Origin: Siphonodentalium dalli
Taxonomy: Eukaryota > Mollusca > Scaphopoda > Gadilida > Siphonodentaliidae
Direction: 5' to 3'
Length of the DNA stretch: 64,000 nucleotides
NCBI GenBank assembly: GCA_032622095.1
Contig: CP136062.1
Location: 13,295,710-13,359,709 of the forward strand
Part shown: piece after piece, positions 1-64,000 of the stretch
How the letters are laid out: each line of letters opens with the position of its first letter
How positions within the stretch are numbered: the first letter of the stretch is position 1
Position numbers and translations under genes: made by a program
Notes under the pieces: generated by a model
Told to the model about the DNA's origin: nothing
Seen by the model: the letters and a program-made list of their open reading frames with translations, nothing else
Databases searched by the model: none

Positions 1-394
1 CGACAGCAAGATACGTTACAACAAGATAAGATACCACCATTTTAAAATGTTCACTGAATGTGCACCAAACAGAATGATGTCGGCTGTTTATGTGAATGCG
101 TTTGAATACTGACAGCAGCTACCCAACGTCAAACCGTGTAATATATCAGCTGATATATGTTTATGTATTCATATAAACACAGCGAGTGTTCATTTTGGCA
201 TAGCAGATAGAAATACATATTACTTTTATAAATAGCGCCCGTCCACAGTGATTGCTCGTTTCGACGAATGGTGCGCCCCTATATGTACATGTATATAGAG
301 GGAATTATGTTAATGTTGCTAAATACTCGTGGATGATGAGGTATTCCCTTCGAAGAAACAACGGCTAATTTTAGTCATTTATATATTAAAGAAA
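1..394. other. AT-rich sequence, no gene seen
   Basis: No reading frame with recognisable protein content, no RNA gene and no clear repeat structure is visible here. Open frames are short and AT-driven. Confidence 0.6.
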
Positions 395-396
395 TA

Positions 397-807
397 TGTG
401 ACCCGCCATATCAAATCCAGTCGTAAGTCGGGATTTTTTTTACCCTGTGCCAATGCATTCTCTTATATATGCGAGTCGACCATAGGTCGCCTCGCATATA
501 TAAGAGAGTGCATTGGGCTAACAATTTTTTATCATTTTTTTTAAATAAATGTTTCTTACAATTTTTAGGACATAAAATAAAAAAACAACCATTACCCTGC
601 AGGGAGCCCCACACATATATAGAAGCATATAGAAGAGTGTTGTCTGCTCATGTTTGTCTTGGGCTGTGTATGGGTGAAATTATAAAATTGTTAAAGAATA
701 CAAGAACAAATTATTAAAATTGTAAAAAATTGTTAGGCCAATGCATTCTCTTGGCACAGGGTAAAAAAAATCCCGACTTACGACTGGATTTGATATGGCG
801 GGTCACA
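397..807. mobile_element. MITE with 57-bp perfect TIRs and TA flanks
   Basis: A 411-bp non-autonomous element. The left arm (397-453, starting TGTGACCCGCCATATC) and the right arm (751-807) are perfect inverted copies over 57 bp, including an 8-base T/A run. The dinucleotide TA lies directly outside both ends (395-396 and 808-809), as expected for a TA target duplication of the Tc1/mariner type, though TA is common in this DNA. The interior carries a second foldback (about 451-516) built on AATGCATTCTCTTATATATG and its complement around a short loop. There is no transposase. Parts of the interior recur at 34199-34290 and 37797-38085. Confidence 0.85.
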
Positions 808-834
808 TATTATGTACTTGTTCGGGTGCGTGAC

Positions 835-1131
835 ATTGATAAGTTAGTATTCAGGTGCTATGCCAACTGGAGGAATGTATCATTCTACTAACATCACCAA
901 CATCTGAAGCAAATCCATAGAAAACGTTGCCTGAACTGCGCTAAATTGTAAATATTTACTACTCGAATCGGGACGCTTCCATCGGCGATAAACTAACGAA
1001 AACGATTTGACAATCGACAGTCACTGCATTTAATTACTATATAAGAATGACGGTGTGTGTTGTCAATTTAGATATAATATTTGTAAAAATAACTACTTTG
1101 AACAAGATTATCTCCATTTCTATTTGACCTA
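835..1131 (+). repeat. Dispersed repeat, copy 1 (partner at 44748-45046)
   Basis: About 300 bp that matches 44748-45046 in the same orientation with scattered substitutions and small indels. Shared stretches include CATTCTACTAACATC, TTGTAAATATTTACTAC and ATGACGGTGTGTGTTGTCAA. No coding potential is conserved between the copies, so this is a dispersed repeat of unknown class. Confidence 0.75.
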
Positions 1132-1142
1132 CACTGACAATA

Positions 1143-1250
1143 TATTTGGTTTTTGTTGGTATTGATCAATACCCAATCTGATTCCCTTGGTTTTGATCAA
1201 AACCAAATCTGAATCCCTTGGTTTTGAGGACATGTTCAATACCATATATT
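1143..1250. repeat. Palindromic GGTTTTGATCAAAACC-type motifs, small cluster
   Basis: Contains the palindromes GGTATTGATCAATACC and GGTTTTGATCAAAACC plus a half-site. The second motif is the unit of the larger cluster at 10329-10746. Function unknown. Confidence 0.7.
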
Positions 1251-1619
1251 GGGTTTGACTGATAGTCTTCAAGAGTTATCGTTACTGTTTCCGTGTATCG
1301 CACATGGCCAGACTGGCAGTCGCCATTTAATTTCGAATCGACTGAAACACATTATAGTGTTAAAATCACAGCAAATAACTTAGACTGGTTCAATGGGTGA
1401 TCACAGATATGTTTCCCGATGGCCGGACAATCTTATTTTCGGGAATCTTGACATGTATGTATCTACTAACTATTAATTATAGGATGCTTTCAGTTTCGAC
1501 TTCAACTTTACACGAAATCTTCACACGTATTTTGTATCAGCACACAAGCTCATATATGGGCACCAACACGATAGAGAAGCGACAGAACATTTCAAACTCA
1601 ACAAATAAGATTATGCCTT

Positions 1620-3045
1620 TGTCAATGGATAAGACATAACAAATTTTCATCAAAAAGACTTCAAGTTGAAAAAGAAATTTCTCAGTATATTTCATACAAA
1701 ATTGTCATGCTGTTTGAAATTGGTCTTGTCCACAGCAATTTATCAGGTTTTATAGAACTTTAGGTCATGTGTATGGAATAGCATGTACTTTTACATTTGT
1801 TCCTTATTTACGCTTAAGCCTAAATCACTTACGAGTAAATGCAAATTATTTATGCTTAAATGCAAATCATTTATGCTTAAGCACAAAAGGATCATAATTT
1901 TCATATTTATGCTTAAGTGTAAATAAGAAGTAAATATTAAAACCATGTCCAATATTGTATGGGAGTTCAAATTCACATTTTATAGCCTTAATGCATTAAG
2001 CCATTATGCTTGAGCGTAATTCAGATTTCCATTATGCTTTTCAAAGCATAATCTATTACGCTTAAGCGTAAAGCCATTACGCTTAAGCGTAATGTCGTTA
2101 TGCTTAAGTGTAATGTCATTACGCTTAAGCGTAATTCATATTCCATACATATATGAAAACTCCCCTGAAGCTGAAATGGATGCAGCCAATTCCTGATGCT
2201 AGTAACTTTTGACAAATATCTCGCTTAGATGATATCATTATATGTAAGGTAATAAGGCTATGAAAATCTATTATGCTTAAGCGTAATGGCAGTGCGCTTA
2301 AGTGTAATTTTCAATTTTCAGTGCTTTATGACTAATTGGATTATCTCTATATTAAATCTATTTTGAGCCCTGAATATGCTTAAGCATAATTAGCTATTAA
2401 ATGTGAATTTGGCCTCCCATACCAATATGGGTGAACCTCAAATCAATCTTTATTTAGTCCGATCTGTCTAAATTTGTTGGCCAATCAGTCTAAAAAGATT
2501 GAATGTTGACAATTTGCCAATATATAAGACATAAAATTTTCATAAAAAGAAAACCTATTAGTTGAAAAAGACATTTGACAGTTTATTTGATAAAAAGTTG
2601 TCATTCCGTTTGAAAATTATCGTGATTCATGGCAATTTATCAGGTATAGGTGTATGGGAGGCCATCCACAAATTACTTACACTTTAGAAACGAAAAATTA
2701 TGGATCATATTTATGCTCAAGCGCAAATAAGGTACACATGTTAAAATCGCATCCCATATGGGTGAACCACCGAATGTTCTTTATTAGACCGATTCGTCTA
2801 AAAAGTCTAGATAAATCTGTCTAAATTCTTCCTGTCAGTACCTTCTCTGACACCGGTCTAACTAAATTGTAAGAGAAGGAACTCCCAAATGTAGGTGTGT
2901 CAGAGGAAAGCATTTTCACAGTTATTCCTTATTTGCGCAAAAGTGCAAATTATTTACTCTTAAGCACAAATTATTTACGCTTGAGCACAAATTATTTACA
3001 AATGAGCACAAATCATTATCATTTATTCTTAAGCACAAATGGATC
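1620..3045. repeat. Diverged duplication rich in TTACGCTTAAGCGTAA palindromes
   Basis: Dozens of exact or degenerate copies of a palindrome centred on CTTAAG, best preserved at about 2050-2135 where four lie nearly back to back. A larger duplication is superimposed: the stretch at about 1625-1975 (ATAAGACATAA...TTTTCAT...GTTGAAAAAGA...GGCAATTTATCAGG, followed by CTTAAG motifs) is repeated in diverged form at about 2520-2765. The phrase CCCATA..ATGGGTGAACC also occurs near 2415 and 2750. No coding sequence was recognised. Confidence 0.7.
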
Positions 3046-3367
3046 ACCCAGACCTGTTTTATAATATTTCATTAATTAATCATTTAATCAAAATGAAGAT
3101 AATTATGTCACAACATAGACATAACAAAATGATGGGCTTACTAAGGCTAAGAGGTTACTTATACCACCCCCACCCACTGAATAATTATTGTTTTACATAT
3201 AAAAACTTCATGGTAACATCAGCTGTATGATGCAATATGTATATCAACATAACTGCATCGTTTAATGAATGGACCCGATATTTACGACCTATTTTAATCA
3301 TGCAACGAATTGCAAAACAAAAAAATATTACATGTATTCGAATTTTAGAATTATTGAAAATTATGAA

Positions 3368-4116
3368 GGATCCGGGCCCACTCGCCCCAGGGCCAGCTCG
3401 CCCCAGGCCGTTTTTGGGACGAGCTGGCCCACCTTTCAGGGGCGAGCTGGCCCGGGTATTACATTTGTATTAAAGTTGTAAATAAGTTAATATATTAATA
3501 AAAGTTTCTCTTATTCTCTGAGTTCATCTCACTATCTCTGGAGTTTGGGAAACCATTAGAAGCCGTTAGTATATCCCCATTCATATGATATCCTATCAAA
3601 ACAATAGAAGCAGGTTGTTTACACAGTAACCAATCGACTAATCACACTTCACAGGATGAGATGGCTTCAGTGTGATCGATAATCACTTTCATATGCCGAC
3701 CACATACCGTATATAAGCAGTGCAATATTTATCTGACATCATAACCACAAATATGTTCCGTTGTATCTGCGACTATATACAACGGCAGTGGCTCGACTCA
3801 AGTCATTTTCGATCGAGGAATGGAGTATATTCCGACATGACGTTCGGACAAATAATGATCTCGAATGTTTGTATATTTAATTCAACATTCCAAATTCAAT
3901 GATACACATCTTGGGTCTCAGTTGACCGATTTGGGTATCACTTTGTATGGTATCACTTGACTGTAAGTCAGAGAAAGCAAGCAAAACAACCCCAAAACGA
4001 CAACTTAAATAAGACATTATCCCTTGGGGCGAGCTGGCCCGGGGCGAGCTGGCTCGGGGCGAGCTGGCCCAGGTCGACTGGGGCGAGCTGGCCCTGGGGC
4101 GAGTGGGCCCGTTTCC
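3368..4116. mobile_element. TIR element with 8-bp target duplication
   Basis: A 749-bp element with 39-bp TIRs (3368-3406 and 4078-4116) that differ at only two positions, starting GGATCCGGGCCC on the left and GGAAACGGGCCC on the right. It is flanked by an exact 8-bp direct repeat ATTATGAA at 3360-3367 and 4117-4124. GC-rich subterminal motifs of the form GGGCGAGCTGGCCC are repeated at both ends, a plausible transposase-binding array. The interior is AT-rich without a transposase, so the copy is non-autonomous. An 8-bp duplication is typical of hAT, P and Merlin superfamilies; the superfamily is not settled by the sequence. Confidence 0.85.
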
Positions 4117-4468
4117 ATTATGAAATTAGCACATGCTGCAAGCACACTGAGCTCACTTGTGTCTACTTAATGCCCACGGACGCAAACAGGTAAGGTCATA
4201 TAGACAGAAAACTACGGCATACAAACTGATTACTGCCAATACCGGTATAATTTTTCTAAAAAAAAAGTGATGAAATAAATTATCTCGAACGCCCAGACAT
4301 ATTTGTGCGGCCTGACATGCCTGTCAACCGATATGATAGCCAGATATATTGTCATAATAATCAGATATAATAGCAATTTTTTTACCTGTCTTGTTGACTT
4401 ATGAAATAAATTAAGAATTTCCTTGCGTGAAAATTTATGTTAGAGTACGAACATGTAATCGGTCATGT

Positions 4469-4911
4469 CACTTAGGGGCCGGCTTGTTACATGAGCCGGG
4501 ACAACTCGGTTAGCCGAGACAACCCTGCCGGGACAAATCATCATGCTGTTATGTGAGCCGAAACAACTCGGTTAGCTGGGACAACTCGGTTGCCGTTCAC
4601 GCAACTAGTTAATCATCTAGCTGTCTTTGAATCACTCGTCGTGACATAATGTCAGCACGCCCATAACTGAGTGGCTTTGGTAGTGATTAAACGTCACTCA
4701 CACGATGCGAGCATTTTATTGGCTAACGTCATATCAAGTTACAATGAATGGTGCTATGTTCCAGACTTTCATCCCAGCTAGTTGGGATGACTCGCTGTTA
4801 CGCAAGCAAGCTGTTCCCGCTAACCCAGTTGTCCCGGTTAGGCAGGATGGGAGAAAACGTTCAAAGCACAGAGGACCGAGGCACCGGCAGACCGGGTTGT
4901 CCCGGCTAAGT
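4469..4911. repeat. Inverted-repeat region with CCGGGACAACTCGGTT motifs
   Basis: Several copies of CGGGACAACTCGGTTAGC on the left (4495-4595) face complementary copies on the right (about 4795-4910, for example GGGTTGTCCCGGCTAAGTG). The outermost CACTTAG and CTAAGTG suggest a TIR element, but the arms are imperfect and no clear target duplication is visible. Confidence 0.5.
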
Positions 4912-5590
4912 GCCACCGCACACACTGCGATTAAAATCGTAAGTGGGGAAAATCGCAGGAGGAAGAATCCAATGCACATGCCCATTACAATATCGTAGCC
5001 AAATCGTAGCAATCAAGCGCTGTTTGATTTTACCAGGAAAATCGTGGTGTGACCTTGGCAATGCGCGCGATCGTAGCTGTCACATGACCACTGTAGCACT
5101 GGTCATGTTGTAAATACCACGAAAAGAAAACATTCAAAAATGGCGCAAAGTTTACAAACTTCTTGCACTTACAAAAACGTGGCCACATTTGTGGAGATGT
5201 GGTGAGACAGGGAGTGCAGGCCTATACCACATATCAGGCAAGGAGTAGAGGGCTGCCGCAATTGTTGAAATTCAATTGGGGCAGCTGAGCCTGTTGAGTT
5301 GACATTGAAATCACACCATATTTTATTGTAATCGACCCACTCTACCCGCTGTCAGTTCATAATCCAGCTAATCCACATTACTTCATGATTGGGAAATCAT
5401 CAGACAAAAATAATGTAATTGTTCTTGCAAAGAGTTGATATTTCTCTTGGCGGTGGGGGGGGGGGGGGGGGATTTGTTCAGGGCATGTATGCCGGGGTGG
5501 GTGTGTTGTCGATGGGACCAAATTTGTTTTTCCGTAACTCAAAATTGTTTTTCCTGCATGTTTTTTGACTGTTTTTGCAATGAGTTTTGC
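4912..5590. other. No gene recognised; G-homopolymer
   Basis: Contains a run of about 18 G at roughly 5454-5471, otherwise mixed-composition DNA. A short start-to-stop frame near 5141 is not convincing as a gene. Confidence 0.5.
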
Positions 5591-5882
5591 TTAAAGGTAC
5601 TCAATCAGATCAGAGATTCCTAAATTACTATTTCTTTGGCTTCGGGGTTATTAAGTAGTTTAAACAGAAAACTCGAGTGGTAATAATTTACCACTCGATT
5701 TTTTTCTGTTTAAACTGTAGTTTCTGACCCAGAAACAATTTAACTAACTAACTTGAAAAAATCTATATCTGATCACGCTGAGCTTTGACAGGTAGGTTCC
5801 TTGACTCGATTCAAATATGTTTTAACCCGAGAGCCAAAGAAATAGTAATTTAGGAGCGTCTGATCAGATTGAGTACCTTTAA
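5591..5882. mobile_element. TTAA-flanked MITE, family C copy 1
   Basis: A 292-bp unit bounded by TTAA on both sides (5591-5594 and 5879-5882) with long TIRs starting AGGTACTCAATCAGATC on the left and AGGTACTCAATCTGATC on the right; similarity continues over about 50 bp (CCTAAATTACTATTTCTTTGG). An internal palindrome around ACTCGAGTGGTAA lies at 5671-5705. The TTAA target suggests a piggyBac- or Kolobok-type mobiliser; no transposase is present. Confidence 0.85.
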
Positions 5883-6304
5883 AACACATTAGAATAAGAG
5901 AAATAATGTAATTCTAACTGCTAAACTGGCTGCAGGCAGTTATCGTGTTGTATTTTGTTGCAAATTTTGAAATCCAAGATGGCGACTGGGAGCCATGTTT
6001 TTTTGGCCGAATAACCCCAAAATGACACATTCCCATTTACATGTTATGTTAACATCCATGAATGCACAGAAATTCATATACAGCTGTTTACAGTGAATTC
6101 CCCCCCCCCCACCCTCGCAAATCTCTGTTTTAATGTTAAAAGGGGGTTGGGTGTCCAAAAATGGGGTCGGAAAAAACTGCCGAAAACAGAAAAAAAAATT
6201 TGGATGCGGGGATGAGTGAGTCCCAACTAGGGTCGAAAAGTAAAAATCAGCATACGTGCCTGAATTTTTTCGACCCCCCCCCCTTATCCAGATAGGACTC
6301 TCTC

Positions 6305-6791
6305 TTAAAGGTACTCAATCCGATAAAACTCCTCTCAATTACTATTTCAATGGCTTCGGGGGTCAAAAATATTTGATCCGAGTCGAGGAAGTCACCCATC
6401 AAAGCTCAGATTTATTAGATATCGATTTTAGAAATCTATTATTTTTCATTATCGGGAATACTTTCTGTCCCAGAACGCAGTCAAAATTTCGTTATTATTA
6501 CCACTTGATTTTAGAGTTATCCATCCTTGTCTATTTGAGTCTTGTTTTGGTGTTCACATCTCGAGCAGGATAGGAAATGACGGCAATAATTAGTACTCAT
6601 CTCGAGAATATAACAAATTTCAAAAATCAATATCTAATAACTCTGAGCTTTGTTTGATGGGTTCCTCGACTCGAATCAAACATCTTTTACCCCCAAAGCC
6701 AAAGAAATAGTAATATAGGACCCTCTGATCAGATTGTTGTTGTTGGAATCTGTTGAGATGGGGACCCTCTTTTCGGATTGAGTACCTTTAA
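6305..6791. mobile_element. TTAA-flanked MITE, family C copy 2
   Basis: A second, longer (487 bp) copy with the same TIR start AGGTACTCAATCCGA, the same TTAA flanks (6305-6308 and 6788-6791) and the shared subterminal block GGCTTCGGGGGTCAAAAA. Its right arm has an extra segment of about 45 bp (around 6735-6780) between two versions of the terminal GATTG motif, which looks like a local duplication of the terminus. Confidence 0.8.
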
Positions 6792-7370
6792 CCAAAATAT
6801 GGTAAGACATACCAAATAAGGAATTTACTATGATAGTATTGTGAGTTGTAAGTTGTAGATGCACCAAACGCAAATCTAAATATAAGGAAACGACGGTATA
6901 TCGTGACTCTGCTTATAAACATTCACTGCTCTTTTTGCTCGACGTGCATTTTCTCTGACACAAGGCGTGTTTTGTGAATAATATCACATTCATATAATAA
7001 TTATGCTATACTATATAATAGTATCTCCTTGAGGAAATTATCATAATTTGAAAAATGTTATTTCTAAACTATAACCTAAATGAAGGCCGCCCTCCCCGAA
7101 GTCATGAAGAATGTGATTACTCACACCCCAACCCATGCTGGGTATTTCACCCGTCATCAAACCATGCTATTAACAATTTAACATGCCTACAATAATGTTT
7201 TCTTTGTTTGAAATCCTATATGCCATGGCCGGTACATTGAAGAGATTTATATCCAGAACAATATGTAATATTTTAAGTAAATATATAGAAGTACATGTCA
7301 TTTCATATACTAGTGCATGTCCAAGCCTTGAAATAGTGTGCCTGTCATTTGCAGAATGAGGTCCCCAGAA

Positions 7371-7500
7371 GGTGAATTTAGTGATGCTACCCAACACAGT
7401 GGGCTAGCATCACCAAATTCACCCTCTGGATAGCTCATTCTGCTTACACCTCAGCAGAAGGAGGTTCACAAATAGTGAATTTTGTGATGCTAGCCCACTA
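7371..7500. repeat. Foldback: GGTGAATTTAGTGATGCTA hairpin plus third arm
   Basis: Positions about 7371-7423 form a hairpin from GGTGAATTTAGTGATGCTA and its near-complement TAGCATCACCAAATTCACC with a short loop; a third, direct copy follows at about 7468-7492. This resembles the end of a foldback element, but outer boundaries are unclear. Confidence 0.55.
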
Positions 7501-7671
7501 TGTGGCATGTGGGTATCATTTTATAAGACCTGTATGTTATATTTTATAGAAGACGGTCAGCTAGAAGTCTTGCTGTGGAAGTAAATTGACTGGAAGACAT
7601 ACGCTGGACCAAAGTTGGAACTTGGATGTATTCAATTTTCAACTGTAAGTTTTTATATAGATACCGATCAC

Positions 7672-8031
7672 TTAGAAGATGTATAATCTGATTTGACGCC
7701 CCCTAAATCACTATTTCTTCAGCTTCGGGTTTAAATAATATTTGATTTGAGTTGAGGAACCTATCCCTCAAAGCTCTGAGTTATGAAATCTGTTAATTTT
7801 ATCCACCTCGATTATTTGTCAGCCTACCAAACATTCCACTGATTTCTTCTAGAAATATGCAGATATACAATATATTGAGAGGTCTCGCAAGGTAATCGCA
7901 AATCAATTTCAGAAGATAACATGATGGAAAGTAATGTTGGATGACTATTGGCCTTTGGTGTAAATTTCCATTGTTGTTCAAGTTGTAACTGGATGATCCG
8001 GGGACAATCAGATTGGATTGTGCATCTTTAA
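7672..8031. mobile_element. Diverged MITE, family C copy 3
   Basis: The left end (GTATAATCTGATTTGACGCC followed by CTAAATCACTATTTCTTCAG) and the right end (CAATCAGATTGGATTGTGCA, ending CTTTAA) correspond to the two ends of the copies at 5591 and 6305, with considerable divergence. The interior is unrelated AT-rich DNA. Boundaries are approximate. Confidence 0.55.
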
Positions 8032-8039
8032 CAAAAAGC

Positions 8040-8990
8040 CTCATGTTGTATGTTTGTTGAATTTATGTCTAAATACCCTACCTATGGAATAGAGTATAAA
8101 CAAATAATATCTTGCAGATTGGGTGGTTCTAAGTGTCAATGTATGGAATAAGACTAAATAAAACAATACCTGTGAAGGGTAACTGGAGATAAAAAAACAG
8201 GGGCAATTGGGGGGGGGGGGGTTAATAATCACCGCATTTTGCACTTTAATTCACAGAATACTGATGACACTAGATTAACCATAGCCAGGATGGCCTTACA
8301 AATGGCCTTATAAATATCCAATGACCTGATGTGCTTTTAAAGACAAATTAAAGTGATGTGAAACAATCCAGTGAGGTGTTCCCAGACCTGCTGATGGAAT
8401 AATAAATAAATTAAAATAATCATGCCAAAATAGGTTATACAAATAGTCAGAAAACTACGTCATTGTTATAAACAAATTAAACTCAGTGACTTGTATTGGG
8501 ACAATCATTTCAGTAATGTTTATACTCAATAAGGTGTCCTCAATAAAGTAGTAAATGTTCACATTTGTGCATTGTGTTCTCTGAAATGCTACAGAGGATA
8601 TGGTTGGAATTTTAGTTCTTAATCTCAGGTTTTTGTTACATAATTCCAGTGGGGATAGTGTTTGGATACTAACTGATTGTTTATATGCACCATATATGCC
8701 TGTTTAAAAAAGGGGATGTATTATGCTGCATGTCTGTCTGTTAGTTCGCTTTTGAATTCCAGATGTCAGATGATAACTTTGAAATTTGTGTGTTTTAATT
8801 GTACAAAATACAGGTCAAGTTTGAGTTTTGGTTCAGCACGTCAATTTCACCAGACTTAAAGGCCTTTTGTTGGAATTGCCATGGGCATATTTTGCCATGC
8901 CCTAACAATGCTTTTAATATTCAATGAAATATGTCTGCAATATATGTCTTTAAATCTGACTTTTCCTGAACATAGTATTTTATGCATTTC
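8040..8990. other. No gene recognised; G-homopolymer
   Basis: Mostly AT-rich sequence with a G run at about 8211-8221. No exon signal strong enough to report apart from the splice acceptor at its right edge. Confidence 0.45.
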
Positions 8991-8997
8991 TTTTCAG

Positions 8998-9176
8998 AGT
9001 TTGTTTGTTCACTGGCATTGGAAACTTTAGTACCAGAATGTGCACAGCATACAGAGGAGGCATGTGTGTTATCTGTGCAGATATTTGTCAACTTTTCGTA
9101 CATAAATATTGTACCACATGCTATGCTGTCAAGTGCTGCTATATTCATCAGATGCCAGTATAAAGGAGTTTGCTGA
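8998..9176 (+). CDS. Candidate terminal exon, product unknown
   Basis: A pyrimidine-rich splice-acceptor-like stretch TGCATTTCTTTTCAG ends at 8997 and is followed by an open frame of about 59 residues to a TGA at 9174-9176. The peptide is amphipathic, with segments such as LALETLVPECAQHTEEA and PHAMLSSAAIFI that could be helices; the second is loosely reminiscent of helical repeat or cyclin-fold proteins, but I cannot assign a family. There is no in-frame donor site near the end, so if real it would be a last exon; an ATTAAA lies about 200 bp downstream. No upstream exons were found. It could equally be a chance open frame beside a chance acceptor. Confidence 0.2.
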
Positions 9177-10328
9177 TCTTAAATTTCTACTGCATGACAC
9201 GTGTAAAAACAGATGAGCTGTCATTCTTGGGAATGTTCAATATAAGAATGGTGTGATGAACTATATATTAAGTGTTAATTCATTGCAATTGTTGCAATGG
9301 TGAGGTGTGCACAGACATCAGGAATATACACTGCTGTGGAAGAATGGCTAGGATGACAATTATTCCTGTTGGATAAGTTTGAATTAAAGTTTAATTCCAA
9401 AATCTCACTGTCTTCATTGATGTTTATCTTAAAACTTCATTCAACATAGATGCAACCAATTATGTCACTTGGACAATTTACTTCATCTTCGACTCTTAAT
9501 TTTGGTCGTTTCTGATATGATTCATGAATGGAGTGGCCCTCACACGTGCAGGCAAATTACATGCCTCAATTTAAGGTTACTGACAGCAATTAAATGGTAG
9601 AATAGTCCTCAGGAGTTTGTGATTTCAGGAAATTTTAAATGTAATTTGCCACATCTTGCAACATCTTGTGGAATTTAGTTCTATGCCAGTATGCGCTCTT
9701 GAAAAGTCAATATTTGACTGTTTGAGGACCAACTGATTCTATCATAATAATTTCAGGACTGTGTAAACAGTAAATAAGTGATAACCATAACCAAAAATTA
9801 CATGGTCACCATTTATTTTCTGTTTAAGTGGCAACCATAATTATTATGGTAGAAACCGTCACATATAATGGGTTTTCGTATAATACAAGATTTGACCAAT
9901 TGACAAAAAGAACCCATATACATGTACATGTATGTTTGTGGGAGGGTATGAAAGCCATAATATAGAAATGTGATAGCCTGTAGTATGCAAGTGATCAGCT
10001 GAATTTTTGTTCTGGAAATGGAATCTGGTGGCATCTGTTTCAGACTGTATAGCATCCTGAGTCTAAAGCCTTTTATAATTAGCCCTTTAATATATAAAAG
10101 GGTTGGTAATTATAATTAAAATCAATTTATGACTCTAGTCATAAATTATTTTTCATTATAATTTTACACGTGGAACTTGGAAAACCAAATTCATTCATGT
10201 GTTGCATATATTTTGTTGAGTATGGATATGGTACAATAAATGGGTGGATTTAGAGTACAGTACCCCTTAAAGGTTGCATAAGTATATGTTGTATGGCACA
10301 TTTATCAATAAATTGTGCAAAAAAAGAA
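9177..10328. other. No gene recognised
   Basis: AT-rich sequence without recognisable genes, large repeats or RNA structures. Confidence 0.5.
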
Positions 10329-10746
10329 CATTTTGGTCAAAACCAAATTTGGTTTTTATCAAAACCAAAATTGGTTTCATATATAAAACCAGTTTGGGTT
10401 TTGATCAAAACCAGTTGGCGCTTGGTATTTGATTTTGATCAAAACCTAATTTGGTTACATATATGGCACAAAAGTTCAAAACCAATTTTGGTTTTGATCA
10501 AAACCAGTTGGCGCTTGGTATTTGGTTTTGATCAAAACCTTTTGGTTACATATATGGGACAAAAGTTCAAAACCAATTTTGGTTTTGATCAAAACCAAAT
10601 ATTCATACAATTTGGTTTTGATCAAAACCAATTTGGGTTTTTATCAAAACCAGTTGGCGCTTGGTATTTGGTTTTGATCAAAACCTAATTTGGTTACATA
10701 TATGGGACAAAGTTCAAAACCAAATTTGGTTTTTTTTAAAAACCAA
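10329..10746. repeat. Array of GGTTTTGATCAAAACC palindromes
   Basis: About ten copies of a 16-bp palindrome (GGTTTTGATCAAAACC and one-base variants), many embedded in an irregular larger repeat that also contains CAGTTGGCGCTTGGTATTT and TTGGTTACATATATGG. Every motif can pair with itself or with its neighbours. A long open frame on the plus strand here is a by-product of the repeat. The same palindrome occurs singly near 1190. Confidence 0.85.
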
Positions 10747-11258
10747 AACGTTTAAGAGTGTAGCGGAGTGTTTCACATCACTTTAAGAGTAGTTCATCTT
10801 AAACCAATCGTATGCGAGTTTATCATAGTAAGTTATATCATACGAGCACTCTCTCTAAAATGACTTCTGATTGGCTAGTCTTCGGTTCCGGTAGCAATAT
10901 TACAAAGTGAATTGATATTTGATTCACAATGGCCACATTTAATTAAGAAATATTTGTAATTGGAAATTTGTCGTTTATTTATTATAAATGTGTTAATTTT
11001 TACAACAATGTAATACTCTGACGCATTGTTGCGGACAAAATTATTAATAAATTTCAAACTTACTGAAATTTCTGCCTCTCAACATTACCGGCGAAATATA
11101 TTTGAGACCGCGGGAATCCGACACCGTATGCATATGAATTGATTGCCAATGGCGCATTTAAAATTTAAATTATGAAAAGGCACTTATTTATGATTCATAT
11201 AATTAAAGTCGTGACTAATCGAAATTTGCTCATGGTTTTAACACACTAGGCGGGTGTT
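10747..11258. other. No gene recognised
   Basis: AT-rich intergenic or intronic DNA. The phrase GTGTTTCACATCACTTTAA near 10770 recurs at about 45058, beside the dispersed repeat there. Confidence 0.4.
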
Positions 11259-11430
11259 CATCTATGTCATGGCCGTTTCAGTAGACGATTAGCCTTCTAG
11301 TACATATTAATTACATCTATGTCATGGCCGTTTCAGTAGACAATTAACCCCCTGTTGGTACATATTATTTGCATCTATATAATGGCTGTTACAGCGGATG
11401 AGTAACCATGCCTGCTAGTACATATGATTA
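11259..11430 (+). repeat. Tandem repeat, 55-58 bp, three copies
   Basis: Three successive copies begin CATCTATGTCATGGCCGTTT (11259, 11314, 11372) and each includes AGTACATAT or GGTACATAT. The third copy is the most diverged. Confidence 0.8.
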
Positions 11431-12681
11431 TAGCAAGCCTCTAATGTTAAAACCGTGCTCACAATGCCGAAACAGATTTGCTAGATAACATATATACGGG
11501 CACATCTCTACGCTCCAAAGAAAGGTGTGAATGTTGAAAATATATACGTTACTACGTAAACTCCCCCCCCCCTGTACGTGGTATCGCCAAACCCGAGGGT
11601 ATCACCGAACCCGAGAATTGCGTTTTTGATAAATGAACATATCTTCACTCAGATGAAGCTATATATATCTTCCAGTTAAATGGTGATATCCACTATTCAA
11701 AACATAGTTTCGCAAAGCGGAATGTTCCCTCAATGGGATAGCGACCATAGTATGCTCTCACCCCTATAAATTTAATAGAAATTCCGACTCATTTCCGATT
11801 TTATTATAAATAGTAGACACTGTTTGACGTTAGGTAGTTCGTTTGAAACATAATGATCAGCCATATATGGCGGATAATGCGTGTGTCAATAGAAAACTAT
11901 ATGTTTAATTAACCATAAAATTGTCTAGCCTGCAGAGCGGTTCGAAAAAAATACTATTTGCGCCCAACTGTTGGTACCCACAATAGTTTCTGGTATCAAC
12001 GCCGCAGGTCGAGGTGTCGCCAAACACTGATCTGGGATGTAAAAGATGCGAATGATATACTTCACATTTTGACCGTTTGATGTAAACAATATTTATTCCC
12101 AATACAAAACAAGATGAATATTTTACAAAAATGCTAATGGATGAGTATGGGTGATTGGAAAGGGATGAGACAACAAGCCTATTGTGGCTTTTTTGTAAGT
12201 CCTCTCCCAGATCGCTTAAATTTTTGACCGTTTCTGCTTCAATATATCCCTATTATCATTTGAGCAGGCCGGCACTTGGATCATCTTTAGGTGGGTGTGC
12301 ATGCGATGCGCAAGGGTGAAAACGTTTATGTTTATTTGTGTTTTATGGTATAATGTCATATTAATAGACTAAGCTGTGTTATTCGACATTATAGGCCCAA
12401 AATTGTACAACGAATGGAAAAAATTAGATCAGTGTAAATCATGACTTAGCAGGGGATGTTTACCTATAGTTTCTAAAAGCACACCCTTCCAGTAACTTTT
12501 ATTTGCACCCCACGCATGTTAGGTTCGAGTTTTCATCGAGTTTACAATGCGTTCTTTCAACATTTGGATATGACAACCCCTAAGTTTAGATATTTTCATC
12601 TGGTGACCATATCAGTTCATACATATGGCCGAAATTATTTAAATGATCTAAATATGCGGGTTTTTGTCTGCGGTGTTTCGG
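11431..12681. other. No gene recognised
   Basis: AT-rich sequence with no recognisable coding or RNA feature. If the SLC23-like exon at 12932-13075 belongs to an intact gene, this would be intron. Confidence 0.4.
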
Positions 12682-12813
12682 GTATGTTCTGTTAAACCCC
12701 GTTGTCAAGGCGATTGGGATATGACGTATGTTCTGTTAAACCCCGCTGTCAAGGCGACTGGGATATGACGTATGTTCTATTAAACCCAACTTTCAATGCG
12801 ACTGGGACATGAC
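12682..12813 (+). repeat. 44-bp tandem repeat, three copies
   Basis: Copies begin at 12682, 12726 and 12770 with GTATGTTCTGTTAAACCCCG or a variant and include AAGGCGATTGGGATATGAC. The third copy has several substitutions. It lies about 120 bp downstream, in the gene direction, of the SLC23-like exon. Confidence 0.85.
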
Positions 12814-12931
12814 GATTTAAACGTGTCGCTGATGCCAATCAGATTCCGAGTTACAACCGTATGTGGGGACAACCCGTCTTATCTTCTTCTGGTCGCAAGG
12901 GGTTTCTGATGGGGACTAACAACAAACTTAC

Positions 12932-13075
12932 CTGAAGTCCGAACAGGAAACACATGTGTGGCGCAGGGACGTCTTCTATCTGGTATAACATGTTTTGCGC
13001 CCATGGATTATCCTCTTCGAAAGCCCCTTCTCCCTCCGCCTCGTTTTCGTTGCTCCTATCAGACCGGTTACTCAT
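12932..13075 (-). CDS. First coding exon of an SLC23-like transporter
   Basis: Reading the minus strand, an ATG at 13075 (A at -3) opens 48 codons that end exactly at a consensus donor CAG|GTAAGT (intron from 12931 leftwards), leaving phase 0. The peptide has an acidic, polar N-terminus followed by MLYQIEDVP and a hydrophobic stretch MCFLFGLQ. This matches the start of animal SLC23 nucleobase-ascorbate transporters, where an xLYxIEDVPPWYLC segment leads into the first membrane helix and GLQ precedes HYLT. SLC23 proteins are multi-pass plasma-membrane carriers for ascorbate or nucleobases. The usual PPW is replaced by PAP here. I could not find the next exon (HYLT-type sequence) between here and position 1, so the intron is very long, the exon is an orphan, or the gene is broken. 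Confidence 0.6.
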
Positions 13076-13274
13076 TGTGCTCGTTTTAATACCTAAAAAT
13101 CCGACAATGATTGAAAACGATGCATGTACATGTATATGTATTCACGGTAATTGAAAGTCGTCATCACGGCATAATTGTTATGAGAATTCACACAAATCAA
13201 ACAATAAAGATAAATTTCACACTGAAATAAACATTGAAATAAATTAGAAAATAAGAAATAAATAGTATATACTT

Positions 13275-13411
13275 AACTGTTCTGGATATCGTATGATTTT
13301 CCTCCTCTAGTGAGATGCGGATGATTAATTTTACGAAGCACTAGCTAGCCGAGTCACAATAATCCTCGTATCTCACGAGAGGAGAAAACCAATAGGCTAA
13401 TCAGAACAGTT
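13275..13411. repeat. 137-bp foldback (short TIR element)
   Basis: The left arm starts AACTGTTCTG and includes TTTTCCTCCTCTAGTGAGAT; the right arm includes ATCTCACGAGAGGAGAAAAC and ends CAGAACAGTT. Together they form imperfect inverted repeats of nearly 50 bp. It lies about 200 bp upstream of the SLC23-like start codon, so it could be a MITE inserted in the promoter or 5' UTR. Confidence 0.7.
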
Positions 13412-14136
13412 GGCTGTTGTGTTCTTTATATTTGCTATACCAGTTCGTTACGACCCATACCATATTGTAACACATGGTTAGACCTAATACGTTCTTAAGG
13501 TTACAACATCACCAGCCATTTTTCGCTCTATGTCGCTATTTCGCTGTATTTTCCTATTTCGGTTTTTCGTTGTATTTCATATTTCGATAATTCGCTATAT
13601 TTGGATTATATGATATCCAACATTCTGATATTCAATCGAACTCCACGTGCCACCTGTGCTCGCGATTATATGCCACTAGCCATCTAAACGTGAACCCCGA
13701 TTACATATAGCTTGCTATATAATCATTGGCGTATTGGCTGGTTAATATATAGACAGCTAGCCGTTGTTTTGATTGCTTTTGCCTACCAACAGCCAACACA
13801 CGTGGTCGCTGAGACATCATTATATTTATACATAAATATCGCCTTTTGCGAAGTTCTGATTACACCAGGCAGCTGATTTTGTATGAAAACAGGTACAATA
13901 CATTCTGTATCTGCCGTTTCACTAATAGTACACCAATCAAATATGAGTGTTTATAGCAATATACTGTCTGCGAATAGAGAAGCATGCTTTGATGTGTGTA
14001 TGCCGACTGTAATCCGACGTTCACATATGGAATAGTCTCCTCAATATGTGTTAGAAAATCTAACAATGCAACCAAGACCCTACTTTAAAATTGATACAAT
14101 ACACGTGTCTTATCGGAGATTTGTCGGCTGAAAGAA
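13412..14136. other. No gene recognised
   Basis: No coding or RNA feature recognised. Repeated TTCGCTAT and TATTTCG words occur at about 13520-13600. Confidence 0.4.
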
Positions 14137-14315
14137 TGTTCCCTGATGTATATATATAATATATTAATGTTCTCTGATGTATATATAATATATTAATGTT
14201 CTCTGATGTATATATATATATAATATATATTAATGTCATCTGATGTATATATAATATATTAATGTTCTCTTATGTATATATAATATATTAATTTTCCCTG
14301 ATGTATATATAATGA
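14137..14315 (+). repeat. AT-rich minisatellite, about 29 bp, six copies
   Basis: Six copies of a unit containing CTGATGTATATATAATATAT, varying in the length of the (TA)n run. It lies about 170 bp before the large satellite. Confidence 0.85.
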
Positions 14316-14487
14316 TAGAGTTTTATTGCAGTTCACAGCTGTGCACTTCAGAGAAACCACAAAGCCATTGTCGTGTGAAATTAATTAATTACCCAAACCC
14401 ACCGAGAAGCAATGTGTTAACAACAATTAATTTATTCTCTTAAACTCATATTACATTTCATGAGTATTGAGACATACTATATACAAT

Positions 14488-17400
14488 GAGCCTAAACCAT
14501 GGGATATGTTTACATGTAACCTAATGTATAGCCTCAAACATGGGATATGTTTACTTGTATAGCCTCAAACATGGGATATGTTTACTTGTATAGTTTCAAA
14601 CATGGGATATGTTTACTTGTATAGTCTCAAACATGGGATATGTTTATTTGTATAGCCTCAAACATGGGATATGTTTACTTGTATAGCATCAAACATGGGA
14701 TATGTTTACTTGTATAGTTTCAACATGGGATATGTTTACTTGTATAGCCTCAAACATGGATATGTCACATGTATAGCCTCAAACATGGGATATGTTTACT
14801 TGTATAGCCTCAAACATGGGATATGTTTACTTGTATAGTCTCAAACATGGGATATGTTTACTTGTATAGCCTCAAACATGGGATATGTTTACTTGTATAG
14901 CCTCAAACATGGGATATGTGTACTTGTATAGTCTTTAACATGGGATATGTTTACTTGTATATCCTCAAACATGGGATATGTTTACTTGTATAGCCTCAAA
15001 CATGGGATATGTTTACTTGTATAGCCTCAAACATGGGATATGTTTACTTGTAGAGCCTCAAACATGGGATATGTTTACTTGTATAGCCTCAAACATGGGA
15101 TATGTTTACTTGTATAGTCTTTAACATGGGATATGTTTACTGGTATAGCCTCAAACATGGGATATATAACTTGTATATCCTCAATCATGGGATATGTTTA
15201 CTTGTATAGCCTCAAACATGGGATATGATAACTTGTATAGTCTCAAACATGGGATATGTTCACATGTATAGTCTTTAACATGGGATATGTTTACTCGTAT
15301 AGCCTCAAACATGGGATATATAACTTGTATATCCTCAAACATGGGATATGTTTACTTGTATAGCCTCAAACATGGGATATATTTACTTGTATAGCCTCAA
15401 ACATGGGATATATTAATTGTATATCCTCAAACATGGGATATGTTTACTTGTATAGCCTCAAACATGGGATATGTTTACTGGTATAGCCTCAAACATGGGA
15501 TATGTTTACTTGTATAGCCTTAAACATGGGATATGTTTATTTTTATAGCCTCAAACATGGGATATGTTTACTTGTATAGCATCAAACATGGGATATGTTT
15601 ACTTGTATAGTTTCAACATGGGATATGTTTACTTGTATAGCCTCAAACATGGATATGTTACATGTATAGCCTCAAACATGGGATATGTTTACTTGTATAG
15701 CCTCAAACATGGGATATGTTTACTTGTATAGTCTCAAACATGGGATATGTTTACTTGTATAGCCTCAAACATGGGATATGTTTACTTGTATAGCCTCAAA
15801 CATGGGATATGTGTACTTGTATAGTCTTTAACATGGGATATGTTTACTTGTATATCCTCAAACATGGGATATGTTTACTTGTATAGCCTCAAACATGGGA
15901 TATGTTTACTTGTATAGCCTCAAACATGGGATATGTGTACTTGTATAGTCTTTAACATGGGATATGTTTACTTGTATATCCTCAAACATGGGATATGTTT
16001 ACTTGTATAGCCTCAAACATGGGATATGTTTACTTATATAGCCTCAAACATGGGATATGTTTACTTGTAGAGCCTCAAACATGGGATATGTTTACTTGTA
16101 TAGCCTCAAACATGGGATATGTTTACTTGTATAGTCTTTAACATGGGATATGTTTACTGGTATAGCCTCAAACATGGGATATATAACTTGTATATCCTCA
16201 ATCATGGGATATGTTTACTTGTATAGCCTCAAACATGGGATATGATAACTTGTATAGTCTCAAACATGGGATATGTTCACATGTATAGTCTTTAACATGG
16301 GATATGTTTACTCGTATAGCCTCAAACATGGGATATATAACTTGTATATCCTCAAACATGGGATATGTTTACTTGTATAGCCTCAAACATGGGATATATT
16401 TACTTGTATAGCCTCAAACATGGGATATATTAATTGTATATCCTCAAACATGGGATATGTTTACTTGTATAGCCTCAAACATGGGATATGTTTACTGGTA
16501 TAGCCTCAAACATGGGATATGTTTACTTGTATAGCCTTAAACATGGGATATGTTTATTTTTATAGCCTCAAACATGGGATATGTTTACTTGTATAGCATC
16601 AAACATGGGATATGTTTACTTGTATAGTTTCAACATGGGATATGTTTACTTGTATAGCCTCAAACATGGATATGTTACATGTATAGCCTCAAACATGGGA
16701 TATGTTTACTTGTATAGCCTCAAACATGGGATATGTTTACTTGTATAGTCTCAAACATGGGATATGTTTACTTGTATAGCCTCAAACATGGGATATGTTT
16801 ACTTGTATAGCCTCAAACATGGGATATGTGTACTTGTATAGTCTTTAACATGGGATATGTTTACTTGTATATCCTCAAACATGGGATATGTTTACTTGTA
16901 TAGCCTCAAACATGGGATATGTTTACTTGTATAGCCTCAAACATGGGATATGTTTACTTGTAGAGCCTCAAACATGGGACATGTTTACTTGTATAGCCTC
17001 AAACATGGGATATGTTTACTTGTATAGTCTTTAACATGGGATATGTTTACTGGTATAGCCTCAAACATGGGATATATAACTTGTATATCCTCAAACATGG
17101 GATATGTTTACTTGTATAGCCTCAAACATGGGATATGATAACTTGTATAGTCTCAAACATGGGATATGTTCACATGTATAGTCTTTAACATGGGATATGT
17201 TTACTCGTATAGCCTCAAACATGGGATATATAACTTGTATATCCTCAAACATGGGATATGTTTACTTGTATAGCCTCAAACATGGGATATGTTTACTTGT
17301 ATAGCGTCAAACATGGGATATATTAATTGTATATCCTCAAACATGGGATATGTTTACTTGTATAGCCTCAAACATGGGATATGTTTACTGGTATAGCCTC

Positions 17401-20400
17401 AAACATGGGATATGTTTACTTGTATAGCCTTAAACATGGGATATGTTTACTTGTGTAGTTTCAAACAGGGGATATGTAATTTGTATAGCCTCAAACATGG
17501 GATATGTTTACTGGTATAGCCTCAAACATGGGATATGTTTACTTCTATAGTTTCAAACATGGGATATGTTTACTTGTATAGCCTTTAACATGGGATATGT
17601 TTACTTGTATAGCCTCAAACATGGGATATGTTTACTTGTATAGCCTCAATCATGGGATATGTTTACTTGTATAGCCTCAAACATGGGATATGATAACTTG
17701 TATAGTCTCAAACATGGGATATGTTCACATGTATAGTCTTTAACATGGGATATGTTTACTCGTATAGCCTCAAACATGGGATATATAACTTGTATATCCT
17801 CAAACATGGGATATGTTTACTTGTATAGCCTCTAACATGGATATGTTTATTTGTATAGCCTCAAACATGGGATATGTTTACTTGTATATCCTCAAACATG
17901 GGATATGTTTACTGGTATAGCCTCAACCATGGGATATGTTTACTTGTATAGCCTCAAACATGGGATATGTTTACTTGTATAGCCTCAAACATTGGATATG
18001 TTTACTTGTATAGCCTCAAATATGGGATATGTTTAATTGTATAGCCTCAAACATGGGATATGTTTACTTGTATAGCCTCAAACATGGGATATGTTTACTT
18101 ATATAGCCTCAAACATGGGATATGTTTACTTGTATAACCTCAAACATGGGATATGTTTACTTGTATAGCCTCAAACATGGGATATGTTTACTTGTATAGC
18201 CTCAAACATGGGATATGTTTACTTGTATAGCCTCAAACATGGGATATGATTACTTGTATAGCCTCAAACATGGGATATGTTTACTTGTATATCCTCAAAC
18301 ATGGGATATGTTTACTTGTATAGCCTCAAACATGGGATATGTTTACTTGTATAGTCTCAAACATGGGATATGTTTATTTGTATAGCCTCAAAAACATGGG
18401 ATATGTTTACTTGTATAGCCTCAAACATGGGATATGTTTACTTGTATAGCCTCAAACATGGGACATGTTCACTTGTATAGTCTTTAAGATGGGATATGTT
18501 TTCTTGTATAGCCTCAAACATGGGATATGTTTTCTTGTATAGCCTCAAATATGGGATATGTTTACTTGTATAGCCTCAAACATGGGATATGTTTACTGGT
18601 ATAGCCTCAAACATGGGACATGTTCACTTGTATAGTTTCAAACATGGGATATGTAACTTGTATAGCCTCAAACATGGGATATGTTTACTTGTATAGCCTC
18701 AAACATGGGATATATTACTTGTATAGCCTCAAACATGGGATATGTTTACCTGTATAGCCTCAAACATGGGATATATTACTTGTATATCCTCAAACATGGG
18801 ATATGCTTACTGGTATAGCCTCAAACATGGGGTATGTTTACTTGTATAGCCTCAAACATGGGATATGTTTACTGGTATAGCCTCAAACATGGGATATGTT
18901 TACTTGTATAGCCTCAAACATGGGATATGTTTATTTGTATAGACTCAAACATGGGATATGTTTACTTGTATAGTCTCAAACATGGGACATGTTTACTTGT
19001 ATAGTTTCAAACATGGGATACGTTTACTGGTATAGCCTCAAATATGGGATATGTTTACTTGTGTAGCCTCAAATATGGGATATGTTTACTTGTATAGCCT
19101 CAAACATGGGATATATTACTTGTATAGCCTCAAACATGGGATATGTTTACTTGTGTAGTTTCAAACAGGGGATATGTAACTTGTATAGCCTCAAACATGG
19201 GATATGTTTACTGGTATAGCCTCAAACATGGGATATGTTTACTTGTATAGTTTCAAACATGGGATATGTTTACTTGTTTAGCCTTTAACATGGGATATGT
19301 TTACTTGTATAGCCTCAAACATGGGATATGTTTACTTGTATAGCCTCAAACATGGGATATGTTTACTTGTATAGCCTCAAACATGGGATATTTTTACTTG
19401 TATAGCCTCAAACATGGATATGTTTATTTGTATAGCCTCAAACATGGGATATGTTTACTTGTATAGCCTCAAACATGGGATATGTTTACTGGTATAGCCT
19501 CAACCATGGGATATGTGTACTTGTATAGCCTCAAACATGGGATATGTTTACTTGTATAGCCTCAAACATGGGATATGTTTACTTGTATAGCCTCAAATAT
19601 GGGATATGCTTAATTGTATAGCCTCAAACATGGGATATGTTTACTTGTATAGCCTCAAACATGGGATATGTTTACTTGTATAACCTCAAAAATGGATATG
19701 TTTATTGGTATAGCCTCAAACATGGGATACGTTTACTTGTATAGCCTCAAACATGGGATATGTTTACTTGTATAGCCTCAAACATGGGATATGTTTACTT
19801 GTATAGCCTCAAACATGGGATATGTTTACTTGTATAGCCTCAAACATGGGATATGTTTACTTGTGTAGCCTCAAACATGGGATATGTTTACTTGTATAGC
19901 ATCAAACATGGGATATGTTTACTTGTATATCCTCAAACATGGGAAATGTTTACTTGTATAGCCTCAAACATGGGATATGTTTACTTGTATAGCCTCAAAC
20001 ATGGGATATGTTTACTTGTATAGCCTCAAACATGTGATATGTTTACTTGTATAGCCTCAAACATGGGATATGTTTACTTGTATAGTCTTTAACATGGGAT
20101 ATGTTTACTTGTATAGCCTCAAACATTGGATATGTTTACTTGTATAACCTCAAACATGGGATATGTTTACTTGTATAGCCTCAAAGATGGGATATGTTTA
20201 TTTGTATAGCCTCAAACATGGGATATGTTTACTTGTATAGTCTCAAACATGGGATATGTTTACTTGTATAGTCTCAAACATGGGATATGTTTACTTGTAT
20301 AGTCTCAAACATGGGATATGTTTACCTGTATAGCCTCAAACATGGGATATGTTTACTTGTATAGCCTCAAAGATGTGATATGTTTATTTGTATAGCCTCA

Positions 20401-23400
20401 ATCATGTGATATGTTTATTTGTATAGTCTCAAACATGGGATATGTTTACTTGTATAGTCTCAAACATGGGATATGTTTACTTGTATAGTCTCAAACATGG
20501 GATATGTTTATTTGTATAGCCTCAAACATGGAATATGTTTACTTGTATAGCCTCAAACATGTGATATGTTTATTTGTATAGTCTCCAACATGGGATATGT
20601 TTACTTGTATAGCCTCAAACATGTGATATGTTTATTTGTATAGCCTCAAACATGGGATATGTTTACTTGTATAGCCTCAAACGTGTGATATGTTTATTTG
20701 TATAGTCTCAAACATGGATATGTAACGTGTAACTAGTTTATAGCCTCAAACATGGGATATTTTTTACTTGTAACTAGTTTATAGCCTCAAACATGGGATA
20801 TGTTTACTTGTATAGCCTCAAACATGGGATATATGACTTGTAATTAGTTTATAGCCTCAAACATGGGATATGTTTACTTGTATAATCTCAAACATGGGAT
20901 ATGTTTACTTATATAGCCTCAAACATGGGATATGTATACTTGTATAATCTCAAACATGGGATATGTTTACTTGTATAGCCTCAAACATGGGATATGTTTA
21001 CTTGTATAGCCTCAAACATGGGATATGTTTACTTGTATAGCCTCAAACATGGGATATTTTTACTTGTATAGCCTCAAACATGGATATGTTTATTTGTATA
21101 GCCTCAAACATGGGATATATTTACTTGTATAGCCTCAAACATGGGATATGTTTACTTGTATAGTCTCAAACATGGGATATGTTTACTTGTATAGCCTCAA
21201 ACATGGGATATTTTTACTTGTATAATCTCAAACATGGGATATGTTTACTTGTATAGCCTCAAACATGGGATATGTTTACTTGTATAATCTCAAACATGGG
21301 ATATGTTTACTTGTATAGCCTCAAACATGGGATATTTTTACTTGTATAGCCTCAAACATGGATATGTTTATTTGTATAGCCTCAAACATGGGATATGTTT
21401 ACTTGTATAGTCTCAAACATGGGATATGTTTACTTGTATAGCCTCAAACATGGGATATGTTTAATGGTATAGCCTCAAACATGGGACATGTTCACTTGTA
21501 TAGTTTCAAACATGGGATATGTAACTTGTATAGCCTCAAACATGGGATATGTTTACTTGAATAGCCTCAAACATGGGATATATTACTTGTATAGCCTCAA
21601 ACATGGGATATGTTTACCGGTATAGCCTCAAACATGGGATATATTACTTGTATATCCTCAAACATGGGATATGTTTACTGGTATAGCCTCAAACATGGGG
21701 TATGTTTACTTGTATAGCCTCAAACATGGGATATGTTTACTGGTATAGCCTCAAACATGGGATATGTTTACTTGTATAGCCTCAAACATGGGATATGTTT
21801 ATTTGTATAGACTCAAACATGGGATATGTTTACTTGTATAGTCTCAAACATGGGACATGTTTACTTGTATAGACTCAAACATGGGATATGTTTACTTGTA
21901 TAGTCTCAAACATGGGACATGTTTACTGGTATAGCCTCAAACATGGGATACGTTTACTGGTATAGCCTCAAATATGGGATATGTTTCCTTGTATAGCATC
22001 AAAAATGGGATATGTTTACTTGTATTGCCTCAAGCATGGGATATATTACTTGTATAGCCTCAAACATGGGATATGTTTACTTGTGTAGTTTCAAACAGGG
22101 GATATGTAACTTGTATAGCCTCAAACATGGAATATGTTTACTGGTATAGCCTCAAACATGGGATATGTTTACTTCTATAGTTTCAAACATGGGATATGTT
22201 TACTTGTATAGCCTTTAACATGGGATATGTTTACTTGTATAATCTCAAACATGGGATATGTTTACTTGTATAGCCTCAAACATGGGATATTTTTACTTGT
22301 ATAGCCTCAAACATGGATATGTTTATTTGTATAGCCTCAAACATGGGATATGTTTACTTGTATAGCCTCAAACATGGGATATGTTTACTGGTTTAGCCTC
22401 AACCATGGGATATGTGTACTTGTATAGCCTCAAACATGGGATATGTTTACTTGTATAGCCTCAAACATGGGATATGTTTACTTGTATAGCCTCAAATATG
22501 GGATATGCTTAATTGTATAGCCTCAAACATGGGATATGTTTACTTGTATAGCCTCAAACATGGGATATGTTTACTTGTATAGCATCAACCATGGGATATG
22601 TTTACTTGTATATCCTCAAACATGGGAAATGTTTACTTGTATAGCCTCAAACATGGGATATGTTTACTTGTATAGCCTCAAACATGGGATATGTTTACTT
22701 GTATAGCCTCAAACATGTGATATGTTTACTTGTATAGCCTCAAACATGGGATATGTTTACTTGTATAGTCTTTAACATGGGATATGTTTACTTGTATAGC
22801 CTCAAACATTGGATATGTTTACTTGTATAACCTCAAACATGGGATATGTTTACTTTTATAGCCTCAAACATGGGATATGTTTATTTGTATAGCCTCAAAC
22901 ATGGGATATGTTTACATGTATAGTCTCAAACATGGGATATGTTTACTTGTATAGTCTCAAACATGGGATATGTTTACTTGTATAGTCTCAAACAAGGGAT
23001 ATGTTTACCTGTATAGCCTCAAACATGGGATATGTTTACTTGTATAGCCTCAAAGATGTGATATGTTTATTTGTATAGCCTCAATCATGTGATATGTTTA
23101 TTTGTATAGTCTCAAACATGGGATATGTTTACTTGTATAGTCTCAAACATGGGATATGTTTACTTGTATAGTCTCAAACATGGGATATGTTTATTTGTAT
23201 AGCCTCAAACATGGGAAATGTTTACTTGTATAGCCTCAAACATGTGATATGTTTATTTGTATAGTCTCCAACATGGGATATGTTTACTTGTATAGCCTCA
23301 AACATGTGATATGTTTATTTGTATAGCCTCAAACATGGGATATGTTTACTTGTATAGCCTCAAACGTGTGATATGTTTATTTGTATAGTCTCAAACATGG

Positions 23401-26400
23401 ATATGTAACGTGTAACTAGTTTATAGCCTCAAACATGGGATATTTTTTTCTTGTAACTAGTTTATAGCCTCAAACATGGGATATGTTTACTTGTATAGCC
23501 TCAAACATGGGATATATGACTTGTAATTAGTTTATAGCCTCAAACATGGGATATGTTTACTTGTATAATCTCAAACATGGGATATGTTTACTTGTATAGC
23601 CTCAAACATGGGATATGTTTACTTGTATAATCTCAAACATGGGATATGTTTACTTGTATAGCCTCAAACATGGGATATGTTTACTTGTATAGCCTCAAAC
23701 ATGGGATATGTTTACTTGTATAGCCTCAAACATGGGATATTTTTACTTGTATAGCCTCAAACATGGATATGTTTATTTGTATAGCCTCAAACATGGGATA
23801 TATTTACTTGTATAGCCTCAAACATGGGATATGTTTACTTGTATAGTCTCAAACATGGGATATGTTTACTTGTATAGCCTCAAACATGGGATATTTTTAC
23901 TTGTATAATCTCAAACATGGGATATGTTTACTTGTATAGCCTCAAACATGGGATATGTTTACTTGTATAATCTCAAACATGGGATATGTTTACTTGTATA
24001 GCCTCAAACATGGGATATTTTTACTTGTATAGCCTCAAACATGGATATGTTTATTTGTATAGCCTCAAACATGGGATATGTTTACTTGTATAGTCTCAAA
24101 CATGGGATATGTTTACTTGTATAGCCTCAAACATGGGATATGTTTACTGGTATAGCCTCAAACATGGGACATGTTCACTTGTATAGTTTCAAACATGGGA
24201 TATGTAACTTGTATAGCCTCAAACATGGGATATGTTTACTTGAATAGCCTCAAACATGGGATATATTACTTGTATAGCCTCAAACATGGGATATGTTTAC
24301 CGGTATAGCCTCAAACATGGGATATATTACTTGTATATCCTCAAACATGGGATATGTTTACTGGTATAGCCTCAAACATGGGGTATGTTTACTTGTATAG
24401 CCTCAAACATGGGATATGTTTACTGGTATAGCCTCAAACATGGGATATGTTTACTTGTATAGCCTCAAACATGGGATATGTTTATTTGTATAGACTCAAA
24501 CATGGGATATGTTTACTTGTATAGTCTCAAACATGGGACATGTTTACTTGTATAGTTTCAAACATGGGATACGTTTACTGGTATAGCCTCAAATATGGGA
24601 TATGTTTACTTGTATAGCATCAAAAATGGGATATGTTTACTTGTATAGCCTCAAGCATGGGATATATTACTTGTATAGCCTCAAACATGGGATATGTTTA
24701 CTTGTGTAGTTTCAAACAGGGGATATGTAACTTGTATAGCCTCAAACATGGGATATGTTTACTGGTATAGCCTCAAACATGGGATATGTTTACTTCTATA
24801 GTTTCAAACATGGGATATGTTTACTTGTATAGCCTTTAACATGGGATATGTTTACTTGTATAATCTCAAACATGGGATATGTTTACTTGTATAGCCTCAA
24901 ACATGGGATATTTTTACTTGTATAGCCTCAAACATGGATATGTTTATTTGTATAGCCTCAAACATGGGATATGTTTACTTGTATAGCCTCAAACATGGGA
25001 TATGTTTACTGGTATAGCCTCAACCATGGGATATGTGTACTTGTATAGCCTCAAACATGGGATATGTTTACTTGTATAGCCTCAAACATGGGATATGTTT
25101 ACTTGTATAGCCTCAAATATGGGATATGCTTAATTGTATAGCCTCAAACATGGGATATGTTTACTTGTATAGCCTCAAACATGGGATATGTTTACTTGTA
25201 TAGCATCAACCATGGGATATGTTTACTTGTATATCCTCAAACATGGGAAATGTTTACTTGTATAGCCTCAAACATGGGATATGTTTACTTGTATAGCCTC
25301 AAACATGGGATATGTTTACTTGTATAGCCTCAAACATGTGATATGTTTACTTGTATAGCCTCAAACATGGGATAAGTTTACTTGTATAGTCTTTAACATG
25401 GGATATGTTTACTTGTATAGCCTCAAACATTGGATATGTTTACTTGTATAACCTCAAACATGGGATATGTTTACTTGTATAGCCTCAAACATGGGATATG
25501 TTTATTTGTATAGCGTCAAACATGGGATATGTTTACATGTATAGTCTCAAACATGGGATATGTTTACTTGTATAGTCTCAAACATGGGATATGTTTACTT
25601 GTATAGTCTCAAACATGGGATATGTTTACCTGTATAGCCTCAAACATGGGATATGTTTACTTGTATAGCCTCAAAGATGTGATATGTTTATTTGTATAGC
25701 CTCAATCATGTGATATGTTTATTTGTATAGTCTCAAACATGGGATATGTTTACTTGTATAGTCTCAAACATGGGATATGTTTACTTGTATAGTCTCAAAC
25801 ATGGGATATGTTTATTTGTATAGCCTCAAACATGGGAAATGTTTACTTGTATAGCCTCAAACATGTGATATGTTTATTTGTATAGTCTCCAACATGGGAT
25901 ATGTTTACTTGTATAGCCTCAAACATGTGATATGTTTATTTGTATAGCCTCAAACATGGGATATGTTTACTTGTATAGCCTCAAACGTGTGATATGTTTA
26001 TTTGTATAGTCTCAAACATGGATATGTAACGTGTAACTAGTTTATAGCCTCAAACATGGGATATTTTTTACTTGTAACTAGTTTATAGCCTCAAACATGG
26101 GATATGTTTACTTGTATAGCCTCAAACATGGGATATATGACTTGTAATTAGTTTATAGCCTCAAACATGGGATATGTTTACTTGTATAATCTCAAACATG
26201 GGATATGTTTACTTGTATAGCCTCAAACATGGGATATGTTTACTTGTATAATCTCAAACATGGGATATGTTTACTTGTATAGCCTCAAACATGGGATATG
26301 TTTACTTGTATAGCCTCAAACATGGGATATGTTTACTTGTATAGCCTCAAACATGGGATATTTTTACTTGTATAGCCTCAAACATGGATATGTTTATTTG

Positions 26401-29400
26401 TATAGCCTCAAACATGGGATATATTTACTTGTATAGCCTCAAACATGGGATATGTTTACTTGTATAGTCTCAAACATGGGATATGTTTACTTGTATAGCC
26501 TCAAACATGGGATATTTTTACTTGTATAATCTCAAACATGGGATATGTTTACTTGTATAGCCTCAAACATGGGATATGTTTACTTGTATAATCTCAAACA
26601 TGGGATATGTTTACTTGTATAGCCTCAAACATGGGATATTTTTACTTGTATAGTCTCAAACATGGGATATGTGTACTTGTATAGCCTCAAACATGGGATA
26701 TGTTTACTTGTATAGCCTCAAACATGGATATGTTTATTTGTATAGCCTCAAACATGGGATATGTTTACTTGTATAGTCTCAAACATGGGATATGTTTACT
26801 TGTATAGCCTCAAACATGGGATATGTTTACTGGTATAGCCTCAAACATGGGACATGTTCACTTGTATAGTTTCAAACGTGGGATATGTAACTTGTATAGC
26901 CTCAAACATGGGATATGTTTACTTGTATAGCCTCAAACATGGGATATATTACTTGTATAGCCTCAAACATGGGATATGTTTACCTGTATAGCCTCAAACA
27001 TGGGATATATTACTTGTATATCCCCAAACATGGGATATGGTTACTGGTATAGCCTCAAACATGGGATATGTTTACTTGTATAGCCTCAAACTTGGGATAT
27101 GTTTATTTGTATAGACTCAAACATGGGATATGTTTACTTGTATAGCCTCAAACATGGGACATGTTTACTTGTATAGTTTCAAACATGGGATACGTTTACT
27201 GGTATAGCCTCAAATATGGGTTATGTTTACTTGTATAGCCTCAAATATGGGATATGTTTACTTGTATAGCATCAAACATGGGATATATTACTTGTATAGC
27301 CTCAAACATGGGATATGTTTACTTGTGTAGTTTCAAACAGGGGATATGTAACTTGTATAGCCTCAAACATGGGATATGTTTACTGGTATAGCCTCAAACA
27401 TGGGATGTTTACTTCTATAGTTTCAAACATGGGATATGTTTACTTGTATAGCCTTTAACATGGGATATGTTTACTTGTATAGCCTCAAACATGGGATATG
27501 TTTACTTGTATAGCCTCAATCATGGGATATGTTTACTTGTATAGCCTCTAACATGGATATGTTTATTTGTATAGCCTCAAACATGGAATATGTTTACTTG
27601 TATATCCTCAAACATGGGATATGTTACTGGTATAGCCTCAACCATGGGATATGTTTACTTATATAGCCTCAAACATGGGATATGTTTACTTGTATAGCCT
27701 CAAACATTGGATATGTTTACTTGTATAGCCTCAAATATGGGATATGTTTAATTGTATAGCCTCAAACATGGGATATGTTTACTTGTATAGCCTCAAACAT
27801 TGGATATGTTTACTTGTATAGCCTCAAATATGGGATATGTTTAATTGTATAGCCTCAAACATGGGATATGTTTACTTGTATAATCTCAAACATGGGATAT
27901 GTTTACTTGTATGGCCTCAAACATGGGATATGTTTACTTGTATAGCCTCAAACATGGGATATGTTTACTTGTATAGCCTCAAACATGGGATATTTTTACT
28001 TGTATAGCCTCAAACATGGATATGTTTATTTGTATAGCCTCAAACATGGGATATGTTTAATTGTATAGCCTCAAACATGGGATATGTTTACTTGTATAGT
28101 CTCAAACATGGGATATGTTTACTTGTATAGCCTCAAACATGGGATATGTTTACTTGTATAGCCTCAAACATGGGATATGTTTACTTGTATAATCTCAAAC
28201 ATGGGATTTGTTTACTTGTATAGCCTCAAACATGGGATATTTTTACTTGTATAGCCTCAAACATGGATATGTTTATTTGTATAGCCTCAAACATGGGATA
28301 TGTTTACTTGTATAGTCTCAAACATGGGATATGTTTACTTGTATAGCCTCAAACATGGGATATGTTTACTGGTATAGCCTCAAACATGGGACATGTTCAC
28401 TTGTATAGTTTCAAACATGGGATATGTAACTTGTATAGCCTCAAACATGGGATATGTTTACTTGTATAGCCTCAAACATGGGATATATTACTTGTATAGC
28501 CTCAAACATGGGATATGTTTACCTGTATAGCCTCAAACATGGGATATATTACTTGTATATCCCCAAACATGGGATATGTTTACTGGTATAGCCTCAAACA
28601 TGGGGTATGTTTACTTGTATAGCCTCAAACATGGGATATGTTTACTGGTATAGCCTCATACATGGGATATGTTTACTTGTATAGCCTCAAACATGGGATA
28701 TGTTTATTTGTATAGACTCAAACATGGGACATGTTTACTTGTATAGTTTCAAACATGGGATACGTTTACTGGTATAGCCTCAAATATGGGTTATGTTTAC
28801 TTGTATAGCCTCAAATATGGGATATGTTTACTTGTATAGCATCAAACATGGGATATATTACTTGTATAGCCTCAAACATGGGATATGTTTACTTGTGTAG
28901 TTTCAAACAGGGGATATGTAACTTGTATAGCCTCAAACATGGGATATGTTTACTGGTATAGCCTCAAACATGGGATATGTTTACTTCTATAGTTTCAAAC
29001 ATGGGATATGTTTACTTGTATAGCCTTTAACATGGGATATGTTTACTTGTATAGCCTCAAACATGGGATATGTTTACTTGTATAACCTCAGTCATGGGAT
29101 ATGTTTACTTGTATAGCCTCTAACATGGATATGTTTACTTGTATAGCCTCAAACATTGGATATGTTTACTTGTATAGCCTCAAATATGGGATATGTTTAA
29201 TTGTATAGCCTCAAACATGGGATATGTTTACTTGTATAGCCTCAAACATGGGATATGTTTACTTGTATAGCCTCAAACATGGGATATGTTTACTTGTATA
29301 GCCTCAAACATGGGATATGATTACTTGTATAGCCTCAAACATGGGATATGTTTACTTGTATATCCTCAAACATGGGATATGTTTACTTGTATAGCCTCAA

Positions 29401-32400
29401 ACATGGGATATGTTTACTTGTATAGCCTCAAACATGGGATATGTTTACTTGTATAGCCTCAAACATGGGATATGTTTATTTGTATAGCCTCAAACATGGG
29501 ATATGTTTACTTGTATAGCCTCAAACATGGGATATGTTTACTGGTTATAGCCTCAAACATGGGACATGTTCACTTGTATAGTCTTTAAGATGGGATATGT
29601 TTTCTTGTATAGCCTCAAACATGGGATATGTTTTCTTGTATAGCCTCAAATATGGGATATGTTTACTTGTATAGCCTCAAACATGGGACATGTTTACTGG
29701 TATAGCCTCAAACATGGGACATGTTCACTTGTATAGTTTCAAACATGGGATATGTAACTTGTATAGCCTCAAACATGGGATATGTTTACTTGTATAGCCT
29801 CAAACATGGGATATATTACTTGTATAGCCTCAAACATGGGATATGTTTACCTGTATAGCCTCAAACATGGGATATATTACTTGTATATCCTCAAACATGG
29901 GATATGTTTACTGGTATAGCCTCAAACATGGGGTATGTTTACTTGTATAGCCTCAAACATGGGATATGTTTACTGGTATAGCCTCAAACATGGGACATGT
30001 TCACTTGTATAGTTTCAAACATGGGATATGTAACTTGTATAGCCTCAAACATGGGATATGTTTACTTGTATAGCCTCAAACATGGGATATATTACTTGTA
30101 TAGCCTCAAACATGGGATATGTTTACCTGTATTGCCTCAAACATGGGATATATTACTTGTATATCCTCAAACATGGGATATGTTTGCTGGTATAGCCTCA
30201 AACATGGGATATGTTTATTTGTATAGACTCAAACATGGGATATGTTTACTGGTATAGCCTCAAACATGGGATATGTTTATTTGTATAGACTCAAACATGG
30301 GATATGTTTACTTGTATAGTCTCAAACATGGGACATGTTTACTTGTATAGTTTCAAACATGGGATACGTTTACTGGTATAGCCTCAAATATGGGATATGT
30401 TTACTTGTATAGCCTCAAATATGGGATATGTTTACTTGTATAGCCTCAAACATGGGATATATTACTTGTATAGCCTCAAACATGGGATATGTTTACTTGT
30501 GTAGTTTCAAACAGGGGATATGTAACTTGTATAGCCTCAAACATGGGATATGTTTACTGGTATAGCCTCAAACATGGGATATGTTTACTTGTATAGTTTC
30601 AAACATGGGATATGTTTACTTGTTTAGCATTTAACATGGGATATGTTTACTTGTATAGCCTCAAACATGGGATATGTTTACTTGTATAGCCTCAAACATG
30701 GGATATGTTTACTTGTATAGCCTCAAACATGGGATATTTTTACTTGTATAGCCTCAAACATGGATATGTTTATTTGTATAGCCTCAAACATGGGATATGT
30801 TTACTTGTATAGCCTCAAACATGGGATATGTTTACTGGTATAGCCTCAACCATGGGATATGTGTACTTGTATAGCCTCAAACATGGGATATGTTTACTTG
30901 TATAGCCTCAAACATGGGATATGTTTACTTGTATAGCCTCAAATATGGGATATGCTTAATTGTATAGCCTCAAACATGGGATATGTTTACTTGTATAGCC
31001 TCAAACAAGGGATATGTTTACTTGTATAACCTCAAAAATGGATATGTTTATTTGTATAGCCTCAAACATGGGATACGTTTACTTGTACAGCCTCAAACAT
31101 GTGATATGTTTACTTGTATAGCCTCAAACATGGGATATGTTTACTTGTATAGTCTTTAACATGGGATATGTTTACTTGTATAGCCTCAAACATGGGATAT
31201 GTTTACTTGTATAACCTCAAACATGGGATATGTTTACTTGTATAGCCTCAAAGATGGGATATGTTTATTTGTATAGCCTCAAACATGGGATATGTTTACT
31301 TGTATAGTCTCAAACATGGGATATGTTTACTTGTATAGTCTCAAACATGGGATATGTTTACTTGTATAGTCTCAAACATGGGATATGTTTACCTGTATAG
31401 CCTCAAACATGGGATATGTTTACTTGTATAGCCTCAAAGATGTGATATGTTTATTTGTATAGCCTCAATCATGTGATATGTTTATTTGTATAGTCTCAAA
31501 CATGGGATATGTTTACTTGTATAGTCTCAAACATGGGATATGTTTACTTGTATAGTCTCAAACATGGGATATGTTTATTTGTATAGCCTCAAACATGGGA
31601 TATGTTTACTTGTATAGCCTCAAACATGTGATATGTTTATTTGTATAGTCTCCAACATGGGATATGTTTTACTTGTATAGCCTCAAACATGTGATATGTT
31701 TATTTGTATAGCCTCAAACATGGGATATGTTTACTTGTATAGCCTCAAACGTGTGATATGTTTATTTGTATAGTCTCATACATGGATATGTAACGTGTAA
31801 CTAGTTTATAGCCTCAAACATGGGATATTTTTTACTTGTAACTAGTTTATAGCCTCAAACATGGGATATGTTTACTTGTATAGCCTCAAACATGGGATAT
31901 ATGACTTGTAATTAGTTTATAGCCTCAAACATGGGATATGTTTACTTGTATAATCTCAAACATGGGATATGTTTACTTGTATAGCCTCAAACATGGGATA
32001 TGTTTACTTGTATAATCTCAAACATGGGATATGTTTACTTGTATAGCCTCAAACATGGGATATGTTTACTTGTATAGCCTCAAACATGGGATATGTTTAC
32101 TTGTATAGCCTCAAACATGGGATATTTTTACTTGTATAGCCTCAAACATGGATATGTTTATTTGTATAGCCTCAAACATGGGATATGTTTACTTGTATAG
32201 CCTCAAACATGGGATATGTTTACTTGTATAGTCTCAAACATGGGATATGTTTACTTGTATAGCCTCAAACATGGGATATTTTTACTTGTATAATCTCAAA
32301 CATGGGATATGTTTACTTGTATAGCCTCAAACATGGGATATGTTTACTTGTATAATCTCAAACATGGGATATGTTTACTTGTATAGCCTCAAACATGGGA

Positions 32401-32664
32401 TATTTTTACTTGTATAGCCTCAAACATGGATATGTTTATTTGTATAGCCTCAAACATGGGATATGTTTACTTGTATAGTCTCAAACATGGGATATGTTTA
32501 CTTGTATAGCCTCAAACATGGGATATTTTTACTTGTATAATCTCAAACATGGGATATGTTTACTTGTATAGCCTCAAACATGGGATATGTTTACTTGTAT
32601 AATCTCAAACATGGGATATGTTTACTTGTATAGCCTCAAACATGGGATATTTTTACTTGTATAG
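14488..32664 (+). repeat. 18-kb satellite of a 31-bp monomer
   Basis: An uninterrupted head-to-tail array of nearly 600 monomers of 31 bp; the core is ACATGGGATATGTTTACTTG followed by TATAGCCTCAA. Frequent variants are TATAGTCTC, TATATCCTC, TATAATCTC, a two-base loss giving ACATGGATATG, and shortened units ending ATATATAACTTG. The unit is not a multiple of three, so frames cycle and no protein is encoded. Monomers keep one orientation throughout. No transposon, gene or unique spacer interrupts it; only a few longer junction units (with AACTAGTTTATAG) stand out. Long-range order is described separately. Confidence 0.97.
19161..30507 (+). repeat. Higher-order repeat, 2621-bp period
   Basis: Rare variant monomers recur at fixed spacing. 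The marker TCAAACAGGGGATATG is at 22091, 24712 and 27333, exactly 2621 bp apart. The independent marker GTAACGTGTAACTAG is at 20722, 23405 and 26026 (2683 then 2621 bp) and again at 31790. Further copies of the first marker at 17461, 19161, 28903 and 30507 give shorter or longer steps, consistent with partial units. In the first part of the array a shorter unit is seen: TTCACATGTATAGTC markers near 15260, 16277 and 17170 are 1017 and 893 bp apart. Unequal exchange of blocks of about 85 monomers explains this. Confidence 0.85.
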
Positions 32665-32701
32665 TTTATTGTTGTTTTAAGTGTTTCTTTGTTATTTAAA
32701 A

Positions 32702-33750
32702 ATATCGGTTGGAGGGTTGTTACTATTAATAAGATATCGGTTGGAGGGTTGTTACTATTAATAACATATCGGTTGGAGGGTTGTTACTATTAATAACATA
32801 TCGGTTGGAGGGTTGTTACTATTAATAACATATCGGTTGGAGGGTTGTTACTATTAATAACATATCGGTTGGAGGGTTGTTACTATCAATAACATATCGG
32901 TTGTAGGGTTGTTACTATTAACAAATATCGGTTGGAGGGTTGTTACTATTAATAACATATCGGTTGGAGGGTTGTTACTATCAATAACATATCGGTTGTA
33001 GGGTTGTTACTATTAATAACATATCGGTTGGAGGGTTGTTACTATCAATAACATATCGGTTGGAGGGTTGTTACTATTAATAACATATCGGTTGGAGGGT
33101 TGTTACTATTAATAGCATATCGGTTGGAGGGTTGTTACTATTAATAAATATCGGTTGGAGGGTTGTTACTATTAATAACATATCGGTTGGAGGGTTGTTA
33201 CTATTAATAACATATCGGTTGGAGGGTTGTTACTATTAATAAAATATCGGTTGGAGGGTTGTTACTATCAATAACATATCGGTTGGAGGGTTGTTACTAT
33301 TAATAACATATCGGTTGGAGGGTTGTTACTATTAATAACATATCGGTTGGAGGGTTGTTACTATTAATAAATATCGGTTGGAGGGTTGTTACTATCAATA
33401 ACATATCGGTTGGGGGGTTGTTACTATTAATAAAATATCGGTTGTAGGGTTGTTACTATTAATAACATATCGGTTGGAGGGTTGTTACTATTAATAACAT
33501 ATCGGTTGGAGGGTTGTTACTATTAATAACATATCGGTTGGAGGGTTGTTACTATTAATAACATATCGGTTGGAGGGTTGTTACTATCAATAACATATCG
33601 GTTGGAGGGTTGTTACTATTAATAAAATATCGGTTGGAGGGTTGTTACAATCAATAAATATCGGTTGTATGTTTGTTACTATCAATAAAATATCGGTTGT
33701 ATGTTTGTTACTATCAATAAAATATCGGTTGGAGGGTTGTTGCTATCAAT
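32702..33750 (+). repeat. 32-bp minisatellite, about 33 copies
   Basis: Tandem copies of ATATCGGTTGGAGGGTTGTT followed by ACTATTAATAAC, with variants GGTTGTAGGG, ACTATCAAT and units shortened at the end (AATAAATATCGG). It begins about 40 bp after the 31-bp satellite ends and is unrelated in sequence. The plus strand is G-rich in the GGTTGGAGGGTTG part. Confidence 0.95.
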
Positions 33751-34153
33751 ACTACTAATCGTTGGTATGGCTGAACCAGGTTTTAGTCCAGAGATGACAA
33801 ATGCATCACTTGGACCTGGTGTCTCGGGACAAAGCCATGCATTCAGGTCAAAGCGCGGTTCAAACATCGAGGTTTATGTAGACTATATTTAAACCGGAGC
33901 TGACGAAACCGGCTATTACATGTTTGATGTGATATATATGTCCACCTATTAGGTTACTTAAAGTAAAGTAATCAAACGCCGGCATATATCATTTGTGCAC
34001 GAGTGCGGGTATGGTGTGTTTGCACAGATCTTATCGAGCATGAGGGCCAATGTGCATTCCGCATTCTTTAAACTGTCGTTGTGTATCAACAATGCATCTA
34101 CAATGAACTGTTCACACATCGAACGAAGCACGCCTTGCATTCATTCAATTGTA
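33751..34153. other. No gene recognised
   Basis: Unique sequence. Short frames on both strands near 33682-33892 overlap the minisatellite end and are not convincing. Confidence 0.4.
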
Positions 34154-34624
34154 TTAACCCTTTCAGTGCCAGGTCCGATATTTTGTATCAACCCATATAC
34201 ACTGTGCCAATGCATTCTCTTATATATGCGAGTCGACCATAGGTCGCCTCGCATATATAAGAGAATGCATTGGCCTAACAATTTGTCATCATTTGTTATT
34301 ATTTTTTACAATTTTAATATTTTTTTCTTATATTCTTCAACAGGCTTATTTTGTAGGTTTAGTGCCAGGGAATCTTACGTTTTTCATGGGCATCAAATTT
34401 ATTACTATGAATACTTGGTGATAGTTATATCATGCCCCTAAGGTTTTATCCAGTTTGTTTTTAAATTCGCTATAGCATGCTTAGCATACCCAAACAAAAT
34501 TCAACCAATAAAAATCTATAAAAAAAAATTAAAAAAATGTATTTTTTTTTTTTTTTTTTACGGCCGATTTTACAGACCGTAAATTAGGGCCGATCAGATC
34601 GGCCCCTGGCACTGAAAGGGTTAA
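34154..34624. mobile_element. piggyBac-like MITE
   Basis: A 471-bp element with perfect 20-bp inverted ends that include the target: TTAACCCTTTCAGTGCCAGG at 34154-34173 and its complement at 34605-34624. TTAA target sites and a CCC-initial TIR are typical of piggyBac. The interior contains the foldback shared with the 397-807 element (34199-34290), followed by AT-rich DNA and a T run of about 18. No transposase. Confidence 0.85.
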
Positions 34625-34669
34625 ACAGCTAGACGCTATGCCAAACAAGTCCCATATGTTTGGGTTATG

Positions 34670-34845
34670 TTCACACAACATGCAACACGTCCTGATGAAA
34701 TGTAATGGCATTGTTCACACAACATGCAACACGTCCTGATAAAATGTAATGGCATTGTTCACACAACATGCAACACGTCCTGATAAAATGTAATGGCATT
34801 GTTCACACAACATGCAACACGTCCTGAAAAAATGTTATGACATTC
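34670..34845 (+). repeat. 44-bp tandem repeat, four copies
   Basis: Copies begin TTCACACAACATGCAACACG at 34670, 34714 and every 44 bp after, with one-base variation (GATGAAATG or GATAAAATG) and a diverged fourth copy. Confidence 0.9.
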
Positions 34846-35369
34846 GACTATCAAGTTATCAAGAATAAATATTTGAATTACATAATATGTATCTTATAAT
34901 GTTCTATCGCTTATTAAAGCCACGGGTTATAATTTTCAAATAAAAGTTACCAAATTATGAACATTTCATCACGAATACATACATGTGTATACTAATAGTA
35001 GAGAACTTTCGCAAAATCACTCTTACGATTACGGATAGGATATATTGTCCTATTATAAGGTGGACATCAGCGCAACTTACATATGATGGTTAATTTGTGA
35101 GATAGCATATGGCCCACTATATTCAGTTACACATATATTTGATGGAAAAGTAATGTGTTTCTCTTTCAGATCCCATGCTCTTATACAACACACGGATACA
35201 CATGGATAGTGTTAGAGCGTTCCCAGCAGGACTGGTGGCACGTCCTTGACACATCTACACATAATTAAACTGCGTGCGGTATATTTCGTCTCACATAAGA
35301 ACCCCCGAATTTGTGGTGGCGTACTGGCAGGCTATTGTCCATACCCGTAATCATAATCGTGATTTTGCG
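34846..35369. other. No gene recognised
   Basis: AT-rich sequence without recognisable features. Confidence 0.4.
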
Positions 35370-35552
35370 AAAGGTCTCTTGTATAGTATAATGATAGTAT
35401 GAATAGGATATTATCAAATGTCTCTTGTATAGTATAATGATAGTATGAATAGGATATTATCAAATGTCTCTTGTATAGTATAATGATAGTATGAATAGGG
35501 TATTATCAAAGGTCTCTTGTATAGTATAATGATAGTATGAATAGGATATTAT
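35370..35552 (+). repeat. 46-bp tandem repeat, four copies
   Basis: Four copies of a unit starting AAAGGTCTCTTGTATAGTAT and including GATAGTATGAATAGGATATT. Confidence 0.9.
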
Positions 35553-35823
35553 CCACAAAATACACTTGTGCGAGCCGCGCGTTTGTTTATATACAGCACA
35601 TAAAGAGTGTGCACTAAGCAGAACACTCAACACCGTGGTGATGTTTTTGGAGGTTGATTCACTGTGACCCATTCGACACCAAAATATTTATCAGCTATAT
35701 ACGGGCGAGTTTACATTGCTGTATATCTGTATACAGTTCTACACGCATACTAGTGCAAATCATATCCGTTATAAGTCACGGTCAACACCGATGCATTGCG
35801 ACAGGCAACTCTGATTTGATTAA

Positions 35824-37399
35824 TGGTGTGTTCAGATGACGGGCAAGAAAATATCAGGTATGCCCCATGTGACTTTCTTGACCAATGCAAAAAATAATAA
35901 AGGAAAATATCCTATGGAGGCAGTGCACTGATATGTTGTCGCCTGTGGGTGATATGAGTTCACCATGATTGGTGGTTATCGGTATCCGTTAAATAATCTC
36001 AAAGGGATATGATGGTAACCGTTCACGCACTCGAGTTATGATCAATCACATAGTATCGTCTGTTTCAACAACTCACTTGGTAATTCCATTTTTAGATGAG
36101 TTGACAGAATCGCTGACGTATGGATGTGTGTAGGGACGTATATCTATAGAGGATATTCATGTTGGATTTCCAACTGCAATCCCCCCTTGAACCAGGCCTA
36201 AATACCAAGATCACATAATTAAATTTGCACCCCTCCCCTCGGCTTTGAATTTCCCACCTGGTACCTCACATTCCTTGTTTTAACGTGAAATTTTTACTGA
36301 ACACCGGGGAGGGAGGGAGGGACCTCCAATATATTTCAACCAAAATTAATAGAAATGTAAATGTTGGTCTAAAACAACAAATTCCACATGCATTACTGGT
36401 TGGAAAATCAGACTACCAGAACAATCTCAACTCATTGTTGGTGTGAAATTTCCAACTAATATTTTGTCATGTTTGAAATTTCCAACTAGTGAAAACTTTG
36501 ACAATAGTGGAGTGGGTCCCGTGTCCACACATGCACCCCTGTATATTTGGTAATGTAATATACACCACAACCCCACGAACCAAGCCAAAACTTCATATGG
36601 GGTCTCGGTGGGATTGCGACAAAACCATAATAGTCATCCCACATATGCGTGTACTTTGAACTTATAACATGCGTGAACCTATTTCCAAATGACATGACCA
36701 TTTTATCATATATCGAAGGTTTTTATGCACGAGAGCAGCAACGTATCTTCAGGTCGGTGGGTGCCTCGTCCCACCCGACTACGGTAATATATGTTGAGTT
36801 GGAAATTTCATAATGTAATGAATTGCCAATATGGACTATAGGTTGTTTAACGGACGCAATTCACTTGAACCACAACGACTAATACTGTTATGGTTGATCA
36901 CGATCAACGCTATCCAAAGCGCCGCGTTTTCAACGACTAATACTGTTATGATTGAGCACAATCAACGCTATCCAAAGCGCCGCGTTTTAACCACAACGAC
37001 TAATACTGTTATGATTGAGCAAAATCAACGCTATCCAAAGCGCCGCGTTTTAACCACAACGACTAATACTGTTATGATTGAGCAAAATCAACGCTATCCA
37101 AAGCGCCGCGTTTTAACCACAACGACTAATACTGTTATGATTGAGCACAATCAACGCTATCCAAAGCGCCGCGTTTTAATCACAACGACTAATACTGTTA
37201 TGATTGAGCACAATCAACGCTATCCAAAGCGCCGCGTTTTAACCAAAACGACTAATACTGTTATGATTGAGCACAATCAACGCTATCCAAAGCGCCGCGT
37301 TTTCACGAATGTAATCTTTGCAGCAAGAAAATAACAGGGTACAATTGTATCTGATATTTTCTTGCAGATATTTTCTTGCAGCTTCATGTGAACGCACCA
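35824..37399. mobile_element. Harbinger-like element with TAA target duplication
   Basis: A 1576-bp element. The left end TGGTGTGTTCAGATGACG runs on to GCAAGAAAATATC; the right end, read inwards, is TGGTGCGTTCACATGAAG then GCAAGAAAATATC, giving TIRs of roughly 33 bp with a few mismatches. TAA lies immediately outside both ends (35821-35823 and 37400-37402), the 3-bp TWA target duplication typical of PIF/Harbinger. The GCAAGAAAATATC motif is repeated at the right end. The interior holds a 63-bp minisatellite and phrases such as GAAATTTCCAACTAGTG. No transposase or Myb-like ORF is visible, so it is non-autonomous. Confidence 0.75.
36880..37310 (+). repeat. 63-bp minisatellite, seven copies, open frame
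   Basis: Copies of a 63-bp unit containing ACGACTAATACTGTTATG and CTATCCAAAGCGCCGCGTTT. Because 63 is a multiple of three, a plus-strand frame from 36831 to 37334 stays open and would encode a 21-residue repeat with NTVMIEHNQRYPKRRV. No splice, promoter or flanking coding evidence supports expression, so the frame is most simply a consequence of the unit length. The first copy (about 36880-36930) is diverged. The array lies inside the Harbinger-like element. Confidence 0.9.
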
Positions 37400-37402
37400 T
37401 AA

Positions 37403-37796
37403 TTGTTACTTGGGCTTGGCGAATGTGCTTAATCTCTTTTTGTCATTTCAATTCATGTATTTCACACTGTGTAAGCCAGAACAAGTGTGCTGGTGCGTAT
37501 GGTGACAGAGTACTTAAAGTAAAGTGTTTACTATTCAGTATGCATGGTATGTCTCGTTAATAAGTGTTCTTCTTGGAGTTTGGTAATACCTAAGTACACT
37601 CAGTGAACAACAGGGCGACCGCAAAAGCATAGCATAACCATTGTCAACTGGTGTAAGAATAAACTACTTTGGACTGCTGATAGTTGATTTTTTTTTGTCT
37701 GGCCTAAACTGACACGACTCATAGTGAATTGTCAATTACCAGATTACTGATGAGCGCGCGTTCACTATCAGTATTCATGTTGTCCCTTGATTTAGT
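37403..37796. other. No gene recognised
   Basis: Unique AT-rich sequence between the Harbinger-like element and the MITE fragment; nothing recognised. Confidence 0.4.
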
Positions 37797-38085
37797 TTTT
37801 TTTACCCTGTGCCAATGCATTCTCTTATATATGCGAGTCGACCATAGGTCGCCTCGCATATATAAGAGAATGCATTGGCCTAACAATTTTTTATCATGTT
37901 TTTTTAAATAAATGTTTCTTACAATTTTTAGGACATAAAATAAAAAACATCCATTACCCTGCAGGGAGCCCCACACATATATAGAAGCATATAGAAGAGT
38001 GTCGTCTGCTCGTGTTTGTCTGGGCCTCTGTATGGGTGAAATTATAAAATTGTTAAAGAATACAAGAACAAATTATTTTTATATT
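37797..38085 (+). mobile_element. Interior copy of the 397-807 MITE
   Basis: About 285 bp nearly identical to about 432-712, from TTTTTTTACCCTGTGCCAAT through the foldback, TTTAGGACATAAAATAAAAA and CCCTGCAGGGAGCCC to AGAATACAAGAACAAATTAT. The outer ends of the 57-bp TIRs are absent, so it is truncated or represents an element whose own ends lie at the inner foldback. Confidence 0.85.
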
Positions 38086-38264
38086 AGGCTTTCTTCGACC
38101 GAAGATCACAGGTAAATCACAGGTATAGTTTGCATTCCTGCAGATGCCCTGATGTTGTTTATGTTGTGATCACATCAATCTGTTTGATTGTTGCTTTATT
38201 CTCATGATTGCAAATGAATATTGAGAAATACAGAATGATATTTACAAAAGGATATGAAGATATA

Positions 38265-38475
38265 TACATTTACTATATACATGTCTCCGGTGAAATGGGG
38301 ATATCATACACATACTATATACATGTCTCCGGTGAAATGGGGACATCATACACATACTATATACATGTCTCCGGTGAAATGGGGATATCAAGATTACACT
38401 AAACAATATGAAGATATATACACATACTATATACATGTCTCCGGTGAAATGGGGAAATCAAGATTACACTAAACA
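38265..38475 (+). repeat. Tandem repeat with CATGTCTCCGGTGAAATGGG
   Basis: Four copies of a block ACTATATACATGTCTCCGG then TGAAATGGGGATATCA, spaced about 41-43 bp for the first three and further for the fourth, which is preceded by a second copy of AGATTACACTAAACAAT-type sequence. Open frames on both strands are by-products of the repeat. Confidence 0.85.
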
Positions 38476-39200
38476 ATTTTTTTGGTTTTTTTATTTTTTT
38501 TGTACGAAGATTTCACAGTATGTTTTTCTACGCGAATTCCGAAATGGATCATGTGACACGTGACTTCGCACACATATCTGTATACAGATCTACAGCAATG
38601 TAAACAATTCCTGCACGGATAAAATGAAAAGTCACAAGCGTTTAACATCCTTTATTATGATTTATGACCCGTTTCAAATCTAAACGCATCGCGTGTACGT
38701 GTTTAAGTCTACATGCTCAATGTTGACGCATTAAGGCCTATGACATATCCCTGTAAATATTGGCAGTGTACGTGTGTCTATATATCATATAATGGCTTAT
38801 TCAACTAATACTGTGTCGACAACTTCATGGTGTATCACTTTATCACAATATATTTACACACTAAGTGTAACTATCACTTAATCCAGCATTCCTATTGATC
38901 GGCGCCCACGTGACTAGTTGCAATTAGTTCTCGGTGAACGCAGAACAGGTCATAACTGCAGCCCCATAATTACATCGACGCGTCATAGGTTTCGGAAAGA
39001 AGAACGCGTAATGTTTTGGGCGCAATTGGACACGCGCAGGATTGACTTAATAAATCATCATGTTTCAATATAAAGAGCCTCGTTGTTCCTGTTAACTTTG
39101 CCAAGGGCGCTATGGGATATTTTGGGCTGGTTTTGTCACGATACACTTTTAAATTTAAATACATTTACAAAAGTGGCTTTTTCGCTAAATGTATATAAAT
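38476..39200. other. No gene recognised
   Basis: Unique sequence with no convincing gene. Confidence 0.4.
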
Positions 39201-39361
39201 ATAAGGATTAACTGTCATGTGGACTGTTTTTATGGAGATGTAACCGCGAGGTGAGTGGTCATAACTTGTATGTAAAACCATTCTGGTTTTACACAAGTTA
39301 TGACCACTCACCTCGCGGTTACATCTCCATAAAAACAGTCCGCATGACAGTTAATCCTTAT
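39201..39361. repeat. 161-bp near-perfect palindrome
   Basis: Left arm ATAAGGATTAACTGTCATG..., right arm ...CATGACAGTTAATCCTTAT. The arms are about 78 bp each with only one or two mismatches and a three-to-four-base centre (around ACCATTCTGGT). It also contains GATGTAACCGCGAGGTGAG and its complement. It would extrude as an almost uninterrupted hairpin. No target duplication was identified. It could be a foldback MITE or a recent inverted duplication. Confidence 0.95.
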
Positions 39362-39758
39362 TTAATGCGTGAATGGTTAAGGTTATATAAGTGTTTAACA
39401 TAATTTCTGTATTGTGTATAAATAAAACTATCACAAACATGCATTATACCCGCTTCAAGTGGTATATAATTAACTATTATGTTGTTGCACGTGGTTCCAC
39501 AACTACGTTTAACAGTGATACATACCATGAATTCTTTAATAGTATTGTTTTTCGCAGTTTTTACTCTTTTATCCATAATTTAAACTGGCATTACTAGAAT
39601 AATGCTGAAACCTACTAAGGTCTCATTGTGTTTACAATTTTACTCGATGTGACATAATTAAATTAATACCGGAGCAGCCGGACAGTGATAAAAACCACAT
39701 AAAAACAGAACACCACAAAGCCAAGAGATGTGAGGGCCAAATTTACCCACCACCCGTA

Positions 39759-40020
39759 TTGATCGACGAGGCGGTAAACTCGAATAATGAGCGAAAGACT
39801 TGTGATCGACATCGTCAGCCCACTAGTAAGATGAACTCACGGAAATATGTGAGCACATGGTTCACACGTGACTGTAGATCACCACGAACACTTTACCGAA
39901 GGCACGGAAGACTTTTAAGAAAAGCCCGACAACTACCAATAAACAAATATTATTAGATAGCCGCAAAATATACAGAGAGAAGATTACATCAAACCGACAT
40001 CAATATAAAGAAAAGTAAGC
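39759..40020 (+). pseudogene. Non-LTR retrotransposon ORF2 fragment, endonuclease-RT linker
   Basis: A frame from 39759 to 39956 encodes a basic peptide with WFTRDCR followed by YRRHGRLLRKAR. This is the pattern seen between the endonuclease and reverse-transcriptase domains of Jockey/CR1/RTE-type ORF2 proteins (W[FY]...C...R..YR......R). After a TAG at 39954-39956, another frame continues with SRKIYREKITSNRHQYKEK, which fits the continuation of the same linker (a basic Y..K repeat), suggesting a frameshift; it then meets stops. No endonuclease or RT domain is retained nearby, so this is a dead fragment. The assignment rests on motif resemblance only. Confidence 0.4.
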
Positions 40021-40136
40021 TCTGGAATAATGCATAACCTTCGTGTCAGTTGAAGAAAATACTTTTGGTAATTTATTAAATAAATGGACACCCGCAGAGC
40101 CGAAAACCAACACCGGAGCTTGGTGATTGATGATTA

Positions 40137-40981
40137 TCTCATATATATTTTGAAGACCTCTGTCTGTCTGTTTGTCTGTATGTATGTTTGTCTGTCATTA
40201 ATACAAATCTACGATTCTCGACCAATCGGGACGAAACTTGGTACGTGTGTGTAGTTTGACCAGGCGGTGGACGTTGTCGTATTGGCGAACCCGTGCGGCG
40301 CCCACTTTGCGCATGCGCAGACGAGATCTCGGAAACGGGTGGAGCTATCGACTTGAAATTTGCTATGTGAATGCATCTTGCCCAGGATACGAATTTTATC
40401 GGGTCGCCGAGCCCGTACGACGCCAGCTTCGCGCATGCGCAGACCAGATCAAATCTGTTTTACGCCGTTTTGCGCTAATATATTTCAGTTCGGTGCTCAC
40501 AAATCGATTCGATATAGCGCGAATAATAAATTGCCAGTCATATAATTTGCATGGTTAGAATCTGTGGCGCTTCCTCTTTCCAACGATATATCACACGCCT
40601 GTGTCCGTTTAACGTTTCTACCTTAATTATCGGGAAGAACGCAGGACCATGCTTCGGTCATCGAAAAACATTCCGTGAATCTATTACGCCGTCAAGAGAT
40701 CGTGACGTGATCGCGTTTAACTCTTTACCGGCCGATGTCGCGTTAACTCCTCACCGGCCGAGGTATCCGCAAATCAGTCCAGATCTCGAAAACGGGTGGA
40801 GCTATCGACTTGAAATTTGGTATGTGAATGTATCTTGCCCCGGATACGAATTGTATCTGGTCGACGAGCCCGTACGACGCCAGATTCGCGCATGCGCAGA
40901 CCAGATCTCGGAAACAGCTGGAGCTATCGACTTGAAATTTGGTTTTTGAATAGCCCGGACAACGTCGGGCTCATCGGCTAG
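40137..40981 (+). mobile_element. Helitron-like non-autonomous element 1
   Basis: Starts TCTCATATATATTTTGAAGA directly after A (40136) and ends with a 6-bp-stem hairpin (AGCCCG, loop, CGGGCT) followed by CATCGG and CTAG at 40978-40981. A TC start, a terminal hairpin, a CTRR end and no TIRs are the Helitron hallmarks. After the 5' end come a TCTGTCTG-rich stretch and then a 122-bp internal repeat with GAGATCTCGGAAACGGGTGG and GTCGCCGAGCCCGT. A non-repeat insert (about 40449-40785) interrupts the repeats. No Rep/helicase is present. Element 2 follows without any intervening base. Confidence 0.75.
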
Positions 40982-41618
40982 TCTCATATATATTTTGAAG
41001 ACCTCTGTTTGTCTGTCTGTCTGTATGTCTGTCATTTATACAAATCTACGATTCTCCACCGATCGAGACGAAACTTGGTACGTTTGTGTAGTTTGACCAG
41101 GCGGTCGTCGTTGTCGTATTGGCGAGCCCGTGCGACGCCCGTGCAGCGCATGCGCAGACGAGATCTCGGAAACGGGTGGAGCTATCGACTTGACATTTGC
41201 TACGTGAATGTATCTTGTCCCGATACGAATTTTATCGGGTCGCCGAGGCAGTGGGACGCAAGCGTCGGGCATGCGCAGACCAGATCTCGGAAACGGGTGG
41301 AGCTATCGACTTAAAATTTGGTATGTGAATGTATCTTGCACCGGATACGAATTGTATCGGGTCGCCGAGCCCGTGCGACGCCAGTTTCGTGCATGCGCAG
41401 ACGATATCTCGGAAACGGGTGGAGCTATCGACTTGATATTTGGTATGTGAATGTATCTTGCCCCGGATACGAATTTTATCGGGTCGCCGAGCCGGTGCGA
41501 CGCCAGCTTCGCGCATGCGCAGACCAGATCTCGGAAACGGGTAGAGCTATCGATCTGAAATTTGGTTTTTGAATAGCCCGGACAACGTCGCCCGGACAAC
41601 GTCGGGCTCATCGGCTAG
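40982..41618 (+). mobile_element. Helitron-like non-autonomous element 2, joined to element 1
   Basis: Begins TCTCATATATATTTTGAAGA immediately after the CTAG of element 1 and ends with its own hairpin and CTAG at 41615-41618, followed by T. It carries the same 5' block and about four internal 122-bp units. The terminal hairpin is partly duplicated (CCCGGACAACGTCG occurs twice in succession). The flanks of the pair as a whole are A on the left and T on the right, the A|T target of Helitrons. Confidence 0.75.
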
Positions 41619-41736
41619 TTATATATATTTTAGACAGAGTGGGAATAAAGGTTTCCAACTTATCTCTCTTTCAACTTACCCTTGTATAAACGTTCTGTAT
41701 TGTCTAAAATCCATATAATTGCACATACGCTTATGA

Positions 41737-42000
41737 GCGAGGTTGGAACATATTATAAACCAATTAAAGATTATGATGAGCGAAAACAAAGTTGAAAACG
41801 AAGATAATTTTATTCAAGAATGTACACTATACATCAGCTTGAGGGGAAATTATGAATCTATATTTAATAGCTCGGAGGAAATATCAACTGAATCTATTTT
41901 TAATCCAACAACATATTTGGATACAAAACATATCTGTGATTTTATTAAACACGCCTTTGAATTACGAAAGAAGAAAGAAGATAAGGACACTATAAACTAA
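41737..42000 (+). pseudogene. Non-LTR retrotransposon ORF2, C-terminal fragment
   Basis: An open stretch to a TAA at 41998-42000 encodes about 87 residues. The segment NKVENEDNFIQECTLYISLR matches the pattern near the C-terminus of Jockey/CR1-type ORF2 proteins (VEDE.HFL.EC.LY..LR), and the final HICDFIKHAFELRKKK matches their usual ending (a CKFI..AF..R segment). The two cysteines expected just before NKVE are not visible and a TGA at 41734 blocks the frame upstream, so this is a 5'-truncated remnant. The 3' tail runs to about 42175, where AAATAAAGATTGAATGATTG resembles the short-repeat tails of such elements. The Helitron pair lies 120 bp upstream. Confidence 0.5.
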
Positions 42001-42175
42001 TATGAGCTCATGCTTGTCGGATAGTAGTTCTGTGTGTCTAGATACAACTACATGTATATTTGGTTAGTTGTGCTCCATATATATATTCCAAAATGTATAT
42101 ATTCGTCTGTATTCGAATAACGCAATATGTTTCAACACGGGCTTTTTTCAAATAAAGATTGAATGATTGATTATT

Positions 42176-42740
42176 AGTAAGATTTTGCGGTATTCTGTAT
42201 TGAGATTATTTCGATAGTCATGTAGATTTATTTTCATTTCCCAAGCAGTATTCATAATACAAGTTGTTCTAAGACCCAAATTCGAATATTACGGGTGGGT
42301 GTCCCAAAATGAACCCCAGTCATGTTCGCTTGGATAATCTGAGAAATATGTGGTTAAGTATAATAAATCGAATCGTTTCGCTCTCGATATATTAAATCAT
42401 ATCGTGTGTTTGCGAGCCATTCAACATTCATATTCGTTAATGTCATCGACATATTGTCAAAGTTAAATTGGATTTGGCCTGAGGCGTCACATTTTACATA
42501 TTAGATGCATGATAAGCAAACATCATGTGACCAAGGAATTATAATCGTATTAACAATAGTATGTGGTATTTATGGTGTCATACATTATGTGCATGGGTAA
42601 TGTGACGGGGACCTCGCTAACAAGTCTTAGAGTCTGTGATGTATATATATCTATGTGTGTGTATATATATTTATATACATGATGTGCTTGCATATATAGT
42701 TATTATATGAACCATTACGTACAACGTTCACGCACACATA
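42176..42740. other. No gene recognised
   Basis: AT-rich unique sequence; short TA-rich microsatellite-like runs near 42640-42680. Confidence 0.4.
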
Positions 42741-43217
42741 TCCCTGTCAGCTATATAGGCCGAACTTCACACATGCACCCCATTATCGCACAGTAACGAA
42801 CCACATTACCTATATAGTGAACCTGCACCCCCACACTTACCTCCCCCTCATTATTATATGCATGCACCCGTCATGCCAAACCTATACTGTTTAAAATACT
42901 GTTTATATTTGTTGCTGTACTTATTGGAGGGCGGAGGTCCATTTAAGTTGCAAGAACTTGTCCTCCAATCTTCCCTGTCAGCTATATATGCAACCCTTGT
43001 ACGTAACACATGTAACCCCCCCCCCCCATTATCGCACATAAACGAACCACATGACATATATAATGAACTTGCACCGCAAACTTATCACCCACATTATTGT
43101 ATGCATGCACCGTCATGCCAAACCTATCCTTTAAAATACTGTTATATATTTGTTGTTATACTTATACTGTGTTGTAGGAAGCGGAGGTCCATTTAAGTTG
43201 AAAGAATTTGTCCTCCA
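42741..43217 (+). repeat. Tandem duplication, about 232 bp
   Basis: Two diverged copies, each starting CCCTGTCAGCTATATA (about 42745 and 42976), continuing through ATTATCGCACA, ATGCATGCACC and GTCATGCCAAACCTAT, and ending GGAGGTCCATTTAAGTTG then TTGTCCTCCA. The second copy contains a C run of about 14 (43018-43031). Confidence 0.85.
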
Positions 43218-43416
43218 GTACCCCAGTCTTTAATATACTATTAAAATATGTTTAAACCAAACAAAATTTAAAATATGCCAACATTACCAGTTGCAGCTCG
43301 CTTTTTGCTTACAGTTAGAGTCTAGGTATTAGTATTATTAGTTATATGTGTAAACCATACCATGACTCGCACGATCGTCAGACTAGTACAATCAGGAATG
43401 TCCACCGGAACTCACG
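43218..43416. other. No gene recognised
   Basis: Short AT-rich spacer with nothing recognised. Confidence 0.4.
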
Positions 43417-43870
43417 ATATTGATCATCCTGGAAACTCGTTTGGAACACATGATATTGACCAATCAGGACTATCGTTGTGAACACATGATATTGACCAAT
43501 CAGGACACTCGTTGTGAACACAGGATATTGACCATCGTTGGGAACATAGGCTACTGATACTCATGACGATCGCTGGGAACACAGGATATTGACCAATCAG
43601 AACTAGCATTGCAGAGAGCTTCATTTTTACAATTTATTACAATACCACATGGATATTATTGCAGTGTACACAAGGCAGTATATGGCGTGGTGTAAAACAA
43701 TGTATTACAATACCACCATGGATGACCAATCAGGACTATCGTTGTGAACTCAGGATATTGACCAATCAGGACTAGCATTGCAGAGAGCTTCATTGTTACA
43801 ATGTATCACAATACCACCATGGATATTACGGCAGTGTACACAAGGCAGTACATGGCGTGGTGTAAAACAA
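43417..43870 (+). repeat. Irregular tandem repeat with larger duplication
   Basis: Several copies of a block GATATTGACCAATCAGGAC with CGTTGTGAACACA lie at about 43430-43600 and again near 43725-43780. A larger segment (GCATTGCAGAGAGCTTCATT, then ACAATACCAC, then GTGTACACAAGGCAGTA and TGGCGTGGTGTAAAACAAT) is present twice (about 43608-43700 and 43782-43870). Confidence 0.8.
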
Positions 43871-44486
43871 TTAGTATACAGCGTTGTGGAATTATAATAG
43901 TGGTGTTGTTGTTATTGTTGTTGTTGTTGTTGTGGTAGATGGAAGTTTCAGAAATATTTCACGATATAACACCTACCTTGTTCGAATTGAATCCGAAATC
44001 CTACTAAATGCAATTACAGCATGATGTATGAAGCACGCTATAATTCCTAAACATATTCATCGAAGCGGCACACGAAACATGAAGATACCCACCTCTATGT
44101 GAAACATGCTATCAATGGAGGGCGACCCGAACGCTTAAGTTCATTAAAATAAATCTCATGTTTGACGGCTCGTACATTATTGGAGGTAATTATTTCCTCA
44201 GTCACCGGGGGGACAAACCAACAATAATATAATTGTTGAATTCGGCTCAGGCGTCTATACACAATGGTGTGTCGGGGCGGGTGTATACAATAGGTAGGGG
44301 TGTGTGTATACAATCGTATGTTCGGGGTTGTATTCAATATGCGGAGTGTTGAAAGATACATGCATCTCCGTCGGTGCATTGGAATTTCAATTGCATGCTC
44401 TTGAATCAGACCGAAAATTGCAAGACTGCACACATTTGGGTTGCAAGTTTCCAACTGTTGGCTCAAGCTTTCCTCTGTCTGACATT
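43871..44486. other. No gene recognised; (GTT)n microsatellite
   Basis: A GTT-rich microsatellite lies at about 43908-43940. A 123-codon open frame on the minus strand (44095-44466) has no recognisable motif. Confidence 0.4.
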
Positions 44487-44660
44487 TTCAACCTAACACC
44501 CCCTATTGTCGAGTCTAACATCCCCTCCTATGTTGGAGTCTAACACCCCCTATTGTTGAGTCTAATATCCCCTCCTATGTTGGAGCATAACCACCCCTAT
44601 TGTTGAGTCTAACACCCCCTCCTATTGTTGGAGCATAACACCCCCCGCCTATGGTCGAGG
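44487..44660 (+). repeat. Short tandem repeat, ACCCCCTATTGTTGAGTCTA
   Basis: About seven copies of a 22-27-bp unit alternating between ACCCCCTATTGTTGAGTCTA and TCCCCTCCTATGTTGGAG forms. Confidence 0.8.
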
Positions 44661-44747
44661 TCTAAATATTGCCTGGAATATCAACAACAATTAAGTAAAT
44701 AAACTTACATTTGGTCTTAAAGACATAGTATGTACTTTGCATGAAAC

Positions 44748-45046
44748 CGATAAGTTGGTATTCAGGCGCTATGATAACAGGAGGAATGTAACATTCTACT
44801 AACATCGTCGAAAATTTGAAGCAAATCGAACATACCTCTCGATAGAAAACGCTCAATTGTAAATATTTACTACCCCATTCAGGACGCATCAGATTCTGTC
44901 GGCGATAAACTATCGAAAACGATTTCACGATCGAGAGTCACTGCATTTAATTCATATATAAAAATGACGGTGTGTGTTGTCAATTTGAATATACTATTTG
45001 TAAAAAATACTACTTTGAGCAAGATTGTTCTCCATTTGTATTTGAT
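44748..45046 (+). repeat. Dispersed repeat, copy 2 (partner at 835-1131)
   Basis: Same-orientation partner of 835-1131. It has a small insertion (GAACATACCTCTC) and point differences. Similarity ends near TTTGATC, after which the two loci diverge. Confidence 0.75.
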
Positions 45047-46089
45047 CACCCTACCGTAGTGTTTCACATCACTTTAAATTTCAAATGTGTTTTAAGTCAG
45101 GCTTCAAATTTCATAACACGTTTCCCCGTCGGTAGGGGGGGGCACCATCAGCTTGGGAGAAGCACACCAGTCTGATAATTATTTTTAAAACGGAGATAAA
45201 GCATAAATATGTCAAAATTCATCGGGTCGTGAATATTTTCCTTCGTTATTCTCTAATGTGAATCACATACCAAATGTATAGTAGTATTGTTGAATAATAA
45301 CAAAAGTCGTGATTTCAAAGACGATAAAGCGGTATAGCATCGTCAAAAATCTTTGGACCGTGACCAAATTCGATCATGTGCGTTATACAATATAAACCAC
45401 ATACCATATCCCATGAAATTCTTATTACTATTATCGAAATTATGATCTGGACAACACAGACAGACGGACTGACTGACGGATATGCTGATTACAATAATTT
45501 ATGAAACATGTTTGGTGGACAATAAACAGCGGATGCAACGTGGTCATGTGTTTTGATCGCGATACAATTCCCCGCGCATGAATCCTGAAGTTTGCTGATT
45601 TTTACACGCAGTAAAAAAGTATCTATTAGTAAACGAATATCCGTCCATCTATACTTATGAAACTCCACTGTGTGTGCGGGTGTCTGTGTGGATGTGTGTG
45701 CTTGTTTGTGTGTCCGGCTTTACGCGACCAAACGGCTGGACCATCGGAGCTGAAAATGTGTACACAGAGATAAATTTACCGGGGAAGCGCCATAAGATAG
45801 GTACCGTTCACATCATATATCTTAAAACGGCACTAATAATTAATTTATCTAAATAATTACTAATATATACAAAATGGTTTGGAATCTAGTCGTTAAACAT
45901 TATTCGCATGGATAAATCGATCGGATGAGTGTCACGATATATATATATATATATATATGTGCCGTTGACCTGAGACGACTAATAAACAATTATTATTAAA
46001 TAAATAATAATGTACCCAAAATGGTTGGACCCTAGAACCTAGCACGCGCATTACCATTGGATAGGTGCCGCTCATCCGATAGTAGTTGG
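45047..46089. other. No gene recognised; degenerate repeat-like block at 45640-45860
   Basis: The block at 45640-45860 starts with CTATACTTATGAAACTCCAC and a TGTGTG/TGTCTG stretch, then GGCTGGACCATCGGAGCTGA, and resembles the 5' part of another non-coding mobile element, but its ends are not defined. A (TA)n run lies at about 45940-45958. Confidence 0.4.
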
Positions 46090-47110
46090 TATTTTACGAA
46101 TGTAGGAGTGATGGATCGACCGATATTGGGTTATATGAAGCTGAAACATGCAATAAGGCTACTATCCACGAGATAACTCGTAGTCGGCAACTGGGACGGA
46201 ATTTACCAGCGGCATGGTGTCAGCTATATGTACAAGTTATCTTATAGATAAATAAATATTACGTTTTCGACGACATATATGACATAGAATGCTATACAGG
46301 TGCATTTAGTTTATAGGACACAGTAAATGAATACACACTATTACACTCTACGCAAGCTAAGACGTCGCAAACATAATATGTATTTACGAGGTAACTCATA
46401 GGTGGCACCAGCGATGCACACTGGTAGATTCCATCCCAGGTTCCGACTAAGAGCTATCTCTGCATCGTATAATCCGATTTCGTTCGACTAAACTTGTATA
46501 AGACATGATAAATTAATTTTTATATACGCCCATGTTGCTGATTTATTCAACATTCTATATTCTCGGGAAAAGGTATAAATGCCCACGTCTATCATGGGAC
46601 AGAGACATACGGAAGAGATCCTGATGAATTGGGGTGTCCTGGCAATATTTCAAACTGCAGCCCCCACCCGCCTTTCTGGTCTAGTAGTGAGACCCCGCCT
46701 TTCTGGTCCAGCGATGAGAAACAAACCACACCCGCCTTTCTGATCTAGTTGTGAGACCCCGTCTTTCTGGTCCAGCGATGAGAAACAAACCCCACCCGCC
46801 TTTCTGGTCCAGCGATGAGAAACACCCCCCGCCTTTCTGGTCCAGCGGTTTCAGCATCATATAATTATAATTCGGTTGAAAATTGTATCAAACATGATAA
46901 AAATAATTATATATACACACTTGTTGCTGATTTATTCAACGAATGCCCTCTACATGTATATTGCCCGGAAAATATCTATTTGCCCACGTCGACCATGGGG
47001 CAGAGACGTGCGGAAGAGTTCCCGATGAATTTGAGTGTCCTGGTAAGATATCAAACTTCAACCACCCCGCGCCACCTGTTTATCGGGATGCGGGAATCGT
47101 AAGTGAAGCC
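46090..47110 (+). repeat. Dispersed repeat with CCTTTCTGGTCCAGCG minisatellite
   Basis: The block from about 46096 (CGAATGTAGGA...TTATATGAAGC...GAGATAACTCGTAGTCGGCA) to about 46850 matches 59440-60178. It ends in a short tandem repeat of CCGCCTTTCTGGTCCAGCG with GATGAGAAACA (46665-46850). A further partial copy of the part TGTTGCTGATTTATTCAAC...GGCAGAGACGT...GAGTGTCCTGG lies at about 46860-47070. No protein is conserved between the copies. Confidence 0.8.
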
Positions 47111-47871
47111 ATTCAAATGAAACATATAGAATCAGATCGTCTGATATGTATTGGAGTGTAAATCTACGTTGCTTGTTAGTCCAGTGCATTTATGGTTTCC
47201 CCTCAAATTGCAACACAGTGTTTCCTAGTGGGAATAAGTACATTAACCAATTAAAAAAAAAATTAAAATCTAGAAAGGTGAAATTGATGACTTTTGTGAA
47301 ATAAATCTGTCAAAATTTGGTAAAATACTCAATTTATGGATTTTCAAGAATGTTTATAAAAAACATTATTTTCAATAGGTCTTCCATTTGTATATCCATG
47401 TTGTAGAATACACAATCCTGATTACAGAACAGAATATCTTTCCCAGATACGTTAAGTATTTTTCGAGTTATGTTCCTCCAAAATTGGGAGTTTATCTAAT
47501 TGCAGAGCCTCAATTTCTCAAAATTAGTTAAACTCCATTTGTTATGGTCTTGTATTTTAAAAACTAAAGAATAGTGAACGTAGTTCTTGTTGTTTTAGTA
47601 ATTTCCTCTCATTTCTTTTTGTTTCCATGATTCAGAGGACAAAAAATTCTTAAACAAAATGTGAGTTCCATTGCATGCATGGACATAGCCAAATTTTCCA
47701 GTGATCCAGAACCGGCGTGATGGAATGGCATATTTGAGGTCAAACAACTCAATAACTATATCCATATTTCCTGTATTTTTCATAATCACTTAAGTATACA
47801 TGGTTAACACACAATGTGAAGGAATTTCCAAGATCATTGTGTAGAAAATCAACTTATGGCCCTATGTAAAT
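47111..47871. other. No gene recognised
   Basis: AT-rich sequence. The end AAAATCAACTTATGGCCCTA (about 47848-47867) recurs inverted near 57113-57134, so this region probably contains part of a further dispersed repeat. Confidence 0.4.
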
Positions 47872-47972
47872 GATAATGACCTCGTGAAGTGTCTGATGCC
47901 AAATAATCACCCAAGGCCGCGAAGCGGCCGCGTGTGATTATTTGGTCTTAGACACTTCACGAGGTCATTATC
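47872..47972. repeat. 101-bp palindrome with nested GC-rich core
   Basis: Arms GATAATGACCTCGTGAAGTG... and ...CACTTCACGAGGTCATTATC, about 39 bp each with few mismatches, enclose a second hairpin built from GGCCGCGAAGCGGCC. The arms are AT-rich and the core GC-rich. It looks like a foldback element; no flanking duplication was identified. Confidence 0.9.
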
Positions 47973-48985
47973 TGACTTAAAACCCACTCACCCATGCGCA
48001 CATCATGTATGAGTGGCATTTAGGTATTCGGTCGGACACTGTGTTGTGAACACAGTGGTCTTTCGAATATGTATTAATTAATGTATAAGCTTTGCTGAAC
48101 GGCCATTTAAACCTACTATCCAATAATTGTATTGGTTTGGCTTATACATCGCTGACCTGATAGCGAGCGGTCGGCAACTGTGCGTGCATGTGATATCTTA
48201 ACACAATCTTAACACAATCTTAACACAATCTGAACACAACAAGCACGGGATGAATGCAAGTTATCATTAATCAGGAAAAAGTACCGTATTGTATGTCGCC
48301 TCATACTTATTGCCTGGCTTCCCCATTCATAACCCAGACCCGCAAGTTAAGAGGCGTGCTATTGTGGTTTGCCGCTGTATTGTGGACTCACGGCATGCAT
48401 GTGAGATAATTTTTTTCTTCATTTTGATCTATTTCAGCCTGTTTTCATAAATCATTTCATATTCAATCGGTATTTGTTGAACGATTACTAGCTTGAATTT
48501 CAATAACCCTCATTTCGCCAAAGAAGGGACGTGGTAACGAGGTTTTCGTTTGGGTGGGGCCTCAAGCTTCGAAGTTTAAACTGCACCCTCCGTTAGCAAA
48601 CAGCATTCTTCAACTTAATTTCTTATTTTTATCTTTGTATTCTGTTTTGCCCGCCCTTTTTATGTGTTATTGTTGGGTGCGTTTTATTTGTTATTTTAGA
48701 GTAGACGCGATTACTTAATTTAGAATTGGACCGATAAATAATTTCTATAATATGACCGTGGGTGGGGGTTGGTTGGTCAAACTTATCATACATGACGATC
48801 TGTATCATCTAAGATTTCTATGTATACACACTTTTTTGTTTTCCCTGGCAATCAAAATGTTATATTTAAATATTGACGCGAAAATGTAGTAGGAATTTCC
48901 AACTGCATTTGTAACCAAATCTGGACACTTCTATTTGGGCTGCAAGCATACAACTGGTATACGTCAAGCTTTCCAAGTGTTGTAT
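47973..48985. other. No gene recognised
   Basis: A short triplicate of CTTAACACAAT is at about 48198-48235. No gene seen. Confidence 0.4.
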
Positions 48986-49497
48986 ATACACTCTTATAAC
49001 TAATGTGGAGAAACGATTACACATCAAATGTGTAAACCCGGTTAATACACATAGCAATGTGTAGTTTTACATACAAATACATTGACCAAGGTCGTTCTAC
49101 ATATAATGTGTATATTGTGTTATACACAATTGTGTAAGAACGTAGAGCATGCGCATTGCGGCGCATTCAGTTTCAAAGTATGCTACATGACGGCCATATT
49201 GTTTGAGTATATCGTAGACAAAGAATGTAAGTTCATAATTCCGACTTGTGGGTATATATAAGTGTAAGAATCTACACCAATGTGTAAGGGATATGTGTTG
49301 ATTTTATGCACACCAGTGTGTATGAATGTGTGGAAATTGACCCATTTATTGTGTAAAAATTGTTACACAATTTGTGTACGTACATAAAACTACACATATA
49401 CTACTCAAATATGTTTAAGATCAAAAATGAATAATGATTGTGTAGCAGGGCTACACATTGTGTGTAGAAAACCTACACATTAGTCATAAGAGTGTAT
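48986..49497. mobile_element. TIR element with ACACA/TGTGT palindrome clusters
   Basis: A 512-bp element with inverted ends ATACACTCTTATAACTAATG (left) and ATACACTCTTATGACTAATG (right, read inwards), over about 24 bp. The interior is filled with paired motifs of the ACACAT...ATGTGT type (for example TTACACATCAAATGTGTAA and TACACAATTGTGTAAG), at least eight times, like an array of binding sites for one protein. TA lies at both borders. No transposase. Confidence 0.75.
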
Positions 49498-49660
49498 GTC
49501 TCGCCAACCCTCGTCTGTGGTGGTGATTGCTTCAAAATTATGACACTTTAATAACAATTTTTCAACGAAATGTAAGAACGAGTTTAATTTTAACAGAAAA
49601 TAAATGTCAACTTATTGTCACTTTTACAATTGATGTGTCATAAATCATTGATATTTCCAA

Positions 49661-49905
49661 CTACATGTATTGAGTATTTTTTATACAAGTTTCGCGCGAG
49701 ACCAGCTCAATCCACTCGCCACGTCCTTGTCTCACATTTGTCGCAAATTTGGAATTCAGTTTGATGTAATTCTTCACTGTTGATGTCGCTGGGAGATTAA
49801 CATGTCGAATGTAATTAATCGACTGAAAGATACCCACACGCTGTTTCCGCTCCTGGTTAAGTTGTGCTGCTAGTTTTCTATGATGGTGGTTGGGGACAAC
49901 TGATA
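49661..49905 (-). CDS. Candidate exon, product unknown
   Basis: On the minus strand an acceptor-like TTGTATTTAACAG ends at 49906 and an open frame of about 80 residues runs to a TAG at 49661-49663. The peptide is basic and of balanced composition, unlike the AT-driven frames elsewhere, with KLAAQLNQERKQRVGIF and VKNYIKLNSKFATNVRQGRG. I do not recognise a family. Codon use includes CAG, CTG, GTG, CGT and CTC, as in host-like coding DNA. Possible donors (GTGAGA within, GTATAA near the end) are weak and no AATAAA follows closely. It could be an exon of a host gene, a transposon exon, or chance. Confidence 0.25.
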
Positions 49906-50121
49906 CTGTTAAATACAATATATTGTTATCTTTTTAAAGTTGTTATTTAGCTGTGTTTAGCTAATCTGATTTGAGAAAAAAAAAACTAGTGTGCATGAAA
50001 CATTCAAAAACATGCATATTTTAAAATAGTTTAATCATGGCTGCCCGTGTGTTTGCAAAAGCGACAAGAATAGCCATCTTGATTATGACCATTTTGTAAT
50101 AACCAAAAGAGTCATTATTTA

Positions 50122-50641
50122 AAGGCACGGGCGGCGTTTGTTGCAGACATATTCATATGTTCAATTCGCCAAAAACAGAAGGAATATTAATATATATATA
50201 TAGTTTTGTTCATATGCCAAACATAATTATCGCGTAAATAGTATATTGTCGTCAAAATTATACGATGCTGTACGTAAACAAGAGCCTGCTCGTGTTACAG
50301 AAGTTTTGCGTCTGTTTACATGACACAGCGAAATTCTATTGGTTAATCACATACAAATGATATAAACGCTCTTTAGTATTTCCATATCAGGGAAACAGTA
50401 ACAGATAACGCTCTTTATGTTTACCATATCCGGATCTAAACAAAAGCCCGCGCTGTAGCGTTCTTTGCTTTTGTTTACATAACAAAGGAAAACAATTGAC
50501 AATATCATACTGTTTATGCCATATTTCTGATTGGTATAAGAACAAGGTATGTCTATATTTTACTATTATTTCTGTTTATGGCGGTTTTTGACGGAGGTGA
50601 ATATGTTAACAGCATACCCATCGCCAACGCCGCCCGTATAT
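50122..50641. mobile_element. TIR element with GGGCGGCG ends, copy 1
   Basis: Inverted ends CACGGGCGGCGTTTG (left) and ATACGGGCGGCGTTGG (right, read inwards) bound about 520 bp. Read on the minus strand it aligns with 60722-60980 (shared: GTTAA, CCGCCATAA.CAGAAA.AATA, AAAATATAGACA, CCTTGTTCTTATA), so it is a dispersed family. The interior includes repeated GCTCTTTA and TTTGTTTACAT words. Boundaries approximate; no clear target duplication. Confidence 0.6.
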
Positions 50642-50702
50642 TTGAAGGGGCATGGCTCATTCGAACTTCAACATTTTGGCCCTGCAATTTTGGAAGTATG
50701 TG

Positions 50703-51565
50703 CACCCCATGCATCCGGATATGCTCGTAGCGGAAGACATGCTCGTAGCGGAATAACCACATGACCCGCGATTTGCATATCGTCTTTAGTTGTCGTAAGT
50801 TATTTCATAAAAACACGGTGTATTTTACCTTGATATTTTTTAACGTTAACAGTGATAATCGGTCTACAGAAATGAGCGGTTGTGGTTTCCGCAATTTGCA
50901 TATTACTGTTCGGTAATCGTGTTTTATACGAAAATTATGACCTAAAATACTTACTCAATATAAGTTTTATCAAATTTTAATGAATCTTTGTATTGACACA
51001 TTATATAACATACAGTCTCTCAAAGTATGATATCTTATCTTCAAAATGAACTGGACATGTTTGCGATGGAAATCATATTAGTGCCCGAAAAATTTGTTTC
51101 TATGGAGGCACACACTCGATTTCGGGGCATGTCTATAGTAAACATCATATCACTGCTATAGACATGCCATATTTACTTGACATGACCTGCATATATGGTT
51201 ATTTTTTACTATGGAAAATGTAAATACATGACTGGAAATGTTTTCTATTATATTAAGGGAATATCCACGGAAATAGCAATGTATGCAAAGACTAGATTGT
51301 CTGGGCTGTTGCCACATAAATCGTAATTTTATATAAAAAATGCAAATTTTGCCACAATTTTTGACCTAACTTCCCGGTAAAATAGTTTTAAACTGCGTCC
51401 ATGTTTAACGAAGTTTGATGTAAAGTTGGGTAAATTATAGCCACAATGTACGTTGGTTTCGGTGCAACATGTGTCTAACCGTGAACGGTGTGCAAATCGC
51501 GGGCCATGTGGTTATTCCGCTACGAGCATGTCTTCCGCTACGAGCATATCTGGGTGCATGGGGTG
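50703..51565. mobile_element. TIR element with CAC ends and 5-bp target duplication
   Basis: An 863-bp element with TIRs of about 73 bp that differ at three positions. The ends read CACCCCATGCATCC (left) and CACCCCATGCACCC (right, inwards). Within each TIR ATGCTCGTAGCGGAA occurs as two direct copies. The 5-bp direct repeat ATGTG flanks the element (50698-50702 and 51566-51570). CAC-initial ends with 5-bp duplications are characteristic of Transib/RAG-type transposons, but several other superfamilies cannot be excluded. The interior has no transposase. Confidence 0.75.
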
Positions 51566-53179
51566 ATGTGTAATAAAGGTTGATAAACACACAATATATT
51601 AATATATCGGCTCCATATGCTCTGAAAAATACATGTCAATGTCACAGCTATTTTCAAACTGTTTTCAATTTTCGCACCGAAGTGAAACAAAAGCTCATTA
51701 CCACTTCCGGAATAGACTAACAAAGAACGCTCTTCATTGTTTCGTGCCATCCATAACTTTCTGCATTCGATCACTTGAATTCTTGAATTCTTTATGTGGC
51801 TTAACAGGGCGCATGAGAATTTTAGCGTATTTATCGAGCTATATTGATCCCTGTAACCGGACCGCGATGTAATAAAACTCGAGCATAATTTGGATCTTCA
51901 AACCACTCATCCCTTGAAATATCTTACAATATACAAATATATGTTTTTCAATGTTTCATAAACATAATGGTTTTTCTCCATTCGTTCATATTAGCCACAG
52001 GTCGTGAACATGGCAACTAAGAACAAATAACGGTACATTATAGAACAGCATCACTTTTCTCTGCCAACATCATCGTAATTCACCAGGACCCAGCAGCATT
52101 AAAGCAGGACCACTTAATAAGGAATGTTTATTCATCTTCCCGAGGTGGTCATTATTGTACCGGTCATTATTTAGACAGTAAAACCATAGTCAGAAATGGT
52201 AACGCCACCACTATCATGTTATTAGTCATAAATATGAACTATAATATAATTATAATATAAAATATTATTCATTAGTTAGCGCTAATATAGGCGCTAACTA
52301 ATGACTTGTTAAATAACATCTAATACATATTCATCTTATTCACAACTTTAAGGAGTCCTTCTGGCACACGAGAATATTTATCGCCGTTTGATTTGCACCA
52401 AGTGAACTCGGCGCATATATAATTGATAGAACATACCTCTATTATGATGATCGTGTCGTTATTTGTTTAAGTTACGTATCAATTGACATATACGCACCCG
52501 TTCCCTCATTAAAATATATATATATCGCCCATTTTAGGGGACCTCCGTGAATTCGGGGACTTACGCAAAGTGACCTCCACAAATCGGGACCTACTGCAAA
52601 TCGTCGCACACAATGCAATTTGTAAACAAATACGATTGACATGCGTTTTAACGAGGTGAGCTTTAATTAAACGAAAGAAGCAATGCTACATAAACTATTT
52701 GTCATGGACTCAGCCAGTGTGCCATATATATGTGTCAACTAAGGTCGCTTTGCGTGGTAAAAGTGAAAAGTGAAAGTGGAATATCCTATTGAAAATGAAA
52801 GTATCCTACACTTTTGGGATTTCCGGGGCAGATTGCACTGAATCTATACTATTGGAAGTGAATTTACACTTCCTGGAATTCTACCAGATATCGCGACTCT
52901 GCTCGTTTTCGTGATCATAGGTTATATAGGGCCTATATGACCACGAAAACGAGTCGAGACGGGATACATCCATCGGTACAAACACATTGTGTCTACGATA
53001 CAATTTTGACTTGATGACCAGAAAATAAAAGATGGCGGTTAATCCAAGTCTTCAACAGAACAGACATGCGCGCTCCAATTAAAATTACCCATAATTCACT
53101 TCACTAACCAGGGGTTCCCAATGGGTTATACATTATTTTCAGGCTATCAGATTATTTATATTTTCAAGAACATATTATT
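51566..53179. other. No gene recognised; small palindromes
   Basis: Holds a 34-bp perfect-stem palindrome (CATTAGTTAGCGC, 52271-52304) and a larger foldback at about 52893-52966 (CTCGTTTTCGTG with CACGAAAACGAG). GAGGTGGT.ATTATT near 52143 and its complement near 53453 might be the ends of a degenerate element. No gene recognised. Confidence 0.5.
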
Positions 53180-53345
53180 ACACCGGTGACTTTAAGTTTA
53201 CAATTTCAGCCTGTCCTGACTCTATCGGTATGTTTGAGTTACATTTTCATGAACATATTATTTACGGTGGCGTTAACTTTACAATTTCAGCATTTACGTG
53301 ATTCTATCGGTACGATTGAGCAAGGTACAAAAACCTATTCTCCCA
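53180..53345 (+). repeat. Tandem duplication, about 88 bp
   Basis: The block TTACAATTTCAGC...GACTCTATCGGTA is repeated once (about 53197-53230 and 53279-53313), each copy preceded by TCA.GAACATATTATT. Confidence 0.7.
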
Positions 53346-53719
53346 CTATGTATTCGCTCACTGCTCCATAGATTATCAAAAACTCAAAAACAGCTTACAC
53401 CACCTTGTGGCGTAATAATGCACAATTGAGCTAATAATAATGACTCGCAAAATAATTACCACCTCGGCGTCTTCGGCGGGAGACATTCGTCGGGATAATA
53501 CCCAAGCAACAACAATAGGTAGACGCACAAGTGGGTTTTAAGAATCCGTATAGTATTGACTCTTTTCTAAAAAGGGGGGTGTCCATTTTTAAAGGTTTGT
53601 GTATATAAAGAGTAAAAACAATGTGTGTTTAATGTGTCAAATCAGTATATTTACATACCCCTAATATCTCTTCCGATTTCCCCATAGCGTTACGGTAGAC
53701 ACGCCCCCTTATGCAATGC

Positions 53720-53781
53720 GTTCATAAACCTATGAACGTAACGTGACGTCACTTCCAATGTCGTTCATAGGTTTATGAACA
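53720..53781. repeat. Nested palindromes with CRE-type core
   Basis: GTTCATAAACCTATGAAC and GTTCATAGGTTTATGAAC (each almost self-complementary, and inverted copies of one another) flank TGACGTCA, a perfect CREB/ATF-type site. It lies about 620 bp upstream of the recombinase start codon. A regulatory role is possible but unproven. Confidence 0.7.
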
Positions 53782-54365
53782 CATTGGTCCCGGAAATCAC
53801 CGAACATAACCGAGGACGATCGCGTGAAATTTCAAGTAGAAGCGCCGGCGAAAATAATTGGGCGCATTTGCGCAAACGCGCATTTAGGTCGATCAGCCGG
53901 TATTTATTTATGTCCCAGAGCCGATGCATTCCAACGCAACATTTCTTGGCCTAGTTTCAATACAATTGCGCCCGACACATGAATTGTCTTCCAAAATACC
54001 ACATAGTAACACAATTCCCCAATACAAACAAAATGTACACATGCACCAAAGACTCGCGACAGTTCTATTATAGAAGTTAAAGTACCGATAAGCGAATAAA
54101 GTACTCGCAGTGTATTTGCTCCAGTGACCTACTCATTGGACGCAAATATGAAATGAAATAATCCCAATTACCTTACATAATACGGCGGTTTTGCATTAAA
54201 AATACCGAAAATAAAGCGAAACATTGGAAACACTATCGTTATTTTATAGCATAATCACACTAAAATGTAGATAATCATGTATTTATTACCAATAAGTAAC
54301 TTTGTTGCACTGAGTAAGTAGGCCTATATTTTGTAAACAAACAGACGACACAAAAAAATAAAAAC

Positions 54366-56115
54366 ATGGATCCAAATGATTTTAATATACTCTTTTCAAA
54401 CGATGAAATGGGTGACGACGACGACGAATTATTGATGGCAATTGATTTATCATCTGCTGAATACCAATCAGTTAGTTTTGAGGAAGCTCTAGACATTCCA
54501 ATGAGACCAAGAGATAGTGAGATGAAGTCTAGCAGTAGGACTGGCACTGGCAGTATTAACCCTGACAGAACAAACACAACCAATTCAATCACAATGACTA
54601 CTTCTCCCACAAGGCCCACTGCAAAAACAGAATTAGCTGAGAGTTCTTTGAAGAAATCCAGATTTGACAAAAAATCTGAATCCGATATTGCCGCATTAGA
54701 ACAATTCGCGCAATCCAAATCCACAAAAAAGAATACCAAATGGGGTGTGAAATTGTTCACGGAGTGGTGCACGGCCATGGGTCATCACATTAATTTTGAA
54801 ACTATTGATAAACAATCTCTCAATACACACCTCAGGCACTTCTACTGTGAAGCTAAACCAATTAACACCACCCAACGAGCTAAAGTGATGCCGGAAAATC
54901 TTGCTGGCGATTACCTCAAAAACACTCTGATTAATCTCCGAGGAGCACTGAATCGCCATCTTTCAGATTTAAAACGCGATATCGACATCATCAAAGATAA
55001 GGAGTTTAAGCAAAGTAACAAAATCCTGTCCGCAAAGTTGAAACATATGGTACAAACTGGAGTCTCGCGGCCTACAAAACACAAGGCGGTCATAACAGAT
55101 CAAGATCTGAAGAAAATAGTGACATACCTTTCTCATAAAGACTCCCCTATTACACTCCGCCAAAGAGTCTGGTACCTAATTGCCATTCACTATGTTTCAA
55201 GAGGACTTGAGTTCCATGTTCAACTGAAATTGAACTCATTTGAGTTCCTGCAAGATGAGAATGGAAGACTTTATGCTTCCATTAATCACGAAACGCACGA
55301 AAAAAACATATCAAGGTGGCCTGGATTCAAGAGAGAGCACTGCTCAGGACAAGCGTATGTATGCAACATCAGATTCATGCTGTCCCGTGACCGCCCTAAA
55401 ACTACTAATACAGAAAACAGATCCCAACGCTGAATTCTTGTTCAATCAAATAAACGTTGAAATTACAAAATCAATAAACCCCAAGAATGTTAGCATATGG
55501 TACCAGGACGCACCTTTAAAAAAACGGACATTTTCCAATTTCATGACCGACATCTCAAAATCTGCAGGTACGAGCGAAAGATACACATCGCATTGTCTTC
55601 GTGCGATAGCGATTCAACATCTCAATGATGCTGGGTTTGAACTACGTAACATTATGTTCATGAGCGGGCATAGAAATGAGTCATCAATCCGAAGTTACAA
55701 CCGGGAATTCACATCAAAACAAAAGCAACAGTTAAGTGATTCGCTCGCAGAATTAGGCAACAGCACTGTGAGTAAAAATCCCCAATGTGAAACTCATGAG
55801 CATCTAACCTCGACAGAGCAGCGTTATGCTCAAACAAATCCAGCTGCGGCAACGTCTTCCACAATCGCAGATATCAACAATTTGGTCGTCAGTGAAAATG
55901 CTGCTGAAATTCCTGCAAATCAAGCATTACCAACAATCGAAGCAAAGGAAATGGCACCTACGGCTACAGCCCACATAGAAACCTCTCTAACATGCATCGA
56001 GAAAAATTCACAGGCTGCAAACATTTTAGCCCATGGTTTGATGAGCAACTGCAAGCTTAGTTTCAAAAACTGTAACATTTCTTTTGGAGGCAGTAACCAA
56101 GCCAACACAAATTAA
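54366..56115 (+). pseudogene. Crypton-type tyrosine recombinase (DUF3504), one frameshift
   Basis: An intronless gene. The ATG at 54366 has a good context (AAAACATGG). Two overlapping frames, 54366-55433 and one continuing to TAA at 56113-56115, form one protein of about 582 residues if one base in the A7 run at 55300-55306 is disregarded. Residues 1-115: acidic, Ser/Thr-rich, low complexity. About 120-260: core-binding-like helical domain (WGVKLFTEWC, IDIIKDKEFKQSNK) as in ZMYM, QRICH1 and KIAA1958. Catalytic domain: Arg279 (SRGLE), the Lys region at the frameshift, His409-x-x-Arg412 (HCLRA), His435 (SGHRN) and Tyr444 (RSY). All catalytic residues are thus present. The last 110 residues are low complexity, ending NCKLSFKNCNISFGG, a type of tail I would expect on Crypton-related proteins. 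Either a recently inactivated Crypton, a domesticated copy, or intact with an assembly error in the homopolymer. Confidence 0.85.
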
Positions 56116-56378
56116 TAGACTCTTCACAAAAACTGACTTCACTATCCAAATGTGAATTTCTCAGCATTAGTTAGCTGTTAGTGTTAGGTTTATATCATCA
56201 GTCACCAGCTGACACTGGCTGACCATAAAATTTGAACAATAATTACAATTATCATGTCATTTAATTCTCTTTCCACGGAAAAAGTTCACGAAGTTCAATA
56301 TTTGTGTAACCAAATGTTATTAATGTTTATTCTTACCATGTGTTTAACTTGTTAATTGAATTATGTCGTTATAAATTA

Positions 56379-56384
56379 AATAAA
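56379..56384 (+). terminator. Possible polyadenylation signal AATAAA
   Basis: AATAAA lies 264 bp after the recombinase stop codon on the same strand, a plausible distance for its 3' end; AT-rich context makes chance occurrence likely too. Confidence 0.35.
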
Positions 56385-57325
56385 ATCAAACTTTCAATAT
56401 TTTCATCCCGCCATGGAATTCTCGAAACGGAAGTGTGTACGTTTGACCGACTTTCATTTTCTAGTGTTGAAATAGTAGCCATATATTGGATACGTCCATG
56501 AACGTCACTGCATTTCACTCATTTTTCTGGAAACTGACTCCAAATTTGAATGTCTGAAAAATGGGGTAGGGGAAACCATATATGACAAAGTTTCAGAAAA
56601 CATGGACCTTGATGCATTCAACTTTACAATCACCAGCTCATATAAACCTTATTTTTCATAGAGAGTTTACTGCTTCCTGTTTTGATATTCATATTTAGAG
56701 CTACGAACCTTTGTGTTACAACTCGATGGCGAAATGGCGAATCACCATTATTTCTGTGTTGTTCTAGATAACATATTCATAAAATTCTAAATAAACATCT
56801 ACTAAAATAATAAACTTTTTATTATGCAAGAATAATCTACACAAACTGGAATAAAGCAACTCTTTGTCTCCAATGACCAGAATATGGTAACCAGATCATA
56901 AAATTTCACCTACCACTTTATGACCGTTCAAAGTCAGTTTCTTGAAATATGTGTGAAATCCAGTAACTTTTGATGGCATAACCAATGTAATCCTAACTTG
57001 TCCACAATAAATGTTTTAAGGGGAACGTTAAAATGATTTTACACATTAAACACTGCAGTAGTCATTGTTGTTTACTATCGGCATTTTTTAAAGGAGTCAA
57101 TTCTTAGGATTCATAGGGCCATAAGTTGATTTTAGCATATATGTGTTTAGCAATTCCAGCACAGTGTCTTGAACCTACTATACAGGACATATGGATATCA
57201 ATTTATTTAGATGTATGACCTCAAATATGATATTTCATCACATGTGCATATTTAGCAGCATACCCACTAAGAAGGCCATCCCCACATTTAACGTGTTAAA
57301 AGTAGGATTCTTACAATTTATAAAG
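56385..57325. other. No gene recognised
   Basis: AT-rich DNA without genes. CATAGGGCCATAAGTTGATTTT-like sequence near 57115 is an inverted match to 47848-47867. Confidence 0.4.
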
Positions 57326-59265
57326 AGCGACCGTGCTTCAGTCATCCGAAGTGAGAGCTAATAATGAGCATACGTTCTTCAGTCATCCGAAGTGATAGCT
57401 AATAAAGAGCGTCAATGGTTCAGTCTTCCGAAGGGAGAGCTAATAAAGAGCGTCCGTGCTTCAATCATCCGAAGTGAGAGCTAATAAAGAACATACATGC
57501 TTCAGTCATCCATCCGAAGTTATATCTAATAAAGAGCGTCCATGCTTCAGTCATCCGAAGTGATAGATAATAAAGAGCGTCCATGCTTCAGTCATCCGAA
57601 GTGATAGCTAATAAAGAGCGCCCATGCTTCAGTCACTCGACGAGATGATAGCTAATAACGGGCATTCGAGCTTCAGTCGTCCGGAGTGATAGCTAATAAA
57701 GAGCATACGTGTTTCAGTCACCCGAAGTGATAGCTAATAAAGAGCATACGTGCTTTAGTCATCCGAAGTGAGAGCTAATAAAGAGCGTCCGTGCTTCAGT
57801 CATCCGAAGTGAAAGCTAATAAAGAGCGCCCATGCTTCAGTCATCCGAAGTGAGAGCTAATAAAGAGCGCCCATGCTTCAGTCATCAAGAAGTGAGAGCT
57901 CATAAAGAGCATACGTGCTTCAGCCATTCGACGTGATAGCTAATAAAGAGCATACATACTTCAGTCATCCGAAGTGAGAGCTAATAAAGGGAGTTCACGC
58001 TTCAGTTATCCGAAGTGATAGCTAACAAAGAGCGTCCATGATTCAGTCATCCGACGTGAGAGCCAATAAAGAGCGTCAATACTTCAGTCATCCGACGAGA
58101 TAGTTAATAAAGAGCTTCCATGCTTCAGTCATTCGAATTGATAGCTAATAAAGAGCGTACGTGCTTCGGTCATCCGAAGTGATCGCTAATACAGAGCGTC
58201 AATGGTTCAGTCATCCGAAGTGATAGCTAATAAAGAGCATACGTGATTTAGTCATCCGAAGTGATAGCTAATAAAGAGCGTTCATGGTTCAATCACCCGA
58301 AGTGATAGCTAATAAAGAGCGTCCATGCTTCAGTCATTCGAAGTGAGAGCTAATAAAGAGCGTTCATGGTTCAGTCATCCGAAGTGATAGCTAATAAAGG
58401 GCGTTCATGCTTCAGTCATTCGAAGTGAACGTTAATAAAGAGCGTCCAATGTTCAGTCATTCGAAGTGAACGTTAATAAAGGGCGTTCTTGCTTCAGTCA
58501 TCCGACGAGATAGTTAATAAAGAGCGTCCGTGCTTCAGTCATCCGAAGTGATAGCTAATAAAAGGCGCCCATGCTTCAATCATCCGACGAGACAGCTAAT
58601 AAAGAGCGTCCATTGTTCTGTCATCCGACGAGATAGCTAATAAAGAGCGGCAATGGTTCGGTCTTCCGAATTGAACGTTAATAAAGAGCGTCCGTGCTTC
58701 AGTCATTCGACGAGATAGTTAATAAAGAGCTCCCATGCTTCAGTCATCCGAAGTGATAGCTAATAAAGAGCATCCGTGCTTCAGTCATCCGACGAGATAG
58801 TTAATAAAGAGCTCCCATGCTTCAGTCATCCGAAGTGATAGTTAATAAAGAGCTCCCATGATTCAGTCATCCGAAGTGATAGTTAATAAAGAGCGTCCGT
58901 GCTTCAGTCATCCGAAGTGATAGCTAATAAAGAGCGTCCGTGCTTCAGTCATCCGAAGTGATAGCTAACAAAGAGCGTCCGTGCTTCAGTCATCCGACGA
59001 GATAGTTAATAAAGAGCGTCCGTGCTTCAGTCATCCGACGAGATAGTTAATAAAGAGCGTCCGTGCTTCAGTCATCCGAAGTGATAGCTAATAAAGAGCG
59101 TCCATGGTTCAGTCATCCGACGATATAGTTATTAAAGAGCGCCCATGCTTCGGTCATCCGACGATATAGTTAATAAAGAGCGTCCGTGGTTCAGTCATCC
59201 GACGAGATAGCTAATACAGAGTGTTCATGGTTCGGTCACCCGAAGTGATAGCAAATAAACAGCGT
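57326..59265 (+). repeat. 41-bp minisatellite, about 47 copies
   Basis: Head-to-tail copies of a 41-bp unit built of GAGCGTCCGTGCTTCAGTCA then TCCGAAGTGATAGCTAATAAA. CTTC and GAAG in the unit can pair across the TCATCC loop. Variant classes (GACGAGATAGTTAATAAA, AAGTGAACGTTAATAAA, GCATACGTG) are interspersed. Almost every unit carries an AATAAA on the plus strand. Confidence 0.95.
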
Positions 59266-60178
59266 TCTAGCTTTTGATACCGTTTTCGATCTTTACTTAT
59301 TGGTAATTTTTTTGATTGTCATTTTGTGATATTGGCCTAGGCAACATTTAATGATTGCACTCTTTAACACGTCCACTACCGAAAACTACTTGGTAATTCC
59401 ATCTCGTATGCTAACAAGTGATTGCGTGTTTTGTCGATATTTTCCGAATGTAGGAAATATGGATGGACCATTATCGGGTTATATGAAGCCGAAACGTGCC
59501 ATAAAGCTACTATATACGAGATAACTAGTAGTCGGCAACATTACTGGGACGGAATTTACCAGTGTTTTATCGGGATAGTGTCTGTTATACGTACGAGTTA
59601 TCTCGTATATATATAGAAATTAATTTATATATACATCATGTTACATTCTACGCCAGCTATAAGACGTCGCATACATAATATGTACTTACCTACGAGATAA
59701 CTCGTCGCTGGCATTATCGATGCACACTGGTAAAATCCATCCCAGTTGCCGACTAAGAGTTATCTCTGCATCGTATAATCCGATTTCGTTTGATTAAACT
59801 TGTATAAGACATGATAATTTAATTTATATATACACATTTGTTGCTGAGTTATTCAACAAAAGCACTCTATATTCGCAGGAAAAGGAATGATTGCCCACGT
59901 CTATCGTGGGACAGAGACGTACGGAAGTGGTCCTGGTCAACTGGAGTGTCCTGGCAAGATTTCAAACTGCAACCCCCCAAAAGCCTTTCTGGTCCAGCGG
60001 TGAGAAACACCCCCGCCTTTCTGGTACAGTGGTTAGAACCACCTCTCCCGCCATTCTGGTCCAGTGATGAGACCCCCACAACCTTCTGACCCAGGGGTGA
60101 GATTCCCGGCCTTTCTGGTCCAGCGGTGAGATCCCAATCCTGCCTTTCTGGTCCAGAGGTGAGAAACAACGATTGTAT
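59266..60178 (+). repeat. Dispersed repeat, second copy of the 46090 family
   Basis: From about 59440 (CCGAATGTAGGAAATATGGA) to 60178 it matches 46096-46850, including GAGATAACT.GTAGTCGGCAA, CAGAGACGTACGGAAG and the terminal GCCTTTCTGGTCCAGCGGTG minisatellite (about 59985-60165). 59266-59440 is unique sequence. No protein recognised. Confidence 0.75.
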
Positions 60179-60250
60179 CAAATTGTATTATTTAAAAGTA
60201 GGATTTTAACATCTTATAAAAAGCACCCATGCTTCAGTCCAAACTACAAG

Positions 60251-60536
60251 GCTGAGTTCAGTCCCCTCGTTAGGATGGTCTGACAGAGTTAAGTCCCCTC
60301 GTTAGGATGGTCTGACAGTGTTCAATCCTCTCGTTATGATGGTCTGACAGAGTTCAGTCCCCTCGTTAGGATGGTCTGACAGAGTTCAGTCCCCTTGTTA
60401 TGGTGGTCTGACAGAGTTCAGTCCACTCGTTAGGGTGGTCTGACAGAGTTCAGTCCCCTCGTTATGATGGTCTGATAGAGTTTAGTCCAGTCGTTATGAT
60501 GGTCTGACATAGTTCAGTCCGGACTGAACTATGTAT
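60251..60536 (+). repeat. 32-bp minisatellite ending in a palindrome
   Basis: Nine copies of GAGTTCAGTCCCCTCGTTAG followed by GATGGTCTGACA, 32 bp each, ending in the perfect palindrome ACATAGTTCAGTCCGGACTGAACTATGT split around its centre (60509-60536). The preceding AAAAAGCACCCATGCTTCAGTC (about 60214) resembles a unit of the 41-bp array. Confidence 0.9.
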
Positions 60537-60721
60537 TGCATTTTGATGCATTGCAATGCCATTGCCGATTCCATTTCAAAGCCATTCCCGATTCCATTGC
60601 AAATTTGCCCAAATAATCCATTTATAAAATAAAACATCTATGTGGTACCAATTAATCTTCGTTGCTTGTTATTTATGTGGTATGGACACCATAACTTGTA
60701 GTAGCAGTTTATTATACGACT

Positions 60722-60980
60722 TAAAGGTACACATGGCCTTCGCCGTGGGCATTGCTGTTAAACTAGCCACATGCGTTAAACCCGCCATAAGCAGAAAGAA
60801 TATTAAAATATAGACAACCTTGTTCTTATAACAACCATAAACATCGCGTAAATGGTATGTCATTGTCAAGTTTGTACGCTTTGTTAATTTAAACAAAATC
60901 AAAAAATGTTACACCTGGCTTTTGTTTACATAATACAGCGTAAGAACTTGATAGTAACATACTATTTACGCGACATGTTA
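60722..60980 (+). mobile_element. GGGCGGCG-family element, partial copy 2
   Basis: Aligns with the minus strand of 50641-50122 from its right end for about 260 bp (AAAATATAGACAACCTTGTT, CATCGCGTAAATGGTATGT, TTTGTTTACATAA). It stops where the Helitron-like element at 60981 begins. Confidence 0.55.
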
Positions 60981-62153
60981 TCTCATATATATTTTGAAGA
61001 CCTCTGTATGTTTGTCGGTATGTTTGTCTGTATGTTTGTTTGTCATTTATACAAATCTACGATTCTCGACCGATCGGGACGAAACTTGGTACGTGTGTGT
61101 AGTTTGACCAGGCGGTGGACGTTGTGGTATTGGCGAGCCCGTGCGGCGCCCGCTTCGCGAATGCGCAGACGAGATCTCGGAAACGGGTGGAGCTATCGAC
61201 TTGAAATTCGCTATGTGAATGTATCTTGCCCCGGATACGAATTTTATCGGGTCGCCGAGCCCGTGCGACGCCAGCTTCGTGCATGCGCAGACGAGATCTC
61301 GAAAACTGGTGGAGCTATCGACTTGAAATTTGCTATGTGAATGTATCTTGCCCCGGATACGAATTTTATCGGGACGCAGAGCCCGTGCGACGCCAGCTTC
61401 GCGCATGCGCAGACGAGATCTCGGAAACGGTGGAGCTATCGACTTGAAATTTGCTATGTGAATGTATCTTGCCCCGGATACGAATTTTATCGGGTCGCCG
61501 AGCCCGTGCGACACAAGCTTCGCGCATGCGCAGACAAAAGTTATCGGGTCGCCGAGCCCGTGCGACGCCAGCTTCGCGCATGCGCAGACCAGATCTCGGA
61601 AATGGGTGGAGCTATCTACTTGAAATTAGCTATGAGAATGTATCTTGCCACGGATACGAATTTTATCGGGTCGCCGAGCCCGTGCGACGCAAGCTTCGCA
61701 CATGCGCAGACGAGATCTCGGAAACGGGTGGAGCTATCGACTTGAAATTTGGTATGTATCTTGCCCCGGATACGAATTTTATCGGGTCGCCGAGCCCGTG
61801 CGACGCCAGCTTCGCGCATGCGCAGACGAGATCTCGGAAACGGGTGGGGCTATCGACTTGAAATTTGGTATGTGAATGTATCTTGCCCCGAATACGAATT
61901 TTATCGGGTCGCCGAGCCCGTGCGACGCAAGCTTTGCGCATGCGCAGACGAGATCTCGGAAACGGGTGGTGCTATCGACTTGAAATTTGCTATGTGAATG
62001 TATATCTTGCCCCGGATACGAATTTTATCGGGTCGCCGAGCCCGTGCGACGTCAGCTTCGCGCATGCGCAGACCAGATCTCGGAAACGAGTGGAGCTATC
62101 GACTTGAAATTTGGTTTTTGAATAGCCCGGACAACGTCGGGCTCATCGGCTAG
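60981..62153 (+). mobile_element. Helitron-like non-autonomous element 3
   Basis: Same TCTCATATATATTTTGAAGA start, preceded by A (60980), and the same hairpin plus CTAG end (62150-62153). It holds about eight internal 122-bp units; some are shortened, for example a unit of about 50 bp near 61540 (TTATCGGGTCGCC) and one lacking the GTGAATG segment near 61755. No coding capacity. Directly joined to element 4. Confidence 0.75.
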
Positions 62154-62541
62154 TCTCATATATATTTTGAAGATCTCTGTCTGTTTGTATGTCTGTCTGT
62201 CTGTCTGTCCTTAATAAAAATCTACGATTCTCGACCGATCAGGACGAAACTTGGTACGTGTGTGTAGTTTGACCAGGCGGTGGTCGTTGTCGTATTGGCG
62301 GCCCGTGCGACACCCGTGCAGCGCATGCGCAGACGAGATCTCGGAAACGGGTGGAGCTATCGACTTGAAATTTGGTATGTGAATGTATCTTGCCCCGGAT
62401 ACCAATTTTATCGGGTCGCCGAGCCCGTGGGACGCCAGCTTCGCGCATGCGCAGACGAGATCTTGGAAACTGGTTGAGCTCTCGACTTGAAATTTGGTAT
62501 TTGAATGAATCTTGCCCCGGATACGAATTTTAACGGGTCCA
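62154..62541 (+). mobile_element. Helitron-like element 4, lacking its 3' end
   Basis: Starts TCTCATATATATTTTGAAGA immediately after the CTAG of element 3 and has two internal units. It ends in the middle of an internal unit (ACGAATTTTAACGGGTCC) without hairpin or CTAG. Confidence 0.65.
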
Positions 62542-62554
62542 ATGTATTCGTTTA

Positions 62555-63074
62555 TCTCCTATTTATTTTGAAGACCTCTGTCTGTCTGTATGTCTGTCTG
62601 TATGTCTGTATGTCTGTATGTTTGTTTGTCATTTATCTACGATTCTCGACCGATCGGGACGAAACTTGGTACGTGTCTGTAGTTTGACCAGGCGGTCGTC
62701 GTTGTCGTATTGGCGAGCCCGTGCGGCGCCCGCTTCGCGCATGCGCAGACGAGATCTAGGAAACGGGTGGAGCTATCGACTTGAAATTTGGTACGTGTAT
62801 GTAGTTTGACCAGGCGGTCGTCGTTGTCGTATTGGCGAGCCCGTGCGACGCCCGTGCAGCGCATGCGCAGACAAGATATCGGAAACAGGTGAAGCTATCG
62901 ACTTGAAATTTGCTATGTGAATGTATCTTGCCCCAGATGCGAATTTTATCGGGTCGCCGAGCTCGTGCGACGCAAGCTTCGCGCATGCGCAGACCAGATC
63001 TCTGAAACAGGTGGAGCTATCGACTTGAAATTTGATTTTTGAATAGCCCGGACAACGTCGGGCTCATCGGCTAG
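62555..63074 (+). mobile_element. Helitron-like element 5
   Basis: Starts TCTCCTATTTATTTTGAAGA after A (62554), ends with hairpin and CTAG at 63071-63074 followed by T. The 5' block with GGTACGTGT.TGTAGTTTGACCAGG occurs twice (about 62668 and 62791), so part of the 5' region is duplicated. Confidence 0.7.
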
Positions 63075-63094
63075 TATTATATATAATAGTATCA

Positions 63095-63800
63095 TATGGG
63101 AAATCACTATTGTGTTTAAATAAACAGAACACATGCCTCCATTCTGTTTCATATAGGTGTTTTTGATAAACACTAGTGTGTTTTAATACAAGGAACACAT
63201 GGTAAATCACTAGTGTTTTTAAATAAACAGAACACATGCCTGAATACTGTTTCATTTGGGTGTTTTTGATAAACACTAGTTTGTTTTAATAAACGGAACA
63301 CGTGATAAATCACTAGTGTTTTTAAATAAACGGAACACATGCCTGAATACTGTTTCATTTGGGTGTTTTTGATAAACACTAGTGTTTTTTAATACAAGGA
63401 ACACATGGTGAATCACTAGTGTTTTTAAATAAACAGAACACATGCCTGAATACTGTTTCATTTGTGTGTTTTTGATAAACACTAGTTTGTTTTAATAAAC
63501 GGAACACGTGATAAATCACTAGTGTTTTTAAATAAACAGAAAACATGCCTGAATACTGTTTCATTTGTGTGTTTTTGATAAACACTAGTTTGTTTTAATA
63601 AACGGAACACGTGATAAATCACTAGTGTTTTTAAATAAACAGAACACATGTCTGAATACTGTTTCATTTGTGTGTTTTTGATAAACACTAGTTTGTTTTA
63701 ATAAACGGAACACATGATAAATCACTAGTGTTTTTAAATAAACGGAACACATGCCTGAATACTGTTTCATTTGGGTGTTTTTGTGGAACACATGTTTTGC
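63095..63800 (+). repeat. 103-bp tandem array, about seven copies
   Basis: Units of exactly 103 bp in the inner copies. Each unit is itself a diverged dimer: CACTAGTGTTTTTAAATAAA with CAGAACACATGCC, and CACTAGTTTGTTTTAATAAA with CGGAACACGTG. The palindrome CACTAGTG is common. Overlapping open frames on the minus strand reflect the period only. Confidence 0.95.
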
Positions 63801-64000
63801 ATAATCATGTTTTACAGTGTAATTAGTGTTCTTATATTATAATACGGATTGAAACAGCCGCGGAGTCATATTTGATTTAGAGTATCCGACCAGGTTTAAG
63901 TTACCCGATCGTGATTCCGCAGATGTAAGGAATGGAGGCTGTGCATGGGTAGTATGTAAATTGTAGAGCAATAATGAGTTAATACCGCACAATGCACTGC
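63801..64000. other. No feature recognised
   Basis: Unique sequence to the window end. Confidence 0.4.

Follow-up and report, generated by a model that had tools for sequence, protein, structure and literature searches.

Exact end-to-start joints between Helitron transposons occur by the thousand in the genome of the scaphopod Siphonodentalium dalli, and most of them very probably arose when a new copy inserted at the start of the 5' terminal sequence (LTS) of a Helitron already in place, or a few bases into it, with a minority due to concatemers, co-mobilised arrays or local duplication. Consecutive insertion itself was foreseen in outline in 2008 on one maize case; what is new here is its scale, its targeting across families and the insertion order. 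The window is the whole stretch of DNA analysed, 64,000 nucleotides long (contig C2:13295710-13359709 of a 2.23 Gb genome in 9 contigs). A slash between bases marks an insertion point or a joint.

Short Helitrons form two clusters in the window, as read directly from the sequence (Table 1). In both, a unit ending ...GGGCTCATCGGCTAG is fused to one beginning TCTCATATATATTTTGAAGA (40981/40982 in cluster 1, 62153/62154 in cluster 2), and both joints are exact CTAG/TCTC fusions of canonical Helitron ends. The preliminary description had reported the two joints and an outer A and T at each cluster, and reading the sequence confirms all of these (outer flanks at 40136/41619 and 60980/63075). Cluster 2 holds more than had been described, since its second unit lacks the 3' part from about 62541 and is followed, after 13 unrelated bases, by a third Helitron. 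Directly 3' of this cluster lies a tandem array of a 103-bp unit (63083-63897), and other repeats of the window are a 41-bp unit array with at least 39 overlapping register copies (57225-58967 and beyond), a 32-bp unit array (60190-60573) and a foldback element with 69-nt arms that are 99% complementary (39201-39361), the start of which is similar to the right flank of a Helitron insertion elsewhere (L058). At 55240-56115 an ORF encodes a Phage_integrase (tyrosine recombinase) domain; it is adjoined by a 355-aa ORF without Pfam matches (54366-55433), and this is possibly a tyrosine-recombinase transposon.

Table 1. Coordinates of the Helitron units, joints and flanks of the window.
Feature	Position in window	Strand	Basis
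Host A, 5' flank of cluster 1	40136	+	sequence reading
Helitron unit 1, cluster 1, 845 bp; TCTCATATATATTTTGAAGA ... hairpin ... CATCGGCTAG; ~122-bp internal repeats	40137-40981	+	
3' subterminal hairpin AGCCCG-GACAACGT-CGGGCT, 10 nt upstream of element end	40952-40971	+	folding
Exact joint CTAG/TCTCATATAT, cluster 1	40978-40991	+	sequence reading, genome recurrence
Helitron unit 2, cluster 1, 637 bp; subfamily differs from unit 1	40982-41618	+	
Right flank TTATATATATTTTAGA; matches host target motif T-N1-5-TATATA	41619-41634	+	
Helitron unit 1, cluster 2, 1173 bp	60981-62153	+	
Second exact joint CTAG/TCTCATATAT, cluster 2	62150-62163	+	
Helitron unit 2, cluster 2, 3'-truncated	62154-62541	+	
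Helitron unit 3, cluster 2, 520 bp; A before, T after	62555-63074	+	

The family of the window units is here called F1, a name used only in this account. Complete F1 units start with TCTCATATATATTTTGAAGACCTCTGT (one variant TCTCCTATTTATT) and end with AGCCCGGACAACGTCGGGCTCATCGGCTAG, and between these lie a (CTGT/ATGT)n run, a unique segment of about 100 bp and ~122-bp internal repeats in varying number. With its 6-bp stem and 8-nt loop, the 3' hairpin stands 10 nt from the end and is conserved across copies; its fold of -6.4 kcal/mol has only a modest margin, 13 of 200 shuffles folding equally well. The termini are of the canonical 5'-TC / CTRR-3' type (TCTCATATAT...CTAG), with about 17,000 exact genome copies of each end. 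Judged by their sequence, the window units are non-autonomous canonical Helitrons (Helitron1). Helitron identity, as originally assigned, is thus borne out by the termini, the hairpin, the A/T insertion and a Rep/helicase partner, the last two of which are described below.

Counts of ends and joints are exact pattern matches unless otherwise stated, and are therefore lower bounds that include segmental duplicates. There are 17,556 F1 3' ends and 16,922 F1 5' ends genome-wide; CTAG precedes 8,475 (50%) of the latter and A precedes 7,790 (46%), so that F1 joints are about as common as starts after A. With ~96% of exact 5' ends standing after A or CTAG, the element boundaries first proposed hold for the great majority of copies. 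A search with the 30-base joint sequence allowing up to 3 mismatches gives 11,032 genome matches, and the reversed-pattern control gives none; this zero, together with the thousands of joints, rules out chance or assembly artefact as their source. Variant joints are seen as well: three loci (L033, L037, L057) have joints without the final G (CGGCTA/TCTCATATAT), which re-form an A/T site at the 3' edge, and at L026 (C1:19633666-19634227) a 56-bp F1 5' fragment directly precedes a complete F1, as a nested insertion or a doubled 5' terminus.

A profile search for Helitron_like_N gives at least 151 matches in the genome, among which many Rep-helicase ORFs are of 1500-1700 aa and many of 2200-2860 aa; these size classes suggest that Helitron1-like and Helitron2/Helentron-like lineages co-occur. 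The match at C1:13743912(-) falls in a 1613-aa ORF with both a Helitron_like_N/Rep domain (PF14214, 9.3e-56) and a PIF1 helicase domain (PF05970, 5.3e-68). This ORF belongs to an element of 8675 bp, C1:13748219-13739545(-), whose F1 5' end (C1:13748219) is exact and whose F1 3' end (C1:13739545) has one mismatch, and which itself resides within a head-to-tail array of mixed families. The full-length element with the same ends that had been sought is therefore at hand as a candidate, on its domains and termini, for an autonomous Rep (HUH)/PIF1-like helicase partner of F1. Empty sites at AT, likewise sought, are supplied by a host repeat in which the identical position is taken in L059 by a solo F1 and in L092 by an F1 pair: the uninterrupted copy of the repeat in L089 reads ...CAAATGGTATAT... 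across the insertion point, with no duplication and no loss. The paralogous empty site is AA/TGG for solo and pair alike, which confirms A/T insertion without target-site duplication for both.

The absence of a host base at the joints had been taken to speak for concatemers, on the expectation that insertion of one element beside another leaves the A/T rule visible. This expectation fails, since the A/TC junction at the 5' edge of a resident Helitron is already an A/T target; the first T of the resident completes the site, and after a further insertion there the two elements abut directly. An argument of the same form, that an A is to be expected between separate insertions, was made for tandem Helitrons of bats by Pritham and Feschotte as cited in PMC2267711, and was countered there (Du et al. 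2008) with two dissimilar adjacent maize Helitrons, for which a site formed by a host A and a resident T was one option. Rolling-circle replication of Helitrons has been argued from head-to-tail joints in genomes; the argument from the missing A fails here on logic and, for most of the joints sampled, on the data as well.

Consecutive insertion makes a prediction of its own when the newcomer lands within the resident LTS, namely an inner A/T that is restored by joining the flanks, and three loci show it. At L115 the host sequence ...GCAATCA and the bases TCTA are followed by a single F1 unit and then by TACTATATATTTTGAG, and joining the flanks gives A/TCTATACTATATATTTTGAG, an intact LTS of the F3 type (F3-type and F2 denoting elements with the 5' ends TCTATACTATATATTTTGAGAC and variants, and TCTATTATATATTTTGGAAGA, respectively). 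At L116 an F1 array follows the first four bases (TCTA) of an F3-type LTS, and the joined flanks again give TCTATACTATATATTTTGAG; the autonomous F1 element is inserted 11 bases inside another F3-type LTS. Since the joined flanks restore the LTS, the downstream element was resident first at all three loci. Exact joints of F1 followed by TACTATATATTTTGAGA number 252 genome-wide, and among the four of these loci that were fetched the TCTA remnant is present in two (L115 and L116) and absent in L113, which is one of three inner-LTS loci with a readable F1 5' flank; in the sequence fetched for L114 no F1 5' end could be located. The converse order, in which the downstream element inserts second and non-canonically at the G/T edge of the upstream 3' end, was left open for the maize pair, of which some lines have only the upstream element (PMC2267711). 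For the present joints this order is highly improbable in view of the split LTSs with their earlier downstream resident, and of the match of Helitron LTSs to the F1 target motif.

That motif, T-N1-5-TATATA, is matched by 26 of 30 distinct host right flanks, as compared with 1.08% of the A/T sites in the window, and the F1 and F2 LTSs both fit it. On a position weight matrix of host targets the F1 LTS falls in the top 0.4% and the F2 LTS in the top 0.14% of A/T sites; the matrix was given up for the spaced motif because it failed on F3-type LTSs, in which TATATA is shifted. The number of F1/F2 joints expected is 0.33 with random A/T targeting and about 31 with targeting by the motif only, as against 1,800 observed; these expectations assume ~17,000 insertions and 10,012 F2 ends and are rough, and duplications inflate the observed count. 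Among 79 F1 3' ends from C1:1.0-16.7 Mb (one locally amplified cluster excluded, classification hand-corrected from the flanks), 56 (~71%) are followed directly by a Helitron LTS and the other 23 by host DNA.

Joints across families are a further feature. F1 3' ends are fused to F2 and F3-type 5' ends, and other 3' ends (e.g. GGCGGGCTAACCTGCTAG) to F1 5' ends; exact counts genome-wide are 1,800 for F1/F2, 307 for F2/F1 and 502 for F3/F1, and CTAG precedes 5,297 of the 10,012 F2 5' ends. In 32 F1/F2 joints there is no covariation of the partners (Mantel r = -0.07), and thus these joints are mostly separate events and not copies of one composite. Across them the F2 partners have a diversity of 27.5% and F1 of 6.1%; a fixed F1+F2 composite element is rejected on this diversity of F2 and its lack of covariation with F1. 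The same diversities were set aside as proof of age, as many source lineages can yield diversity. Upstream of F1, most F3 copies are diverse (1-25%) and bear no obvious mark of being the younger partner, a point against the order of insertion proposed here.

The same lack of covariation bears on the proposal that a few founding joints were multiplied by arrays transposing as composite units, with the internal 3' end skipped. Helraiser has been shown to bypass its 3' end (reviewed in PMC5148889), and some dimers do recur at two loci, the clearest of them having identical flanks and so being segmental duplications. Among F1-F1 pairs partner covariation across loci is also not evident (r = 0.105, with 75 of 500 permutations as high), and with neither kind of joint showing it, such multiplication has very little probability as the general source.

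Concatemer origin, as originally put forward for the window joints, would require that replication on a circle continue beyond the element's 3' end and that several identical units be inserted in a single event. Precedent exists in the circles with exact CTAG/TC joints that are formed by Helraiser (PMC4778049, PMC5876387). Such neighbours are predicted to be mutual nearest relatives of equal structure, joined within one family only. At both window joints the partners instead belong to different subfamilies, with 78% mismatch at diagnostic sites and an overall divergence of 9.1% and 7.3%, and therefore were not copied from one unit. Neighbours were also compared in a sample of ~285 kb, drawn almost entirely from contig C1, with 61 F1-F1 pairs; the unique 5' segment was used, since the internal ~122-bp repeats caused a gapless repeat scan to fail in ordering the units. 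Mean mismatch in these pairs is 0.33 at 9 subfamily-diagnostic sites as against 0.43 for reshuffled partners (ratio 0.78), and 0.041 against 0.045 at other sites. Four of the 61 pairs lie within 1.5% (0.8% of random pairs) and ten within 2.5% (4.7% of random pairs), the neighbour ranks among the nearest 1% of copies in six, and the lengths are equal in one of 50. Because neighbours resemble each other somewhat more than reshuffled partners do, a part of the joints consists of copies of a single unit, and concatemer-like or locally duplicated joints may make up ~6-20% of the total. The strongest candidate for origin as a true concatemer, or by local duplication, is L006/L007 (C1:8234808-8235847), whose units at 8234808 and 8235464 differ by 2 substitutions in 384 bp and in their internal repeats. 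Most sampled pairs, like those of the window, nevertheless differ at diagnostic sites and in length, and a single unit can yield neither joints across families nor insertions that split an LTS. The concatemer claim may accordingly fit a minority of joints, and as the origin of most of them it is unlikely.

Joints could also be multiplied within the arrays as in satellites, by unequal recombination or local tandem duplication. The segmental duplicates L001 (C1:1025012-1026447) and L030 (C1:22743529-22745353), with flanks ~99% identical in aligned columns, hold 3 and 4 F1 units respectively, and thus the number of units changed after the duplication; amplified blocks are present at C1:31.74-31.76 Mb and C2:103.71-103.80 Mb. 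This process is unable to make a first joint or a joint across families, and neighbours are rarely alike, so that it is quite unlikely to account for the arrays at large.

The favoured course, landing of new copies on resident LTSs, may be pictured as follows. F1 units would be mobilised by the Rep-helicase element with which they share their ends. A resident that begins with TC after a host A offers in its own 5' edge a fresh A/T site followed by TATATA, and a new copy inserted there, whether the LTS is of its own or another family, would give A/new/old/T without an intervening host base; further landings would build head-to-tail arrays, with concatemers, co-mobilised arrays or local duplication adding a minority of the joints. 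By the A/T rule, arrays should grow at their 5' side; a comparison of upstream and downstream ages within the 61 F1-F1 pairs, of low power, gave no significant excess of younger upstream units (29 pairs in the expected direction versus 24, P = 0.30). The transposase would apparently nick the resident LTS as if it were its own initiation site, by the same contacts as at the start of transposition, and the incoming form would likely be a circle with a CTAG/TC joint such as is known for Helraiser (PMC4778049, PMC5876387).

A stronger version, for which the chances appear evenly balanced, is that resident LTSs of own and other families are the transposase's main landing site, comparable to the attachment site of a site-specific system, with one and the same sequence nicked in the CTAG/TC of the circle and in the chromosomal A/TC, and the two exchanged. 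If so, the arrays are ordered records of successive insertions with the newest at the 5' side, and insertions into host DNA are off-target hits on LTS-like sequence. Resident LTSs as the main landing site would bear on target choice, on clustering and on the formation of satellite-like arrays, and Helitron families might limit gene damage by piling onto each other. With joints numbering in the thousands, this genome allows the question of the landing site to be tested.

The F1 system shares a number of features with other Helitrons. Helibat1/Helraiser of bats has the same TC start, CTAG end, 3' hairpin, Rep-helicase transposase and exact CTAG/TC joints, and it inserts at A/T without target duplication, with an AT-rich preference that is strongest beside the transposon 3' end (PMC4778049); unlike in that system, about half of the F1 5' ends here stand in genomic head-to-tail joints, and the joints span families. 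Head-to-tail Helitrons are also known as Myotis bat tandems and plant centromeric arrays (cited in PMC5876387, PMC2267711 and PMC5148889), for which, as cited, rolling-circle amplification is invoked, whereas most neighbours here are not mutual copies. Insertion into or near the 5' end of another Helitron has been considered for the FoHelis of Fusarium (PMC5148889), together with self-insertion and multiple 5' termini, although these have non-canonical Helitron2-like ends and the cases are few. The adjacent maize Helitrons (PMC2267711) are dissimilar elements with an exact G/T joint that were likewise attributed to consecutive insertion; there a single pair was found and its insertion order was left open, whereas S. 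dalli has thousands of joints, and the order can be read wherever an LTS is split.
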